64,000 bases of DNA from Candidatus Cloacimonas acidaminovorans str. Evry (GTDB lineage: Bacteria > Cloacimonadota > Cloacimonadia > Cloacimonadales > Cloacimonadaceae), in assembly GCF_000146065.2 (NCBI RefSeq), contig NC_020449.1, positions 1,712,654-1,776,653 on the forward strand, read 5' to 3'. Below are positions 1 to 64,000 of the stretch, piece after piece; position 1 is the first letter of the stretch, and the number at the start of each line of letters is the position of its first letter. The notes beneath the pieces were generated by a model. That model was given only the letters and a program-made list of their open reading frames with translations, made no database searches and was not told where the DNA came from. Position numbers and translations under genes: made by a program.

Positions 1-47
1 TTGACAGAAAAATAAATATAAAAATTAATGGAAAAAGGAGAATGTTT

Positions 48-1238
48 ATGATTGAAGTGTTAATTGAAAAATGCGTCGGTTGCGGTGCCTGTTTGCGTGC
101 CTGTGCTTATGATGCCATAAAAATTGAAGAAAAGCTTGCTATTATTGACAGTGATAAATGTGTTTTATGTGGTGCCTGCGTTTCAGCTTGTCCTTTTGAT
201 GCCATTTTATTACGGAAAGCCAAAACGGAAGCAATTGACAAAAGTGAATATAATGGAATTTGGGTTTTTGCCGAACAAAGAGAAGGCGTTATTGCTCCTG
301 TAGTTTTTGAACTTTTAGGAAAGGGTCGTGAACTTGCCGATGAGCTTGGTTCAGAACTTTCGGCTGTTCTTTTAGGACATAATATTGAAGGTCTTTCTTC
401 CGAGCTTATAGCTTTTGGAGCAGATCAGGTTATAGAAATTGATGATCCCGCATTAAAACATTTTTGGGATGAAGGTTATGCTTATGCTCTTGCCGAACTT
501 GCTTTGAAGTATAAACCCTCTATTATTCTTGCCGGAGCAACTGTTATCGGAAGAAGTTTTATTCCTCGGGTGGCAATTCGTTTACATACTGGCTTAACTG
601 CTGATTGTACAGGACTTTCCATTGATCCGGAAACAGGAGACTTATTACAAACCCGTCCTGCTTTCGGGGGCAATATTATGGCTACAATTAAAACAGCTAA
701 TCATCGTCCCCAAATGGCTACAGTGCGTCATAAAGTTATGAATCCCATTCCCAGAGATGATACTCGCAGTGGAATTGTAATTCAGGAACAGATAAATTTT
801 GATTTGGATGAGGAAAGAACTACCTGGCTTGGTTTTGAAAAGGAAAAAACCGGTTTAATTAATATCACTGAAGCCAATATCATTGTCTCCGGTGGAAGGG
901 GCTTGAAAGAAGCAAAGAATTTTGCTTTAATTGAAGAACTGGCTGAGGCATTAGGAGGAGCAGTTGGAGCTTCCAGAGCTGCAGTTGATGCAGAATGGAT
1001 TGCTTATTCGCATCAGGTAGGACAGACAGGAAAGACAGTTAAACCCCTTATTTATATTGCAGTTGGAATAAGTGGTGCAATTCAGCACCTTGCAGGAATG
1101 TCCAGTTCCGATTATATTATCGCTATCAACAAAGATCCTGATGCTCCTATCTTCAAAGTTGCGGATTTAGGCATTGTAGGTGATCTTTTTGAAATTGTTC
1201 CCAAATTAACAAAAAGGATAAAAGAACAACGAGTATGA
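48..1238 (+). CDS. etfA: Electron transfer flavoprotein alpha subunit with N-terminal 2[4Fe-4S] ferredoxin domain
   Basis: EtfA carries FAD and passes electrons between dehydrogenases and a quinone, ferredoxin or NAD pool. The N-terminus holds two CxxCxxCxxxC clusters (C9, C12, C15, C19 and C38, C41, C44, C48), a bacterial ferredoxin domain. Residues from about 70 are the EtfA fold, and the C-terminal FAD-binding part contains SGGRGLKEAKNF, SRAAVDA and the GISGAIQH loop. This fusion is known in EtfA proteins of anaerobes that couple to ferredoxin. The start at 48 is preferred over an ATG at 42 because AAGGAG at 35-40 sits 7 nt upstream. The few codons before it (1-15, in frame 1, ending TAA) may be the tail of etfB, which cannot be confirmed here. 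The stop overlaps the next gene (ATGA). Confidence 0.93.
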   Translation: MIEVLIEKCVGCGACLRACAYDAIKIEEKLAIIDSDKCVLCGACVSACPFDAILLRKAKTEAIDKSEYNGIWVFAEQREGVIAPVVFELLGKGRELADELGSELSAVLLGHNIEGLSSELIAFGADQVIEIDDPALKHFWDEGYAYALAELALKYKPSIILAGATVIGRSFIPRVAIRLHTGLTADCTGLSIDPETGDLLQTRPAFGGNIMATIKTANHRPQMATVRHKVMNPIPRDDTRSGIVIQEQINFDLDEERTTWLGFEKEKTGLINITEANIIVSGGRGLKEAKNFALIEELAEALGGAVGASRAAVDAEWIAYSHQVGQTGKTVKPLIYIAVGISGAIQHLAGMSSSDYIIAINKDPDAPIFKVADLGIVGDLFEIVPKLTKRIKEQRV

Positions 1239-2446
1239 TAATTAAACCCGCAATCAGTGTTATCAGCCCTGACAGAATGGAGCAGGGAATTGATTTATAT
1301 CTTTGGGGAAGTCCTTTTGAGGAAATAGACCTGCGCAAGGATTGTTCCAATACCATTGCCTATATTCCCTTAATTAATTCTCATGACCATTTAATCAGTA
1401 ACTGGGTTCCCCGAGCAGGAAACAACCGTCCCTACAAAAATTCTCATATCTGGGTTGAAGATATGAAGGAATCCTTTGCCTTCCAGGAAAGGGATATTTT
1501 TTGGCATAATAACGGTAGTTTTCGTTTGGAAGAGCCCAATTCGCTTATTTTGGCTAAGCTGGGTGCCTATAAAAGCTTATTTTGCGGATGCAGTGTAGTT
1601 CAGGACCATTCATCCAATCAGGTGGATGCCTATTATGAAGCAATGCCAATTGTTGTGCCTAAAAATTTCCGTCAGTGTCATTCTTTAACTCTTGGTAACT
1701 GGTGGGGAGGTGAAACTCCGGAAAAAGAAATGGAATTAACTAAAGGGAAAATGCCTTTTATAGTTCACTTGGGTGAAGGAAAAGACGAAATTACAAAAGG
1801 GGAATTTTCCCAGCTGAAAAAAATGGGATTGTTGAGAGCAAATACTTTAATTATTCATGGCATTGCCTTAACTGCAGAAGAAATTAGTGAAGTAGCCAAT
1901 GTTGGAGCTTCTCTTTGCTGGTGTCCTTCTTCCAATTTTTTCCTTATCGGAGAAACACTAAAGATTGATGAAGTTCTTAAGCATAAGGCAAATATATGTA
2001 TTGGAACGGATTCCACTATGTCCGGAGGAGTGAATCTGATTGCTGAATTCCTTAAAATCAGGGAGCATTTTCCCAAAATTCCTACCAAAGAAATCTATCG
2101 GATGGCTACCGTTAATGCAGCAACAGCACTTTATCTGCCTCAATATTTTGCTTTTATTATTCCTAATAAATGCCGTAATTTATTGCTGGTGGATAAAGTT
2201 GAACGCGATCCCTATGAAAACCTTTTTGCCTTGGAAGCATCAACCATACAGCTTTTATTGGTAGAAGGAATACCCCGTTTCGGAGATAGTGAATGGATGG
2301 AAATTTTAAATTTAGATGAAAATATGTATAGCACCTTCCGCACTGGAAACAAGGAGAAATTCGTGATTGGTGACCCTATGGAATTGAATGATCAGATTGA
2401 TGAGGTTTTGGGGTATCATAAGGATTTTCCGTATTTGCCTTTTTAG
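1235..2446 (+). CDS. Amidohydrolase-superfamily metal-dependent hydrolase
   Basis: A 403-residue amidohydrolase-fold protein of the chlorohydrolase or deaminase type. The metal-ligand set is visible in order: HDH at H50 and H52 (SHDHL), a histidine near 177 (FIVHLGEG), a histidine near 208 (IIHGIAL) and an aspartate near 258 (GTDST). These are the usual ligands of a mononuclear zinc or iron deaminase or hydrolase. The substrate cannot be told from the sequence. The gene overlaps etfA by 4 nt, so the two are probably translationally coupled, although a hydrolase is an unexpected partner for EtfA. The C-terminal composite sheet is short. Confidence 0.8.
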   Translation: MIIKPAISVISPDRMEQGIDLYLWGSPFEEIDLRKDCSNTIAYIPLINSHDHLISNWVPRAGNNRPYKNSHIWVEDMKESFAFQERDIFWHNNGSFRLEEPNSLILAKLGAYKSLFCGCSVVQDHSSNQVDAYYEAMPIVVPKNFRQCHSLTLGNWWGGETPEKEMELTKGKMPFIVHLGEGKDEITKGEFSQLKKMGLLRANTLIIHGIALTAEEISEVANVGASLCWCPSSNFFLIGETLKIDEVLKHKANICIGTDSTMSGGVNLIAEFLKIREHFPKIPTKEIYRMATVNAATALYLPQYFAFIIPNKCRNLLLVDKVERDPYENLFALEASTIQLLLVEGIPRFGDSEWMEILNLDENMYSTFRTGNKEKFVIGDPMELNDQIDEVLGYHKDFPYLPF

Positions 2447-2451
2447 GTTGA

Positions 2452-2547
2452 GAGGTCTTGAGGTCTTGTGGAAATGGAGAATGAATGAGGAGTTTTGAAA
2501 AACTTCTTATTTATTCAAAGCTGTGTAATCTGTGTAATCTGTGAGAG
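2452..2547 (+). repeat. Short-period degenerate arrays (8-bp then 9-bp) before queE
   Basis: At 2452-2467 the 8-mer gaggtctt occurs twice in tandem. At 2521-2547 three 9-bp units follow one another: ctgtgtaat, ctgtgtaat, ctgtgagag. The 9-bp array ends 19 nt before the queE start codon. The same 9-mers, again ending in ctgtgagag, precede the genes at 31575 and 63825 on the same strand. Confidence 0.8.
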
Positions 2548-2566
2548 AATATTATCGGGTTAAAAG

Positions 2567-3196
2567 ATGGAAAAACACTTGAATGTAACAGAGATTTTCT
2601 ATTCTTTACAGGGAGAATCTGCCTACAGTGGCTATCCCTGTATTTTTATCCGTCTTTCCGAATGTAACTTACGCTGTGTTTACTGTGATACCCAATATGC
2701 TTTTGGCAAAGGAAAGTCAATGGCCATCAGTTCCATAATGGAAGAAGTGAAGAAATATCCTTGTTCTCTGACGGAAATTACTGGAGGAGAGCCATTACTA
2801 CAGGAAGATGTGGATGCTTTGTTTGAGGAATTGCATAAGTCATCTTACAAAATTTTGCTGGAAACTAACGGAGCTATCTCTCTGGAAAAAGTTCCTGATT
2901 ATGTAATTAAAATTGTAGATGTAAAAACCCCAGGCAGCGGAATGGTGGATGCTTTCTTAAAGGATAATTTAGATTATTTAAACGATAAAGATGAATTGAA
3001 ATTTGTGCTAACCGATAAAAATGATTATCAATTTGCACTATCCTTTTTAGCCCAATATAAACCTAAAGTTAATATTATTCATTTTTCTCCCCTTACAGAA
3101 GTATTAGAGCCAAAAGAACTTGCAAAATGGATGCTAAAAGACGGGATAAAGGCAAAACTAACATTACAGCTGCATAAAATTATCGGAATAGAATAA
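2567..3196 (+). CDS. queE: 7-carboxy-7-deazaguanine synthase (radical SAM)
   Basis: QueE converts 6-carboxytetrahydropterin to 7-carboxy-7-deazaguanine in preQ0/queuosine synthesis. The protein opens with the family signature around EIFYSLQGE, then the radical-SAM cysteines C33, C37 and C40 (CNLRCVYC), then TGGEPLLQ for SAM binding. Its 209-residue length is normal. No strong Shine-Dalgarno is visible before the ATG, and a 9-bp repeat array ends 19 nt upstream. A tRNA-guanine transglycosylase lies at 20605-21717, which supports a queuosine pathway; no other que genes are in the window. Confidence 0.93.
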   Translation: MEKHLNVTEIFYSLQGESAYSGYPCIFIRLSECNLRCVYCDTQYAFGKGKSMAISSIMEEVKKYPCSLTEITGGEPLLQEDVDALFEELHKSSYKILLETNGAISLEKVPDYVIKIVDVKTPGSGMVDAFLKDNLDYLNDKDELKFVLTDKNDYQFALSFLAQYKPKVNIIHFSPLTEVLEPKELAKWMLKDGIKAKLTLQLHKIIGIE

Positions 3197-3528
3197 TTCT
3201 TCTTTATCTGAAAAACCAATCTATAGTTAGTTTCAACATATTTATTCTGAATGAATTAGCTTTCTTTCCTGTCTATCTTTTCACGAAATAATGCTAATTT
3301 TGACTAATACCAGAATATATCACATAATTACTTTTGACATAGTAGATTATCTAACAACCCTCAAACACTTTCCTAACACTGCAGTAGTCCCCTTAGACGA
3401 TCTTTACATATAGGTCACGATGTTTATAAATACGCTTGCAGGTTTGCCATAAAAAAGAAGAGATAAGTTTTGTTATCCTTCTTGCAAAATAGAAATTAAT
3501 AACAGTAGTTCAGGAACATTAAATAAAT
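3197..3528. other. Convergent intergenic stretch, 332 bp
   Basis: This lies between the convergent ends of queE and thiS. No ORF with a ribosome-binding site is seen. The only recognisable element is a terminator-like hairpin at 3450-3483, listed separately. The remainder is AT-rich with no repeat I can link to the other families. Confidence 0.7.
3450..3483 (-). terminator. Probable rho-independent terminator of the bamA-thiS run
   Basis: Read on the minus strand, AAGAAGGATAA pairs with TTATCTCTTCTT (one bulge) around a 6-nt loop. A run of T follows, given by the A tract at 3451-3456. It lies 45-80 nt past the thiS stop, as expected for the end of this operon. Confidence 0.5.
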
Positions 3529-3741
3529 TTATCCACCACTAATAAGGTGAATAACTTTGATATCGGCATTTTCTGGAATGGGAGTGGTCTGCCAGTTTTC
3601 TCTTTTGATAAGTTCACCGTTCATTTTGATAACCAGCATTTTGAAGGTGTAATTCATCATTTTCAAAGCATCTGCAACAACGAGTCCTTCTTTCCAGGGT
3701 AATTTATTCCCATTTACAAAGAAAACAGGTTTATCAGCCAT
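3529..3741 (-). CDS. thiS: ThiS/MoaD-family sulfur carrier protein
   Basis: A 70-residue ubiquitin-like sulfur carrier. The decisive feature is the C-terminal Gly-Gly (HLISGG), which is adenylated and thiocarboxylated by a ThiF/MoeB-type E1. The length and the N-terminal FVNGNKLPW strand fit ThiS. It starts 3 nt after the thiF stop. MobB lies two genes upstream, so a role in molybdenum or tungsten cofactor assembly instead of thiamine cannot be excluded. Confidence 0.85.
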   Translation of the reverse strand: MADKPVFFVNGNKLPWKEGLVVADALKMMNYTFKMLVIKMNGELIKRENWQTTPIPENADIKVIHLISGG

Positions 3742-3744
3742 TTT

Positions 3745-4362
3745 TTACATCCCTTTTGTTTCCGCAAGTAGTTCCAAAGCCAAATTTGCCTGCATATTGG
3801 CTACAACGGCAACACGGGTTGCAACGGGGCTTATTTCCGCATTTAATTCACTTTTCATATCGCCTACAAGATGTAAAAAACCGTAATGTTCCGTATGGAT
3901 GCTTTCGTTTTTACCGTAACCAGCCAATCCTGAAGCCACAATTAAATGTTTATTCGGATAATTAGATGTCCAGCAGGAAATTAGCATTTCTTTTTGTTCT
4001 GCCTCATCTAACGCCTCTAAAAGCAGGTCTGCAGTTCCAAAAATAGCGTTAAAATTGGCAGGAGTAATTTTTACCGGATGCAAAACAAGATTAATAAAGG
4101 GGTTAAAGGACTGAATATTTTCCGCTAATGCCTCCACTTTCAATTTGCCAATTTGGGCTATAGTATATTGCTGGCGATTAAGATTTTCCAGCGTAACAAT
4201 GTCGTAATCGGCAATAATCAAAGTACCAATTCCGGCTCTGGCTAAGGAAAAGGCAATATTTGAACCCAAACCTCCCGCTCCGGCAATTCCTACAGTTGCT
4301 TTTTGCCAAAGAGGAAAGGCGGAAGGATCGCGCTTGGAAAAATACTCTTCCCGGGAAATCAA
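3745..4362 (-). CDS. thiF: ThiF-family adenylyltransferase (short, E1-like)
   Basis: The protein activates the C-terminal glycine of the sulfur carrier encoded next to it. It has the Rossmann nucleotide-binding loop GIAGAGGLGSN (about 25-35), an acidic strand end (IADYD), and NLNRQQY, the E1 substrate-adenylation arginine motif. At 205 residues it is the short clostridial form. It has only one cysteine (near 130) and lacks the CxxC zinc pairs of MoeB and long ThiF. The start is TTG at 4362, with GGAG 8 nt upstream, and it overlaps the mobB stop (TTGA). Confidence 0.85.
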   Translation of the reverse strand: MISREEYFSKRDPSAFPLWQKATVGIAGAGGLGSNIAFSLARAGIGTLIIADYDIVTLENLNRQQYTIAQIGKLKVEALAENIQSFNPFINLVLHPVKITPANFNAIFGTADLLLEALDEAEQKEMLISCWTSNYPNKHLIVASGLAGYGKNESIHTEHYGFLHLVGDMKSELNAEISPVATRVAVVANMQANLALELLAETKGM

Positions 4363-5108
4363 CGCTTTAGCTCCAACTTAATATTGCCTTTGGGGTCTAT
4401 ATCTTTAAGGTTATTCACAAAAGCAATAACGATATCCTGTAATAATTTTTGCACAAAAGGCACAATCACAATTTCCCTATCCCCCACCCAAAGTTTGAGT
4501 TCTGCTTGTTCAGCCAAAACGCAATCACTCCTTTCTGCTCTGCCCTGAATAATATCTTCAGCCATAGTATAACAGTCCTTTCCACAGGCAGAACAGCATT
4601 CCGGCTCTGCTAAAGGCAAAATATCAAAGCATTTTTCTTCAATCGTGCTTATTAAAACAGACAAATCATCCGGTAAGGAAAAAACTGGTAAACCCTTAAA
4701 ACTCTTCATTTTAGAAGAAATAACCCCGGAAATTCCAATGCTGGTGTCATCAATCAATTCCTCCAGTTGATCCGTATTTTCCGCACAGACAATTTTAGGC
4801 ACAGGAGCATTTTGCAGACCTTCAATAATTAGATAATCCGCTTGCAGGTAGGAAACCATTTCTTTTAAATTCAGCGGTCTTGGAAACAATAAGGCACTGT
4901 CATATAAGCCCTTAGCGAAAACAGCTTTACTTCCTGCCTGAGTATGGAGAAAAGTATTTTTACCTTCAGTGTCGGAACGATATGTTTCACTATGTATATC
5001 TTTGATAGAGCAAACATTATATCCTTTTTTTGTCAGTTCTCTTATCAGGCAGGTTGCCAAAGTTGTTTTGCCGGTTTGATGGTAGCCAATAATTCCTAAT
5101 GCCCTCAT
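4359..5108 (-). CDS. mobB: MobB-like P-loop GTPase with C-terminal Fe-S cluster motif
   Basis: The N-terminal half is MobB-like: P-loop GYHQTGKTT (8-16), then the KDIHSE and LIIEGLQ segments typical of this GTPase, which helps attach or insert the molybdopterin nucleotide. The C-terminal part, from about residue 168, has a cysteine cluster CCSACGKDC plus a further cysteine about 16 residues on. It resembles the four-cysteine FeS domain seen at the start of RnfB. The ATG at 5108 is preferred to an upstream in-frame codon because it follows the ispF stop by 2 nt. It overlaps thiF. Confidence 0.78.
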   Translation of the reverse strand: MRALGIIGYHQTGKTTLATCLIRELTKKGYNVCSIKDIHSETYRSDTEGKNTFLHTQAGSKAVFAKGLYDSALLFPRPLNLKEMVSYLQADYLIIEGLQNAPVPKIVCAENTDQLEELIDDTSIGISGVISSKMKSFKGLPVFSLPDDLSVLISTIEEKCFDILPLAEPECCSACGKDCYTMAEDIIQGRAERSDCVLAEQAELKLWVGDREIVIVPFVQKLLQDIVIAFVNNLKDIDPKGNIKLELKR

Positions 5109-5110
5109 AT

Positions 5111-5587
5111 TTAATCCTTTACGAGCAGTAATTGACAAAAAGCGCTAATTCCTTCTCCTTTTCCACTGATGCCAAGTCCTTCTTCAGTTGTTGCTTTAAG
5201 GGAAATTTGCTCTATGGCACAATGTAAATCCAGGGCAAGATTAGCCCTCATTGCATTTATAAAGGGTTGGAGTTTTGGTTCTTGACAGCAGATAACGGCA
5301 TCCAAATTATTTAATTTCCAGCCCTTTTCCGTGATTAAAGTATATGTTTTGCGCAGTAAAATGCGGGAGTCAATATCCTTATAAGCCAAATCGTTATCGG
5401 GATAAAATGTCCCGATATCCCCTAAAGCCAAAGCTCCTAAAAGAGCATCAATAATGCTGTGAATTAACACATCGGCATCGGAATGACCCGAAAGCCCCTT
5501 GGAATAAGGAATTTTTACCCCTCCCAAAATAAGTTCCCTATCGGAAACAAGGCAATGAACATCGTAGCCAAAACCGCATCGGAACAT
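5111..5587 (-). CDS. ispF: 2-C-methyl-D-erythritol 2,4-cyclodiphosphate synthase
   Basis: IspF cyclises CDP-methylerythritol 2-phosphate in the non-mevalonate isoprenoid pathway. Metal ligands D9 and H11 (GYDVH) and H43 are visible, along with the SGHSDAD motif and the C-terminal KATTEEGLG. The length of 158 is standard. It lies between glmS (4-nt gap) and mobB in one run. The pathway partner ispD is 2.8 kb upstream in the same run, with the long glmS between them. Confidence 0.96.
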   Translation of the reverse strand: MFRCGFGYDVHCLVSDRELILGGVKIPYSKGLSGHSDADVLIHSIIDALLGALALGDIGTFYPDNDLAYKDIDSRILLRKTYTLITEKGWKLNNLDAVICCQEPKLQPFINAMRANLALDLHCAIEQISLKATTEEGLGISGKGEGISAFCQLLLVKD

Positions 5588-5591
5588 TTAC

Positions 5592-8336
5592 TTAATCCAC
5601 TGTTATACTTTTGGATACATTTTTAGGAACATCAGGATGAACACCATGATCAAGAACTCCCAATTTATCCAGTTTTTTCATTTTCCTCACGCTCATTTTT
5701 AGAGCCAGCAATTGCAGAACAATACTTGCGGAAAAACAGGTTAGTAGAGTGGAACCTGTTTTGGGCAACATAATATAAGACCAGGCATAATAGCTGTTTT
5801 CACTGGGTCGGGTAGAGGCATTTTTCAGCAGTTGTTCATTTTCTTCAGCAATCACAAAAGTATTGGCACCCCGTATTTTATGGGTATTTATCTGAGAGAT
5901 GGTGAGATTTACATCGCGCTCATCCGGTCCTGTAACATAAATTAATGGATAATTGCGATAGAGATGTTCAAAGAAATCCTTATCCTGAACAAACCGGTTG
6001 AAAATATTAGTCCCTTGAGGTGAAAGGTTGAAGGGCTGATTATGAGTAAAAATATAATCAGCCAATGCTTTATAAACTTCCTTTGTTTCGCTGTGCGGAA
6101 TGCCTTCTTGTTCGCAAAGCGACTCTATTTCATCAATGTTTTCACTAAAATAACGCAAGAGAGAACGCAGATGCTTAACGCCAAAAACGGTGTTTTTCCC
6201 TAAAATTGTATTGGGACCATGTTTGAATTCGGATGCCTCTCTTCCTTCGGCATGCGTTAAAACTGTCTCTCTTATTTTTAAAGCACCTTCCATAGCCACG
6301 CCACTGATTTTGGTAGCTAAAATATGAATGGAGGGTTCCATATAAATCTTACCAGCCATAAATTCAATTTCACCACTCACATTATCCAGGGTCTCTTTCA
6401 AAAGGGAAGGAATTTTGGCAAGGGAAACAAAGTAATCATCAAGTTCCTGTTGACGCCATAAACGCTGTTCCTGAGTAAGATTATTATCTATTTCATTCAA
6501 TTTCATCTGGGCTGTTTTAATGGCAAGATAATAGAACAGAGTAATTTGATTCATAAAGCTCTTGGTGGCAGGAACGGCAATTTCCGGTCCGCATAAAATA
6601 GGAATTGCCACATCACTTTTTTCCTGACCCAAAGTGGAATTCATATTATTCACCAAAACCACTTTGCGGACATTTAAGTCCTTGGCATCTATATCGTTGA
6701 AAATATCTATCAGGTCTTTGGTTTCACCCGATTGAGAAACGCCTATAATAAGGTCATTATCTTTTATGCAGTTGGAATATTCACCTCTGAAATCGCCAGG
6801 TAAAATGGGAATTATTTCCATACCGGCAATAGAATTAAAGAAAAGAGCAGCGATCTTAGTGGCATGAAAACTGGTTCCACAGGCAATAGAATAGGCATTG
6901 CGGTTATTTAAAATAGTGTTTTTAACCAGCTGTAAAAAGTCGTCTACGCTGGCATTAAAGTCCTTCACATTCATTTCTTCAGCTAAAGCATCCAGAGTTT
7001 TAGCCAGCGAGATTTTCTTCAAATCATATTCTCCATTCACCATTTCCAGAAAGAAGTTCTTTTCGTTGGAAAAGAAGTATTTCTTTTCAAAATCCTCCTT
7101 CACGGCAACATCAAAAAACTCCCGATAAGTGCTGAAAACTTGATTGAAAAAAAGATTAAAGGTTTCGGAATTTAGAAGTTCGGTAAAAATCCTGTGCCGT
7201 TCTGCAAAATTGTTTTCCGTTAAAAACAGCTGAACCTGTTCTAATAGAATATCCCGCACTCCTGCTTTTGCCAATAATGATAACACTCTTTTTCCGCTAT
7301 TGGAACCACCCTGAAAGAGCTTAATCAGTTTGCCCGTAGTTTCACTTTGAGCATAAATTTCCTGCTCCATAAAATATTCATATTCAGGCAAAAGTTCAAC
7401 ATCTTCAGCTCGCAGTTTGGAATAAATTGGCTTGGCAGGAATTTTATCACCTGTATACCATATTTCATCGGGTTGATTTAAACGCTTGAATTTTAAGTTT
7501 TTCTGTGCATAAACCTGATAGTTATCTGCATTATATTCAATAAATTCACCCTCACGCAAATTTACCAGTTGCTTAGTAAAACGCAAAACAGCTGTTAAAT
7601 CGGAAGATGCCAACGCAAAAGGCATATCTTCCAAAGTCCCGATGCCAAAATATAAACTGCTGCCTGCCTTAATAGCCCAACAGGTCTCCGTAACAGGATC
7701 AACAATTACAGCGGCATAGCTTCCCACAAGTTTATCTGCGGTCTGAATTATTGCCTTACGCATACAATTCTTACGTAAATCAATGTCCGTGGGATTTCCT
7801 GCTTTATCCATTTCTATGTCAAAATAATGTTCTACAGTATGCACTAACATTTCACCATCGTTATCGCTTTGCACAAAGTGACCTTCTTTCGTTAAAAAGG
7901 ACTTTAACTCTCTGGTATTAGTTATATTACCATTATGTGCACCATAAATATGCCTTTTACATTTAACTTCGTGGGGCTGAGCATTTTTCTTATCCACAAA
8001 GCCAAAAGTAGCCCAACGCACCTGTCCGCAAAATATTTTACCGCTCTGTTTTTCTATGCCTAAGGTCTTTACTAAAGTGCTGGGAGCGCCAACATCTTTT
8101 AACAGAGTTATTTCGGTTGTATTTCCCTGAAAAGCGGCTCCTGTGCTGTCATAACCTCTATATTCCAAAGCTTTTAACAGTTTGGAGGCATATTCACCCA
8201 TTTTTAAAGAGACCTTAGGTAATGCCAAACCTAAAACACCGCATCCCAACCCGAAAACAGGTAAAGGAATATGCAGTTCCCTGTTTCCGAATTTGCATAA
8301 TATGCGTTTTAACCATAAATACAAAAACTTAGGCAT
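5592..8336 (-). CDS. glmS: Glutamine-fructose-6-phosphate transaminase-like protein, enlarged (GATase2 + two SIS domains)
   Basis: GlmS makes glucosamine-6-phosphate for peptidoglycan and LPS. The class II glutaminase signs are all here: catalytic C32 in CGVLG, LEYRGYDS, RWATFG, HNGNITN and SDND. The isomerase half has CGTSFHATK (about 482), SQSGET (about 533), PATKSF (about 588), EFKHGP and the C-terminal HGVHPDVPKN...KSITV tail. At 914 residues it is about 300 longer than usual, with insertions between the two halves (about 300-470) and inside the second SIS domain. The catalytic Cys is preceded by 31 residues, so it needs processing or a different start. The ATG at 8336 has GAGG 8 nt upstream. 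Confidence 0.85.
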   Translation of the reverse strand: MPKFLYLWLKRILCKFGNRELHIPLPVFGLGCGVLGLALPKVSLKMGEYASKLLKALEYRGYDSTGAAFQGNTTEITLLKDVGAPSTLVKTLGIEKQSGKIFCGQVRWATFGFVDKKNAQPHEVKCKRHIYGAHNGNITNTRELKSFLTKEGHFVQSDNDGEMLVHTVEHYFDIEMDKAGNPTDIDLRKNCMRKAIIQTADKLVGSYAAVIVDPVTETCWAIKAGSSLYFGIGTLEDMPFALASSDLTAVLRFTKQLVNLREGEFIEYNADNYQVYAQKNLKFKRLNQPDEIWYTGDKIPAKPIYSKLRAEDVELLPEYEYFMEQEIYAQSETTGKLIKLFQGGSNSGKRVLSLLAKAGVRDILLEQVQLFLTENNFAERHRIFTELLNSETFNLFFNQVFSTYREFFDVAVKEDFEKKYFFSNEKNFFLEMVNGEYDLKKISLAKTLDALAEEMNVKDFNASVDDFLQLVKNTILNNRNAYSIACGTSFHATKIAALFFNSIAGMEIIPILPGDFRGEYSNCIKDNDLIIGVSQSGETKDLIDIFNDIDAKDLNVRKVVLVNNMNSTLGQEKSDVAIPILCGPEIAVPATKSFMNQITLFYYLAIKTAQMKLNEIDNNLTQEQRLWRQQELDDYFVSLAKIPSLLKETLDNVSGEIEFMAGKIYMEPSIHILATKISGVAMEGALKIRETVLTHAEGREASEFKHGPNTILGKNTVFGVKHLRSLLRYFSENIDEIESLCEQEGIPHSETKEVYKALADYIFTHNQPFNLSPQGTNIFNRFVQDKDFFEHLYRNYPLIYVTGPDERDVNLTISQINTHKIRGANTFVIAEENEQLLKNASTRPSENSYYAWSYIMLPKTGSTLLTCFSASIVLQLLALKMSVRKMKKLDKLGVLDHGVHPDVPKNVSKSITVD

Positions 8337-8347
8337 TGTTATGTCCT

Positions 8348-9052
8348 CTATAATTTCTTTTTTTCTATTAACTGCTTGGCAAAGAAAAGGTCTGCTTCAT
8401 CAGTTACTTTGATATTGAAATCGTTATCCCAAATATAGCGAATTTTCATTCCCAAATGCTGAACCAGGGAAGCATCGTCGGTAGAAAAATAACTGTCTTT
8501 ATATGCCTGATGATATGCTTCCATAATTATAGAATAGGCAAAAACCTGAGGAGTGAAAACATTGATGAGCTGATGCCGCGGAAGAGTATTAACTGCATAA
8601 TTTCCTTCCACTTGCATCACGGTATGTTTTATTTTCCCTGCTGGAATAACTGCTTTATCAATAACCACTGCCGAAAAAAGAATTTCCAGCAATTCCTGCG
8701 AAACAAAAGGACGCACTCCATCATGAATAGCTACATATTCTGTTCCTTCAGGACAAACCTGTAAAGCGGAAAAAACAGAATCCTGCCTTTCCAACCCTCC
8801 GGCAATTACGATATAGGGCTTATTTATTCCTTCAAACCATTGTTCTATAAGAGCTTCTGTGTGGGCAATATCGCTTTCCGGAACAGTAATTACAAGGTTA
8901 TCAATTAGTTCCGAAGCCATAAAGGGCTCCATACTTCTAATCAAAATAGGAATTCCTTCCAGTTCCCTAAATTGTTTTTTTCTGTTTCCCGGTAGGCGTT
9001 TACCGCTTCCTGCAGCAGTAATAATGGCGGTTGTATTATTTAAGAAATCCAT
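8348..9052 (-). CDS. ispD: 2-C-methyl-D-erythritol 4-phosphate cytidylyltransferase
   Basis: IspD couples CTP to methylerythritol 4-phosphate. It has the nucleotidyltransferase N-terminus AAGSGKR followed by NRKKQF (the glycine-rich loop and KQ pair), then HDGVRPFV and the C-terminal ...NIKVTDEADL. At 234 residues it is a full-length, stand-alone enzyme. Its start overlaps the upstream radical SAM gene by 13 nt, and it ends 11 nt before the glmS start. Confidence 0.96.
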   Translation of the reverse strand: MDFLNNTTAIITAAGSGKRLPGNRKKQFRELEGIPILIRSMEPFMASELIDNLVITVPESDIAHTEALIEQWFEGINKPYIVIAGGLERQDSVFSALQVCPEGTEYVAIHDGVRPFVSQELLEILFSAVVIDKAVIPAGKIKHTVMQVEGNYAVNTLPRHQLINVFTPQVFAYSIIMEAYHQAYKDSYFSTDDASLVQHLGMKIRYIWDNDFNIKVTDEADLFFAKQLIEKKKL

Positions 9053-9990
9053 TTATAAAAAACCCCCCGACTCTCTCTTTGGGCAGTTATTTTCTTTTCC
9101 TGATACAATTGACTTAGCACTTTGCTGATTTCATTAATGTGAATATCCAGCATAGCAGAAAGGTCTTCTGCGGTAGAAGGACGCCTTTTAAGCGTATTAT
9201 GCAAAAGTTCAATAAGTTCGCCATCCAGTTGACTTTCCGCAGGTTGATATTTAACTTTGGCAATAATTTCCACGGGTACACAAACCTGTTGAGAAAGCTG
9301 CTCTTTAACCTGCTTAAGTGTATGCAAAGGTATGGGCTTAACCCAATCTTCCGCTCCGGGACGGTCTAAACAATTTAACTGCACCAAATCCGGCTTAATT
9401 TTATTGATAGCTTTTGCCAGAGCGGAAATTTCTTGCGGAATGGTGTTAATTCCTGAAACCAGAAAAACTTCCAGCCAAATGATACCTTTATATTCCTGTC
9501 TGAAATGAATTAAACCCTCAATAAGCTCTTCCACTTTCAATTCCGGACAGGGACGATTGATTTTCTCAAAACCCTCTTGAGTAGCAGAATCAAGTGAAGG
9601 CAAAACAATATCACAGGGAAGAACTTCTTTACGGACTTCCGGATCGGAAAACAGTATACCATTCGTAAGCAAGGCAAGTTTATAGCTTGGGTATTTAGCT
9701 TTTATATAGTTTACTATCTGCCCCAATAAACTGTTTAATGTGGGTTCACCGGCTCCGGAAAAAGTGATATAATCCAAATGAGGGTTGGTAGACATAAAAC
9801 TATCCAATTCAGCCAAAATTTCCCTCGTCTCAAAAAATGCTTCCCGTTTAGTTACCTGATGTGTAGTTCTTTGCACTTCACAATACACGCAATTTAAGGG
9901 ACAATATTTATACGGAACAAGGTCTATACCTAAAGATATACCTAACCGACGGGACATTACAGGTCCAAAAAGGTGTTTATACTTAATCAT
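9040..9990 (-). CDS. Radical SAM protein with C-terminal winged-helix region
   Basis: The CxxxCxxC cluster at C30, C34 and C37 (CPLNCVYC) and the FSGAGEPTL motif mark a radical SAM enzyme of the COG0731-like group. The last 70 residues (about 250-316) look like a small winged helix (AEDLSAMLDIHINEISKVL). I cannot name the substrate. The ATG at 9990 is chosen because the family begins just before the YKH...GPVMSRRLG segment; the upstream extension would run into bamA. It follows the bamA stop closely. Confidence 0.82.
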   Translation of the reverse strand: MIKYKHLFGPVMSRRLGISLGIDLVPYKYCPLNCVYCEVQRTTHQVTKREAFFETREILAELDSFMSTNPHLDYITFSGAGEPTLNSLLGQIVNYIKAKYPSYKLALLTNGILFSDPEVRKEVLPCDIVLPSLDSATQEGFEKINRPCPELKVEELIEGLIHFRQEYKGIIWLEVFLVSGINTIPQEISALAKAINKIKPDLVQLNCLDRPGAEDWVKPIPLHTLKQVKEQLSQQVCVPVEIIAKVKYQPAESQLDGELIELLHNTLKRRPSTAEDLSAMLDIHINEISKVLSQLYQEKKITAQRESRGVFYKWIS

Positions 9991-9991
9991 C

Positions 9992-12244
9992 TTAAAAGGT
10001 TGTTCCAAATTGTAAATGGGGTTCCCAACCGCCATCGTTGATGTTATAGGCATAATCAAAACCGATTAAACCGAAAGGACTGCGGATTCTGATTCCGAGT
10101 CCGGTTCCTTTTTTAAAATTGAGGAAATTGAAATCACGCATCTTATTATAGCTGTTTCCAGCATCAAAAAAGGCAACTGCAATTATTTGATCGGTTCCTA
10201 AGGGATAACCTAATTCCGTAGAAAAAATAATTGCTCTTGTTCCGCCTCCGGCAGGACCAATGGAACTATCGGGAAAACCTCTTATTCCATCTGCACCTGT
10301 TCCGCCCAAATAGAATTTTTCATCAGGAGGAGCATCTTTAGACCTGCCATAAGGAGTAACATAACAAAAACGCCATTTGGTGCGTAAAATAAGTTTCTCC
10401 CAGGTATCCATATACCAGTTAACTTGAGCAATTTCCTTGAAATAATCAAAATCACCGCCAAACATACCACCTGCAACTTCACTGTAAAGAGTAAACTGAC
10501 TTCCTTTGGTAGGGAAAAATACATTGTCGCGTGTATCTCTGCTTAGCGTTAAACTGAACGCACTGGTGTATCTCCAATTCAATTTACTCAGTTCAATCAA
10601 GTTGGCATTGGCAGTGGAATCTGCCATAATAGCATTCATATTGGTTATTCTGTATTTCTTGGAATAGAGAGAATAACCGGCTACAGCTCTCGTTTTATCT
10701 ATCCAGGGAAGAGTTTGACCAACCCTGATTCCTGCACCACGAGTAAAAATCTCGTAATAGAAAGAGCTCCAGGTCTTTTTCGTGTAATAGAGATTGCTTC
10801 CCAAAAGGATATCGGTATCCAGCAAATTAGGATTGGTGAAAGCAAATTCAAAGTTTTGGGTGTTGCCTCCAAATTCCCAGGTCAGATTCGTTGACCAGTT
10901 ATTACCAAACAGATTATTTTGAGCTATAGAAAGCTGGCCTACAAATTTATCCTGGGAATTATAACCCACTCCTCCATTGGCAGTTCCACTTGCACGGTCT
11001 ATAACATCAAGCTGTAAATCTATGTCCCCGTCTTTATTGATGGGAGTATAATCCAAACGAATATCCTGTTCAAAGAAACCCAAATTGTAAATGTTTTGTT
11101 GACTTCGCATTACTTGGGTCTGACGAAAATAGTCACCAGGTGAAACTTCCAGCTGACGCCGGATCACTTTTTCCTTGGTTTTTCTGTTACCTGTAATATG
11201 TATCTGGTGAATTCGGGCACGGTTATTTTCATTGATTTTCAGGTTTACGATTAGCTGGTCGCCTTCTTTAACATAATTCGGGATAATAGACACATAGATA
11301 AACCCTTCATCAAAGTATTTGGTATAGATTTTTCGTATTTCGTTATCAAAGAACTCCTGGTCAAAGGGTTCGCCAATTTTCATCGTGAAAATATCTTGCA
11401 GTTCTTCAGAAGAGAAAAAATCATTCCCTTCAATAGTTATACCCCCGAAATTATATTTGGTTCCTTCATAAACATTAATAACGATTTCAATGTATTTTTC
11501 CCCCAGCGGTTGAATTTCGTAGGGACCTATCACTACATCTATAAATCCGTTTTTCTTATAGAAAGCGGTGAGTGCTTGCAGATCAGCATCAAATTTTTCC
11601 TGCTCAAAATGACCTGAGCGAAGGAAACTAGCAGGTTTGGTTTTCATCTTTTTCTGCAAGGTCTTATCTTCAAAATAGCTATTCCCTACGAAGGTTATTT
11701 GCTTGATAGAGACCTTTTTACCTTCATTTACCTGAACCTTCAAACCAATCTTGTTGTTAGGTAAACGGGATTCAAATATCTGAATTTCGGCATTACTGAA
11801 ACCCTTGGTAGCATATTCATTTTTCAGCTTGTTCAATAACTGATTTTTAACTCCTTCACTCCAGTAACTGCCAACCTTAACATTTACCAGTTCATCTATT
11901 CTTTCCTGCTTTACCGCTTTGAAACCAATATATTCAATACTGCTTACAATCGGATTTTCCTGGATTTTTATCAGTATAGTTACTCCTGTTCTATAGGGTT
12001 CAGATTCCACTTGAATATCAGAAAATATTCCCATTCTATACAAATTACGAATGGATTTTGCCACGGCTTCAGGATCAAGAGTATCTCCAACTCTAAAACT
12101 GAGTGCGGAAGTAACCAGTTCCGGATCTATATTTACAGCTCCGATTACTTTTATTTCATATATGATTTCTCCAACAGCATACAGGTTTTGGGCAAGACAG
12201 CCAAGCAGCAAAATTAAGATGCTGCATAGTATTATTCTTCGCAT
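9992..12244 (-). CDS. bamA: Outer membrane protein assembly factor BamA
   Basis: A 750-residue Omp85 protein that inserts beta-barrels into the outer membrane. An N-terminal signal peptide (about 1-23) is followed by five POTRA repeats to about residue 415. A 16-strand barrel then holds the family loop motif near LGGTGADGIRGF and ends in FGTTF, a C-terminal phenylalanine. The ATG at 12244 is chosen over an in-frame TTG at 12259 because GGAGG lies 4 nt upstream of it. It heads the minus-strand run to thiS. Its presence shows that the organism has an outer membrane. Confidence 0.95.
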   Translation of the reverse strand: MRRIILCSILILLLGCLAQNLYAVGEIIYEIKVIGAVNIDPELVTSALSFRVGDTLDPEAVAKSIRNLYRMGIFSDIQVESEPYRTGVTILIKIQENPIVSSIEYIGFKAVKQERIDELVNVKVGSYWSEGVKNQLLNKLKNEYATKGFSNAEIQIFESRLPNNKIGLKVQVNEGKKVSIKQITFVGNSYFEDKTLQKKMKTKPASFLRSGHFEQEKFDADLQALTAFYKKNGFIDVVIGPYEIQPLGEKYIEIVINVYEGTKYNFGGITIEGNDFFSSEELQDIFTMKIGEPFDQEFFDNEIRKIYTKYFDEGFIYVSIIPNYVKEGDQLIVNLKINENNRARIHQIHITGNRKTKEKVIRRQLEVSPGDYFRQTQVMRSQQNIYNLGFFEQDIRLDYTPINKDGDIDLQLDVIDRASGTANGGVGYNSQDKFVGQLSIAQNNLFGNNWSTNLTWEFGGNTQNFEFAFTNPNLLDTDILLGSNLYYTKKTWSSFYYEIFTRGAGIRVGQTLPWIDKTRAVAGYSLYSKKYRITNMNAIMADSTANANLIELSKLNWRYTSAFSLTLSRDTRDNVFFPTKGSQFTLYSEVAGGMFGGDFDYFKEIAQVNWYMDTWEKLILRTKWRFCYVTPYGRSKDAPPDEKFYLGGTGADGIRGFPDSSIGPAGGGTRAIIFSTELGYPLGTDQIIAVAFFDAGNSYNKMRDFNFLNFKKGTGLGIRIRSPFGLIGFDYAYNINDGGWEPHLQFGTTF

Positions 12245-12423
12245 TATTCCTCCACTCAAGAGTTAATAGCCAGAATTGTAAATAGCCCTTTTTAGTAAAG
12301 ACATTTTTTTGTTTTATCCCGCTAATTCCTTTAGAGCATTTTTAAAAACGCATATTTGGGGTTTAGCTTTATATCTGTTTTTATTACAAGCCATTATCCC
12401 CTTTTTTCTGTTCTTCCCTAATT

Positions 12424-12492
12424 GCATTGCTTACCCATTGCTTACCCATTACGGATGGGATTAGCAATGAGTCCGTATTGCGTAACTAATGC
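12424..12492. repeat. Palindromic array of 11-bp units (3 + 3-bp centre + 3), locus 1
   Basis: Left units gcattgcttac, ccattgcttac and ccattacggat are followed by the centre ggg (12457-12459). The right units are attagcaatga, gtccgtattgc and gtaactaatgc. The left units are degenerate reverse complements of the right ones. A 34-bp segment at 12436-12469 is identical to 59061-59094. Confidence 0.85.
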
Positions 12493-12570
12493 TTCTTGGC
12501 ATAAGGAGTTATATCCCTTCCCTTTTGCTAATTCTTTTATCATCCCTGTGAAAGCAGAAATCCCTATACT

Positions 12571-12627
12571 TTTAACCCAAATAATGCAATGTTAGAAAAA
12601 TGAGTTGGCAAAATCTTTCTTTGCCAA
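12571..12627. repeat. Dispersed intergenic element, copy 1 (tttaacccaaataatgca...)
   Basis: The core cccaaataatgca, a short spacer, then gttggca and a closing ttgccaa make an 8-bp stem (12605-12612 with 12620-12627). Related copies lie at 25543-25603 and 38512-38572, each in a gene-free stretch and in the same orientation. Confidence 0.75.
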
Positions 12628-12867
12628 AGACAAGGAAGGATTCTGTTTAAATTTATACCTACTATTTGTACAATCAGAACTTGGAAATTGGATGGCTATA
12701 TATTATTAATTATTTCTATGGCATTAGTTAAGTTTAACCTTGGTGCCAAACTAATTATTTCAATTAAATATCCTATGTATATCCGTAAAATAGTTTCTAA
12801 CTACCTTTCTCCCAATTGTTATAACAAAGAAAAGAAACAAAGTTTGAAATAACCTGAATCAGCTTAT

Positions 12868-13317
12868 CTATCCTTGATTTTCTTCTTTTTGATTCTCATA
12901 GTATTTCTTGCATAAATCGTTTAAATCAATTGCGGGAAGAATATAGGTATCAACAGGATAATAGGAAGTTATGTTCTGTAGATAAGCGCGAATGTTATTA
13001 TATGTGATAGCGGTTGCAGAGAAGTTCACCAACTGCCCAAATTGAATGGAATTCACATCTATTGAAGCATCAATTCTAAAATCTCCTGAAGCTTGCACCC
13101 TTATACACAATCCTGGTTTATCCGGATAAGTTTTTTTTGCTTTGATCTCATAATAGATACGCACAAGATGGTCATCCTCATTATTCTTATAAATCTTTAA
13201 GACAATATCCAGGTCATCAATATTTTTGCTTTTAGTATCATCAGGTAGATCAATATATATTTGCGTATCTAATACTACAAACATCTCTTGTTGAAGTTCA
13301 CTACGCCGGATTTCCAC
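12868..13317 (-). CDS. SecB-like chaperone, third gene of a probable TAC module
   Basis: A protein of about 149 residues whose second half lines up with SecB. It has CIRVQASGDFRI (SecB: CEVQQGGIFSI), then N...YNNIRAYLQNITS, then PAIDLNDLCKKYY (SecB: APVNFDALFMNYL). SecB-like chaperones encoded in toxin-antitoxin-chaperone operons hold the antitoxin in a stable, active form. The start is taken at GTG 13317, which has GGGAG 5 nt upstream; GTG 13323 overlaps that site. It overlaps the antitoxin gene by 17 nt. Canonical export SecB is possible but less likely given the neighbours. The SecB reading is my alignment by eye. Confidence 0.68.
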   Translation of the reverse strand: MEIRRSELQQEMFVVLDTQIYIDLPDDTKSKNIDDLDIVLKIYKNNEDDHLVRIYYEIKAKKTYPDKPGLCIRVQASGDFRIDASIDVNSIQFGQLVNFSATAITYNNIRAYLQNITSYYPVDTYILPAIDLNDLCKKYYENQKEENQG

Positions 13318-13735
13318 AATCACTCCCTATAACTCTATTCTGATTATTGTATTTATCATTATGTACCTGCTTGAAATCTTCAAAATTATAAATATTCGCC
13401 TTCTTCGTATGTGGTTTACCAAAGCTTTCAAATGCATATTCTCGGATACTTTCTACTTTGGCTTCTTGAATATCACAGTGAAATTTAACCTGGTATTTTT
13501 GTGATATCCCAGCAAGCATAGTAAGGTTGAGCAATCTATCTCCAGCAAAAACCTGGCTTAAATAGGAAGGTGAAACCCCTGCAGCTTTAGCAAGCTCTTG
13601 TTTGCTAATTCCCCGTTCCTTGATAAAATCCTCAATTTCAAAGCTTATCGCCATACTTAAGGCAATTGCTTCATACCTGCGAAGATTACCCTGGATAGAT
13701 TGTTTTATCTTTTCATGATTGTATTTTGAACTCAT
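13301..13735 (-). CDS. higA: HigA-like antitoxin (XRE helix-turn-helix) with C-terminal extension
   Basis: A 144-residue protein. After an N-terminal helix (SMAISFEIEDFI), an XRE helix-turn-helix spans about residues 40-70 (KQELAKAAGVSPSYLSQVF). A tail of about 50 residues follows the DNA-binding domain (NIYNFEDFKQVHN...). In known TAC systems such a tail is the chaperone-addiction region that the SecB-like protein binds. The gene overlaps the toxin gene by 23 nt upstream and the SecB-like gene downstream. It probably represses its own operon. Confidence 0.78.
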   Translation of the reverse strand: MSSKYNHEKIKQSIQGNLRRYEAIALSMAISFEIEDFIKERGISKQELAKAAGVSPSYLSQVFAGDRLLNLTMLAGISQKYQVKFHCDIQEAKVESIREYAFESFGKPHTKKANIYNFEDFKQVHNDKYNNQNRVIGSDCGNPA

Positions 13736-14204
13736 ACCCTGCCACCTTTTTTATTATATTTTTTTCTTTTTTCCTGTTCTCCTGGTTCTTTTTACCACTA
13801 TGTATCTCACAAATGATTACCTGCTTTCCCTCTTCAAAGTAAATTTCCCGGCAATATAACCTGTCATTTCTCCCTTTGTCCATAAACTTCATAGCAGTAA
13901 TCACAGGATTATTTTGCTCTTTTCTGTATAGTTCATCACGATACCGGTTCTGGTAAATCACCGCTGCTATTGCTGATAACTTATCGCATCTGTAATTTAT
14001 ATCGCCAGGTACAAATTTAGGGTTTATTCCTTTTCCACCCAAAAAATCCATTAATTCATCGTGGATTTTTTCACGTACAAACAAAGATACTTTGTATTTA
14101 GGACACCTTAAATGAACAACCGGCTGTAATAAATCATCTATACATACTGTCTTTTCCAAGTTATCTAATTCCACTTTATCTATAGCTAAAGTTTTGTCAA
14201 GCAA
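13713..14204 (-). CDS. Putative toxin (HigB/RelE-like), first gene of the TAC module
   Basis: A 163-residue protein with no signal peptide or membrane segment. Its C-terminal third (about 108-163: NDRLYCREIYF, QVIICEIHSGKK, then lysine-rich) resembles the strand pattern and basic tail of Gp49/HigB-type RelE toxins, which cleave mRNA on the ribosome. The N-terminal 100 residues are longer than in standard HigB and I do not recognise them. The assignment leans on position: toxin first, XRE antitoxin second, as in higBA. The TTG start at 14204 has GAGGAG 8 nt upstream, and the next ATG is about 100 residues in. Confidence 0.55.
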   Translation of the reverse strand: MLDKTLAIDKVELDNLEKTVCIDDLLQPVVHLRCPKYKVSLFVREKIHDELMDFLGGKGINPKFVPGDINYRCDKLSAIAAVIYQNRYRDELYRKEQNNPVITAMKFMDKGRNDRLYCREIYFEEGKQVIICEIHSGKKNQENRKKEKNIIKKVAGYEFKIQS

Positions 14205-14287
14205 AATTTACTCTCCTCACTTTCGGTTTAAGGTCCTATGAGAATGTAAATAATGGAAAGAATATGATTTTTTTCTTCATCTTGAGT

Positions 14288-14300
14288 ATAGATAATCTAT
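14288..14300. promoter_or_regulatory. 13-bp palindrome upstream of the TAC operon (possible operator)
   Basis: atagat-a-atctat is a perfect palindrome with 6-bp arms, 84 nt upstream of the toxin start. Antitoxin operators are often such palindromes. No promoter elements overlap it clearly, so the role is a guess. Confidence 0.25.
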
Positions 14301-14309
14301 TTATAATCA

Positions 14310-14447
14310 TCATTGAGGATTAAGGATAAGGTTGTGCGAGTTTTGGGATAAAGGCATTTCCCTAAGAAATGCTAATAGTTTCTGCAATCTTTTTTTGCTT
14401 GTCGTAAGAGAATTTAACAGCTCTTCTAATAAAGGTTTATAATCCAT
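14310..14447 (-). CDS. Possible small ORF, 45 residues
   Basis: ATG at 14447 to TGA at 14310 encodes an amphipathic, leucine- and lysine-rich peptide (begins MDYKPLLEELLNSLTTSK). The codon composition looks coding, but the upstream GGTGG is only a weak ribosome-binding site. It sits 106 nt upstream of the TAC toxin gene on the same strand. It could be a remnant of a longer gene, and I do not recognise it. Confidence 0.3.
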   Translation of the reverse strand: MDYKPLLEELLNSLTTSKKRLQKLLAFLREMPLSQNSHNLILNPQ

Positions 14448-14481
14448 ATATTACCACCATAACTAAAATAAGTTACTTTTT

Positions 14482-14510
14482 TTGACCATCTAACTAATAT
14501 TACTTACATT
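14482..14510 (+). promoter_or_regulatory. Sigma-70-type promoter upstream of a small ORF and the M1 peptidase
   Basis: TTGACC (14482-14487), a 17-nt spacer, then TACATT (14505-14510). It would start transcription about 30 nt before the small ORF at 14548 and could also serve the peptidase gene at 14740. Confidence 0.5.
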
Positions 14511-14547
14511 GTCTTTCATTATAGACAAGAAATAAAGGAGAGAGAAG

Positions 14548-14652
14548 ATGTCAAGCAAAATAATGGATAAAGATGAAATAAGATATGAATTAAAGAGGAT
14601 GAATCGTCCGCAAAAGTTAATAAATGCGAATTTCAAAAATCGGGATTTATAA
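14548..14652 (+). CDS. Possible small protein, 34 residues
   Basis: The ORF begins MSSKIMDKDEIRYELKRMN and is strongly basic. It has a good ribosome-binding site (AAAGGAG, 7 nt before ATG) and a promoter-like pair upstream, which is why it is listed despite its size. There is no recognisable family and no membrane segment. A leader peptide or a decayed gene are alternatives. Confidence 0.4.
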   Translation: MSSKIMDKDEIRYELKRMNRPQKLINANFKNRDL

Positions 14653-14739
14653 ATAGTATACCAGCATTTATTTTATAAAATTTGGAAACAAATATGCTTG
14701 CATAAGTTAAGATAACATTTTTTTAATTCAGAGGTTATT

Positions 14740-17664
14740 ATGAGATTGCAGGTTAAAAAAGTTCTTCTAACTCTTAGCTTATTTATCAGCATAGGGATGT
14801 TGTTTAGTCAAACAATTGAAAATGTGAAACCTGGCCGGAAATATAGTTCTCCTTTGCCTCAAAACGCTTATCCGGAAGAAGAAATTTGCCGTGCCGATTC
14901 TGCTCACGGTTTTGATGTGCTAAAATATGAAATTACACTAACTATCAATGACGCTTTACATTATATTTGGGGTAATGTATTAGCAACGGTGATTGCCACG
15001 GAAAATCTTACCAGTATGTCTTACGAATTAACCGGTTTCAATGTGAGTAATGTTTTGGTAAACGGAATTCATGCCACAAGTATTAACTATGGCACTCATT
15101 TCACTTTTCCGGTTAATGTATCAGCAGGAGAGCAATTTACAACGCAGGTATTTTATTCAGGTACCCCTCAATTAGTTTATAGTTACTATAATATCGGAAT
15201 GATTTTTAGTAATAATACCGTTTTTACTATATCCGATCCTGATGCCGCTCGTGCCTGGTGGCCCTGTTATGATCACCCCTGGGATAAAGCAATTGTGGAT
15301 TTGCACATTACTATGCGCAGTGACTGGAAAGTTGCTGCCAATGGAATTAGAACCGAAATAGTGAATAATGGTGATGGCACTTCTACAACTCATTGGATTG
15401 GAGAAAACCCGATGACTACTTATCTGGTTTGTATAACTGCTGGTCCTTATGTAGAAATAAATCAGACAGTTCCGGAACAGAATAATCTGCCCGTTCAGAA
15501 TTTCGTAATGCAAAATCAATATAATAATGCTTTAATAGACCTGCAAAATCTCCCTTGGATGATTTCCTGGTTTTCTGAACTTTTCGGTGATTATCCTTTT
15601 GAAAAATATGGCAATGCTGTCGTAAGTATGAGCACTTACGGGGCTATGGAACATCAAACAATGACTACTTTAGGAAATTATATTATTAGTGGAAACGGTG
15701 CTTATGAAACAGTTATAGCTCATGAACTTGTTCATCAATGGTTTGGGAATGCAGTTAGTTTTTTAACTTTTAAGGATGTTTGGCTTTCTGAAGGTTTTGC
15801 TACTTACGGAGAATTTCTCTGGACAGATAAAAGATTTGGCTGGCAAAGTGCCTGTAATTATCTACATAGTAATTTTCATCAGTATTATCTGGATTGGGAA
15901 GCTAATGCAGGACCTCAAACTATATATAATCCTTCTTTTTATAACTATTTTTCGCCGCCCTCTTATGAAAAAGCAGCCAGCGTGTTACATATGTTACGGT
16001 TAAAGCTTGGAGACACCAATTTTTTCAACTTGCTTCGGCTTTATTATAATACCTATAAAAACGGGAATGCTGTTACGGCAGAATTTGAAACACTGGCAGA
16101 ACAAGTTAGTGGACAAGACCTTAGCCCATTCTTTAACCAATGGATTTATGGTTCAGGAATTCCTAATGTGAAATATTCCCTGTGGCAAAATGAAACTAAT
16201 AACCATCTGGAAATATATGCCAAAACTACTTCTCCAACTGCCACTTCCTTCACGGTGGAAATTCCTTTTCGGATTACTCAAAATGGAATTAGCGATTCTT
16301 TATTGGTAATTGCCGCTCCTGATGGCTATTCCAACGATTTTAATTATTCCGTTTTGAGCGATAATTTCAATATTGTTTCCAATTATAACCATTGGACTTT
16401 GTTGAAGGAATTAGCGGAACAAATTCCTCATTTTACGGAATATCTGCCCACCAATAATTGCGTTTTACTTTTCTGGAATACATTTATACCAAACAAGGAT
16501 CATCAGTATCGGCTCTATCGTAAATTGAGCAGTGCACAAAATTGGTCTTTACTTGCTACCTTAAATAACGACACTTTCAGCTTTGCCGATACAACTGCAA
16601 TTTCTGGTATCAGTTATGATTATCAATTTAGAGTAGTTGATGTAAACGGATATTTTTCCAGACCTTCAGAGACCGTTTCTGTTACACCTCAAGCATTCAG
16701 TTTTACGGGTGAACTTTTAGTTGTTGATGAAACCAGAGATGGAATAGGAACCCAAATCAATCCCGATGATGAAATGGTTGATACTTTTTATGCTTCCGCC
16801 TTAAGTTTATTTTCCTGCCCGATTGATAATTGGGATTGTGCTACCCAGGGTCTTCCCAATCTGGAAACTTTGGGAAATTATAAACTGGTGCTTTGGCATT
16901 CGGATGATTTTAACCAAAATTTGCTGCAGGGTAATTCTTCTTTGCTTAGCAGTTATATTGCAGGTGGTGGAAAAATAGTTATTTCCGGCTGGAAAACCCC
17001 TTCAGTTTTAACGACGGAATTTTTTAACCGCTTTGGAGGTGGAGTAACTCCTATTTACGATAATTCTGCCTGTTTAATCAGTGCTCAATCCGATATCTAT
17101 CCAACTTTAACAGTGGACACTAATAAGACCCTTTCCTCCTGGAATTCAATGTTACCATATATTTTTACTTTCAGTGGAGCTGAAGAACCTTTATATTTTG
17201 CCAATATGATGGAAGGAAGTAATGGAGCAGGACAGTGTATTGCTTTCAAGCACGATTTTAACGGCACTTTAGTTCTCTTTGGCTGTCCGCTGTATTTTAT
17301 GCATTTAGATGAGATTACCAATATGTTCTATGAGCTCTTACCTACTCTAAATCCTGCTTTACCGAATTCCGATGAAACTATTATTATGCCTCAGGCAACT
17401 CTTTCCGCTTTTCCCAATCCTTTTAATCCGACTGCTACAATTTCCTTCTCTTTACCTGTTGGCGGAAAAGCAGAACTGGTATTATACAACCTGAAGGGAC
17501 AGAAAGTAGTTACTTTATCAGAAGGTCTTATGCCCCAAGGGAAATATAGCATCTATTTTAACGGAAGCGATGAAAAAGGCAGAGCTTTGGCTTCCGGTGT
17601 CTATTTGCTTCGTTTGCAACATCCTGCAGGCATTATAACGAAAAAGATTACTCTGCTTAAGTAG
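14740..17664 (+). CDS. Secreted M1-family metallopeptidase with C-terminal sorting domain
   Basis: An aminopeptidase N-like zinc peptidase. A signal peptide (about 1-24) is followed by the M1 N-terminal beta domain. The substrate motif GAMEH lies near 300, and HELVHQWFGN near 327 carries the zinc site and catalytic Glu, with the second zinc ligand in SEGFATY. After the catalytic part come a fibronectin-like region and a ThuA-like segment. The last 80 residues (FPNPFNP... to the end) are the FlgD-like or type-A sorting domain used for secretion or surface attachment in this group. GAGG is 5 nt before the start. It probably feeds external peptides to amino-acid fermentation. Confidence 0.9.
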   Translation: MRLQVKKVLLTLSLFISIGMLFSQTIENVKPGRKYSSPLPQNAYPEEEICRADSAHGFDVLKYEITLTINDALHYIWGNVLATVIATENLTSMSYELTGFNVSNVLVNGIHATSINYGTHFTFPVNVSAGEQFTTQVFYSGTPQLVYSYYNIGMIFSNNTVFTISDPDAARAWWPCYDHPWDKAIVDLHITMRSDWKVAANGIRTEIVNNGDGTSTTHWIGENPMTTYLVCITAGPYVEINQTVPEQNNLPVQNFVMQNQYNNALIDLQNLPWMISWFSELFGDYPFEKYGNAVVSMSTYGAMEHQTMTTLGNYIISGNGAYETVIAHELVHQWFGNAVSFLTFKDVWLSEGFATYGEFLWTDKRFGWQSACNYLHSNFHQYYLDWEANAGPQTIYNPSFYNYFSPPSYEKAASVLHMLRLKLGDTNFFNLLRLYYNTYKNGNAVTAEFETLAEQVSGQDLSPFFNQWIYGSGIPNVKYSLWQNETNNHLEIYAKTTSPTATSFTVEIPFRITQNGISDSLLVIAAPDGYSNDFNYSVLSDNFNIVSNYNHWTLLKELAEQIPHFTEYLPTNNCVLLFWNTFIPNKDHQYRLYRKLSSAQNWSLLATLNNDTFSFADTTAISGISYDYQFRVVDVNGYFSRPSETVSVTPQAFSFTGELLVVDETRDGIGTQINPDDEMVDTFYASALSLFSCPIDNWDCATQGLPNLETLGNYKLVLWHSDDFNQNLLQGNSSLLSSYIAGGGKIVISGWKTPSVLTTEFFNRFGGGVTPIYDNSACLISAQSDIYPTLTVDTNKTLSSWNSMLPYIFTFSGAEEPLYFANMMEGSNGAGQCIAFKHDFNGTLVLFGCPLYFMHLDEITNMFYELLPTLNPALPNSDETIIMPQATLSAFPNPFNPTATISFSLPVGGKAELVLYNLKGQKVVTLSEGLMPQGKYSIYFNGSDEKGRALASGVYLLRLQHPAGIITKKITLLK

Positions 17665-17671
17665 GAGCTAA

Positions 17672-18766
17672 ATGTTCTATTGTCCAACCCGTATTATTTT
17701 TGCCGATAATGCGATGCAAAAGGCAAAAGAATATATTGCCTCTTTCGGAAAAAGAGCTTTAATTGTAACCGGAAAAAACAGCGCTAAACAAAGTGGCGCT
17801 TTATCCGACACCATTTCTGTTTTGAGGGAAGCTGATATTAATTATGCTCTTTTTGACCGCATTACGGAAAATCCTACTTTGGATATTGTAATGGAAGGCA
17901 AATCCGCTTTTTTGCAAAATAACTGTGATTTTGTTATTGGCATAGGAGGTGGCAGTCCTGTTGATTCCGCAAAGGCAATTTCCTTGGCTGCTGCAAATTC
18001 CTTAAACAGAGATGAAATGTATAATACTTCTGTTTTTAAAAAGGCATATCCTATTCTGGCAATTCCCCTTACAGCAGGAACTGGAACAGAAGTTACTCAA
18101 TATAGTGTTCTTTCTGATCCTCTTACTAAAAAGAAAGCCGGTTTTGGCTGTGATTTAGCTTTTCCTACTTTAGCTGTTTTAGACCCGAAATATACTTTAA
18201 CTTTGCCACCAAAAGTGACTCTGCATACTGCCTTGGATGCTTTAAGTCATCTCTTGGAAGGGCTTTATAGTAATCAGCGTTCACCAATCGTCTATCCCTT
18301 TATCTATAAAGGTATTGCCTCTATTATGAAGTTTTTGCCTATTGTTCTTTCCAAACCGGAAAATTATTTGGCAAGAGAAGAACTGATGAGAGATGCACTT
18401 TACGGAGGAATGGTTATAGCTCAGGGAAGTACTACTCTTCAACATTCTATTGGTTATCCTTTAACCTCTTTTTATGGTATTCCTCATGGTTTGGCAAATG
18501 CTATGGTTATGGAAGATATTATGGAGCTCTATTATCCTGCTATTCAGCAAGAACTGGATGACCTGTTCAGCTATTTACAAATAAATAAAGATAACTTTTA
18601 TACCTGGCTAAAGTCCCTGCCTTTTGAACGCAAAATTGACTTCAGTGAGGACTTTATAGATAAAGCTATTCCTCAAATTATGAGCAGTCGTAATATGGCT
18701 CTGAATCCATTACCGGTAACTGAACAGCAAGTTAGAACCCTTTTGGAAAACCTTCGGAAAACTTGA
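17672..18766 (+). CDS. Iron-containing alcohol dehydrogenase
   Basis: A 364-residue group III (Fe) dehydrogenase that oxidises or reduces alcohols and aldehydes with NAD(P). GIGGGSPVDSAKA (about 91-103) binds the nucleotide. Metal ligands are the Asp and His of LDALSHLLEG (about 188-197), and the histidines of HSIGYPL and GIPHG (about 256-270). It is 7 nt past the peptidase stop with AGGAG just upstream, so it is probably co-transcribed, although no functional link is evident. Butanol-type substrates are common in the family; the real one is unknown. Confidence 0.9.
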   Translation: MFYCPTRIIFADNAMQKAKEYIASFGKRALIVTGKNSAKQSGALSDTISVLREADINYALFDRITENPTLDIVMEGKSAFLQNNCDFVIGIGGGSPVDSAKAISLAAANSLNRDEMYNTSVFKKAYPILAIPLTAGTGTEVTQYSVLSDPLTKKKAGFGCDLAFPTLAVLDPKYTLTLPPKVTLHTALDALSHLLEGLYSNQRSPIVYPFIYKGIASIMKFLPIVLSKPENYLAREELMRDALYGGMVIAQGSTTLQHSIGYPLTSFYGIPHGLANAMVMEDIMELYYPAIQQELDDLFSYLQINKDNFYTWLKSLPFERKIDFSEDFIDKAIPQIMSSRNMALNPLPVTEQQVRTLLENLRKT

Positions 18767-18773
18767 TCTCCAC

Positions 18774-18797
18774 GGAAAGTTGATGTCCTCATCAACC
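18774..18797. repeat. Small hairpin repeat (ggaa-gttgatgtcctcatcaac), copy 1
   Basis: gttgatg pairs with catcaac around tcct (18779-18796), preceded by cggaaa. It lies between two convergent genes. Related copies are at 41748-41772, 46085-46101 and 46191-46216. Confidence 0.6.
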
Positions 18798-18836
18798 AAT
18801 CACTGTAAAACTATTAATCCAAATGGTATTCATTCT

Positions 18837-21717
<2,881 letters not shown>

Positions 21718-23016
21718 TTATTGCCCTAATAAGAATTGGCGGATAAGCAGCTTGGAAATATCGGCATAGAAGGCATAAAACATCAGTAACAATAAAATGG
21801 CAAAACCAACACGCTGTAAAAATGCCTGCACTTTTATCGGTACAGGTTTCCCGAAAATACCTTCCAGAAAGGCAAAAAAGATATGTCCTCCATCCAAAAC
21901 CGGAATGGGCAAAAGGTTCATTATCATCAGGATCAAACTTATTGAAGCAAGAAAGATAATTAGAGAACTAAATCCGCGCTGAGCAACCTGTTGACCCATT
22001 GTAGCAATCATCACGGGACCTCCAAGATTATTTTTCAGCTGTTCGGGTTTTGAAATCAATTTGTATAAGCCCACATAATTCATCACAATAAAGCTGATGG
22101 TGCTTTGGGTGCCGTAGCTTATTGCCTGCAGAGGATTATATCTGTTAACACTTTTCACCGGCATATATTGACTAATCCCAATCATTTTTTGATCACCCAT
22201 AGAGACATTTTCTTCCAGAGCTATTTTTCGTTGCAGGATTTTTCCGTCCCGTAAAATGGTTAACAGAACTTCATCGTTTTTTGAACCCACAATTTTTTCC
22301 CGCATTTCATACCAGTTGGAAACATTTACACTGTCTACAGCCAGAACTTTATCTCCGGGTTTTAACCCTGCTCTCCAGGCAGGCATTCCAGTAAAAACCT
22401 CTCCAATTGTGGTATCTACTTTGGGTTCAAGGGATTTAATTAAAGAATCCACTTGGGAGGGAGCTACTTCTAAAACTGTCTTTTGTCCGTTATGAAAATA
22501 GGAAATGGTATTGGGTTTTTTCTCGGAAAGCGACACTAAAAATTCCTGAAAACCCTTTATCGGTTTGCCGTTTACACTTATAATACTGTCTGCAGGACTG
22601 AATGTTTCAGCCCAAATTCCTTTGGCATTTTGAATAACCGGAACAAGGTCTTCCTGTTTTTGCGGCAACATAAAGGCAATTATGAATAGTAACAATCCGA
22701 AAAGCAGATTGGCAAAAGGTCCGCTGAAGGCAATAAGAGCTCTTTTCCACCACGGTTTGCCCAAAAAAGTGCTTTCTTTATCAACGCTTATTTCTTCTTC
22801 TGGATTTTCCCCTTGCATTTTTACATAACCGCCTAAAGGAATCCATCCCACGCGATATTGAATACCATTTTTCTCAGTTGTCCAAATTGCTTTTCCGAAA
22901 CCTATGGAAAAACTTTCAATGCCTACTTTAAAAGAGCGCGCCACTAAAAAGTGACCCAGTTCATGCACAAAAATCATCAGCCCGAAGGCAATTATTGTTA
23001 CCAGCAAAGTTAACAT
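21718..23016 (-). CDS. rseP: RIP metalloprotease RseP (site-2 protease)
   Basis: An inner-membrane zinc protease that cleaves anti-sigma factors and remnant signal peptides. HELGH at residues 18-22 in the first membrane helix and LDGGH near 377 give the zinc site. Two PDZ domains lie between, about 115-190 and 205-270 (second: GMPAWRAGLKPGDKV). Further membrane helices flank them. No strong ribosome-binding site is close to the ATG; GAGGG is about 17 nt upstream. Confidence 0.95.
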   Translation of the reverse strand: MLTLLVTIIAFGLMIFVHELGHFLVARSFKVGIESFSIGFGKAIWTTEKNGIQYRVGWIPLGGYVKMQGENPEEEISVDKESTFLGKPWWKRALIAFSGPFANLLFGLLLFIIAFMLPQKQEDLVPVIQNAKGIWAETFSPADSIISVNGKPIKGFQEFLVSLSEKKPNTISYFHNGQKTVLEVAPSQVDSLIKSLEPKVDTTIGEVFTGMPAWRAGLKPGDKVLAVDSVNVSNWYEMREKIVGSKNDEVLLTILRDGKILQRKIALEENVSMGDQKMIGISQYMPVKSVNRYNPLQAISYGTQSTISFIVMNYVGLYKLISKPEQLKNNLGGPVMIATMGQQVAQRGFSSLIIFLASISLILMIMNLLPIPVLDGGHIFFAFLEGIFGKPVPIKVQAFLQRVGFAILLLLMFYAFYADISKLLIRQFLLGQ

Positions 23017-23047
23017 ATACTTAAGCTAATGCCCTCATTATAAATGC

Positions 23048-23791
23048 CTATTCCTGCGCTTTTTGTTTTGCCAGAGTAATGGCAATATAGCTGGCAACAT
23101 CGGTGGCATAAGTTCCTTGACCAAAACCAGCATCGTAACCAAGTTCTATTGCCAGTTCGTGTGAAATGCGCGGTCCACCGCAAATAAACAGCATTTTATC
23201 TCTTAATCCTTCCGCTTCTGCAAGTTCTATAAGGCGGGTTAAATTTTTGATATGGATATTTTTCTGGGTAACTACCTGGGAAACCAAAATAGCATCTGCA
23301 TTCACTTCTCTGGCTTTGGCAAGAAGTTCTTCACAAGGAACCTGAGCTCCCATATTGATAGCATTGAAACTATGATAGCGTTCCAATCCGTAACGATGAT
23401 TGTAACCCTTCATATTCATTATGGCATCAATTCCGACAGTATGAGCGTCACTTTCTATGCAAGCACCAACAACAGTTATTTTCCGTCCTAAATGTTCTGC
23501 CACAAAAGCATCTGTTTCTTCCATTGTCATTACCGGTGTTTCTACTACTTTTACTTTGATTTTGCTGATATCTACACTTGTGGAAGTAACAGCATAGGCA
23601 ATAAAATGTGTAAAGCCCTCCCTTAAATCGCTCATAGATGTTATTTCCGCTTCGTCAAAACCTGTTTGTAACAATAATTTTCTGGCTGCTTCTTTGCCCA
23701 AAGCATCACAGGAAACGGGCAATGTAAAAGAAAGCTGCATTTTTCCATCGTTTAAGGTATCGCCATAAGGACGAATTATATTTTTGCTCAT
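23048..23791 (-). CDS. kamE: Lysine 5,6-aminomutase beta subunit
   Basis: The B12-binding subunit of the adenosylcobalamin- and PLP-dependent enzyme that moves the epsilon-amino group of (beta-)lysine during lysine fermentation. The cobalamin-binding DAHTVG (DxHxxG) sits near 113, within a Rossmann-like domain ending in ELGYDAGFG. The N-terminal 100 residues form the dimerisation domain. The start overlaps the kamD stop (ATGA), so the subunits are coupled. Other lysine-pathway genes (kamA, kdd, kce, kal) are not in the window. Confidence 0.95.
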   Translation of the reverse strand: MSKNIIRPYGDTLNDGKMQLSFTLPVSCDALGKEAARKLLLQTGFDEAEITSMSDLREGFTHFIAYAVTSTSVDISKIKVKVVETPVMTMEETDAFVAEHLGRKITVVGACIESDAHTVGIDAIMNMKGYNHRYGLERYHSFNAINMGAQVPCEELLAKAREVNADAILVSQVVTQKNIHIKNLTRLIELAEAEGLRDKMLFICGGPRISHELAIELGYDAGFGQGTYATDVASYIAITLAKQKAQE

Positions 23792-25344
23792 AAAGCAAGC
23801 TCCTGTTTCATAATTTCCAAAAAGGGATTGTAATAGTCCTTATCTTTCATAATTACACCGTCCAAACCTTTTCCCCCATTTTCGGGTCGTTTAATATCGG
23901 CAAATTCACCTTTAGCCATAGCACTAAAAAGACCTTCCCGAGCTACTTTTTCCAAAAATTCCGTTGCCTGAGCCAAGACCTCATTTGCTCTTTTGTTAAT
24001 AAAACTATCTTCACTTAAACATAAATTTTGGTTCAGGTCTTTTACCGCTTTAAATATATATTTGGCATTTTCAATAGCCAGAAAGCGGTCTGCCAAATGC
24101 GGAGTATGAATTGCCTCCGTCATCATACCTAAAAGCTGAACACCTTGCCCTGTCAATTGCCCGATAAAATTGAACATCGCATTGAGCAGATAGGTCTTAA
24201 AAATATTACCGCTGGCAAATTTTGTCGGTGGCATATATTTTACCGGTGCATCAGGAAAGAGGGTTTTGGTTAAAAGAGCGTGTGCTAACTCAAAACTAAA
24301 GCTGTTTTCCAGCTCGGGATCAATCTCAAAAGCATGTCCTAATCCCATTTTTTCGGGTTTAATACCGCTCATTAAAGCAAAACTTTCATTGATTAACTGG
24401 CTCGCAGTAACCGTATATGCCTTTTCTACAGCATCGGAAGTAGTTAAATAATTATCTTCACCGGTCTGAATTTCAATTCCCGCATAGGCATTGATCATTC
24501 GCGCAAAATATTGATCCAGCAAGGTTCTTTTGGGGTTAATATCTCTGAACAATATGCCATACATTGCATCATTAAGCATCATATCCAAGCGTTCCATTGC
24601 CGCCATAGCCGCGATTTCAGGCATACAAAGTCCACTGGCATAGTTTGTTAAATAAATATAATGGTTCTCTTCTTCAGCTACCTCATCCAGCGCTTTACGC
24701 ATTATTTTAAAATTTTCCTGCGTGGCAAAAGTGCCTCCAAAACCAACCGTAGTGGCACCAAAAGGCACATAATCCAATAAGGATTGAGCTGTTGAACGGA
24801 TAACTGCAATAGCATCGGCACCTTCTCTTGCTGCAGCTTTGGCTTGGACTACATCTTCATAAATGTTTCCAGTAGCGACAATTACATAGATAACTGGTTG
24901 GGGGCGGGGCTGATATTTAGCCAGAAGTTCTTCCCGCTTTTGTTTTTGGGCTGTTATATGACCCAACATTTTATCTACCAAAGGATTAAGAGTTTCCCAA
25001 ATTGCTTCGACTGAGGCAAGAGGAATTTGAGTTATGCCTAAACCTTTATAGGCAACTTCTTCCGCTACTTGCTGTGCTGTTAAACCCTTTTTTAACATAG
25101 CATTAGCCACCCAAATTGCTGCTCCTTTCTGAAGAGCGGAATTTTCCACCAAATGATCTACCACAACATTAGGCAAGGGGTTACCATCTTTGAGGGCACC
25201 GTCTATTCCCATCAAGCGTAATACTGTCCTTTCTGTAGCTACAGTAGTATAGCCCTCAAACAGCCAAGTAAAAGCATTTGTTATCTGAAATGCCGCTTTC
25301 CGGGCTCTGGATACCATTTCCTGATTAAGACCTATTTTTAGCAT
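23788..25344 (-). CDS. kamD: Lysine 5,6-aminomutase alpha subunit
   Basis: The 518-residue catalytic TIM-barrel subunit that binds PLP and adenosylcobalamin together with KamE. The family-typical segments EGYTTVATERTVLRLMG (about 30), AAREGADAIAVIRSTAQSLLDY and PFGATTVGFGGTFATQ are present. Length is normal. GGAG lies 6 nt before the ATG. It is the first gene of the kamDE pair, preceded by a 513-bp gene-free stretch. It marks the organism as a lysine fermenter. Confidence 0.96.
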   Translation of the reverse strand: MLKIGLNQEMVSRARKAAFQITNAFTWLFEGYTTVATERTVLRLMGIDGALKDGNPLPNVVVDHLVENSALQKGAAIWVANAMLKKGLTAQQVAEEVAYKGLGITQIPLASVEAIWETLNPLVDKMLGHITAQKQKREELLAKYQPRPQPVIYVIVATGNIYEDVVQAKAAAREGADAIAVIRSTAQSLLDYVPFGATTVGFGGTFATQENFKIMRKALDEVAEEENHYIYLTNYASGLCMPEIAAMAAMERLDMMLNDAMYGILFRDINPKRTLLDQYFARMINAYAGIEIQTGEDNYLTTSDAVEKAYTVTASQLINESFALMSGIKPEKMGLGHAFEIDPELENSFSFELAHALLTKTLFPDAPVKYMPPTKFASGNIFKTYLLNAMFNFIGQLTGQGVQLLGMMTEAIHTPHLADRFLAIENAKYIFKAVKDLNQNLCLSEDSFINKRANEVLAQATEFLEKVAREGLFSAMAKGEFADIKRPENGGKGLDGVIMKDKDYYNPFLEIMKQELAL

Positions 25345-25542
25345 TTATCGCTCCAATATATTGAAAAGTAAAGTCGTTGCATTACTTTTGGAACTGCTTG
25401 TTTCGTCAAGGGATTTTGTTTTTTTCCTTGCTTGCTTGTCAACATCAACCCTTCCTTAAGGTTGGGTGGAGGATGGGTAGTCACTAAGTATCTTGCTGGG
25501 AACAATAACTTGGATAGTGCAAATCTCTCACAGATTGTTATA

Positions 25543-25603
25543 GTTTATCCCAAATAATATAGTTGAGCAAAAATGGGTTGGCAAGTTCCTATATGCCAAA
25601 GAG
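25543..25603. repeat. Dispersed intergenic element, copy 2
   Basis: It contains cccaaataata, then gttgag, then aaaatgggttggca, and a pairing tgccaaag. The stem ttggca/tgccaa (25578-25583 with 25594-25599) is shorter than in copy 1. Confidence 0.7.
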
Positions 25604-25778
25604 TTTGCAGAACCCTGAGAAATGAATTTCCTCTCTTTATGGAAAATTAAAACTCAGCAAACCAAATACAAAATTTGTCTTTTCTTCTCCAGGTTGAAAC
25701 CCTTCTCTAATATCTATCGTTCCTACGGAATTTTTCTCTTTTATAGCTCTCTTTCTTCGTTATAAATTTTCACTTATA

Positions 25779-25845
25779 GTGTAGTCGGAGCTCGCTGAAG
25801 CTCTGCATTTTTTTCTTGTTGAGAAACGGCGTTCTCCGGCTACAC
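25779..25845. repeat. 67-bp intergenic element with inverted ends gtgtag...ctacac
   Basis: The ends gtgtagtcggag and ctccggctacac are imperfect inverted repeats. A T-rich middle separates them. The right end, ctccggctacac, recurs at 28667-28678 in another gene-free stretch. Confidence 0.55.
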
Positions 25846-25857
25846 ATTATTTATTTA

Positions 25858-26424
25858 TTAGTATTTTTCTACTGCCTTATCCAGCTCCTGAAATGCCTGA
25901 GATGCCTTAAACTGATTGTAAAGTGCTTCTTCGTTGCGAATGCTGTTCGCCAATTTTCTGTTGATTTCATCTTTAGGTATTTTCAACTGAATCCAGGTTT
26001 TATAGCGAACACCATCTGGTTCATTAACCTTTCTGGTCTCAATTTTACCCATTAGAACACCGGTAAATTTTGCAGAAGAAACGGCTTTTACCACATTTTG
26101 TGTAAGAGCTAAAACCTGAGGGTCTTTAACACCTGCTTCTTCTTCATAATTTTTCAGCATACTATTCACCAAAACCTCTACATACTGTGCTGCTTCCTGA
26201 AGAGCATTTGCCCTGGCTGCTTCCACTGATAAATTTTCCGAAACCTTGGTTGCTTGTCCATAAGTACAAACATAATCCTGTTCAGGTTGGGTAGCCCACC
26301 AAGCTGGACGGTAAACTTCCTCACCTTGTGGTTTAATATTGGCTTTTTTGTTTGAACTGCAAGATGCAATCATCACAACTACAGCCACTAAAACTAAGAG
26401 TAACATCATCTTGTTTAACTTCAT
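25858..26424 (-). CDS. LPP20-family lipoprotein
   Basis: A 188-residue lipoprotein with a signal peptide and a lipobox ending at C22 (MIASC). The mature part has PAWWATQPEQDYVCTYGQA followed by an alanine-rich helix (AARANALQEAAQYV), the pattern of LPP20-like proteins, and a C-terminal IPKDEINRKL segment. The ATG at 26424 is chosen because GGGAGG lies just upstream. A TTGACA/TAGATT promoter precedes it. It is likely in the outer membrane and its function is unknown. Confidence 0.8.
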   Translation of the reverse strand: MKLNKMMLLLVLVAVVVMIASCSSNKKANIKPQGEEVYRPAWWATQPEQDYVCTYGQATKVSENLSVEAARANALQEAAQYVEVLVNSMLKNYEEEAGVKDPQVLALTQNVVKAVSSAKFTGVLMGKIETRKVNEPDGVRYKTWIQLKIPKDEINRKLANSIRNEEALYNQFKASQAFQELDKAVEKY

Positions 26425-26484
26425 TTTTCCTCCCTTTAGGGTTAAATATTCTTTTTGCTTTTCATACTCTATAGTCAAATATAC

Positions 26485-26513
26485 AATCTAATCAATCATC
26501 AGGTATATGTCAA
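26485..26513 (-). promoter_or_regulatory. Sigma-70-type promoter for the LPP20 lipoprotein
   Basis: On the minus strand TTGACA (26508-26513) is followed by a 17-nt spacer and TAGATT (26485-26490). It would start transcription about 55 nt before the ATG. Confidence 0.6.
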
Positions 26514-26595
26514 GTTCAAAATACCAAACACAAAAAAAAATAACGATTTCAGAATTTTCCAAATTACAAGATTGATTGGGTTATGACTATAATTA

Positions 26596-26624
26596 TTGAC
26601 AGATGATGGCAAAACAAATTTAAA
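26596..26624 (+). promoter_or_regulatory. Possible promoter for the gene at 26658
   Basis: TTGACA (26596-26601), 17 nt, TTTAAA (26619-26624). A perfect TATAAT also lies at 26588-26593 but has a poor -35. Either could serve the downstream gene. Confidence 0.4.
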
Positions 26625-26657
26625 GTTAAGGAGATTAAAATTTACAAGGAGTCAGCT

Positions 26658-27632
26658 TTGGAAAATAATTTAGATGTCCTCAATTATCAAGAACTAATTA
26701 AGAAATATAGCTGGATTTTGGAAAGAGATCATAACTGCATTTTAAGCCCTGATTCGGATGGATTATTATGTGGTTTGTTTATGTCTAATTATCTAAATTG
26801 GAAAATAGTTGGCTTTTATGATGGTAAAATCCTGATAAAAGATAAGAAAATTGATCTTAATGAATGTATTTTTTTGGATATGGAAATATTTAGGGACTTT
26901 ATCAGAAGCGCGGGTCACCATATAGTTTTATATTCCCAAAGGGCAATTCCTGAATTATGGACTAACTTAAATCAATGTATTCAGCCAAATCTTCTGCGGG
27001 GCTATTATGGTCAAACCCATTTTAAAAACAAATATCCTTTAGCAATGATCCATTTACTAATTGGAATATTGGACAATCAGGAAAAAATTAATATTGAAAC
27101 AGAAAGCATCTGTCCTCTCCTTTTTACAGATGGTACTTTTAAGAACTTATTCAACTATCCCGAGAACTGTTTAAGCTGGTTACATTATTTAGGGGCTGAC
27201 AGGAAATCATCTGCTCTGCATAAAATCTTCTTTAATGAATGTTACACAATCACATCCTTAATGATAGCATTGAAAGAACTCTTTAAAGTTATAAGCCAGG
27301 ATGACTATAGTGATAAGATTAAAATCTCTACTCGTGAGGGAAAGATTGATGGTCTCCAAAAAGACAATTCTTTTTTCCGCTTTGATGATAATACCTGGTT
27401 GAAAACGGAAAATTTCCTGAAATACTTATCAGCAAAGACAAAATGGAACTATATTCAAGACAAATGGACTAAATCGGATTTTGATGTCTTTCAATTTACG
27501 AAGAAAAGTAATAAAGCGCGGGTAGGAATCTTTAGACAAATTCTTTCCGAAAATCCTTTATCTATGGCACAAACAAGCGGTAATTTAATAGAATATACTA
27601 TAGACCCTCACAACATTTTTAAGAACATATAA
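26658..27632 (+). CDS. Unrecognised protein, possibly DHH-phosphoesterase-like, convergent with a DNA methyltransferase
   Basis: A 324-residue soluble protein with no signal peptide. I do not recognise the family. The N-terminal segment CILSPDSDGLLCGLF (about 27-41) resembles the first metal-binding motif of DHH phosphoesterases. AGHHIVL near 88 could be a degenerate DHH site, but the match is weak. GYYGQTHF near 115 and a lysine-rich C-terminus are other landmarks. The start is TTG with AAGGAG 6 nt upstream. It converges on the methyltransferase with a 22-bp gap. A restriction-type partner is possible but unproven. Confidence 0.75.
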   Translation: MENNLDVLNYQELIKKYSWILERDHNCILSPDSDGLLCGLFMSNYLNWKIVGFYDGKILIKDKKIDLNECIFLDMEIFRDFIRSAGHHIVLYSQRAIPELWTNLNQCIQPNLLRGYYGQTHFKNKYPLAMIHLLIGILDNQEKINIETESICPLLFTDGTFKNLFNYPENCLSWLHYLGADRKSSALHKIFFNECYTITSLMIALKELFKVISQDDYSDKIKISTREGKIDGLQKDNSFFRFDDNTWLKTENFLKYLSAKTKWNYIQDKWTKSDFDVFQFTKKSNKARVGIFRQILSENPLSMAQTSGNLIEYTIDPHNIFKNI

Positions 27633-27654
27633 TTAACCAAGAGACAATAGAAAG

Positions 27655-28476
27655 TTACAGAAACATAAGCTGATCTTCGTCTTTCTTGCCTTCAATGGCA
27701 ATCCGCTGTTTAGCAAGTTTAACATACTCTTCGGATATTTCAAAACCCAAAAAATTACGGTTTAGTTCAATAGCGGCAAGAGCTGTAGTTCCTGAACCCA
27801 TAAAAATATCTAAAACAATACCTTCTGGCGGACAAAAACACTGAATAAAATCATAAGGTAACTTATCGGGAAAAGTAGCAGGATGTTTATGTTTCAAGCG
27901 TGAACCGTCACCTGCTGTTAAGTATTCCCAAACCGTTCCTCGGCATTTCATTTCGTTTATTAAAATAGGTCTGGTTGGAATTCTAATCCCATTTGTTAAA
28001 CGAGTTCCACCGCCTGTAAGGGTTTTCCCGCCATGCTTTGAAGGGATTTTTAATGGCTCTTTATCAAAATACTGAGGTCGTTGCCCTTTAAGAAAAACCA
28101 ACATAAACTCATGATCAACTCTAAACCTTGTTTTCCACCAGCCACCTTCTGCTCCATATTTTCTATAGATAAGTGTCTCAAAAAGGCGAAATCCGGCATT
28201 ATCACACCAGTCAATTGCAGTTCTGAAAGTAGTTAATGATTTGGCAAAATTCCTGGTTTGATCTTGCATAACCATAACTGCAATGCCACCTTCTTTCATC
28301 ACCCGGTAAAGTTCTATACCTACATTATGAAGGTCTAAGGAAAAACCATGATAATCTCTTATTCCATCATAGGGAGGTGATGAAACACAAAGGTCTATAC
28401 AATTCTCCGGCAGTTTTTTTAAACCTTCTACACAGTCGGTTTGGTATATATCATTTATTTCATAAGGTCCAAGCAT
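27655..28476 (-). CDS. Beta-class DNA methyltransferase (N4-cytosine or N6-adenine)
   Basis: A 273-residue methyltransferase with the catalytic motif SPPYD (33-37) ahead of the SAM-binding motif FMGSGTTALAAI (about 227-238), the order of the beta class. SPPY is usual for N4-cytosine enzymes, though some N6-adenine enzymes share it. The region between (about 90-200) should recognise the DNA target. There is no adjacent standard endonuclease; the only candidate partner is the convergent gene at 26658. AGGGAG lies 10 nt before the start. Confidence 0.88.
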   Translation of the reverse strand: MLGPYEINDIYQTDCVEGLKKLPENCIDLCVSSPPYDGIRDYHGFSLDLHNVGIELYRVMKEGGIAVMVMQDQTRNFAKSLTTFRTAIDWCDNAGFRLFETLIYRKYGAEGGWWKTRFRVDHEFMLVFLKGQRPQYFDKEPLKIPSKHGGKTLTGGGTRLTNGIRIPTRPILINEMKCRGTVWEYLTAGDGSRLKHKHPATFPDKLPYDFIQCFCPPEGIVLDIFMGSGTTALAAIELNRNFLGFEISEEYVKLAKQRIAIEGKKDEDQLMFL

Positions 28477-28651
28477 TAAATTATATCTCCCTTAAATAAT
28501 ATAGCCATAAACCAATATCTTGTCAAGTTCCGTTTATTCGTGTTCGTTTTCATAATTTCAGCCATTCATCTTAAATATATGAAACAAATTATCCAATATG
28601 CGGTTTTTTACTCTGAATTATGCTTTTTCCTAGTTCAGCATTCATTCTTTG

Positions 28652-28678
28652 CGGAGGAACTGCTTCCTCCGGCTACAC
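28652..28678. repeat. Hairpin repeat cggaggaa/ttcctccg with ctccggctacac end
   Basis: A perfect 8-bp stem with loop ctgc (28652-28671) is followed by ggctacac, shared with the right end of the element at 25779-25845. It sits in the 276-bp gap between the methyltransferase and mltG. There is no T-run, so it is not a clear terminator. Confidence 0.55.
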
Positions 28679-28752
28679 CATTTTTCCTATGCTCGTTAAG
28701 GGTTTACCTTTCTACTAACCTCTTGACCTTCAAACTTTTGACCTCATAAACT

Positions 28753-29736
28753 CTACAGCATCGTTCTCTGCTTTGCCAAATGTTCTTCATAAGTTTTGGA
28801 AAACACATTTTTTCCTTGGCGATCGGAAAAGAAATATAAATAGGAATTAGGTTTGGCATTCAAAACCGCTTTTATGGTTGTAATTGAAGGATTGCAAATT
28901 GGGGTTGGGGGCAATCCTTGATAAAGATATGTATTATAAGGAGAATTGATTTGGGTATCTGCATAAGTTAACACACTGCGTTTAATTCCTTTGGGCTCCA
29001 AAATATAGTCAATTGTTGAACAGGATTGAAGTGCCATTTGTTGTCTCATACGGTTTAAAAAAAGTCCGGCAATAATTTCTTTTTCGCTTTCATCCCCTGC
29101 CTCTTTCTCCACAATGGAAGCAAGGATCAATTTATCATAAAAATCAGGAACAGCAAAAGGATCAATCCCTTCCTTCTGTAAACGGCGGAAAAATTCACCT
29201 GCGGGAATTGCCAGAATTGAATCCGGCGATATTTCAATCGGAAAACGATAGGTCTCCGGATAAAGAAAACCCTCCAAAGATAGGGCATCAAAACCGGTAA
29301 GTTTTTTTACCAGAAGAGGATTTGTTGCTGCTTTATGCAGTTCCTCATAAGTTGCCAAGCCACTGGCATCAATTTTCTTTAGGGTTTTATATAGCGAAAG
29401 ACCTTCCGGAAAAGTGATTGTTATGCTTTCGTTTTGACCTTTATATAAACGGCTAACCGTTTGCCAAAGATAGGTATTGCCTCCAAAAATATAACTTCCT
29501 GGTTTCAGGTTTCTATCTGCTTTTCTGATTTTGGTGAGGATAATAAACATTGTTTTACTGCGAATAATTCCTGCTTCGGAAAGTTTAGCAGCAATTATTC
29601 TGGCATTATCTCCTTGTTTAATTCGCACAATGCGCTCTTCACTATGCAAAGGAACAAAAACCAGATAAACAATAACCAAAATTAACAGACACAATAAGAT
29701 TGCCAAACCGATAAGAAATGGTTTTGCTTTTTTCAT
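28753..29736 (-). CDS. mltG: Endolytic murein transglycosylase MltG
   Basis: MltG cuts nascent glycan strands at the inner membrane. One N-terminal membrane helix (about 7-29) is followed by a LysM-like domain and the YceG fold. LEGFLYPETY lies near 172, the catalytic Glu is in SIVEKEA near 213, and SPYNTYLYQGLPPTPICNP is the family signature. 327 residues is normal. The start overlaps ruvX (ATGA). Confidence 0.95.
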   Translation of the reverse strand: MKKAKPFLIGLAILLCLLILVIVYLVFVPLHSEERIVRIKQGDNARIIAAKLSEAGIIRSKTMFIILTKIRKADRNLKPGSYIFGGNTYLWQTVSRLYKGQNESITITFPEGLSLYKTLKKIDASGLATYEELHKAATNPLLVKKLTGFDALSLEGFLYPETYRFPIEISPDSILAIPAGEFFRRLQKEGIDPFAVPDFYDKLILASIVEKEAGDESEKEIIAGLFLNRMRQQMALQSCSTIDYILEPKGIKRSVLTYADTQINSPYNTYLYQGLPPTPICNPSITTIKAVLNAKPNSYLYFFSDRQGKNVFSKTYEEHLAKQRTML

Positions 29737-30149
29737 TGGTTCAGAAACTCTTTTAAAATCATTGCTGCAGACATAGCATCTTTAATTTCTTTTGCTTGTC
29801 TCCAGTTATATCCCATTTTTTTCAGTTCTTCATTTGCTTCCCAGGTTGAATAGCGTTCATCAAAACCCTCAACCGAAATAGATAAGACATCTTTTAAGCG
29901 ATTCAAAATCTGCTGACACTCTTCCGTTTTGGGAGTGATGGAACCATCTATGGCATAAGGAATTCCAATTATTAACAAAGTGACCTGATGCAAAGTAATT
30001 AGTTTTTTCAATTCCTCCACTAATTGTTCAAAACCTTTATTGGAAAGAACACACAGCGGCTTGGAAAAAATACGATTCGGATCACTTAAGGCAATACCGA
30101 TACGCTTTTCTCCATAGTCCAGGGCAAGAATGCGTCCCTTAGAACTCAT
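29733..30149 (-). CDS. ruvX: Putative Holliday junction resolvase / pre-16S rRNA nuclease (YqgF)
   Basis: A 138-residue RNase H-fold nuclease. The N-terminal LALDYGEKRIGIALSD carries the first catalytic Asp. The FDERYSTWEA and KDAMSAAMIL motifs near the C-terminus supply the other acidic residues. The family matures 16S rRNA in E. coli. It overlaps genes on both sides (ATGA at each end), in an operon with mltG. Confidence 0.95.
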   Translation of the reverse strand: MSSKGRILALDYGEKRIGIALSDPNRIFSKPLCVLSNKGFEQLVEELKKLITLHQVTLLIIGIPYAIDGSITPKTEECQQILNRLKDVLSISVEGFDERYSTWEANEELKKMGYNWRQAKEIKDAMSAAMILKEFLNQ

Positions 30150-30721
30150 ATATTGGATTCATCTCTCCAAATGGCAATTTTCCAACCGTTTCCTTCAGGC
30201 CTCAGGTAAAATCGGGCTATGCCATTGGCAGTAATAGAAGAATTGCTTTCCTGATAGGAAAGGATTAAATCAAAATTACAAGGAATTATTATCCAATCCT
30301 CATGACCTACTTCCGGATCATTCTCCCATCTTTCAGAAGGGGGAATTTGTAACCGTAACTTAATATCATCCGGAGGAGGATAAGTTCCATCACTGGAACC
30401 CTTATTAAACATTCTATCCGTATATTCCACTTCTTGTGCATAACCCCACCAGGAATCTCGCATTCCGTCATTATTCATATCAATTCCAATTAAACTTACT
30501 TCGCTTGCCAGAAGCTCGAAACGAAAATCCGGATGCAAAAGGGATTTATAAATATTGATATTCCTTTCGGTGTATGCTCGTTCCAGATTTTGTAAAAGTT
30601 CTTCAGGAGTACGATTTTGAATTTCTTCATTGGACACATCATAGAGTTCGGGACAGAAAGGATTGTTGCAACCGCCAATCAGAAGAGTCAAAAAAAGCAG
30701 AATAATGCTAATGGTTCTCAT
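30146..30721 (-). CDS. Lipoprotein, NTF2-like (unknown function)
   Basis: A signal peptide with a lipobox ends at C18 (LIGGC). The mature part, about 170 residues, opens with a helix (TPEELLQNLERAYTERNINIYKSLLHPDF), like an NTF2/SnoaL-type cone fold, then a curved-sheet region ending GNGWKIAIWRDE. It overlaps the next lipoprotein gene by 14 nt; the two proteins share this layout and look like paralogues. It is co-transcribed with ruvX and mltG. No function can be assigned. Confidence 0.75.
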   Translation of the reverse strand: MRTISIILLFLTLLIGGCNNPFCPELYDVSNEEIQNRTPEELLQNLERAYTERNINIYKSLLHPDFRFELLASEVSLIGIDMNNDGMRDSWWGYAQEVEYTDRMFNKGSSDGTYPPPDDIKLRLQIPPSERWENDPEVGHEDWIIIPCNFDLILSYQESNSSITANGIARFYLRPEGNGWKIAIWRDESNI

Positions 30722-31268
30722 ATTTCAACTTTCCCCAAGTAGGAACATTACTACTGCGGTAATCATACCACTTTGTTATATACCAGTAGCCATATTCCTT
30801 TTTTAAATGCAGTTCCATATTCCCTTCCGCCAAAGTTAAAACTTCCTTTCCCTCATTGCGGGAAATACCTGTAATATTATATTGACGGTATATTTTTGCT
30901 TGCGCCGATTCTATCTGATCCTGATCATCCACTTTCTCTAAGGTTACCTGCATATTTTTATAGCGGTTATGCAAAACCTGAATCATATCCTGCTCCTGAA
31001 CTCTTGTCCAGGTTTGCTCTATAGAAAAATCGCTCACATCCTGCGGGGCAAAATGAAATACATAATCGGAACTGAAAAGTCGTGCATAATTAACTGCATT
31101 TTGAGGATATTCATAACTGTATTCCAGATTTAACAACAGAGAATCAACCTCCGTGGTAAAATCTATCCATGGTATCTGTACTGCAGGTGGTTCTGAATCA
31201 CGAACTGAAAACAGATCACAACCCGTCAGTAAAAGAGCAACCAGCAGAATTAAAACGATATTTCTCAT
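30708..31268 (-). CDS. Lipoprotein, NTF2-like (paralogue of its neighbour)
   Basis: A 186-residue lipoprotein with a lipobox at C17 (LLTGC). The layout matches the neighbour: LLLNLEYSYEYPQNAVNYARLFSSDY as the first helix and GYWYITKWYDY at the C-terminal strand. It is the first gene of the lipoprotein-lipoprotein-ruvX-mltG run. It may be an envelope protein; the function is unknown. Confidence 0.75.
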   Translation of the reverse strand: MRNIVLILLVALLLTGCDLFSVRDSEPPAVQIPWIDFTTEVDSLLLNLEYSYEYPQNAVNYARLFSSDYVFHFAPQDVSDFSIEQTWTRVQEQDMIQVLHNRYKNMQVTLEKVDDQDQIESAQAKIYRQYNITGISRNEGKEVLTLAEGNMELHLKKEYGYWYITKWYDYRSSNVPTWGKLKYENH

Positions 31269-31574
31269 AAATTCATAAAAAAGATGTTTGAGATTGTGTC
31301 AATCAAAATTTGGGTCTTGAGGTCTTGAGGTAGAGAGGTTAGAAAAAATAGAACGCAGATATCTGGATCAATTGGATTTTTCTTATGGTTAATTATAAAA
31401 TAGAAATCTGTGTAATCCGTGTAATCTGTGAGAGCTTATTCTTTATCCGTGTAATCTGTGAGAGCTTATTCTTTATCTATGAAATCCGTGAGCGAATTGT
31501 TTTTGCGTTATTGCTTGACAAACAATCCCTCTTCAGGATAGTGGCAAATGCAATAAGACATAGGAGTTTTGCTA
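31269..31574. other. Divergent intergenic stretch of 306 bp
   Basis: It separates the lipoprotein run (-) from the decarboxylase beta gene (+). It is largely filled by short-period arrays (31312-31342 and 31408-31494, listed separately). No promoter stands out clearly. Confidence 0.65.
31312..31494 (+). repeat. 8-bp array followed by 9-bp array with an exact 30-bp tandem duplication
   Basis: At 31319-31342 the units gaggtctt, gaggtaga and gaggttag follow each other. At 31343-31366 is the phrase tagaacgcagat(a)(t)ctgga, repeated at 63663-63683. At 31408-31494 9-mers ctgtgtaat, ccgtgtaat and ctgtgagag alternate with cttattctttat. The 30-bp block 31417-31446 is repeated exactly at 31447-31476, with a decayed third partial copy. 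Confidence 0.85.
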
Positions 31575-32675
31575 ATGGAAACACTTTTTTCCGGCTTGCT
31601 TGGCTTCCAACTGAAACAGGTTATAATGATTATTATTGGACTGATATTGATTTGGCTGGCAATAAAACATAAATATGAACCAACCTTGTTGTTACCTATT
31701 GGTTTTGGAACTATTTTAGCCAATATACCGTTTTCTGCTGCTGTGGGAGAGCATTCGCCTTTAGGTATTCTATTTAAAGCCGGAATTGATACAGAGTTAT
31801 TTCCCCTACTTATTTTTATTGCCATCGGAGCAATGATTGATTTTACTCCTTTACTGAAAAATCCTTTTATGTTGCTTTTTGGAGCAGCAGCTCAATTGGG
31901 TATTTTTGTAACTATCGTTTTAGCTGCCGGTTTAGGTTTTGAAATTAAGGAAGCAGCCAGTATTGGAATTATTGGAGCAGCGGATGGACCTACTTCCATT
32001 TATGTAGCCAATCGTTTTGCTCCCAATCTTTTAGGTGCAATTTCCGTTGCTGCCTATTCTTATATGGCTTTAGTGCCGATTATTCAACCCCCTGTTATTC
32101 GTTTACTTACAACCAAAAAGGAACGCCTAATTCGGATGGATTATCACAGTGGTGATGTTCCGCAAATTGTTAAAATCATCTTTCCTATTGCTGTTACTAT
32201 TATTGCCGGAATATTTGTTCCTGCTGCTTTAGCGCTAATTGGTTTTTTAATGTTCGGCAATTTAATTCGGGAATCCGGTGTTTTAGAAGGGCTTAGCAAA
32301 ACCGCTCAAAATGAACTGGGGAATTTAGTAACCATTCTTTTGGGTTTAACTATTGCTTCCAAGATGCAAGGTGAACTTTTTCTGGTTCCGCAGACCTTGT
32401 TAATATTAGCTTTAGGGCTTGTTGCCTTTATTTTTGATACTGCCGGAGGAGTGCTTTTTGCCAAATTACTTAATGTATTCAAAAAGGAAAAGATAAACCC
32501 GATGATTGGTGCTTGCGGAATTTCCGCTTTTCCTATGAGTGCCAGAGTTATTCATCAAATGGGGCTAAAGGAAGACCCTTTCAACTTTTTATTGATGCCT
32601 GCAGTGAGTGTAAATGTAGGTGGTCAAATCGGTTCTGTTATTGCCGGTGGCTTAATTTTAGCGCTATTGGCTTAA
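31575..32675 (+). CDS. Sodium-pumping decarboxylase beta subunit (OadB/MmdB/GcdB family)
   Basis: A 366-residue membrane protein with about nine to eleven helices. The conserved GAADGPTSIYV motif near 138 and the Na+/H+ path residues around NVGGQIGSVIAGG near the C-terminus identify the family. These subunits couple decarboxylation of a biotin-bound carboxyl group to sodium export. No alpha, gamma or biotin-carrier gene is adjacent, so the substrate is unknown. The ATG at 31575 is chosen over TTG 31569 because TAGGAG lies 8 nt upstream. Confidence 0.9.
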   Translation: METLFSGLLGFQLKQVIMIIIGLILIWLAIKHKYEPTLLLPIGFGTILANIPFSAAVGEHSPLGILFKAGIDTELFPLLIFIAIGAMIDFTPLLKNPFMLLFGAAAQLGIFVTIVLAAGLGFEIKEAASIGIIGAADGPTSIYVANRFAPNLLGAISVAAYSYMALVPIIQPPVIRLLTTKKERLIRMDYHSGDVPQIVKIIFPIAVTIIAGIFVPAALALIGFLMFGNLIRESGVLEGLSKTAQNELGNLVTILLGLTIASKMQGELFLVPQTLLILALGLVAFIFDTAGGVLFAKLLNVFKKEKINPMIGACGISAFPMSARVIHQMGLKEDPFNFLLMPAVSVNVGGQIGSVIAGGLILALLA

Positions 32676-32688
32676 AAAGAGGATAGAG

Positions 32689-33090
32689 ATGGTGAAATTG
32701 AATCTCAGTGAAAAAGAATTATTAGAGGCAGCCAAAAAGGCAGCAGAAAACTCCTATTCTCCCTATTCTCATTACAAAGTAGGTTGCGCCGTAAAAACTA
32801 AAGACGGACATATTTTTACCGGTTGCAATGTAGAAAATGCCTCTTATTCTTTAACTATCTGTGCAGAACGCAATGCCATTTTTAAAGCAATCAGTGAAGG
32901 ACATAGAACTTTTTCGGAAATGGCTGTTTATGTGGATAGCGAAGAAAGTTTTCCTCCCTGTGGTGCTTGCAGGCAAGTGATTTATGAATTTGCACCGGAG
33001 ATTGAAATAATATATGCTAACCGGAAGGCAATTCACAAAGCTTTTATAACAGAATTATTTCCCTCCGCCTTTACTTTGAAGAAGGATTAA
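32689..33090 (+). CDS. cdd: Cytidine deaminase
   Basis: A 133-residue homotetrameric-type enzyme that deaminates cytidine and deoxycytidine to uridine forms. The zinc site is visible as CAERNA (about 58-63, with the catalytic Glu) and PPCGACRQ near 89-96. N-terminal YSPYSHYKVGCA is the family signature. It lies 13 nt after the decarboxylase gene and directly abuts the next gene. Confidence 0.95.
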   Translation: MVKLNLSEKELLEAAKKAAENSYSPYSHYKVGCAVKTKDGHIFTGCNVENASYSLTICAERNAIFKAISEGHRTFSEMAVYVDSEESFPPCGACRQVIYEFAPEIEIIYANRKAIHKAFITELFPSAFTLKKD

Positions 33091-34035
33091 ATGTCCTATT
33101 CCCAAATGTTTTCCTGTAATATTTGCCCACGCAATTGTGGAATTGATAGAACAAAGAACAAAGGTTATTGTGGTGTTACGGATAAACTTAGAATAAATTT
33201 GGCTACACGTCATTTCGGAGAAGAGCCCTGTTTTAGCGGAACACGCGGAAGTGGCACTATTTTCTTTGCGGGATGCAATTTACGCTGTGTATACTGTCAA
33301 AATTATGAGATTTCTACTTTATGTTGGGGAAAAGATATATCAGTTGAAGAGCTTATCCGTCTGATGTTAAAGTTGCAGGAAGAAGGAGCTCATAACATAA
33401 ATCTGGTAACTCCTACACATTTTACTCTTCAGCTTAGGGAAGCCATTATTCAAGCCAAAGAAAAGGGTTTAACTATTCCTGTCCTGTGGAATTCTTCCGC
33501 TTATGAAAAGGTAGAAACACTGCAACTTTTAACCGGACTGGTAGATATTTATCTGCCTGATTTCAAGTATGCGCATAAGGTTTATGCCCAAAAATATTCT
33601 GCTGCTCCAGATTATCCTGCCGTAGCCATTTCTGCCATCAAAGAAATGTTTTCCCAAGTAGGGCTCTTAAAACTTGACGAGAAGGGAATTGCCCAAAAGG
33701 GATTGCTGCTCAGAATGCTTATTTTACCCAATAAATTAGCCGGTTGCAAAGAAAATTTATACACCCTTGCAGAGGAATTGGGAACGGAGCTAACTCTTTC
33801 TCTTATGGGACAATATTATCCTGCCGGAAAAGCAAAAAACTATAAAGAACTAACAAGAGGAATTACTTTAACCGAATACTTTGAGGTAGTTGATACAGCT
33901 GTAGAACTTGGTTTTACCAAATTATACACTCAAGAAATTTCCAGTTCGGATACTTGGACTCCCAATTTTTCTCCTGCACCAGAGGAAATAAATCCCGCTT
34001 CGGAATTTAATCCCCAATTGGAGCTTACGCTATGA
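33091..34035 (+). CDS. Radical SAM protein, pyruvate-formate-lyase-activase-like (COG1313)
   Basis: It begins with a small cysteine-rich domain (CNICPRNCG...GYCG) and then the radical SAM cluster CNLRCVYC (about 67-74). The family is related to activating enzymes and often occurs without a known substrate. The core NLVTPTHFT and DIYLPDFKY segments are typical. Its ATG begins immediately after the cdd stop, and its TGA overlaps the following amidase gene. I cannot name a target protein. Confidence 0.85.
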   Translation: MSYSQMFSCNICPRNCGIDRTKNKGYCGVTDKLRINLATRHFGEEPCFSGTRGSGTIFFAGCNLRCVYCQNYEISTLCWGKDISVEELIRLMLKLQEEGAHNINLVTPTHFTLQLREAIIQAKEKGLTIPVLWNSSAYEKVETLQLLTGLVDIYLPDFKYAHKVYAQKYSAAPDYPAVAISAIKEMFSQVGLLKLDEKGIAQKGLLLRMLILPNKLAGCKENLYTLAEELGTELTLSLMGQYYPAGKAKNYKELTRGITLTEYFEVVDTAVELGFTKLYTQEISSSDTWTPNFSPAPEEINPASEFNPQLELTL

Positions 34036-35153
34036 ACAAGAAATTCTTTGTCTTTTTTGCCCTGCTTACCTGTTTAGGAATGCTTTTGGGTAATATCACT
34101 ATCCAAATTAAGGGCGAAGTAAAACCTGTTAATTTGCAAGAAACAACGCTTTCTTCTGTTTCTTATGTAGCTTTAAAGGATTTCAGCGCTATTTTTAAAG
34201 CCATCAGTAAAGAGGATAGAAGTGACAATAGATTGTATTTGAACCTCTATGATGAACAGTTTATCTTCCTGGAAAATTCACCTTATTATACTCTGAAAGC
34301 TGTTTCTTACAATATGCATTATCCTCTTTTACGGAAAGGAGAGAGTTTGTATCTGCCTTCTGTTTTTGTAACTGAACAACTTAAGACACATTTCCCCTCT
34401 CTCATTCAACGCAAAGGAAGCACTTTACAAATCGCAAAACCAATTGATAATAGCGTAAAGACCATTGTTCTTGATCCAGGGCATGGCGGTAAAGACCCTG
34501 GAGCCATAGGGAAAAAACTGAAAGCTAATGAAAAAGATATTAATCTTGCTGTAGCCCTGAAACTTAAGAACTTGCTGGAAAAAGAACTGGGGGTTAATGT
34601 TTTACTTACCCGGGAAGATGATCGTTTCGTTTCTTTATATGATAGAACCCGTTTTGCCAATGAAAAAAGAGCAGACCTCTTTATCAGTTTGCATTCCAAT
34701 TCCAGTAAGTCAACAACTTCCCGGGGAATTGAAACATATTATTTATCCACTGCTCAAACCTCCGATGCCAGAGCCGTGGAAGCTATGGAAAATGCTGTTG
34801 TAGAACGCTTTGAAGGAGGAAGCGAAGCAAAAAAGAAATACGATGACCTTTCCTTTATCCTTAGCGACCTTGCTCAGACAGAACATTTGGAAAACAGTAA
34901 CAATATGGCATTCAATGTGCAACAAAATCTGATTTCCGGCACGCAAAGTATTGATAGAGGTGTGAAACAGGCAAATTTTTATGTGTTGCGAGGCGCTTTT
35001 ATGCCTTCTATTTTAGTGGAAATGGGCTTTATCAGCCATCCTGAAGAAGAACAATTATTGGTGAATGAAGAATATCAGGATCGTCTGGCACGCACTATTT
35101 TTGAAGGCATCAAGCGTTTTAAGTTCCATTACGACAGGATAAGAAACACCTAA
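34032..35153 (+). CDS. N-acetylmuramoyl-L-alanine amidase (Amidase_3)
   Basis: A secreted zinc amidase that removes peptides from peptidoglycan. A signal peptide (about 1-20) precedes an N-terminal copper-amine-oxidase-like domain. The catalytic domain from about 140 shows the zinc ligands and base: LDPGHGGKDPG, a Glu near 170, SLHSNS near 220 and LVEMGFISHP near 333. It is coupled to the previous gene by ATGA. It could act in cell separation or in recycling. Confidence 0.92.
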   Translation: MNKKFFVFFALLTCLGMLLGNITIQIKGEVKPVNLQETTLSSVSYVALKDFSAIFKAISKEDRSDNRLYLNLYDEQFIFLENSPYYTLKAVSYNMHYPLLRKGESLYLPSVFVTEQLKTHFPSLIQRKGSTLQIAKPIDNSVKTIVLDPGHGGKDPGAIGKKLKANEKDINLAVALKLKNLLEKELGVNVLLTREDDRFVSLYDRTRFANEKRADLFISLHSNSSKSTTSRGIETYYLSTAQTSDARAVEAMENAVVERFEGGSEAKKKYDDLSFILSDLAQTEHLENSNNMAFNVQQNLISGTQSIDRGVKQANFYVLRGAFMPSILVEMGFISHPEEEQLLVNEEYQDRLARTIFEGIKRFKFHYDRIRNT

Positions 35154-35174
35154 AAAAGAAAACAGAGAAAAACA

Positions 35175-36446
35175 ATGGCTATTCTAATTCAAAATGTTCT
35201 CCCCCGAAGTTTGGCAGCCAAAAATAACATTAAAAGCGGAGAAAAACTGATTTCCGTAAATGGACAGGCAGTAAATGACTTTCTGGATTTGGAATTTTAT
35301 ACTTCGGACTATGAATTTGAGCTGGAAATTATGTCTGCAGAAGGTATCTCTCGTAAAGTTAAAATTCAAAGAGAAGAAAAAAGTTTTTTGGGAATTGAAC
35401 CCGAGCCATATAAAATTCGCTATTGTGAAAACGCCTGTATTTTTTGTTTTATTGACCAGATGCCGCCTGAATTAAGACCCACCTTATACATAAAAGATGA
35501 CGACTATTTATATTCTTATGTTTTTGGCAATTACATAACGCTAACCAACCTTGATGAAACCGATTATGCAAGAATTATCAAGCAGAGAATTTCCCCGCTG
35601 TATGTGTCTTTACATACAACAGATAATGCATTGCGACAAAAGATAATGCGTCCCTCAAAACAGGTAGATGCCTTATCTGTGTTAAAAAATTTAAGTCGGC
35701 ACGAAATAGGTTTCCATATTCAAATTGTTTGCATTCCAGGTATTAATGATGGAGAGGCATTAAAACAGACCTTGAAAGACCTTCACGATCCGGAAATTAA
35801 TTGTCTTTCCATTGGAATCGTTCCTGTGGGCTTAACCAAATACCGTAAAAACCTTGATGAAATTATACCTTATAATCGGCAAACCGCTACAGCAATTTTA
35901 GCTTTGATTGATGAAGCAAGAAAGGAATATAACAGCACAATTATTTATCCTGCAGATGAATTTTACATTTTAGCGGAAAGAGATATTCCCGATGAGGATT
36001 TTTATGCCGATTATCCCCAGTTGGAAAACGGAATAGGGATGTTGCGTTTAACTATTCAAACCTATAAACAAAAAAAACGTGGTCTGTTGAAAGAACTGAG
36101 AAAAAAACCGGTTAACTATTTAATGATCAGTTCCGTCTGTGCTCAAAATGTTATCACCCGCATAGCAGAAGACCTGAATAAGCGATTAGAAAACCAGTTT
36201 ATTCGCGTTCAGGTTATCCGCAACGATTTTTTCGGTCCCGATATAAGTGTTTGCGGATTGATAACTTATTCGGATTTATGGCAGCAGATTGCTCCACAAG
36301 CAGGGGAAACAATTATCCTGCCTGCCAGCATTTTTAACAATGAAGGAGAGACCTTGGATGGAAAAGACCATCTTACTTTTCAGGAAACATGGAAAAATCC
36401 TATTTTGCTGATTGACCAATTTTTTGAGGACTGGGATTATCTGTAG
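35175..36446 (+). CDS. Radical SAM protein with N-terminal PDZ (DUF512 family)
   Basis: A 423-residue protein with a PDZ-like domain (about 1-60), a radical SAM cluster CENACIFC (84-91) followed by FIDQMP, and a C-terminal DUF512 region (PADEFYILAER; VRNDFFGPDISVCGLI). The family is common in clostridia, and its reaction is unknown. It begins 21 nt after the amidase. Confidence 0.88.
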   Translation: MAILIQNVLPRSLAAKNNIKSGEKLISVNGQAVNDFLDLEFYTSDYEFELEIMSAEGISRKVKIQREEKSFLGIEPEPYKIRYCENACIFCFIDQMPPELRPTLYIKDDDYLYSYVFGNYITLTNLDETDYARIIKQRISPLYVSLHTTDNALRQKIMRPSKQVDALSVLKNLSRHEIGFHIQIVCIPGINDGEALKQTLKDLHDPEINCLSIGIVPVGLTKYRKNLDEIIPYNRQTATAILALIDEARKEYNSTIIYPADEFYILAERDIPDEDFYADYPQLENGIGMLRLTIQTYKQKKRGLLKELRKKPVNYLMISSVCAQNVITRIAEDLNKRLENQFIRVQVIRNDFFGPDISVCGLITYSDLWQQIAPQAGETIILPASIFNNEGETLDGKDHLTFQETWKNPILLIDQFFEDWDYL

Positions 36447-36515
36447 TTTTTTCTTGACCGAGTTTGGCTCTATAGGAAAAGAAGATAAAAATTATTCATT
36501 GAGGAGCTTATGCCA

Positions 36516-37442
36516 ATGTGCAAAAAGTATATCTGGCTTGCCTTCGTGGCACTTTTAATATTTGGTTGCGGAACCGAAGAAAGCCGATTGGAAAAAGCCA
36601 ATAGAAAACTTGGTTCTAAACAGAATCCGATTAAAATGTATTTTGTTCCTTCTCTGGAAGCAGGAAAAGTTGTTTCCAGCGGAGAAGCAATAGCCAATTA
36701 TCTGGAAAAAGAAACCAGATTACATTTTAAAGTAGCTGTTCCTACAAGTTATGCCGCCGTAATTGAAGCACTGGGAACTTATCAGGCGGATGTTGCCTGG
36801 CTGCCAACTTATGCTTATATTTTAGCTAAACAAAAATATGATGCGCAAGTGCGATTGATGACTGTCCGCAATGGCTTAACCAAATACAGAGGACAGTTTG
36901 TAGCCCGTAGTGATAGTAAAATTAATTCTCTGCAGGATATTGAAGGAAAAATAATTGCCTACACGGATGCCGCTTCCACTTCCGGTTATATTTATCCTTC
37001 CGCTATCTTAAAACAAAGGGGTATTACACCCAAAGATTATTTCTTTGCAGGAGGTCATCCCCAAGCTATTTTAGCGGTTTATAGTGGAAGAGCGGATGTG
37101 GGTTGCAGTTATTGGTCGCCACCTGATGCCAAGGGAAAACCAATGGATGCCAGAGAAAAACTCCTGGAGACCTATCCCGATGTGTTTGAGAAAGTTAAAA
37201 TAGTTGATTATACTGATTGGATTCCCAATGATACGGTAACTTTTCGGAAAGACCTTCCTCCCGAAATGGAAGGTATTATCGTGCAGGCATTATATCGCTA
37301 TGCCCAAAGTGCGGAAGGGAAAAAGGTTCTGAAAGCTCTTTATGATATTGATGGCTTGGAATATGCCTCCGATAAGGATTACGAAATTGTGCGCACAACC
37401 CTTAAGACAATGAATATGGACCCAGCCGAATTGCTTAAATGA
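36516..37442 (+). CDS. phnD: Phosphonate/phosphite-type ABC transporter substrate-binding lipoprotein
   Basis: A PhnD-like solute-binding protein with a lipobox ending at Cys (LLIFGC, residue 18 from this start). The two-lobe fold has AVPTSYAAVIEALG, DVAWLPTYAY, YTDAASTSGYIYP and GRADVGCSYWSP. The ATG at 36516 has GAGGAG 9 nt upstream; an in-frame ATG at 36510 is only 3 nt from it. The stop overlaps phnC. The ligand could be phosphonate, phosphite or phosphate. Confidence 0.9.
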   Translation: MCKKYIWLAFVALLIFGCGTEESRLEKANRKLGSKQNPIKMYFVPSLEAGKVVSSGEAIANYLEKETRLHFKVAVPTSYAAVIEALGTYQADVAWLPTYAYILAKQKYDAQVRLMTVRNGLTKYRGQFVARSDSKINSLQDIEGKIIAYTDAASTSGYIYPSAILKQRGITPKDYFFAGGHPQAILAVYSGRADVGCSYWSPPDAKGKPMDAREKLLETYPDVFEKVKIVDYTDWIPNDTVTFRKDLPPEMEGIIVQALYRYAQSAEGKKVLKALYDIDGLEYASDKDYEIVRTTLKTMNMDPAELLK

Positions 37443-38191
37443 ATCCAAACAGTAATTTGCTTCAAGTTAATAACTTAAGCAAAAGTTATGACGGTAAAAA
37501 ATGGGCATTGGAAGATTTATCTCTAAAAGTGCAAGAAGGGGATTTTGTAATTTTATTAGGACTTTCCGGCAGCGGAAAATCTACTTTGCTGCGTTGTATC
37601 AATCGTCTTATTGAACCAACCAGGGGACAAATCCTTTTTCGCAATGAAGATATTCTGCAACTTAAAGGAATAGAGCTGAAACATTATCGCCGCCAAATCG
37701 GAATGGTTTTTCAGCAATTCAACCTAGTGAAAAACCTCACCGTCCTCACCAATGTTTTAACCGGACGCTTAGGATATCATTCCTCTCTTTCACCTTTCAG
37801 CAAAGAGGATTATGAACTGGCAACACAAAATCTGGAAAAAGTGGGCTTACAGGATTTTGCCGATAAACAGGTAAAATTCCTTTCCGGAGGACAACAACAA
37901 AGAGTTGGTATTGCACGTGCCTTAATGCAAAAACCTTCTTTAATTTTAGCCGACGAACCGGTAGCCAGTTTAGACCCTGCCACAGCCGATTCCATTATGC
38001 AATACCTGGGTGAAATAAACCGGGAAGGAATTTCTATTATCTGTTCATTACACTTTTTAACTCTGGCACGCAGGTATGGAAATAAGGTTTTAGCTCTGAA
38101 AGAAGGACATAAGGTCTTTGAAGGAATTCCTAACCAAATTGATAATATCCGCTTTAAAGAAATTTACGGTCAGGATGCTGAAGAAATCTAA
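37439..38191 (+). CDS. phnC: Phosphonate-type ABC transporter ATP-binding protein
   Basis: A 250-residue ABC ATPase. The Walker A GLSGSGKST lies near 42, the signature is LSGGQQQRVGIARAL, and Walker B is LILADEPVAS. It overlaps phnD (ATGA). The usual third gene, a PhnE permease, is not downstream; a 698-bp gene-free stretch follows instead. Confidence 0.93.
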   Translation: MNPNSNLLQVNNLSKSYDGKKWALEDLSLKVQEGDFVILLGLSGSGKSTLLRCINRLIEPTRGQILFRNEDILQLKGIELKHYRRQIGMVFQQFNLVKNLTVLTNVLTGRLGYHSSLSPFSKEDYELATQNLEKVGLQDFADKQVKFLSGGQQQRVGIARALMQKPSLILADEPVASLDPATADSIMQYLGEINREGISIICSLHFLTLARRYGNKVLALKEGHKVFEGIPNQIDNIRFKEIYGQDAEEI

Positions 38192-38301
38192 AGATGTTTT
38201 TAATTCATAATTTCGGTGCTAACTCCCGATATAAACAATAACAATTCCCGCTTGTTACAAAGATTACGAGCTCTTTCTTTTTGCTCGCTAAAATGCTTAA
38301 T

Positions 38302-38381
38302 GACCAAGTAACAATTCCGTAACAACTCCGTAACGAAATTACGGAAGTGTTACGGAAGTGTTACGGAGTCGTTACTTAATC
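38302..38381. repeat. Palindromic array of 11-bp units (3 + gaa + 4), locus 2
   Basis: Left units gaccaagtaac, aattccgtaac and aactccgtaac are followed by the centre gaa (38335-38337). The right units are attacggaagt, gttacggaagt, gttacggagtc and gttacttaatc. The total is exactly 80 bp, the same layout and length as the locus at 57517-57596. Confidence 0.9.
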
Positions 38382-38511
38382 TTGTGGGTTTCAATAAATT
38401 ACGCATTTGAACTTAAGTTCGGGAAAAGATGAACAATCTGGACTGTTAACCTTATATGATACAACTAATTAGCTTTTTTTTTATCACGAAAATAAAGAAA
38501 TATTTTTTACC

Positions 38512-38572
38512 TTAAACCCAAATAATGCAGTTGAGGGAAAATGGGTTGGCAAATATTTTCTTTAACAAAGAA
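38512..38572. repeat. Dispersed intergenic element, copy 3
   Basis: It shares cccaaataatgcagttgag and aaaatgggttggcaaat with copies 1 and 2. The closing half of the stem is degraded (tttaacaaag). Confidence 0.75.
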
Positions 38573-38608
38573 ACTGGAGGTTTCCAAAGAAATTTATGCC
38601 TTTAGCAT

Positions 38609-38630
38609 TTGCCGAATCGGAATTCGGCAA
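38609..38630. repeat. 22-bp perfect hairpin (ttgccgaat-cgga-attcggcaa), copy 1
   Basis: A 9-bp perfect stem around a 4-nt loop. An identical copy lies at 51687-51708, also in a gene-free stretch. Confidence 0.85.
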
Positions 38631-38712
38631 CCCGATTGCTAAATATATCTTTTTATTATTTCTCCTGCACTATTGGAATTAAATTATATCATTTTTAGAT
38701 GAAATATTGCCT

Positions 38713-38781
38713 TGTCATTCCGCACTCGTTGGGGAATCCATTTTCAAAAAGGAAGGGATTCCTGTTTTCTCAGGAATGACA
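38713..38781. repeat. 69-bp element with inverted ends tgtcattcc...ggaatgaca
   Basis: Outer 9-bp ends are perfect inverted repeats, and an inner pair gggaatcc/ggattcct continues the stem imperfectly. It looks like a small non-coding dispersed element. A related fragment (ctgctttcgcaggaataaca) lies at 46150-46170. Confidence 0.55.
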
Positions 38782-38810
38782 GATGGTTTGTCATTTATAA
38801 AATTATATAT

Positions 38811-38841
38811 AAAAAGCCCCGAATTTCTTCGGGGCTTCATT
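38811..38841 (-). terminator. Rho-independent terminator, possibly bidirectional
   Basis: AAGCCCCGAA (38814-38823), loop tttc, TTCGGGGCTT (38828-38837). On the minus strand the stem is followed by T residues (38815-38811), fitting the end of the secreted-protein gene 50 nt upstream. On the plus strand a weaker T run follows, so it may also stop phnC transcripts. Confidence 0.75.
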
Positions 38842-38850
38842 ATTTTTCCT

Positions 38851-38890
38851 TATTAACTCGTTAACCTGTTAACCTGATAACTCTTTTACC
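38851..38890. repeat. 8-bp degenerate array next to a stop codon
   Basis: Units tattaact, cgttaacc, tgttaacc, tgataact and cttttacc run up to the 3' end of the minus-strand secreted-protein gene. A longer array of the same unit lies at 51804-51875, also just past a minus-strand gene. Confidence 0.75.
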
Positions 38891-41697
38891 TACTTGGCTA
38901 ACAGCATTTTAAGGGTAATAGTTTTACCGGCATTATTTACGCGATAGAAATATATGCCGCTGGCTACGGACTTTTGATTATCATCAGTGCCATTCCAGAC
39001 AACTTTCTGATAACCGGCATTCATCGTTTCATTAACGAGGGTGCGGACTAATTGACCTTTCAGGTTATAAATTTTCACGCTGGTTTGACCGCTGGCAGGA
39101 ATACTGAAACTGATAGTTGTTTCGGGATTGAAGGGATTAGGATAATTCCTGGCATCCAGAACCAAAGGAGGAAGAGTAAGATCTTCTCCTGCATTTCCGC
39201 CCTGAATTATTGCCCGCACCATAATTTCACCAGTTGTAACCGGTTCCCAGGAACCGCTTGTATTTTGATAACTGAAGCCGTTTGAACTTGTATCCAAGCC
39301 AATTTGAGAAGCGCCAGATGTCTCAAATAAAGCGACATAGAATGCCTGGTTGTTCAAATGAGCCGGTGTGGGCAAAGTAATAAAGTTCCATCCGGCAACA
39401 ACTGAAGCTGCAGGATATTGATACTGGGTAACAAGTTGAGCTCCAGGCATTCCATTCGGTCCATTAGCATCATAAACGCGAATAACGATACCCGCAGTTC
39501 CCAAAGTATGAACATACACTTTTACATATTTAAGGTCATATTCATCGTTGCATTCAAATTTAACTGCCATCTGTTTAGTAGCACCCACACTAAATCCCTG
39601 TTCTGCTGTTCCGTCATCGTGATTGATTTCATAATGCCCATCGGGTAGAATGAAAACACTTACCGTGTTGGAAGCACCGGATTCAACAGTTCCATACATA
39701 GCAGTTACATAATAAGAATGAGGACCACCAGGGACTTGAGTATCGGTGTAAGTTAATACATTACCATCAACAGTAGCCACATAACCGGCATCACGATAAA
39801 CCTTATAACCGGTAACATCACGTCCTCTCACAGGTTCGGTATAATGAACACCAAATTTACCTTCCGCAAAGGAATTGTTCATTGGCAATTCACCCAACAC
39901 ATATTCTTTCCCTGTGGCATCGGCTACATAAACCTGAATAGTCCAGTTATATGTAAGCGAAGCACTTTCAGCAGTAAGAGTATGCCAATTATTGTTCATA
40001 TAAATCATATTGCCATAACCCTCAACTTGAGGTCCGTTATCACAACCTGCAGGATAGCCGCCTGTTGCATTGCAACGGTATCCAACCATAATTGTGGTCG
40101 CTGCGGGAATAGTATATGGTGTAGTGAGGATCACTTCATTCCATACATCTTCAGTAATAGTAGGAACTGCCTGATCATAAACTAATACACCTGCTGCTCC
40201 TGTCCAAATGCGAACGGCATAAGAACATAGAGTTGTAGGTTCTGCAGGAACGAATTTAATCTTGGTAATATTCATTCCCACATAAGGATAGATACTATTC
40301 GTTTCCCCAATGGCATCCCATTTGGCAGCTACACTAAAATCGGCAACTCCATTGGTGCCAATAGAATTACCGGCTGGTTCACCACAGTAATAAATCCAGC
40401 CCTCTTCGCCACCTCCGCCTCCACTACCAGGTTCATTCCAGGTAAGGGTAACTGAGTTTCCGGAAACAGCAGCTGTCAGATTTTCGGGAGCAGCAATAAA
40501 TACATCATTATAGACCCTGAAGTCATCAATAAACATTCCTACTCCATCAGGAGTATCTGCATCGGACTTAAAATACCAGCGGAAAATAGCTGTTTCACCG
40601 TGGTATTCGGTAATAAAGAAACTTAACCCAAATCCCTCGGTCATAGATTGCCAGGCATCTTGCAGGCCTGTATACACATAATTATTTCCTTCGGGTGTCC
40701 CGTAAGGATTGCTCATTGCATACCAGGTATTTCCACCATCTACAGAAATTTCCCAGCCAAAATAATCCACTTCCGGGAAGGTATTCGGATCATTGTAACT
40801 TCCCTTCACCATAAAGTCCACCCACATATCTCCACTATTAGGTAAAGTAACAGGAGGACTGACTAAATAGTTCAGCATATTAGTATTATAACTGCCGGAA
40901 GCATTTTGGCAGACAATACAATGTGTAGGTGAAGGAGCTGTAGCATCAGTTGCTATATGCCAAAGGTCTTCTCCAACAGGAACCAGAGAAGAATAGGTCA
41001 TTTGACCATCATCTACTCCGTTATTGCTGTATCCACCAAAACTGATATCATCAACCATCATTCCATACATTGCAGGTGCATCGCTTGTGCAGTAAGCCGG
41101 ATCGGAAGCAAAAGCAAAACGGATTTTCACACTTTGTCCCACATAAGCACTAAGGTCAAAAGTGCAATTAGTCCATTCCCGAACTCCACCCCAACCGGGA
41201 ATTCCCTGTCCTTCGCCATGTTCAAAACCGAAGGAATAAGCGGAAGTACAATCATAAGCAGGATTTCCGGAAATAGGTGTCCAAGTAGCTCCGCCATTAG
41301 TGGAAATCCTTACATTACAGGCATCCCAACCATTCCAAGGTGCAGTAGCCCCCGCAGGGTCTTCTACATTGTGACGCATTTTGAAAGTTAAAGTTGCATT
41401 GGCAGAAGTTAAAGTTCTTGCCGGGGTATCCAAAACAAGGTATTGATGATTATAATAACCACCAATATTACTTCCTTGAGCCAGAGCCGGGTCTCCCATC
41501 CACCAGACATTTCCCTGGGTTCCGCCAAAATTGTAAATATGCCAATTATTAGGTGAAACCGTAGCATCGTAATGAGTCCAGCCAGGAGCCCCGGATTCAA
41601 AATCCTCACCATAAGCAATAACCTGATAGCGATTGCCGTCGGCAAAGATTGCTGTTACGAGTGTAAGGGCTAAGATAATCAGCCAATACTTTTTCAT
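38890..41697 (-). CDS. Large secreted protein with fibronectin-like and C-terminal sorting domains
   Basis: A 935-residue protein with a signal peptide (about 1-19). Two MAM/jelly-roll-like segments follow (FESGAPGWTHYDATVSPNNW; MYGMMVDDISFGG and VGMFIDDFRVYND), then a fibronectin III unit (PENLTAAVSGNSVTLTWNEP), a further beta domain and a second fibronectin-like segment. The last 85 residues (NYPNPFNPETTISFSIP to KMLLAK) are the FlgD-like sorting domain for outer-membrane export. No catalytic site is seen. GGAGGATCA precedes the ATG. It is likely an adhesin or surface structural protein. Confidence 0.85.
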   Translation of the reverse strand: MKKYWLIILALTLVTAIFADGNRYQVIAYGEDFESGAPGWTHYDATVSPNNWHIYNFGGTQGNVWWMGDPALAQGSNIGGYYNHQYLVLDTPARTLTSANATLTFKMRHNVEDPAGATAPWNGWDACNVRISTNGGATWTPISGNPAYDCTSAYSFGFEHGEGQGIPGWGGVREWTNCTFDLSAYVGQSVKIRFAFASDPAYCTSDAPAMYGMMVDDISFGGYSNNGVDDGQMTYSSLVPVGEDLWHIATDATAPSPTHCIVCQNASGSYNTNMLNYLVSPPVTLPNSGDMWVDFMVKGSYNDPNTFPEVDYFGWEISVDGGNTWYAMSNPYGTPEGNNYVYTGLQDAWQSMTEGFGLSFFITEYHGETAIFRWYFKSDADTPDGVGMFIDDFRVYNDVFIAAPENLTAAVSGNSVTLTWNEPGSGGGGGEEGWIYYCGEPAGNSIGTNGVADFSVAAKWDAIGETNSIYPYVGMNITKIKFVPAEPTTLCSYAVRIWTGAAGVLVYDQAVPTITEDVWNEVILTTPYTIPAATTIMVGYRCNATGGYPAGCDNGPQVEGYGNMIYMNNNWHTLTAESASLTYNWTIQVYVADATGKEYVLGELPMNNSFAEGKFGVHYTEPVRGRDVTGYKVYRDAGYVATVDGNVLTYTDTQVPGGPHSYYVTAMYGTVESGASNTVSVFILPDGHYEINHDDGTAEQGFSVGATKQMAVKFECNDEYDLKYVKVYVHTLGTAGIVIRVYDANGPNGMPGAQLVTQYQYPAASVVAGWNFITLPTPAHLNNQAFYVALFETSGASQIGLDTSSNGFSYQNTSGSWEPVTTGEIMVRAIIQGGNAGEDLTLPPLVLDARNYPNPFNPETTISFSIPASGQTSVKIYNLKGQLVRTLVNETMNAGYQKVVWNGTDDNQKSVASGIYFYRVNNAGKTITLKMLLAK

Positions 41698-41747
41698 TGA
41701 TCCTCCTTATAGATCAAGTAATGTTTTTTTTCTTTTTATTGTTGCAC

Positions 41748-41772
41748 CGGAAGGTTGATATCCTCGTCTACC
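41748..41772. repeat. Small repeat (ccggaaggttgatatcctcgtctacc), copy 2
   Basis: It shares ccggaaggttgat with the inverted copy at 46191-46216, and tcctcgtc with 46085-46101. It lies in the 218-bp gap between the ABC exporter and the secreted-protein gene. Confidence 0.5.
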
Positions 41773-41915
41773 AAAAAGGATATCGTTTTTCCGCAATTAA
41801 GCACTCTCTATATATAGGGGAGCACAAAAAGTCATTCTGGTGACAAAAAATCAATCCCCATAATTATATACTATTTCAAACCCGCAATTTTGTCAATCAC
41901 TTTTTCTGCGCAAGC

Positions 41916-44090
41916 TCAATTTCGGGTATACTGTAACCTGTATAAGTCATAATATAAGCCCTGTTTATCAAGAAGTTCAAAATGCGAACCTTCTTCTACA
42001 ATTTCACCTTTATGCAACACTAAGATGCGGTCTACATTTTGAATGGTAGAAAGACGATGAGCAATTATTATAGAAGTTCTACCCTTAATAACCTTATTTA
42101 AAGCATCCTGAATAAGAAGTTCGGTTTCAGTATCAATATTGGAAGTTGCCTCATCCAGAATAAAAATGGAAGGATTGTAAGCCAGCACTCTGGCAAAGGC
42201 AATAAGCTGTCTTTGTCCTGTAGAAAGAGTTGCCCCTCTTTCCATAACCGGTTCGTAATAACCCCGAGGTAATTGACTGATAAATTTATCGGCATTAACA
42301 TATTTTGCCACTCTGATAATTTCCTCATCGGTAAGGTCATTATTGTTGAGAGCTATATTATCTTTTATATTTCCGGAAAAGAGGAAAACATCCTGTTGCA
42401 CGATTCCTACATTTCTGCGCAAGTCAGCTAAAGAATAGTTATGTATATCTTTACCATCAATCAAAATTCTCCCTTTCTGGAAAGGATACATTCCCAAAAT
42501 CAGGTTTACAATAGATGTTTTGCCGCTGCCTGTATGCCCAACGAGGGCAATTTTTTCTCCCGGAGCAACCTTAAAAGAGATATCTTTAAGAACCCATTCT
42601 TCGTCATTATAGGCAAGCCACACATTTTGAAATTCAATTTCGCCTTTCATTTTTATGTTTTTATGCATTTCCACTCTATAATCATCAGGGGTAAGCGATA
42701 TTAAATTGAATATTCTTTCTGCACTTGCTAAAGCGCTCTGTAAGAAATTAAATTTATCCGAAAAATCGTTTATGGGCTCAAAAAGTTTACTTATATATTG
42801 AGTGAAAGCCATCAATAAACCGATGGTGATTACATTTTGCAGTATTTTTCCACCCCCATACCAAATGATTAAAGCAACAGCAATCTGAGAAGAAACATGA
42901 ATGATAGGACGGAAAAAAGCAAATAAGCGTATCTGCTTAATGGAAGCAAGATAATATTTTTGATTGATGGTGGCAAATTCCTGACGCTTATGAAAGTATT
43001 GATTAAAAAGCCGGATAATTTTCTGCCCTTCAATATGTTCTGCCAAAGTAGCATTTAGAACTGCAAGATGTTTTCGCACTTCCCGATAGACAACTCTGGT
43101 TTTTTTCCGGAAAATAACAATTACCCAAATTACTAAAGGTAAGATGCTAAAACTCACTAAAGCCAAACGCCAGTTCAAAGCTAACATTAATATCACAATT
43201 GTAATAATTAAAATAACATCCTGAATTAGAGTTATAACTCCTGAAGCTAACATTTCATCAATGGCAGCAATATCGTTTGTAACCCGGGTAACTAAACGCC
43301 CTACAGGATTTGTGTCAAAGAATTTGGTTGGCATTTTTTGCAGATGGGCAAAAACATCGTGTCGTAAATCAGCCATTGCATTTTGCGAAAAATAGGCAGT
43401 AATAACAGTTTGAAAATAACTGGCAATAAAGCGTAAAGTAATAATAGCCAAAAAGATAAGAGCTAAAATCAACAGCTTTTGAACTGTCTCATTCCGCACT
43501 TTCAAACGCTCTTCCTTGGGTAATTTGTTTAGTTCTTTTTTGGGAACTGCAATTGTTTTTGAGCCGATTCTATACCATCCGGAAAGATTTGGTGTATCAG
43601 GATGTAAATTTTCCGGCAGATACTTCTTTAAGATGTTAATATTCTCATCCTTATCGCTTAGCAGAAATACCGTTTCTGCTTTTAGGATTCCTTTTTCTTG
43701 TAAGTACTCCAGATCAGTACGATTTATTTTATTACGGTCTTTAGCATTGATAATTACAAAGTGATTTTCACCATATTTATATTCTTTGAATCCCAGTTTT
43801 TGATAGCGTTTGATAAAATTTTGATAATCATTTTCCCCGGCAAAAACGGCAATGGACTTATCGGAAACGATATGATCATCAATAGCCGATCTTTGAATTA
43901 AAGGAATAATAACTTCAGCACCAGAAATCAACAATAAAAATAGGAAAGAAAGAATAACCCACTTGAGGTAGGGTTTCAAGTAACGAAGCATATTACTTAA
44001 AAGCCGTTTATTGTAAATTTTGGTTTTCAGTTCATCTTCAACATAGTTACCTTGTCCCATAGAACCGCCACCGCTGCCACCACCATGCAT
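41916..44090 (-). CDS. ABC exporter half-transporter with large extracytoplasmic insertion
   Basis: A 724-residue fused membrane-ATPase protein. An N-terminal Gly-rich stretch (GGGSGGGSMG) precedes membrane helix 1. Between helices 1 and 2 is an inserted soluble region of about 120 residues (about 80-200), which should lie outside the membrane. The ATPase domain has Walker A GHTGSGKTS, Walker B FILDEAT with the catalytic Glu, and a non-standard signature LSTGQ. Its start overlaps the partner's stop by 1 nt (TAATG). The partner has the complementary degenerate Walker B, so the two form one heterodimer. Substrate unknown (lipid or drug). Confidence 0.9.
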   Translation of the reverse strand: MHGGGSGGGSMGQGNYVEDELKTKIYNKRLLSNMLRYLKPYLKWVILSFLFLLLISGAEVIIPLIQRSAIDDHIVSDKSIAVFAGENDYQNFIKRYQKLGFKEYKYGENHFVIINAKDRNKINRTDLEYLQEKGILKAETVFLLSDKDENINILKKYLPENLHPDTPNLSGWYRIGSKTIAVPKKELNKLPKEERLKVRNETVQKLLILALIFLAIITLRFIASYFQTVITAYFSQNAMADLRHDVFAHLQKMPTKFFDTNPVGRLVTRVTNDIAAIDEMLASGVITLIQDVILIITIVILMLALNWRLALVSFSILPLVIWVIVIFRKKTRVVYREVRKHLAVLNATLAEHIEGQKIIRLFNQYFHKRQEFATINQKYYLASIKQIRLFAFFRPIIHVSSQIAVALIIWYGGGKILQNVITIGLLMAFTQYISKLFEPINDFSDKFNFLQSALASAERIFNLISLTPDDYRVEMHKNIKMKGEIEFQNVWLAYNDEEWVLKDISFKVAPGEKIALVGHTGSGKTSIVNLILGMYPFQKGRILIDGKDIHNYSLADLRRNVGIVQQDVFLFSGNIKDNIALNNNDLTDEEIIRVAKYVNADKFISQLPRGYYEPVMERGATLSTGQRQLIAFARVLAYNPSIFILDEATSNIDTETELLIQDALNKVIKGRTSIIIAHRLSTIQNVDRILVLHKGEIVEEGSHFELLDKQGLYYDLYRLQYTRN

Positions 44091-45841
44091 TATTCTTCTT
44101 CTCCTTCCAAGCGTGCTCTAATTCTTTGTTTTTCGTAGAGGTCTTTATACAATCCACCTTTAGCCAGAAGGTTTTGATGAGTTCCCTGTTCTGCAATAAT
44201 ACCTTCATTAATCACGATTATCAAATCAGAATGTTGCAGGGAAGAAATGCGGTGGGCAATGATAAGAGTTGTTTTCCCTTTCCGAATTTCAATTAAGCTG
44301 TTCAGAATGCGCCGCTCGGTTTTTGTATCCACTGCTGAAAGAGCATCATCCAAAATCAATATATTAGGATTGGTAAGCAACGCTCTGGCAATAGCTACGC
44401 GTTGTTTTTGTCCTCCGGAAAGAGTAACACCTCTTTCTCCCACAACGGTTTCAAATTTCTGTTCAAATTCCATTATTTCATCATAGACCTGGGCAATACG
44501 AGCCGCCTCAAAAACCTCTTCATCGGAAGCCTCAGGATTGCCCAAACGAATGTTATCGGCAATAGATTCTGAAAATAGGAAAATATCCTGAGGAACAAGA
44601 ACAATATCTCTGCGCAAAACATTCAACGGAATAGTATACAGCTCATAATCATCTACATAAATACTATTTCGCGGAGGATTGTAGATCCTTACTAAAAGTT
44701 CAATTAAGGTAGTTTTACCGCAACCTGTAGGACCAACGATTGCCAGTGTTTTTCCTACTTCAATACCTGCTGTGATGTCTTTAAAAATTAAAGGCAGATT
44801 ATCGCTATAGCGGAAAAATAAATTCTGAAATAGGATTTTACCTTCCAGATGTGTTATGCGTTCATCCGCAAAGACATCATCAATTTCGGGTTTTATTTCA
44901 AATATTTCATTCAACCGTTTCAGAGAAGCAGTTCCTCTTTGATATATATCTACAATCCAACCAATAGCAATCATAGGCCAAACAAGCATTCCGAGATATT
45001 GGAAGAAAGCAATGAAGCCACCTACACTTATTTCTCCCCGAATAGCAGATTTGCCTCCAAAGTAAATAGTAATAATCATACTGATGCTTACTATGAAACC
45101 CATAAAAGGATGAAACACGCCTGCAATCTTGGCAAGAGCAATATTTTGATTTACAAAATCGTGAGAAACATCATCTATTTTTTTCAGCTCCGTTTTTTCC
45201 TGACAGAATGCCTTCACTATTCTGATACCGGAAATGGTTTCCTGAACTTTACCGCTTAAAATGGCAAAACTTTCCTGCACAGCTCTAAAACGGGTATGCA
45301 CTTTTCTGCCGAAATACATAACAGTTAATGATATAATAGGCATAGGAATAACTGCCAGCAATGTCAGCTTGCCATTGATAGAAATCATAAAAGCAAAGGA
45401 AGCAATAGTCATTAAAACAATATCCATTGCAGAGATTAAACCCATTCCAAAGAGCATCCGAACTGCATTCAGATCGTTTGTGGCATAAGCCATCAAGTCA
45501 CCTGTTTTGCTTTTATTGAAAAAATTTTGGGATAAGGTTAACAGATGATCGTAAAAATCCTGTCTTAAACTTTTTTCTATACTATGTGAATTGCCAATGA
45601 TCAGAACTCGCCAAAAAAACCTTAAAACCATTACCGCAATGGCAAAGACAAAGATAATTAAGGCAATCCAAATCAAACCCCCTTGATCTATTGTCCTTTC
45701 TTGAATATGATCTATGGCATATTGCATTACTTTGGGAACAGCAAGCTGCACCAGATCCACCAGAATTAACATTACCAGTCCACCCAAAATTCGGGTGTAG
45801 CTCTTCTTCAAATAAGGAAGAACAGCATCAAAAGTTCGCAT
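44090..45841 (-). CDS. ABC exporter half-transporter with degenerate Walker B
   Basis: A 583-residue MsbA/MdlA-like half-transporter: six membrane helices, then an ATPase with Walker A GPTGCGKTT, a standard signature LSGGQKQR and Walker B LILDDALS, where Asp replaces the catalytic Glu. In heterodimeric exporters such as TM287/288 the Asp subunit builds the inactive site together with the altered signature of its partner. Here the partner has LSTGQ. It is translationally coupled to the downstream gene. Confidence 0.92.
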   Translation of the reverse strand: MRTFDAVLPYLKKSYTRILGGLVMLILVDLVQLAVPKVMQYAIDHIQERTIDQGGLIWIALIIFVFAIAVMVLRFFWRVLIIGNSHSIEKSLRQDFYDHLLTLSQNFFNKSKTGDLMAYATNDLNAVRMLFGMGLISAMDIVLMTIASFAFMISINGKLTLLAVIPMPIISLTVMYFGRKVHTRFRAVQESFAILSGKVQETISGIRIVKAFCQEKTELKKIDDVSHDFVNQNIALAKIAGVFHPFMGFIVSISMIITIYFGGKSAIRGEISVGGFIAFFQYLGMLVWPMIAIGWIVDIYQRGTASLKRLNEIFEIKPEIDDVFADERITHLEGKILFQNLFFRYSDNLPLIFKDITAGIEVGKTLAIVGPTGCGKTTLIELLVRIYNPPRNSIYVDDYELYTIPLNVLRRDIVLVPQDIFLFSESIADNIRLGNPEASDEEVFEAARIAQVYDEIMEFEQKFETVVGERGVTLSGGQKQRVAIARALLTNPNILILDDALSAVDTKTERRILNSLIEIRKGKTTLIIAHRISSLQHSDLIIVINEGIIAEQGTHQNLLAKGGLYKDLYEKQRIRARLEGEEE

Positions 45842-46204
45842 TTTACTTCCATCATAATTTTTAGTTTAGGATGCCTATAGACCTTGCTTTCCCCTTGCCC
45901 TTAAAGAGTAAAGTTAAATGTCAACCTTTACAATTGGGCTTTTTTGTCAAACCTTTTATCCTTGAGATGATGAGATAGAGAGGTGGTGAGTTAGCTCTTT
46001 TTTTGTGCCTTTATAATTCATAAGCACCATTCAGGATATAGAAAGGAATAAAATTCTGAAGGTGCTAATGACTTCTATTTTACAGGAAGAACGATGTCCT
46101 CGTCGTTTTACTTACAATCTGACTATGTAGCTTATGTTCCTGATTCTGCTTTCGCAGGAATAACAAGCGGCAGGAAGTGTAATTTCCTGTGGTTGATGAA
46201 AAAA
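45842..46204. other. Gene-free stretch of 363 bp between rnfB and the ABC pair
   Basis: It holds a short-period tract (gagatgatgagatagagaggtggtgag, about 45964-45991), a small hairpin gatgtcctcgtc at 46091-46102, and an imperfect palindrome with attctgctttcgcaggaat (46152-46170). Past the rnfB stop are stacked hairpins. No coding signal. Confidence 0.65.
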
Positions 46205-46216
46205 TCAACCTTCCGG
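46085..46216. repeat. Small hairpin repeats, copies 3 and 4, just past rnfB
   Basis: ggaagaacgatgtcctcgtcgtt (46085-46107) and, inverted, ggttgatgaaaaaatcaacc with ttccgg (46191-46216), which overlaps the last codons of rnfB. They share ggaa...gat-tcctc with 18774 and 41748. The inverted copy may also work as the rnf terminator (stem ggttgat/atcaacc). Confidence 0.5.
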
Positions 46217-47068
46217 TCGTGAACCTGCTTTCAGGTCTATAATAGCTTTGGTAGGGCAAACAGTAGCACAGGTTCCGCAATCGGTACATTTACCGTAATC
46301 AATCCTGGCGATATTATTCTCTACAGTAATTGCCTCAGCAGGGCATTTTTTGGCACACAAACTACAGCCAATGCAGGGTTTATCGGCTCCGCAATTTTGT
46401 TTGGGCAACGGATTTTTATCTTTGGAACTGCAGGAAATAAACACATTCATACTTTCGGGAACCAGCATTATTAATTTGCGCGGGCAGGCAGTTACGCAAG
46501 CGCCGCAACCTGTGCATTTTTCTCTATCAATAACTCGCATACCTTCATTGTCAATACTGATAGCGTCAAATTTACAGGCAGCTATGCAATCATTAAAACC
46601 AACGCAACCATAGGAGCAAAGATTGGGTCCGTCGGCAATATTTACTGCGGAAAGGCAGCTTTCAATTCCCTGATAAGCATATTTCCATTTAGTATTATTT
46701 TTACCGCCACTGCTGCAATGAATTACGGCAATTTTTTTATCTATAGCAGTTGCTTCTTTACCCATAATTTGAGCTATTTTTTCTACTACAGCAGGACCTC
46801 CGGGAGCGCATAAATTCAAGTCCTTTCCTTCATTCACAATAGCTGTAGCATATCCTGAACATCCAGGTTGACCACAAGCGCCACAATTAGCTCCGGGCAA
46901 AACCTCTATAATTTTTTCTATGCGTTCATCAACGGTAACGGGAAAGACCTTGGAAGCAAAGGCAAGAATTAGCCCAAAAATCAAACCCAGAGAACCCATA
47001 ATAGCAACCGGCAACAAAATGGCAGAAAAACCGGTTGCAGCCATTGGAACAACAATTAGATAAAGCAT
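46205..47068 (-). CDS. rnfB: Rnf complex subunit RnfB
   Basis: The ferredoxin-accepting subunit of the Rnf ferredoxin:NAD+ oxidoreductase. An N-terminal membrane helix is followed by a four-cysteine FeS domain ([13 protein letters not shown]). At least four further CxxCxxCxxxC clusters follow ([33 protein letters not shown]). The 287-residue length fits Rnf of anaerobes. It is the last gene of rnfCDGEAB. AAGG lies 6 nt before ATG. Confidence 0.95.
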
Positions 47069-47082
47069 ATTTCACCTTTCCT

Positions 47083-47685
47083 TTAAAACTTCATTCCCAT
47101 AAAACCGTAAAAAGCCAAAGCCATTGTTCCGGCAAGAATTAAACCGCTGGGCATTCCACGCATACTTTTTGGCATTTCCACCATTTCCAAACGTTCTCTA
47201 ATTCCCGCCATTGCCAAAAGGACAAAAGTGAAACCAACGCCTGAAAGAAAGCCGTTTAAGACAGCCCAAATGAAATTGTAACGCGTTCCATCCGCCAAAG
47301 GAGTAATATTCAGAATAGCCACACCTAAAACGGCACAGTTGGTTGTAATTAAGGGAAGATAGACGCCCAGGGATTTATACAGAGCAGGAGAGTTCTTCTT
47401 AATAAACATTTCTACAAACTGCACCAACGCTGCAATTGTCAAAATAAAAGCCAGGGTTTGCAGATATTCCAGTTCAAAAGGAACCAGGATGTATTGATAA
47501 ATCAAATAGCAAAAAGCAGAAGCCAAGGTCATCACAAAAATAACAGCCATCCCCATTCCGAAGGCAGAATCCATTTTTTTGGAAACCCCCAGGTAAGGGC
47601 AAAGACCTAAGAAACGGGAAAGAACAAAGTTCTGGATTAAAATGGCAGAAATTGCCATTGTGAAAAGTTGTCCAAGGAATCCCAT
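47083..47685 (-). CDS. rnfA: Rnf complex subunit RnfA
   Basis: A 200-residue, six-helix membrane subunit. FVLSRFLGLCPYLGVSK near 20 carries the conserved Cys that ligates the intramembrane Fe-S centre with RnfE, and TTNCAVLG near 115 carries the second. It abuts rnfE (overlap of 1 nt) and rnfB (14-nt gap). Confidence 0.96.
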   Translation of the reverse strand: MGFLGQLFTMAISAILIQNFVLSRFLGLCPYLGVSKKMDSAFGMGMAVIFVMTLASAFCYLIYQYILVPFELEYLQTLAFILTIAALVQFVEMFIKKNSPALYKSLGVYLPLITTNCAVLGVAILNITPLADGTRYNFIWAVLNGFLSGVGFTFVLLAMAGIRERLEMVEMPKSMRGMPSGLILAGTMALAFYGFMGMKF

Positions 47686-48275
47686 TATTTTTTCTCCTTC
47701 AGCATATTCATCAATGCCATCAAAAGTCCTAAAGTGATAAAAGCACCTGGAGCAAGCAAAGTAATCAGCATCGGATCATAAGTTTTAGGCATAACTCTCA
47801 TATTCAACCAGGTGCCATTACCTAAAATTTCCCGGATTGTAGCAACAACCGATAGAGCAAGAGTAAACCCCAGCCCCATTCCAATGCCATCGGCAATGGA
47901 ATTGATTACATTATTCTTATTGGCATAAGCTTCGGCTCTACCCATTATGATACAATTCACTACAATCAACGGAATAAACAGACCCAAGGATTTATGCAAA
48001 GCCGGTAAATAAGCAGCCATACACATATCCACAATGGAAACGAAAGCTGCAATTACAATTACATAAACAGGAATACGGATTTTATCGGGGGTTATATTTT
48101 TAATCAGCGAAATAAAGATATTGGAACAAATCAATACAAAAGTTGCTGCCAATCCCATTCCAATAGCATTATTTACAGATGTGGAAGTTGCTAAAGTAGG
48201 GCACATCCCCAATACAATCACGAAAGTAGGATTTTCTTTTATTATGCCCTTGGTTAATTCTTTCATAAAGCTCAT
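47685..48275 (-). CDS. rnfE: Rnf complex subunit RnfE
   Basis: A membrane subunit homologous to RnfA. NPTFVIVLGMCPTLATSTS and VVNCIIMGRAEAYA carry the paired cysteines. The ATG at 48275 is chosen: it overlaps the rnfG stop (ATGA) and is preceded by GAGGTG. An upstream in-frame extension would lie wholly inside rnfG and encodes no helix. The result is 196 residues. Confidence 0.94.
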   Translation of the reverse strand: MSFMKELTKGIIKENPTFVIVLGMCPTLATSTSVNNAIGMGLAATFVLICSNIFISLIKNITPDKIRIPVYVIVIAAFVSIVDMCMAAYLPALHKSLGLFIPLIVVNCIIMGRAEAYANKNNVINSIADGIGMGLGFTLALSVVATIREILGNGTWLNMRVMPKTYDPMLITLLAPGAFITLGLLMALMNMLKEKK

Positions 48276-48862
48276 TTGTGCACCTCTTCTTCTGCCTGTG
48301 TTTCTATGGTAGAGGCAGATTTTTCCTGAACCAGTTTTTTTAACAATTCTATGGATTCTTTCAAGGAATTGGTTACTGCCCGGGTAGTGATAGTAGCTCC
48401 TGTTATAGCTTTTATACAATTAGGAGGAACGCCACCATCTTTATCTACAATCAATTGTTCAACCGATTTACCTTTGAATTGAGCGGTAAATTTAGGTTGG
48501 GTAGAATTTGTTCCCAAGCCGGGTGTCTCTGTTTGTTGAATTACTTTAATAGCTATAATGTTAAAATCCTTATCTATGGCAGCCATTGTTTTTACAGGAC
48601 CGTTATAGCCATTTTTTTCTGCCGTAAAAACATAGCCCTTCACATCTTTAGTTTTATTATCTTTAGCTATGTAATAGGTGAAGTCCCCTTTTATTTCCTC
48701 AAAATCGCTATCCGGAATCAATTGGCGACGGGTTTCTTCCGCTTCTTTTTGTTGTATAGAATCAATTTGAGGTTTAGTAAGGGAATTCACATAAGCCAAA
48801 AGTGCAGTTGCCACTACACAAAAGGCAAGTAATATTAAGCCAAGCTGTAAATATATTTTCAT
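48272..48862 (-). CDS. rnfG: Rnf complex subunit RnfG
   Basis: A 196-residue subunit anchored by one N-terminal helix. The FMN-binding domain holds the covalent flavin site ITGATITTRAV (Thr in GATIT), near residue 155. It follows rnfD with a 4-nt overlap. The C-terminus is charged and extends past the flavin site. Confidence 0.95.
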   Translation of the reverse strand: MKIYLQLGLILLAFCVVATALLAYVNSLTKPQIDSIQQKEAEETRRQLIPDSDFEEIKGDFTYYIAKDNKTKDVKGYVFTAEKNGYNGPVKTMAAIDKDFNIIAIKVIQQTETPGLGTNSTQPKFTAQFKGKSVEQLIVDKDGGVPPNCIKAITGATITTRAVTNSLKESIELLKKLVQEKSASTIETQAEEEVHK

Positions 48863-49971
48863 TTTTTTACCCTCCCAAATGCTTTGGGCATAGTAAGTTT
48901 ATCAATCAAAGGGGTCATTACATTCATAAACAAAATGCTGTAACATACGCCTTCCGGATAACCACCCCACAAACGAATAACCATAGTTAAAATTCCACAA
49001 CCGATGGCAAAAATTATCCTTCCGCTTTTCGTTAGCGGTGTTGTTGTATAATCCGTTGCCATAAAAAAAGCACCTAACATCAAACCGCCGGAAAAAATAT
49101 GGAAAAACGGCAATAGCGGACTGAAACCTGAACCTTTCAGCGGAGCCAAAAAGAAAGAGAGCACAAATACAGTTCCAATATAGAAAAGGGGAATTCGCCA
49201 TTCAATTATGTTCTTATAAAGCAAATAAGCCGCACCTAAAAGCAAAGCAAATACGCTAACTTCACCAATGCAACCACCAATATTGCCCCAGAAAAGATTT
49301 TTTAAGGCAGACAAATCGGTTAAGTTGGTAAAAATACGATTTGCCAAGTCAAAACCTTGACCGGCATTTGCACCAAGCGAAGATACAAAACTGCTGTCCC
49401 TTAAGGTTTGAGCTACTTTTAAGGGAGTAGCGCCTGTTACCAGATCGTATGCCTTGGGAGATAAATTTTGCAGGTTTACAGCTATCAAATTCGGATCGGT
49501 TATTCCGCTTAAAGTTCCACTTTTAGGTTTTGCCCATCCGGCTGTCATTATGGTGGGCCAGGAAGCCATTAAAAAAGCTCTGCCTAAAAGAGCGGGATTA
49601 ACAGGATTATTGCCTAAACCGCCAAAAACCTGTTTGCCAATAGCAATGGCAAAGGCAGCTCCCAAAACAGGAACCCACCAGGGAGCTCCAGCATTGATAT
49701 TATAGGCAAGCAGCATACCTGTTAAAAAAGCACTGCCATCGGAAACCGTAATCGGAACTTTGCGCAATTTTTGAATTATTGCCTCTGTTACCATCGCTGA
49801 AACAGCGCCTAACAGAGTTAATAACAACGAATTAAAACCCCAATAATAAATAGCGAAAATTAAAGCGGGAGTTAAAGCCAGCACTACATTCCACATCACA
49901 TTTTTAGTTGTGGTTTTATCGTGAAAATGAGGAGCCGGGGAAACAATAAATCTATCTTTCATTTTCTTCAC
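48859..49971 (-). CDS. rnfD: Rnf complex subunit RnfD
   Basis: A 370-residue NqrB/RnfD-type membrane subunit. GNNPVNPALLGRAFL near 120 and the covalent FMN threonine in TGATPLKV near 185 are diagnostic. It probably forms part of the ion channel. It is separated from the rnfC stop by 0 nt and overlaps rnfG. Confidence 0.95.
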   Translation of the reverse strand: MKKMKDRFIVSPAPHFHDKTTTKNVMWNVVLALTPALIFAIYYWGFNSLLLTLLGAVSAMVTEAIIQKLRKVPITVSDGSAFLTGMLLAYNINAGAPWWVPVLGAAFAIAIGKQVFGGLGNNPVNPALLGRAFLMASWPTIMTAGWAKPKSGTLSGITDPNLIAVNLQNLSPKAYDLVTGATPLKVAQTLRDSSFVSSLGANAGQGFDLANRIFTNLTDLSALKNLFWGNIGGCIGEVSVFALLLGAAYLLYKNIIEWRIPLFYIGTVFVLSFFLAPLKGSGFSPLLPFFHIFSGGLMLGAFFMATDYTTTPLTKSGRIIFAIGCGILTMVIRLWGGYPEGVCYSILFMNVMTPLIDKLTMPKAFGRVKK

Positions 49972-51285
49972 CTACTTTTTTGCTTCAGCATAACGAATTT
50001 TGCCGGTATCAATATATTGCACCAAACGAATTTGAGCAGGACAAACATAGGCACAGGCACCACATTTCATACAATCATTCAGCCCTGATCTGACAGCAAG
50101 TTTTTGATTGTCGTATTTTACGGCAGAAACAATCATACAGGGAACCAAATTCAGCGGGCAAACATCTACACAGCGGGCACAACGCAAACAATTTCCTTCT
50201 TCATTTAAACGGGCATCTTCAGTATTCATTAAAACCAATCCGCCGCTTCCTTTTCCCACTGTTGCCTCTAAAGTGGGAAGAGCAAAACCCATCATTGGTC
50301 CGCCACAAATAACTTTTCCTACTTCTTCTTTTGTTCCTCCGCAAAAATCAACGAGTTCGGAAAAAGGAGTTCCAATCCTGGCTAAAAGATTTTGGGGCTT
50401 TGTTACGGGAGAACCGGTTACCGTTATTACTCTTTGAATTAACGGCTTTTGATAACGAATCGCTTCATAAATGGCAAAGGCAGTTCCTACATTTTGCACT
50501 ACAATTCCAACTTCCAAAGGAAGACCACCGGCAGGAACTTTTCTTTTGGTAGCCGCATAGATAAGCTGTTTTTCGGCACCTTGAGGGTAACGCAATTTTA
50601 AGGGAACTACCTCAATATGGGGTTCATTTTTAGTCAGTTCCTGCATTTTAGCAATGGCATCGGGTTTATTGGCTTCAATTCCAATCATTCCTTTTTTAGC
50701 ACTTAAAATTTTCATTATCAGTTTTAAGCCGATTATGATTTCTTCACCTTTTTCCAGCATCAAACGATGGTCGCTGGTTAAATAGGGTTCGCATTCTACT
50801 CCGTTCAAAATAACCGTATCTATCGGTTTATCTGCAGGAGGAGAAAGCTTTACCAAAGTTGGAAAACCTGCACCACCCATTCCGCAAATACCGGCTTCAC
50901 CAATTCTTTTTTTCATTTCTTCCAGGGGTAAATCCATAAAATTCGGTTCATCAACAAGTTCTATCCATTTGTCGGAACCATCTCCGGTAATTTGAATTGC
51001 CATAGAACTGGAACCTGTAGCATTAGGAAAACGGTTTATGGCTGTAACTTTTCCGGAAATTGAAGAATGTTGAACCAGCGACACATAACCTGTTGCTTCC
51101 GCAATTTTTTGACCTGTTAAAACCTCATCACCCACAGCTACAATTGGCTTTGAAGGTGAGCCAATATGCTGGGAAAGATGAATAATTACTTTTTGGGGTA
51201 TTGGAGCTTCAGTTATAGGCACAGAGGCACTATACCTTTTTTCATCCGGAGAATGAACACCTCCGGGAAATGTTTTCAAGCGCAT
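49972..51285 (-). CDS. rnfC: Rnf complex subunit RnfC
   Basis: A 437-residue NADH/FMN-binding subunit at the head of the rnf operon. It starts with FPGGVHSPDEKR. The central MGGAGFPTLVKL and NGVECEPYLTSDHRL bind nucleotide. The C-terminus has two [4Fe-4S] motifs (CLRCARCVDVCP; CMKCGACAYVCP). The ATG at 51285 has AGGGAG 5 nt upstream; a GTG two codons earlier is too close to it. Confidence 0.95.
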   Translation of the reverse strand: MRLKTFPGGVHSPDEKRYSASVPITEAPIPQKVIIHLSQHIGSPSKPIVAVGDEVLTGQKIAEATGYVSLVQHSSISGKVTAINRFPNATGSSSMAIQITGDGSDKWIELVDEPNFMDLPLEEMKKRIGEAGICGMGGAGFPTLVKLSPPADKPIDTVILNGVECEPYLTSDHRLMLEKGEEIIIGLKLIMKILSAKKGMIGIEANKPDAIAKMQELTKNEPHIEVVPLKLRYPQGAEKQLIYAATKRKVPAGGLPLEVGIVVQNVGTAFAIYEAIRYQKPLIQRVITVTGSPVTKPQNLLARIGTPFSELVDFCGGTKEEVGKVICGGPMMGFALPTLEATVGKGSGGLVLMNTEDARLNEEGNCLRCARCVDVCPLNLVPCMIVSAVKYDNQKLAVRSGLNDCMKCGACAYVCPAQIRLVQYIDTGKIRYAEAKK

Positions 51286-51686
51286 TAACACTCCCTTTGG
51301 CTTGAATTTTTCAAGTCCTGATAATCAATTTTTGGTCGCATTTTTATAGATACGCATTTATAGGCAAGTAAATTTTTCTCAAGTGGGAACAAATGACGAA
51401 GGCAAAATGAAGAATGAAGAGGGAAAAAGCGTAAGCGAAGCAGTGAGAATCGGACAGAGATATTTTCAAAGGGAAGGAAAATTAGATTTTTGTTTGTTCC
51501 TTAATCAATTCCCATCATCAACCCAACCTTTAGGATGGGTTGTTGGCAGGGAACAAGTAAAAATATGTTCAGAAAGGAACAAATGGTCTGATAAAACCAA
51601 ACAACAAAATTGAAGGTATTGGGAGAGGGAAAATTCTGCTTTTCTGCACTATAAAAAAGGCAAATACAAAATTTATCAAAAAGAAG

Positions 51687-51708
51687 TTGCCGAATCGGAA
51701 TTCGGCAA
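51687..51708. repeat. 22-bp perfect hairpin, copy 2
   Basis: Identical to 38609-38630: 9-bp stem, loop cgga. The downstream context differs (cctcaggtaata versus cccgattgct), so the repeat ends near the stem. Confidence 0.85.
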
Positions 51709-51803
51709 CCTCAGGTAATAATATACCTTCTAAGTGGGTAAATTACATTCTTCAGGTTTAGCGCGGGTTTCCTCTTTTGTCTTTTTCACTTCACTCAATC
51801 ACC

Positions 51804-51875
51804 CGTTAACCTGTTCCTTTGCTAACTTGCTTACCTCTTCATCCGTTCATCCGTTAACCTATTCACTCGTTAGCT
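51804..51875. repeat. 8-bp degenerate array, nine units
   Basis: Units in order: cgttaacc, tgttcctt, tgctaact, tgcttacc, tcttcatc, cgttcatc, cgttaacc, tattcact, cgttagct. The period holds over 72 bp and stops 2 nt before the GAPDH stop codon. Same unit as at 38851-38890. Confidence 0.85.
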
Positions 51876-51876
51876 T

Positions 51877-53127
51877 TTACAGCGTTTTTTCTTCAATGTA
51901 ATTGGTTAATCTGGAAAGGCAATTGACATAAGAGCCAAGTTCATTATCATACCAGCCAAAGATTTTAGCATGAGTTACGGGCATTTCCAGAACTTTATCC
52001 GTAAGAATACCTTGTTCAGCCAGGGCTGATGATGGAATAGTAATAAAACCGGTGCGGGTATGTGTTTCATGTGCTTCAATAACAACTGCAGCCATAGTTC
52101 CAATCATATCTGCGGAAACATTTTGTCGGTTACTGATTAACAGCAGATCTTTTTGGGAGTTCTCAGCGGCTTTTTGATACACTTCATTGATCAGTTTGCG
52201 GTTTACTAACGGCTCTCCCAGCTCGTCCAGTTCCGTATGAAAAGTAACATTTAAGTTTATGAGAGAAACAGTCGTGGTAGGAATTCGGACGCTATCAGCC
52301 ATAAAACCGATATGTTTAATATTGGGCATCACTTGTTCCAGGGCTTTAGTAACGCCGGTTGTGGAAAGAATTATATTATTTAAAACGCTTCTTGATTTTC
52401 TTAAGTCGGAAGCATCGGTTTTCGGAACACTATCCAAAATGGATTGAGTGTTTGTAGCAGAATGAATAGTACTCATAGAAGCGGTTAATATTCGGGAAGT
52501 TTTTTGATTTTCCAAAAGCGGTTTCAACATATGTGCCAAGCCGGTTGTAGTACAGGAAGCCGCTGAAATTATATTATGTTTTAGGGGATCATATTCCAGA
52601 TGGTTAATGCCGTAAATCATTGTTTTGGCATCATCCGGAACCGTATTTCCGGATTTTATTTTAAAAGGTGCGCTGCAGATAACTTTTATGGCTCCCGCAT
52701 CTAAATGTCCTCTTAAACAGGGTTTTCCAGAATCAGTGTGCATTGTAGGGTCCAGAAAATTTCCTGTGCAATCAACCACAATTCTTACCCCTTCATTAAG
52801 CCAGTTAATATCTTTAGGGTCACGCGCGGTTCTTAAAATTTTTACCGGTATTCCTTCAATTTCCAAAAGGGGTTCTTCAGCATCCAGGATTTTAATTTCC
52901 GCTTTTTTCCCTACAACTCCATAGAGAAACTTATGAATAGAACCGTAAGTGCTATCCATTTCAATAACTTGAATAAGGTCATCCAGGGTTTTGCCTACAA
53001 TTCTTCCACAGTTTACCACAATTCCGTCAAAGTATTTAAGGTGTAACTGGTTCCATAACAGCAGTTTTCCAATTCTACCCAGACCGTTAATTCCGAGTAG
53101 TTTTTTGTTCCCTAAGTTCACTTTCAT
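51877..53127 (-). CDS. Glyceraldehyde-3-phosphate dehydrogenase-like protein
   Basis: An NAD-binding GAPDH fold of 416 residues, about 80 longer than usual. GINGLGRIGK near 13 binds NAD. The catalytic Cys is in SAASCTTTGLAH near 192, where the canonical motif is SNASCTTNCLAP, and the catalytic His is in STIHS. The phosphate-site Arg of SVRIPTTTVSL is kept. The active site therefore looks complete, although flanking residues differ. It is 29 nt downstream of the PPDK-like gene, which suggests a shared transcript and a role in lower glycolysis or gluconeogenesis. Confidence 0.88.
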   Translation of the reverse strand: MKVNLGNKKLLGINGLGRIGKLLLWNQLHLKYFDGIVVNCGRIVGKTLDDLIQVIEMDSTYGSIHKFLYGVVGKKAEIKILDAEEPLLEIEGIPVKILRTARDPKDINWLNEGVRIVVDCTGNFLDPTMHTDSGKPCLRGHLDAGAIKVICSAPFKIKSGNTVPDDAKTMIYGINHLEYDPLKHNIISAASCTTTGLAHMLKPLLENQKTSRILTASMSTIHSATNTQSILDSVPKTDASDLRKSRSVLNNIILSTTGVTKALEQVMPNIKHIGFMADSVRIPTTTVSLINLNVTFHTELDELGEPLVNRKLINEVYQKAAENSQKDLLLISNRQNVSADMIGTMAAVVIEAHETHTRTGFITIPSSALAEQGILTDKVLEMPVTHAKIFGWYDNELGSYVNCLSRLTNYIEEKTL

Positions 53128-53156
53128 TTTGCTTTCTCCTTCTATCTTTTATTGTA

Positions 53157-56100
53157 TTATAAACAATGCACACTAACGAGAGGATAATGCCCCAGATAAA
53201 TAGCTCCACTGGTAGCATCCAGAGCTATTTTATCACCCGCTTTCAAATAGGTATTGCCTATTCTGCAATTGGAATCCGATTCCGAAACTACCAAATCCCG
53301 ACAATTTACTACTCCGATTAAGCCCAAACGAGTAGCTGTAACCGCTGCATGAGAAGTTACTCCACCCCTTGAAGTTAACAATCCCTGGCAGGCAAAAAGA
53401 AGTTCCATATCGTCAGGAACGGTATCAGGACGCACTAAAATAAGAGCTTCACCCTTACCGGCAAATTTTTCAATATCTTCTTTGCCGAACACAATAATTC
53501 CGTTCACAGCGCCTTTTCCGATGCCAATGCCGTAAGCAAGTTTTTTTTGCTCTCCTTTTGTTGTCCCGAAGACCTTATAGTCCGGAGCTTTTTGAATAAC
53601 CTGATCGCGAGTTTGTAAAATATATAACTGATCGGGAGAAGGGCCTTCAAAAGTAAATTCCATTTCCTGATGGGGATAATTTTTATCCTCAATAAGCTGT
53701 TTCACATAGCGCATCAAAGCATTGTAGATTGCGGGAAAGGTATTTTCCAGAGAACTGGAAACCGCTGTTTTGCTATGTAAACGCTGCATTTCGGAAATAG
53801 GTAAAGTATGCACTAAACCGGCTACAACATCTTCTCCCTGACTGCACAGCGTAAAATCGCCATTTAAACAAATTCCGCCTTCCTCATTAAAATCCGCATA
53901 AGTAAAAAGAACTCCGGTTCCGGATTCCAGAGATATATTTCCTAAAACCATTTTCTGAATAATAACTGCAGTTCCCCATTCATCAGCAATATGCAATTTT
54001 TGACGATATAATCGGGCTCTATCCGTATTCCAGCTATCCAGAACATTGGAAATTGCTTTATAAAGTTGCATAAAGGGTTGCTGTTCCAGTTCAATATTAT
54101 GTTCAGCCAGCACTTTTTGATAGTCCTGCACCATTTCCTGCATCTGCTTATCTGAAAATTGGGTTTTCAGCTCAACATTATACTTTTTCTTATAGTTTAG
54201 CATAACGGCATCAAATTCATCGCGGTCAATTCCAAAAGCCATACCCCAGCTTTGAATTAACCGTCTGTAACAATCCCAGGCAGTCCACCCATAATTAGGA
54301 CGACGGGAAAGTTTATATGTAACTTCATCAGTTAAGCCAATATTCAAAAAAGTGTTCATTGCTCCGGGCAAACTCATTGGAGCTCCTGAACGGACAGAAA
54401 GCAATAAAGGTCTTTCCGGATCGCCTAAAACAAGCCCCGTATTCTTTTCCAAAATGTTTAAATTCTGCAAAATTAAGTTATCCAATTCGTTAGATATATC
54501 GGGATGTGTATTAATAATATTCCGATGACGGAAAAGGTCTGTAGTAATCACAAAACCTGGAGGAACCGGAAATTCATATTGATACATCCGTTTCAGAAAA
54601 TATGCTTTAGAACCCAAAAGCACCTGATTTTCTATGCGGGAATTCTTTTTATTTAAGTGGAAAAAGAGTTTATCGGGATCATAGCTCATTACTTTGAGAA
54701 TATCTTCCGGCTTAAAAAGATTTTTCATCTCGGATAAGGATTCCAAGATTCGGGTGATAAAATTATCCAAGCCCTGCACCAGAAAGGATTTGGAAAGCAG
54801 ATTACGATAAAATTCTTCGGCAAAAATTTCTATTTCCTTAGTTCCCCTACCTTTTTTCCCTTTCTCCTTTTCTGCTATTCGCATTCCAATTTGCCTCAAT
54901 TGCCCTTCGTAAAATCTATAATAATATTCGTTTATAATTTCCACTACACTATCTTTCAGCAACTTGAAAATATCCAGATACTGGTCTATGGAAAGATTGC
55001 TGAGATATTGAGCTGATCTTAACATATTCAAAGCAGAACCGTAAGCATCACTTGTAACCAAAATCTGTTTCATTGCATAATCGTATAATTCCAATATCCG
55101 GATAATTCTTTTCAGGGTCTTGCCGGTAATATAGCTCAGGTTCAATTGTTGCACATTGCGTTCAAAAAGCCGTTTAACCACATTTTCTATTCTAAAAATC
55201 ATTCCCATTGCTTCCAGTTTCGGTTCACGATACATACCATACATAGAAGGAATGCCGGCAGCAATGTGTCTTTTGTAATATATGTTTTCCCAGGCAATAG
55301 TAGGTTGTGGGTCTAAAATAACGCTGTTCATTTTGCCAATATAGGAAAGCAATTGCCTAATTGAACTGTCATAATCCTTTCTCATAAAGCTATTGGCAAG
55401 GCGATTATGTTCGTGAGCATCAAACCAACTGTAACGAGTTAGAAATTTTACAATATCATAAGGATCAAGATTATACTTGTCCTTCAGCAGAAAATGCGAG
55501 TAACATAGAAGTTTCAGTCGTTTTAAAGAAAAGTCCTCCGGCTCGTTTTCAAATAATTTACTAACCCTTTGCCATGAAAGAGAAAGCAGCTCTTCAGGAG
55601 TTAAGTTATACTTTTGTAAAAACTTATTAACCACTGCACTTTGCTTTTTTGTCATTTCATCCGGATGCATCACATAAATGAGAACATCTTCCGGAATCAT
55701 ATCCTGCAGTTCTCTATAATCCAAATTAGTCCAATACTGCAAAATTTTCTGAATTAAAAGGAGATGGGTGTTATTGCTTTCAGTATGTAACTGTTTGCGT
55801 AAAAAGTGCATTAAGAGGTCTTTTCTGTGTCCCAATTCATCCAGAGAGGTACTTATGTCCCTTATTTCACCTTCCGCTCCAATTTCATTGAAAAAGACGG
55901 GAAACATTTTCAGCAGGTGTTTGGTTTGCACTACCAGGGGCTTAAAATTGGAATTCAAAAAGGCGGAAACATCTTTCTGAAAGAGATCGGTATCGGAAAT
56001 AAAAACCCCTTTTTGGCTTAAACTGATAATTAAATAGGCAAGCAGGTCTTTACACATAACGGGATCAATAGCAATAAGTTCCAGCAGCATTCTAAGATGT

Positions 56101-57236
56101 TTGATATGATTTTTATCCACTTCCATCTGCCAGTCCTTATCTATTTTAATCTTTCCGGGAGGGGTAAATTCCAGTTCCATAATTTTAGGGAGCAGATGTT
56201 GGCAGTGTTTCTTGTTTTTATGAGAAAGCACTGTTTTGCCAATAGTTAAAATACAATCCAAAACAATGGAAAGATGTGTTTCCTTAAATTCGTATAAGGT
56301 CTCAAAAATGGAATCCAACATCAAAGGGACTTCCTCTTCCTGCAAGTCCTTTTCCAAATCTGCCAATTGACGATTCAAATCCCAAAGCAGATGATTACGC
56401 AAGTCCTCCATTCCGGGTAAACCCAAAAGATAAAATATATATTGTATTCTCAAGGTTAAGGTGCTAAATTCACAAATCGCTTCTCGTTGGAGAACAGCTA
56501 TATCGGAAAAAGAGGGAATATCTTTTAGGGATGCAAAATCCTGAATTTCTTCAAGTTGCTTAAGCCATTTTTGATAATATTTTTTGCCCAAGGTTGAGGA
56601 AAGCTGTTTTACATCCAAATTGCTTTCCGCTCCCATTTTTGCACACCAGCCCTCTATATCTGTTGTTTTCTGCCAAAATTCCAAGCCCTCTTTTAACAGG
56701 TCTTTCAGCATCCTGAAACAAATATCGTTGTCTTTATATACCTGCACCAGATTGCTTAAACATTTTCTGCAGGCACCATTTAAAGGAATAAATAGCTCCC
56801 TGCTCTTTTTTTGCCAGTTATCCAGTTCGTTTAGTAACTTGGCATAAACGCCTTCCGGAATGCCTTCCTTGTCGCATAAAGCCGAAATAAAATCCAGATA
56901 TTCAATAATAATTCTCTTTTCCTGCATTGGCTTAGTGCATTTTTTTGCCGCCAGTAAATACAAATCCCCTATAACGGTTAAGGTTTTTTCCTTATCCGGC
57001 AATTGAACATAGAACCATAAATCACCTAAAATGCTTTGCCGAATTAGCGATGCTACTGCTTCCGGATTAGCATAAGGATGATACAGTTCTTCCAAAAAAT
57101 TCCGGCAGCGTTGATTGATGCCAAAATTACCATCCGTTAAGGAAAGTAACCATTTTGCCTCATCATCAAGCACAATTTCGGCTACTTTAGTAACTGCCAG
57201 ATTTTCTGCTAATGCCTTAGATTTCAGGGGTTCCAA
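53157..57236 (-). CDS. Giant PPDK/PEP-synthase-like phosphotransfer protein lacking the pyruvate barrel
   Basis: A 1359-residue protein. Residues 1 to about 870 are helical and unrecognised. From about 875 it has a pyruvate-phosphate-dikinase ATP-grasp domain: GSKAYFLKRM, SVRSGAPMSLPGAMNT (about 945) and CSQGEDVVAGL. Near 1294 comes the swivelling phosphohistidine domain, LLTSRGGVTSHAAVTA with the catalytic His. It then ends at about 1359 with no PEP/pyruvate TIM barrel. A half-dikinase could phosphorylate another acceptor, as in rifampin phosphotransferase or glucan water dikinase. The start is TTG with GAGG 8 nt upstream. It precedes the GAPDH gene. Confidence 0.85.
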   Translation of the reverse strand: MEPLKSKALAENLAVTKVAEIVLDDEAKWLLSLTDGNFGINQRCRNFLEELYHPYANPEAVASLIRQSILGDLWFYVQLPDKEKTLTVIGDLYLLAAKKCTKPMQEKRIIIEYLDFISALCDKEGIPEGVYAKLLNELDNWQKKSRELFIPLNGACRKCLSNLVQVYKDNDICFRMLKDLLKEGLEFWQKTTDIEGWCAKMGAESNLDVKQLSSTLGKKYYQKWLKQLEEIQDFASLKDIPSFSDIAVLQREAICEFSTLTLRIQYIFYLLGLPGMEDLRNHLLWDLNRQLADLEKDLQEEEVPLMLDSIFETLYEFKETHLSIVLDCILTIGKTVLSHKNKKHCQHLLPKIMELEFTPPGKIKIDKDWQMEVDKNHIKHLRMLLELIAIDPVMCKDLLAYLIISLSQKGVFISDTDLFQKDVSAFLNSNFKPLVVQTKHLLKMFPVFFNEIGAEGEIRDISTSLDELGHRKDLLMHFLRKQLHTESNNTHLLLIQKILQYWTNLDYRELQDMIPEDVLIYVMHPDEMTKKQSAVVNKFLQKYNLTPEELLSLSWQRVSKLFENEPEDFSLKRLKLLCYSHFLLKDKYNLDPYDIVKFLTRYSWFDAHEHNRLANSFMRKDYDSSIRQLLSYIGKMNSVILDPQPTIAWENIYYKRHIAAGIPSMYGMYREPKLEAMGMIFRIENVVKRLFERNVQQLNLSYITGKTLKRIIRILELYDYAMKQILVTSDAYGSALNMLRSAQYLSNLSIDQYLDIFKLLKDSVVEIINEYYYRFYEGQLRQIGMRIAEKEKGKKGRGTKEIEIFAEEFYRNLLSKSFLVQGLDNFITRILESLSEMKNLFKPEDILKVMSYDPDKLFFHLNKKNSRIENQVLLGSKAYFLKRMYQYEFPVPPGFVITTDLFRHRNIINTHPDISNELDNLILQNLNILEKNTGLVLGDPERPLLLSVRSGAPMSLPGAMNTFLNIGLTDEVTYKLSRRPNYGWTAWDCYRRLIQSWGMAFGIDRDEFDAVMLNYKKKYNVELKTQFSDKQMQEMVQDYQKVLAEHNIELEQQPFMQLYKAISNVLDSWNTDRARLYRQKLHIADEWGTAVIIQKMVLGNISLESGTGVLFTYADFNEEGGICLNGDFTLCSQGEDVVAGLVHTLPISEMQRLHSKTAVSSSLENTFPAIYNALMRYVKQLIEDKNYPHQEMEFTFEGPSPDQLYILQTRDQVIQKAPDYKVFGTTKGEQKKLAYGIGIGKGAVNGIIVFGKEDIEKFAGKGEALILVRPDTVPDDMELLFACQGLLTSRGGVTSHAAVTATRLGLIGVVNCRDLVVSESDSNCRIGNTYLKAGDKIALDATSGAIYLGHYPLVSVHCL

Positions 57237-57632
57237 AATCCAATCCTCATTTTTTGTTATTTTCTAAAATACTCTCTGTTTCTTTATAATTTTCGCTTGC
57301 TTTCTGTCAAGGAGTTTGTGGTCAGCAGCGAATCTTATATATTTTTTATATTTAAAATGCATAAATATTTCCCGTCTTTTTCCCTTTTACCTGTCCCATA
57401 TTTATAGCGTTTAGCATTACAAATTATGCTATGCTGCAATAAATTAGCCTGCAATTGGTTAGACCTTCACCTTTTTTGCTGCTGGGCATTATTTCCTGCC
57501 AAGTTGAATCTTTTATGCTCCTTTAAACTTTCTTTAACGATTCCTTAGCGAAGTTAAGGCAGTGTTAAAGAATCGTTAAAGAAATGACCAAGCAACAGGT
57601 AGTTATAATATAAGATTATTGATGGGTTAAAC
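57237..57632. other. Gene-free stretch of 396 bp
   Basis: Between a GNAT gene and the PPDK-like gene (both minus). Its main content is an 11-bp palindromic array at 57517-57596. No ORF or convincing promoter was recognised. Confidence 0.7.
57517..57596. repeat. Palindromic array of 11-bp units (3 + gaa + 4), locus 3
   Basis: Left units gctcctttaaa, ctttctttaac and gattccttagc are followed by the centre gaa (57550-57552). The right units are gttaaggcagt, gttaaagaatc, gttaaagaaat and gaccaagcaac. It has the same 80-bp layout, the same centre and the same terminal gaccaag as locus 2, but different unit sequences. Confidence 0.9.
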
Positions 57633-58136
57633 TCACAATACCTCTTTATTCATTTCTATAATAAACGGATATTCCATTTCAATTTCATCCCTTAGAGGTA
57701 TACCATCAATCCCAGTAAGCGGAATCTGGGGTTTCATTTGTCTCGAAATTTGCATTGCATTTATATGGATGGCGGCAAAAATAAAACCTCGTCGCTGATA
57801 AAAATGCATAGCAGATGTGTTATCATTCGTGGTGATCAACCAAATTCTTTTACAACCTTCTTTTTTAGCATGAGTTATCACTTCTTTCAGTAGCCCGGTG
57901 CCAACGCCCAGGTTTTCTTTTAAGCTTTGCAGAAGGATAATTTCGCATTCAGAATCGGCAATCCGGTAAAGCAACACTCCGATAATTCCGCTTGCATCCT
58001 CTGCCAGAAATCCTTCCAAGCTACTGATATGATAAAGTTTACCACGGGTAATTATACTTGTGGTATGCCAAGTTTTCTCTACTATACTACTGATGGCAGT
58101 ATAATCTTCTGGCTCATTGCGACGTATAGAGAACAA
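57633..58136 (-). CDS. GNAT-family N-acetyltransferase
   Basis: A 167-residue acetyl-CoA-dependent acetyltransferase. The N-terminal IRRNEPEDYTAISSIV, the acetyl-CoA loop LKENLGVGTGLLKEV (about 72-86) and NTSAMHFYQRRGF are standard GNAT motifs. The substrate is not predictable. The start is TTG with GGGAG 6 nt upstream. It is the last minus-strand gene before a 2-kb gene-free stretch. Confidence 0.88.
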   Translation of the reverse strand: MFSIRRNEPEDYTAISSIVEKTWHTTSIITRGKLYHISSLEGFLAEDASGIIGVLLYRIADSECEIILLQSLKENLGVGTGLLKEVITHAKKEGCKRIWLITTNDNTSAMHFYQRRGFIFAAIHINAMQISRQMKPQIPLTGIDGIPLRDEIEMEYPFIIEMNKEVL

Positions 58137-58778
58137 TTGAATCTCCCTGTATAGCTTATCTCTTAAGTGGGTAGTAACTGTATAAAGTATCCTCCCTTAA
58201 TATCCTTTCCTATCAGATGCATATTATTGTCAACTATAATTGGAGGTATAATTGGGAAAGCTTTATTAGTATTCAGTTCTGAGTGGAAGATTTATTCAGG
58301 GTTTTGATTATTTCTACCTCTATTCTTGCTATAAGAATTGAACCAGATTTGATAAGTGAAAGTTTTAGCCCAGAGCTCGGTTTCATTATTCGGTTTTTCT
58401 TAAGATAAAGAATTCTTCTTCAATAAGGTTATGAAAGGACTCCACATCACTATTCCAGGTAGGTCTTCATAACGGTTGCATTCCCTCTACCTGTCTCAAT
58501 AACACCCATTTATATATTTTTTTATCTTTTCTTTTACCAGTTTTTGCTTAATGCCATTTATAATCTCTGGTAGGGGGGTACTTATACCCTTTACTAGCCA
58601 AATCGTATTTAGTTTTTTTTACACTGAGTATGCGTTCTCAGTTATTTTTTCAAATCGGCGTTTTTACTGGCTTGCGATATCACGATTTTTTCAAAACATA
58701 TCACGATTATTTCAAATAGTTTTCGTATGGCATTATATGGCTTGCGATTATGGCCGGCACTCTTTTTATTTTTCCAAG

Positions 58779-58902
58779 AAGAAGTTCCGGAGGGACGACA
58801 GGTTTTAACCCGGTGAAGAAGAACATCAGAGAGCCATTATCTCTTTTCCCGACAAGAAGTTCCGTAGGAACGACAGGTATTAACGACGGGTTTTAACCCG
58901 GC
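58779..58902. repeat. Dispersed unit agaagttcc...acgacaggt with palindrome cgggttttaacccg
   Basis: Two copies, 58779-58814 and 58855-58902, share agaagttccg..gg.acgacaggt.ttaac. The second contains the palindrome cgggttttaacccg. A third palindrome (acgacgggttttaacccc) lies at 59278-59295. Confidence 0.65.
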
Positions 58903-59048
58903 GTTATGAAGTTGGAAGATATCTTATTTCCTTTTTGCGAATAAGTTCCGTAGTAAATTGGAAGTTGTTAATGCATTTATTCTCAATTGCATTTTGGGGG
59001 TTAAGTAAAGTCCATTTTTTTCAGGGCATCTCAGCTTTTTCCCAGCTT

Positions 59049-59128
59049 GAATTGCTGAAGCATTGCTTACCCATTACGGATGGGATTAGCAATGGGTAAG
59101 CAATGAGTAAGCAATGCTATTAAGGAAG
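59049..59128. repeat. Palindromic array of 11-bp units (3 + ggg + 4), locus 4
   Basis: Left units gaattgctgaa, gcattgcttac and ccattacggat are followed by the centre ggg (59082-59084). The right units are attagcaatgg, gtaagcaatga, gtaagcaatgc and tattaaggaag. The 15-bp arms at 59061-59075 and 59091-59105 are perfectly complementary. It shares 34 identical bases with locus 1. Confidence 0.9.
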
Positions 59129-59336
59129 AAAATGGAATTATATTTAGTTAATAGGAGTTAGGAAAATTTAGGGGGAAGAAGAAAATATTATATCTGTAAC
59201 TCCATATTTTATATAGTTTTATTATTCTTAAACTCTATAAAATAAGATAACTCCTATAGTGATGGCAGTTAGATAACGACGGGTTTTAACCCCGACGCAT
59301 GTTCTATTTTAACTCACAATTTTCACCGGGGAGAAA

Positions 59337-59517
59337 GTTTTGACTCACAATTTTCACTTGCCCTCCAGGTACACACATCCCACAAACATCTTCATTTGCA
59401 ACCGAGTTATAACTTGTTTACGAATTAAAAAATTGTGAGTTAAAACAAGAACCCTGCACACTGTCAACCGAACTACATTTGGTCTCCTCATTTCAAAATT
59501 GTGAGTTAAAACAAGAA
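59337..59517. repeat. 181-bp direct repeat, copy A, containing a 110-bp inverted-end element
   Basis: It is nearly identical to 59771-59950 (one substitution and one 1-bp indel). The first 110 bp (59337-59446) is bounded by gttttgactcacaatttt and its inverse ending gagttaaaac. The remaining part repeats the right end (attgtgagttaaaacaagaa) 66 bp further on. Confidence 0.85.
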
Positions 59518-59645
59518 CCTGCACACTTACAACCGAGCTACAGCATTCCGTCAAATTCCACGGTCACGGAAAAAATATATATTCAGCCGCTCCAGAAATG
59601 TGGGGTAGGAATTGTTCAGAATTGGTGACTTCGGGGAATACTTTC

Positions 59646-59756
59646 GTTTTAACTCTAAACCGAGCTTCAGCTGTGAAAGTAGAAGGCAACAAACAAAATT
59701 TCCTGTTACCTCAGAATATAGTTGCAAACATAAAAGGGTCGGTTTAGAGTCAAAAC
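59646..59756. repeat. 111-bp element with inverted ends gttttaactctaaaccga
   Basis: The right end tcggtttagagtcaaaac is the inverse with one mismatch. It keeps the outer gtttt(a/g)actc of the neighbouring 110-bp elements and the same length, but the inner end and interior differ. It looks like a second type of the same element class. Confidence 0.8.
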
Positions 59757-59770
59757 TCCCCCCTCTACTT

Positions 59771-59950
59771 GTTTTGACTCACAATTTTCACTTGCCCTCC
59801 AGGTACACACATCCCACAAACATCTTCATTTGCAACCAAGTTATAACTTGTTTACGAATTAAAAAATTGTGAGTTAAAACAAGAACCTGCACACTGTCAA
59901 CCGAACTACATTTGGTCTCCTCATTTCAAAATTGTGAGTTAAAACAAGAA
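59771..59950. repeat. 180-bp direct repeat, copy B, containing a 110-bp inverted-end element
   Basis: Copy of 59337-59517, offset by 434 bp. The inverted-end part is 59771-59880, extended outward by cttg/caag. High identity suggests a recent duplication or repeated insertion. Confidence 0.85.
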
Positions 59951-59959
59951 TCAAAAAAT

Positions 59960-60082
59960 CTCAACCCTCTCAACTTTCTAAACCTTCTCAACCTTCTCAA
60001 CCATTTATAATTCTCAATTATTTTCTCTTTGTTTAAACAATCCCTTTTCGGTGTTCTCAGTGTTTTCGGTGTTCTCGGTGTA
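59960..60082. repeat. Two 9-bp degenerate arrays before dnaN
   Basis: At 59960-60004: ctcaaccct, ctcaacttt, ctaaacctt, ctcaacctt, ctcaaccat. At 60047-60082: ttcggtgtt, ctcagtgtt, ttcggtgtt, ctcggtgta. The second array ends 85 nt before the dnaN start. Confidence 0.8.
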
Positions 60083-60167
60083 AAATCCCCTTTCTTCAAA
60101 AAAGTGATTGACTAAATAACACAGTAAATTTTTCTGGAAAAAAGTAAATTATTCCAGTGAGGTTATT

Positions 60168-61337
60168 ATGAGATTAGCGATTGAAAAGAAAGACCTTCTT
60201 GCCCGCATTCAACATCTGGTATCCATTGTGCCTACAAAAAACACATCTCCGATATTGAACAACTACCTTATTGAGGTCTCCGAAGAAAACAATAAAGTCC
60301 GAATCAGCACTACCGATTTGGAACTTATGGTTGTTGTAGAGTTTCCTGCAGCTGTTTCTGAAGGTGGAACAGTTGCTGTTTCTGCTCATCATTTTAATGA
60401 AATTATTAATTATATGCCCGATGGGGTTATCAATCTTTGGCGTAATGACGATCTGCTGATGATTCAATGTGGCAAAGTTGATTTTAATCTGTTAATTGCT
60501 GATCACACTCTTTTTCCTGTTATTCCCGAGCCGAAACTGAATAATCCCATAACTATTGATGCAGAGTTATTTAGCAGGATGATTTCCAAAACCTATTTTG
60601 CCGTTTCCACGGATGTAAACCGTCCTGTTCTCAATGGTGTTTGCTGGAAGATTTATCCTGATCATCATATAATGGCAGCAACTGATGGACGCAAAGTAGC
60701 AGAAATAAAAATTCTGAATTCGTCCCTTTTATCTTCTTTGGAACCGAATGATAACCCGGAAATGAATATTTTTACAGAACAGAATCAATATTATGTGGAA
60801 AAAGTGATTCCAGTAAAGACCCTTCTGTTTCTGCAAAAAATATTCAATGATGAAGTGAAGGAATTGAAAGTAGGTTTGGAACATAACCGGATTCTGTTTT
60901 TGTATGGAGAATATTTTATTTCCTCTCAGGTTTTGGAACACAAATTTCCCGATTACCAAAAAGCATTTCCTGCCGAACTGCCCAATAAATTTGTTATTGA
61001 TAGACAAGCCCTCATTACTGCTATAAAAAGAGTAGCTCTGGTGGCTCCAGATGACAATTTACGCATTCATTTTGATTTGGATAGTGATCGTTTTGAAGTG
61101 AATACCAGTAATAGAGATACCGGTGAAGCTAAAGAAAATATGGATGACTTTACTTTTGCTGGCTCTTCTACAGGAATTTCATTCAACTATAAATATATGC
61201 TTTCCATCCTGGAAGCTATAGATACGGAAAAAGTTGTCATCAAATTGGGAACTTCCAAAGACGCGATGATGATTTACAATGAAACACCCCTTCCCGATCA
61301 GGAAATAACCTTCCTGCTGATGCCTTTGCGTTCATAA
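60168..61337 (+). CDS. dnaN: DNA polymerase III beta sliding clamp
   Basis: A 389-residue three-domain clamp. MRLAIEKKDLLARIQHLVSIVPTKNTSPILNN-type N-terminal motifs match DnaN (first domain about 1-125). ATDGRKVAE lies in the middle domain, and ITFLLMPLRS at the C-terminus is the classic ending (LMPMR). GAGG precedes the ATG by 5 nt. It is followed closely by recF, the usual order, but dnaA is not upstream. Confidence 0.97.
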   Translation: MRLAIEKKDLLARIQHLVSIVPTKNTSPILNNYLIEVSEENNKVRISTTDLELMVVVEFPAAVSEGGTVAVSAHHFNEIINYMPDGVINLWRNDDLLMIQCGKVDFNLLIADHTLFPVIPEPKLNNPITIDAELFSRMISKTYFAVSTDVNRPVLNGVCWKIYPDHHIMAATDGRKVAEIKILNSSLLSSLEPNDNPEMNIFTEQNQYYVEKVIPVKTLLFLQKIFNDEVKELKVGLEHNRILFLYGEYFISSQVLEHKFPDYQKAFPAELPNKFVIDRQALITAIKRVALVAPDDNLRIHFDLDSDRFEVNTSNRDTGEAKENMDDFTFAGSSTGISFNYKYMLSILEAIDTEKVVIKLGTSKDAMMIYNETPLPDQEITFLLMPLRS

Positions 61338-61341
61338 AAAT

Positions 61342-62418
61342 TTGAACCTGGCTAAAATTGAACTTGAGAATTTCCGCAGCTATCGCCAAAATGAGTTTGA
61401 TTTCAACCCTCAGGGGTGTTTGATAATTGGTCCTAATGGCTGTGGAAAAACCAATCTCCTGGAGGCAATTGCCTATTGCAGTATAGGTAAATCCATTCGT
61501 TTTCACCACGATGAAGAACTGCTCAATTTTGGAGGGCAGTTTTTCCGTGTTCAGAGTTTATTTATCAGTGACCAGCAAACCCCGAAGAAGGTCTCTTTAA
61601 GTTATGCAGATCAGCATAAACTTTTAAAGATTGACGAATTGCCTATCCGCCAATTAAGTTCACTTTTTGAAGTGGTAAAAGTTATTTATTGTGCTCCAGA
61701 AGACCATTTATTGATAAGTGGTTCACCGCGTTTTCGCCGACAATATTTTGACCTAGCAATTTCTCAGCTTTATCCTCCTTACATCAATGTCCTAAGGCAT
61801 TTTTTGCATATCGTTCAGCAGAGAAATGCAATGCTGAAAAGAAACTATTCCCGGGCAGAAATTACCAGCTGGAATTTATCTTTTGCCTCTTCTTTAGCGG
61901 AGGTCTGGAATTATCGGAATCGCTATTTAAAGCAGGTTAATACCGCTTTTCAGGAGACCTTCAAAGATATTTTTCCTGCTTCCACTGCCATTTCTCTGGC
62001 TTATATACCTTCTTTAAAATTGCCTTTGGAGAGTTCTCCAGAAGAAATTATAAAACACCTGGCAACTATTGAAGAAAGAGAAAAATTACTGCAACGCTCT
62101 TTAGTCGGAGCTCATTTGGATGATTACGAATTTAAGCTTAAGGGTCGTAAAATGCTTACCTATGCTTCTCAAGGGCAAAAACGCATAGCAGTTATTATTC
62201 TTAAGCTCATTCAAGCACGCCTAATTGAAAAAGTTACCGGCATAAAACCTATTATGCTTTTTGACGATATTTTTGCCGAGTTGGATACTTTTCATTCTCA
62301 ACAAATAAGAAATTGCATCAATAACCGTTATCAGGTTTTTATTGCCAGTCCCAAAGAAGATCTCTGTAATATCTGGCAGGGCTATCAAATTCAGAAGTTG
62401 GAAGGAATGGACAAATGA
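61342..62418 (+). CDS. recF: DNA replication and repair protein RecF
   Basis: A 358-residue SMC-like ATPase that loads RecA at gaps. Walker A GPNGCGKTNLLEA (about 30), the family segment SPRFRRQYFDL, signature YASQGQKR near 268 and Walker B LFDDIFAELD. The start is TTG at 61342, 4 nt past dnaN, with no good ribosome-binding site, so coupling to dnaN is likely. The stop overlaps the next gene. Confidence 0.95.
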   Translation: MNLAKIELENFRSYRQNEFDFNPQGCLIIGPNGCGKTNLLEAIAYCSIGKSIRFHHDEELLNFGGQFFRVQSLFISDQQTPKKVSLSYADQHKLLKIDELPIRQLSSLFEVVKVIYCAPEDHLLISGSPRFRRQYFDLAISQLYPPYINVLRHFLHIVQQRNAMLKRNYSRAEITSWNLSFASSLAEVWNYRNRYLKQVNTAFQETFKDIFPASTAISLAYIPSLKLPLESSPEEIIKHLATIEEREKLLQRSLVGAHLDDYEFKLKGRKMLTYASQGQKRIAVIILKLIQARLIEKVTGIKPIMLFDDIFAELDTFHSQQIRNCINNRYQVFIASPKEDLCNIWQGYQIQKLEGMDK

Positions 62419-63647
62419 AATTCAACCGTAATATTATCGGCTGGATGCTCTATGATTTTGCCAATTCTGCCTTTACAACTATAATTGTTACAGTCGTTTA
62501 CAGCGTTTATTTTATCAATAATGTAGTCGGCGGACCTGCCGGTTATGGAGAAATGCTTTGGGGAAGAGCAATCGGAATTTCTATGACCCTGGTTGCTATT
62601 TCAGCACCTATTTTTGGAGCTGTAGCAGATTATTCCCGTGCCAAAAAACGGATGCTTTTCATTAATTGCTATATAACCGTAATTTTTACGGCTCTGCTTT
62701 ATTTTGTTAAGCCAGGTGATGTTTTTATAGGAATGTTGTTTTTCATTATTGCCAATTTCGGTTTCAATAGTGCTAATGTATTTTACGATGCTTTTTTGCC
62801 CGAAATTTGCCAGCCGGAAGATATCGGTAAGGTTTCCGGTTTTGGCTGGTCTTTAGGATATGTAGGTGGTTTAGTTTCCCTGCTTGTAGCTTTAGTTTTG
62901 GTAAAAATCAATGTGCGTTTGGTTTTTCCTGCTGTGGCATTGCACCTGTTTTTATTTTCCCTGTTCACTTTTTTCTGGTTGAAAGAATTCCGTCGTCCCT
63001 CTCAAAGAAGTAACTATTATCGGATTGCCTGGCAAAGAGTTACTTATTCCCTAAAGAACATTGCCAAGTTACCCCAACTGCTGAAATATATTATCAGCTA
63101 TTTTATTTATAACGACGGCATTACTACAGTGATTGTTTTTGCTTCCATTTATGGAGCGGAAAGGTTTGGGATGACAACTCCGCAGATGATAACCTATTTC
63201 ATTCTGGCACAATTTACTTCCATTTTGGGAGCAGCATTTTTCGGTTGGCTTACGGATAAATGGAATGTAAAAAATTCCTTGAGTATATCCCTTATAATTT
63301 GGATTGGCGTTGTAATCTGGGCATTTTTTTGCAGCAGTGCCAGTGAATATTATTTTGTCGGTCTGGTTGCTGGTTTGGCAATTGGTAGTAGTCAGGCAAA
63401 TAGTAGAACTATGCTTTCTCTTTTAACTCCGAGGGATAGACAGGCAGAATTTTTCGGATTTTATACCTTGACAGGACGCTTATCTTCTATTATTGGTCCA
63501 ATTTTATATGGATGGATAGCACATCAGACAGGGGATATTCGTTATTCCGTTTTGTCCTTGATTTTTTTCTTTGTGATTGGCTGGATTTTATTGCAGAGTG
63601 TGCAGTTACAGGAAGGGATTGAACAAGCGAAAGTAAATGAAGAATGA
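62415..63647 (+). CDS. MFS transporter, UMF1 / Atg22-like
   Basis: A 410-residue protein with about 12 membrane helices. The N-terminal GWMLYDFANSAF is diagnostic of the UMF1/Atg22-like family. Other conserved parts are AISAPIFGAVADYSRAKKR and GSSQANSRTMLSLLTP. Substrate unknown; amino acid efflux is known for eukaryotic Atg22. It overlaps recF by 4 nt (ATGA). Confidence 0.9.
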   Translation: MKFNRNIIGWMLYDFANSAFTTIIVTVVYSVYFINNVVGGPAGYGEMLWGRAIGISMTLVAISAPIFGAVADYSRAKKRMLFINCYITVIFTALLYFVKPGDVFIGMLFFIIANFGFNSANVFYDAFLPEICQPEDIGKVSGFGWSLGYVGGLVSLLVALVLVKINVRLVFPAVALHLFLFSLFTFFWLKEFRRPSQRSNYYRIAWQRVTYSLKNIAKLPQLLKYIISYFIYNDGITTVIVFASIYGAERFGMTTPQMITYFILAQFTSILGAAFFGWLTDKWNVKNSLSISLIIWIGVVIWAFFCSSASEYYFVGLVAGLAIGSSQANSRTMLSLLTPRDRQAEFFGFYTLTGRLSSIIGPILYGWIAHQTGDIRYSVLSLIFFFVIGWILLQSVQLQEGIEQAKVNEE

Positions 63648-63658
63648 AGTGGAAGATA

Positions 63659-63807
63659 AAAAAATAGAACGCAGATAACTGGAGCGACTTGATTAGCAGG
63701 ATTTTACATAATGGTAATTAAAAAACTAAAATCTGTGTTAATCAGCTAAAATCCGTTAAATCCGTGTGCTAATCTTTTATCTGTGTTATCTGTGTAATCT
63801 GTGAGAG
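63659..63807 (+). repeat. 9-bp array with a shared upstream phrase, before potD
   Basis: The phrase tagaacgcagataactgga (63665-63683) matches 31350-31366. Degenerate ctgtgttaat/ccgtgtgct units follow, then a clean array ctgtgttat, ctgtgtaat, ctgtgagag (63781-63807), ending 17 nt before the potD start. Confidence 0.8.
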
Positions 63808-63824
63808 AAAAAAAGGAGAGAAAG

Positions 63825-64000
63825 ATGAAAAGAGGAAATATCATAGTCCTAATAATGGTCATAGTTCTGCTGTTTTTTTGCGGTTCCTGCAGTAAAAATA
63901 AGCCGGTTCTGTATATCTTCAACTGGAGTGATTATATTGATCCCGACCTCATCAAGGAATTTGAACAGCAGAATAAATGCACTATCAAATATAGCACTTA
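63825..64000 (+). CDS. potD: Spermidine/putrescine ABC transporter substrate-binding lipoprotein (5' part)
   Basis: Runs off the window end. A lipoprotein signal ending at Cys (CGSC) is followed by KPVLYIFNWSDYIDPDLIKEF, the opening of PotD-type polyamine-binding proteins. AAAAGGAG lies 6 nt before the ATG. Only 58 codons are visible. Confidence 0.85.
   Translation, partial: MKRGNIIVLIMVIVLLFFCGSCSKNKPVLYIFNWSDYIDPDLIKEFEQQNKCTIKYST

Follow-up and report, generated by a model that had tools for sequence, protein, structure and literature searches.

Arrays of inverted 11-bp units in Candidatus Cloacimonas acidaminovorans as candidate miniature mobile elements

Four intergenic loci in a 64,000 nucleotide stretch of the genome of Candidatus Cloacimonas acidaminovorans str. 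Evry (hereafter the window) carry quasi-palindromic arrays of 11-bp units that belong to families repeated along the chromosome. The arrays keep one layout at high copy number, end sharply, lie between genes and show no detectable target duplication; the asymmetry of their arms is fixed, their units are lineage-specific and their presence differs between species. With a probability of roughly 0.6, each locus is a copy of a miniature mobile element, non-autonomous and REPIN/MITE-like in kind, that spreads in intergenic DNA as a unit of fixed length.

Detection of the arrays and their copy number

The original prediction placed arrays at 12424-12492, 38302-38381, 57517-57596 and 59049-59128, each with three inverted 11-mers, a 3-bp centre and a further three or four 11-mers, and the sequences agreed with this description at all four loci. 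For every axis in the window, the palindromic and the period-11 matches lying within 37 bp were added up to a score. The four loci took ranks 1-4, at axes 38336 (score 67), 59083 (58), 57545.5 (55) and 12458 (51), while the best score in 20 dinucleotide shuffles of the window was 46; an equal score was thus not obtained in shuffled sequence.

The genome, a single contig of 2,246,820 bases that starts at dnaA (position 310), was searched with patterns and profiles, which resolved three families: A (the locus at 38302), B (12424 and 59049) and C (57517). Their positions and units are given in Table 1. Further instances were not few; the match lists of the profile searches, tallied by hand, gave about 44 loci of family A, about 44 of family B and 2 of family C, or some 90 copies, those of A and B being found in both orientations. 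The pattern GTTAC-N6-GTTAC-N6-GTTAC had 66 matches genome-wide versus 17 for a reversed control, and the B unit pair had 73 matches versus none for its control. The second C copy, at genome 1365926-1366081, is 83% identical to that of the window. One layout, maintained despite changes in the unit sequence, recurs genome-wide and far above chance. The unit sequences were said to differ between loci, which is true of the three families but not of four unrelated sets, since two of the loci are both B. The proposed total length of 80 bp was too short, as the elements proper measure about 124 bp in A and about 93 bp in B. A core YAAY, read on one strand, may be common to the A, B and C units, as a comparison by eye suggests. 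Family A was absent over about 324 kb across the origin (genome 2206511 to 283773), where B is present; by a rough estimate this A-free stretch is not significant.

Table 1. Positions of the array elements and their parts in the window.
Feature	Window position	Strand	Remarks
Family A element, unit GTTACGGAAGT	38278..38401	+	axis 38336; conserved core 38297-38401 = genome 1750950-1751054
Left arm of A, three inverted 11-bp units GTTACGGAGTT, GTTACGGAATT, GTTACTTGGTC (minus-strand reading)	38302..38334	-	
Centre of A, GAA	38335..38337	.	
Right arm of A: ATTACGGAAGT, GTTACGGAAGT, GTTACGGAGTC, GTTACTTAATC	38338..38381	+	
Family B element, unit GTAAGCAATGG	59036..59130	+	axis 59083; profile match genome 1771689-1771783
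Family B element, second window copy	12411..12503	-	axis 12458; profile match genome 1725064-1725156 minus
Family C element, unit GTTAAAGAATC	57461..57605	+	axis 57545.5
Degenerate family A element	3325..3425	-	profile match genome 1715978-1716078 minus, E=1.5e-12

Anatomy and genomic location of the elements

Relative to the axis, conservation ends abruptly at about -58/+65 for family A; for B and for one family of the relative G005 the limits are -46/+46. No significant flanking direct repeat, as expected of a target-site duplication, was found in any of the three (21,296 offset/length tests each). Each arm is built from three to four tandem 11-bp units. In the arms of A the GTTAC parts pair perfectly, and the six intervening bases are often unpaired, identically in every copy, meaning that the elements are quasi-palindromes with an inherited asymmetry.

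The units were found to be position-specific in 29 A elements (for example right 1 GTTACGGAAGT, right 2 GTTACGGAGTC and left 2 GTTACTTGGTT). Units of one locus were no more alike than units shuffled among loci at each position (permutation p=0.86 within the same arm, p=0.50 between opposite arms; 29 A elements), and the impression that units are homogenised locus by locus therefore holds only between families. Position-fixed units without an excess of likeness within loci fit copying of the whole element and not local gene conversion, and on comparison of the sequences the A units are taken to be position-specific copies of a master element. Expansion or repair of the arrays in place, by slippage and template switching between arms and not by copying between loci, would account for the differing unit number of some copies (genome 1248353-1248475 and L007) and for the new unit sequences of each species. 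It is at odds with the position-specific units common to the 29 A loci, with the lack of excess likeness within them, and with the common ends and fixed length of the elements; this explanation was already disfavoured and is given hardly any credence.

Open reading frames of at least 120 aa make up 88% of the sequence, yet they contained none of 60 A and B loci; of 72 arrays from the window and the relatives taken together, a single one fell in such a frame. The intergenic regions that host the elements are wide, and the distance from element to gene is mostly 100-400 bp. Neighbouring genes had no preferred layout, convergence or orientation relative to the elements and no gene family was enriched beside them. 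An autonomous partner with the same ends was not seen; the element ends are inverted and no single-ended B matches occurred.

The predicted folds of the four loci are stronger than those of shuffled sequence (z -5.8, -4.3, -2.9 and -2.4), which would suit transcribed hairpins acting as bidirectional terminators, mRNA stabilisers or small RNAs. Pairing within the B element was 79.4%, below the 81.0% of shuffled elements (500/500 shuffles), a deficit that may partly stem from the ambiguous orientation of near-palindromes, and pairing in A was 67.7% versus 67.3% when shuffled. As compensatory changes were absent in the arms of both families a structured RNA was rejected, and a terminator role was rejected on the account of the missing pattern in orientation or distance to genes. 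Rfam gave no match at gathering score. Transcribed hairpins are accordingly considered very unlikely.

Turnover and distribution in related genomes

Orthologous intergenic regions of sister species usually lacked an element or carried one of another family. Downstream of the gene at window 37439-38191, which precedes the 38302 locus, arrays of different families were found in G002, G005, G006 and, weakly, G003, while there was no array downstream of its orthologues in G001, G004, G007 and G008. Conserved occupancy of orthologous intergenic regions was rejected, with 4 of 10 for occupied regions versus 3 of 12 for unoccupied ones, a difference that is not significant. At L070 the present genome has an A element where G001 has a C-like one, apparently at the same site and with alignable flanks; the two may be orthologous yet of different family, which simple insertion does not predict. 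Alignment of flanks in relatives, as the original prediction had proposed, thus established that the element is often absent or of another family, but the flanks had diverged too far for the junctions to be placed exactly. Comparison of the species yielded no precise empty site, as they are too diverged for one to be demonstrated, and paralogous empty sites were not found either.

Family A matches were confined to the genus, with 7 of its 9 genomes (this one included) and 0 of 32 others containing them, and a genome-wide scan found no exact A core in other species. Relatives of B extend further, reaching other genera; they were found in G005, G006, G008, G015, G017 and G021, and neither G001 nor G002 has them. 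Viral contigs had no exact match to A or B units. Employing a detector of period-11 inverted arrays that is free of unit sequence, 30 arrays per Mb were counted in G001, 55 in G002 and 89 in G005, and none in their shuffled counterparts; rough k-mer clustering resulted in 5-7 clusters for each of these genomes, with several singletons. Other genera of the Cloacimonadaceae had arrays with units of their own at 50 (G011), 62 (G012), 17 (G013), 100 (G015) and 62 (G016) per Mb. In all, the same layout with different units was present in 8 of 9 sampled relatives of the family at 17-100 arrays per Mb, G010 having 0 arrays in 60 kb. No arrays were found in 235 kb from four other families of the order (G027, G029, G031 and G032) or in 100 kb of E. 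coli K-12. Among periods 7-17, tested in the window, G001, G002 and G005, period 11 yielded far more arrays than any other. An excess at period 8 in G002 was rejected as inverted arrays, being explained by direct minisatellites; long ones of this period (GACCTCTC type) lie at L139, L143, L144, L145 and L153.

The elements might instead be sites at which a ParB-, Noc- or ParR-like protein binds in organising the chromosome or in regulation, the 11-bp spacing presenting these sites on one DNA face. The one-turn period and the inverted symmetry would be in keeping with this, as would the dispersal along the chromosome of two families in similar copy number. The elements are sharp-edged and far larger than such sites, though, they turn over between orthologous loci, come in many families per genome and have no consistent gene or orientation pattern, all of which makes this explanation distinctly improbable.

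Additional repeats were observed in the relatives. In G005, at L188, L194 and L214, period-11 arrays (GGCAGGGTCGC type) lie inside longer inverted repeats starting AAGCTCCATCTCTGTTA, the inner stems of which vary between copies and are complementary within each copy. A direct 11-bp minisatellite (GCAAGGATTGA type) immediately precedes an IS200-like transposase gene at about 9140-9380 of L214. A block, CCTGCGATGAGAGATAAGTTCTGGCATCAAGGG, is identical in the intergenic DNA of three species (L067, L147 and L160), upstream of a small gene, and may be a conserved RNA leader.

Known systems and the proposed mechanism

Mobile elements in which short palindromes are moved by a RAYT (REP-associated tyrosine transposase) were the closest candidates for comparison. 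Published accounts describe REPs as single stem-loops of 20-40 bp or doublets, often GTAG/CGTC-tagged and located beside their RAYT (PMC3733652, PMC3116915, PMC6006769). Like the REPIN/REP systems with RAYT (REPtrons), the present elements are short intergenic imperfect palindromes in tens of copies, form several families per genome, cause no target duplication and are lineage-specific in sequence. Unlike them, they have three or four tandem 11-bp units per arm instead of two single inverted REP stem-loops, and no GTAG/CGTC tag was noticed in the aligned element ends.

A strict REPIN identity, with RAYT as the mobilising enzyme, would draw on these traits and on the RAYT-like genes of this genome and its relatives; of the REP_Tyr_transpos matches, two exceeded the curated cut-off and four fell short of it, the RAYT gene of this genome lying at about 633.3-633.9 kb. 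Arrays were also few in both sampled family members that have no Y1_Tnp, namely G010 and G013 (2 in 119 kb in the latter). However, inverted repeats of another kind, and not the present arrays, tightly flank the RAYTs of this genome (G000), G001 and G005 (L205, L208, L210 and L185); in G000 and G001 these repeats are of the GTTTTRACTCTAAACCGA / ACTCACAATTTT type. By a hand count, arrays lie no closer to RAYTs than their density predicts, and G013 has arrays in spite of lacking Y1_Tnp. A role for RAYT as the direct mobiliser is therefore unsupported and was mostly rejected, with a weak co-occurrence remaining, and a strict REPIN identity is regarded as improbable.

Repeats of this other kind also occur in the window, where a cluster of hairpin repeats at 59307-59936 (TTTTAACTCACAATTTT, GTTTTAACTCTAAACCGA) belongs to the same family as those flanking the RAYT of the genome, a REPtron-like REP family. 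The RAYT genes at L208 9263-9972 (G001) and L210 9149-10051 (G005) are closely flanked by inverted repeats of 26-27 bp and their surroundings have a REPtron or TIRtron layout.

Other systems share single traits with the arrays. MITEs of DDE transposons are likewise small, non-coding, intergenic and without genes, with inverted symmetry; in the present elements a target-site duplication was not detected and an autonomous partner with the same ends was not seen. The parC iterons bound by ParR are 11-bp direct repeats on which a protein array assembles at one plasmid locus. They have the same repeat period, whereas the present elements form a dispersed chromosomal family with inverted halves. TIRtrons (TIR-associated tyrosine transposases) comprise repeat families with inverted ends, some of them self-complementary, in genomes with RAYT-like genes (PMC3733652). 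The likeness lies in such inverted-end families; arrays of 11-bp units are not among the TIRtron features described there (PMC3733652), and in the present elements the ends do not enclose a transposase. A search of the freely accessible literature found REP, REPIN and TIRtron elements, but none whose inverted arms are made of 11-bp units in tandem, which, together with the Rfam result, agrees with the original statement that no named element with this layout is known.

The elements are thus best read as a superfamily of miniature mobile elements, non-autonomous and defined by architecture. We infer mobility, protein binding and a mobilising enzyme as follows. The arms of the quasi-palindrome consist of 11-bp units one helical turn apart, a spacing that would place repeated binding sites on the same side of the DNA or an extruded hairpin and that would most simply bring several protein units onto one face of the DNA or of the hairpin. 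Several units per arm would be bound cooperatively by a protein acting in trans, in all probability a transposase or nuclease that co-evolves with the unit sequence, and this protein would mobilise the element without duplication of the target.

That the elements form a class in which period, symmetry and length alone are kept across the bacterial family, the unit sequence being free to change, is a tentative proposal and on the whole rather unlikely. If true, helical phase and repetition would have to be read by an enzyme or DNA-binding protein that is so far undescribed and whose recognition co-evolves with each family.

The findings suggest small spreading elements of a kind that is little known. 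If this is right, dozens of copies per genome are present across a bacterial family, with the 11-bp phase and not the sequence as the conserved feature, and the link between the element families escapes sequence-based repeat searches. Identifying the protein that reads or moves the element would reveal either a transposition system that is new or a recognition system that changes fast. Co-evolution is directly testable here, given the many families in each genome.
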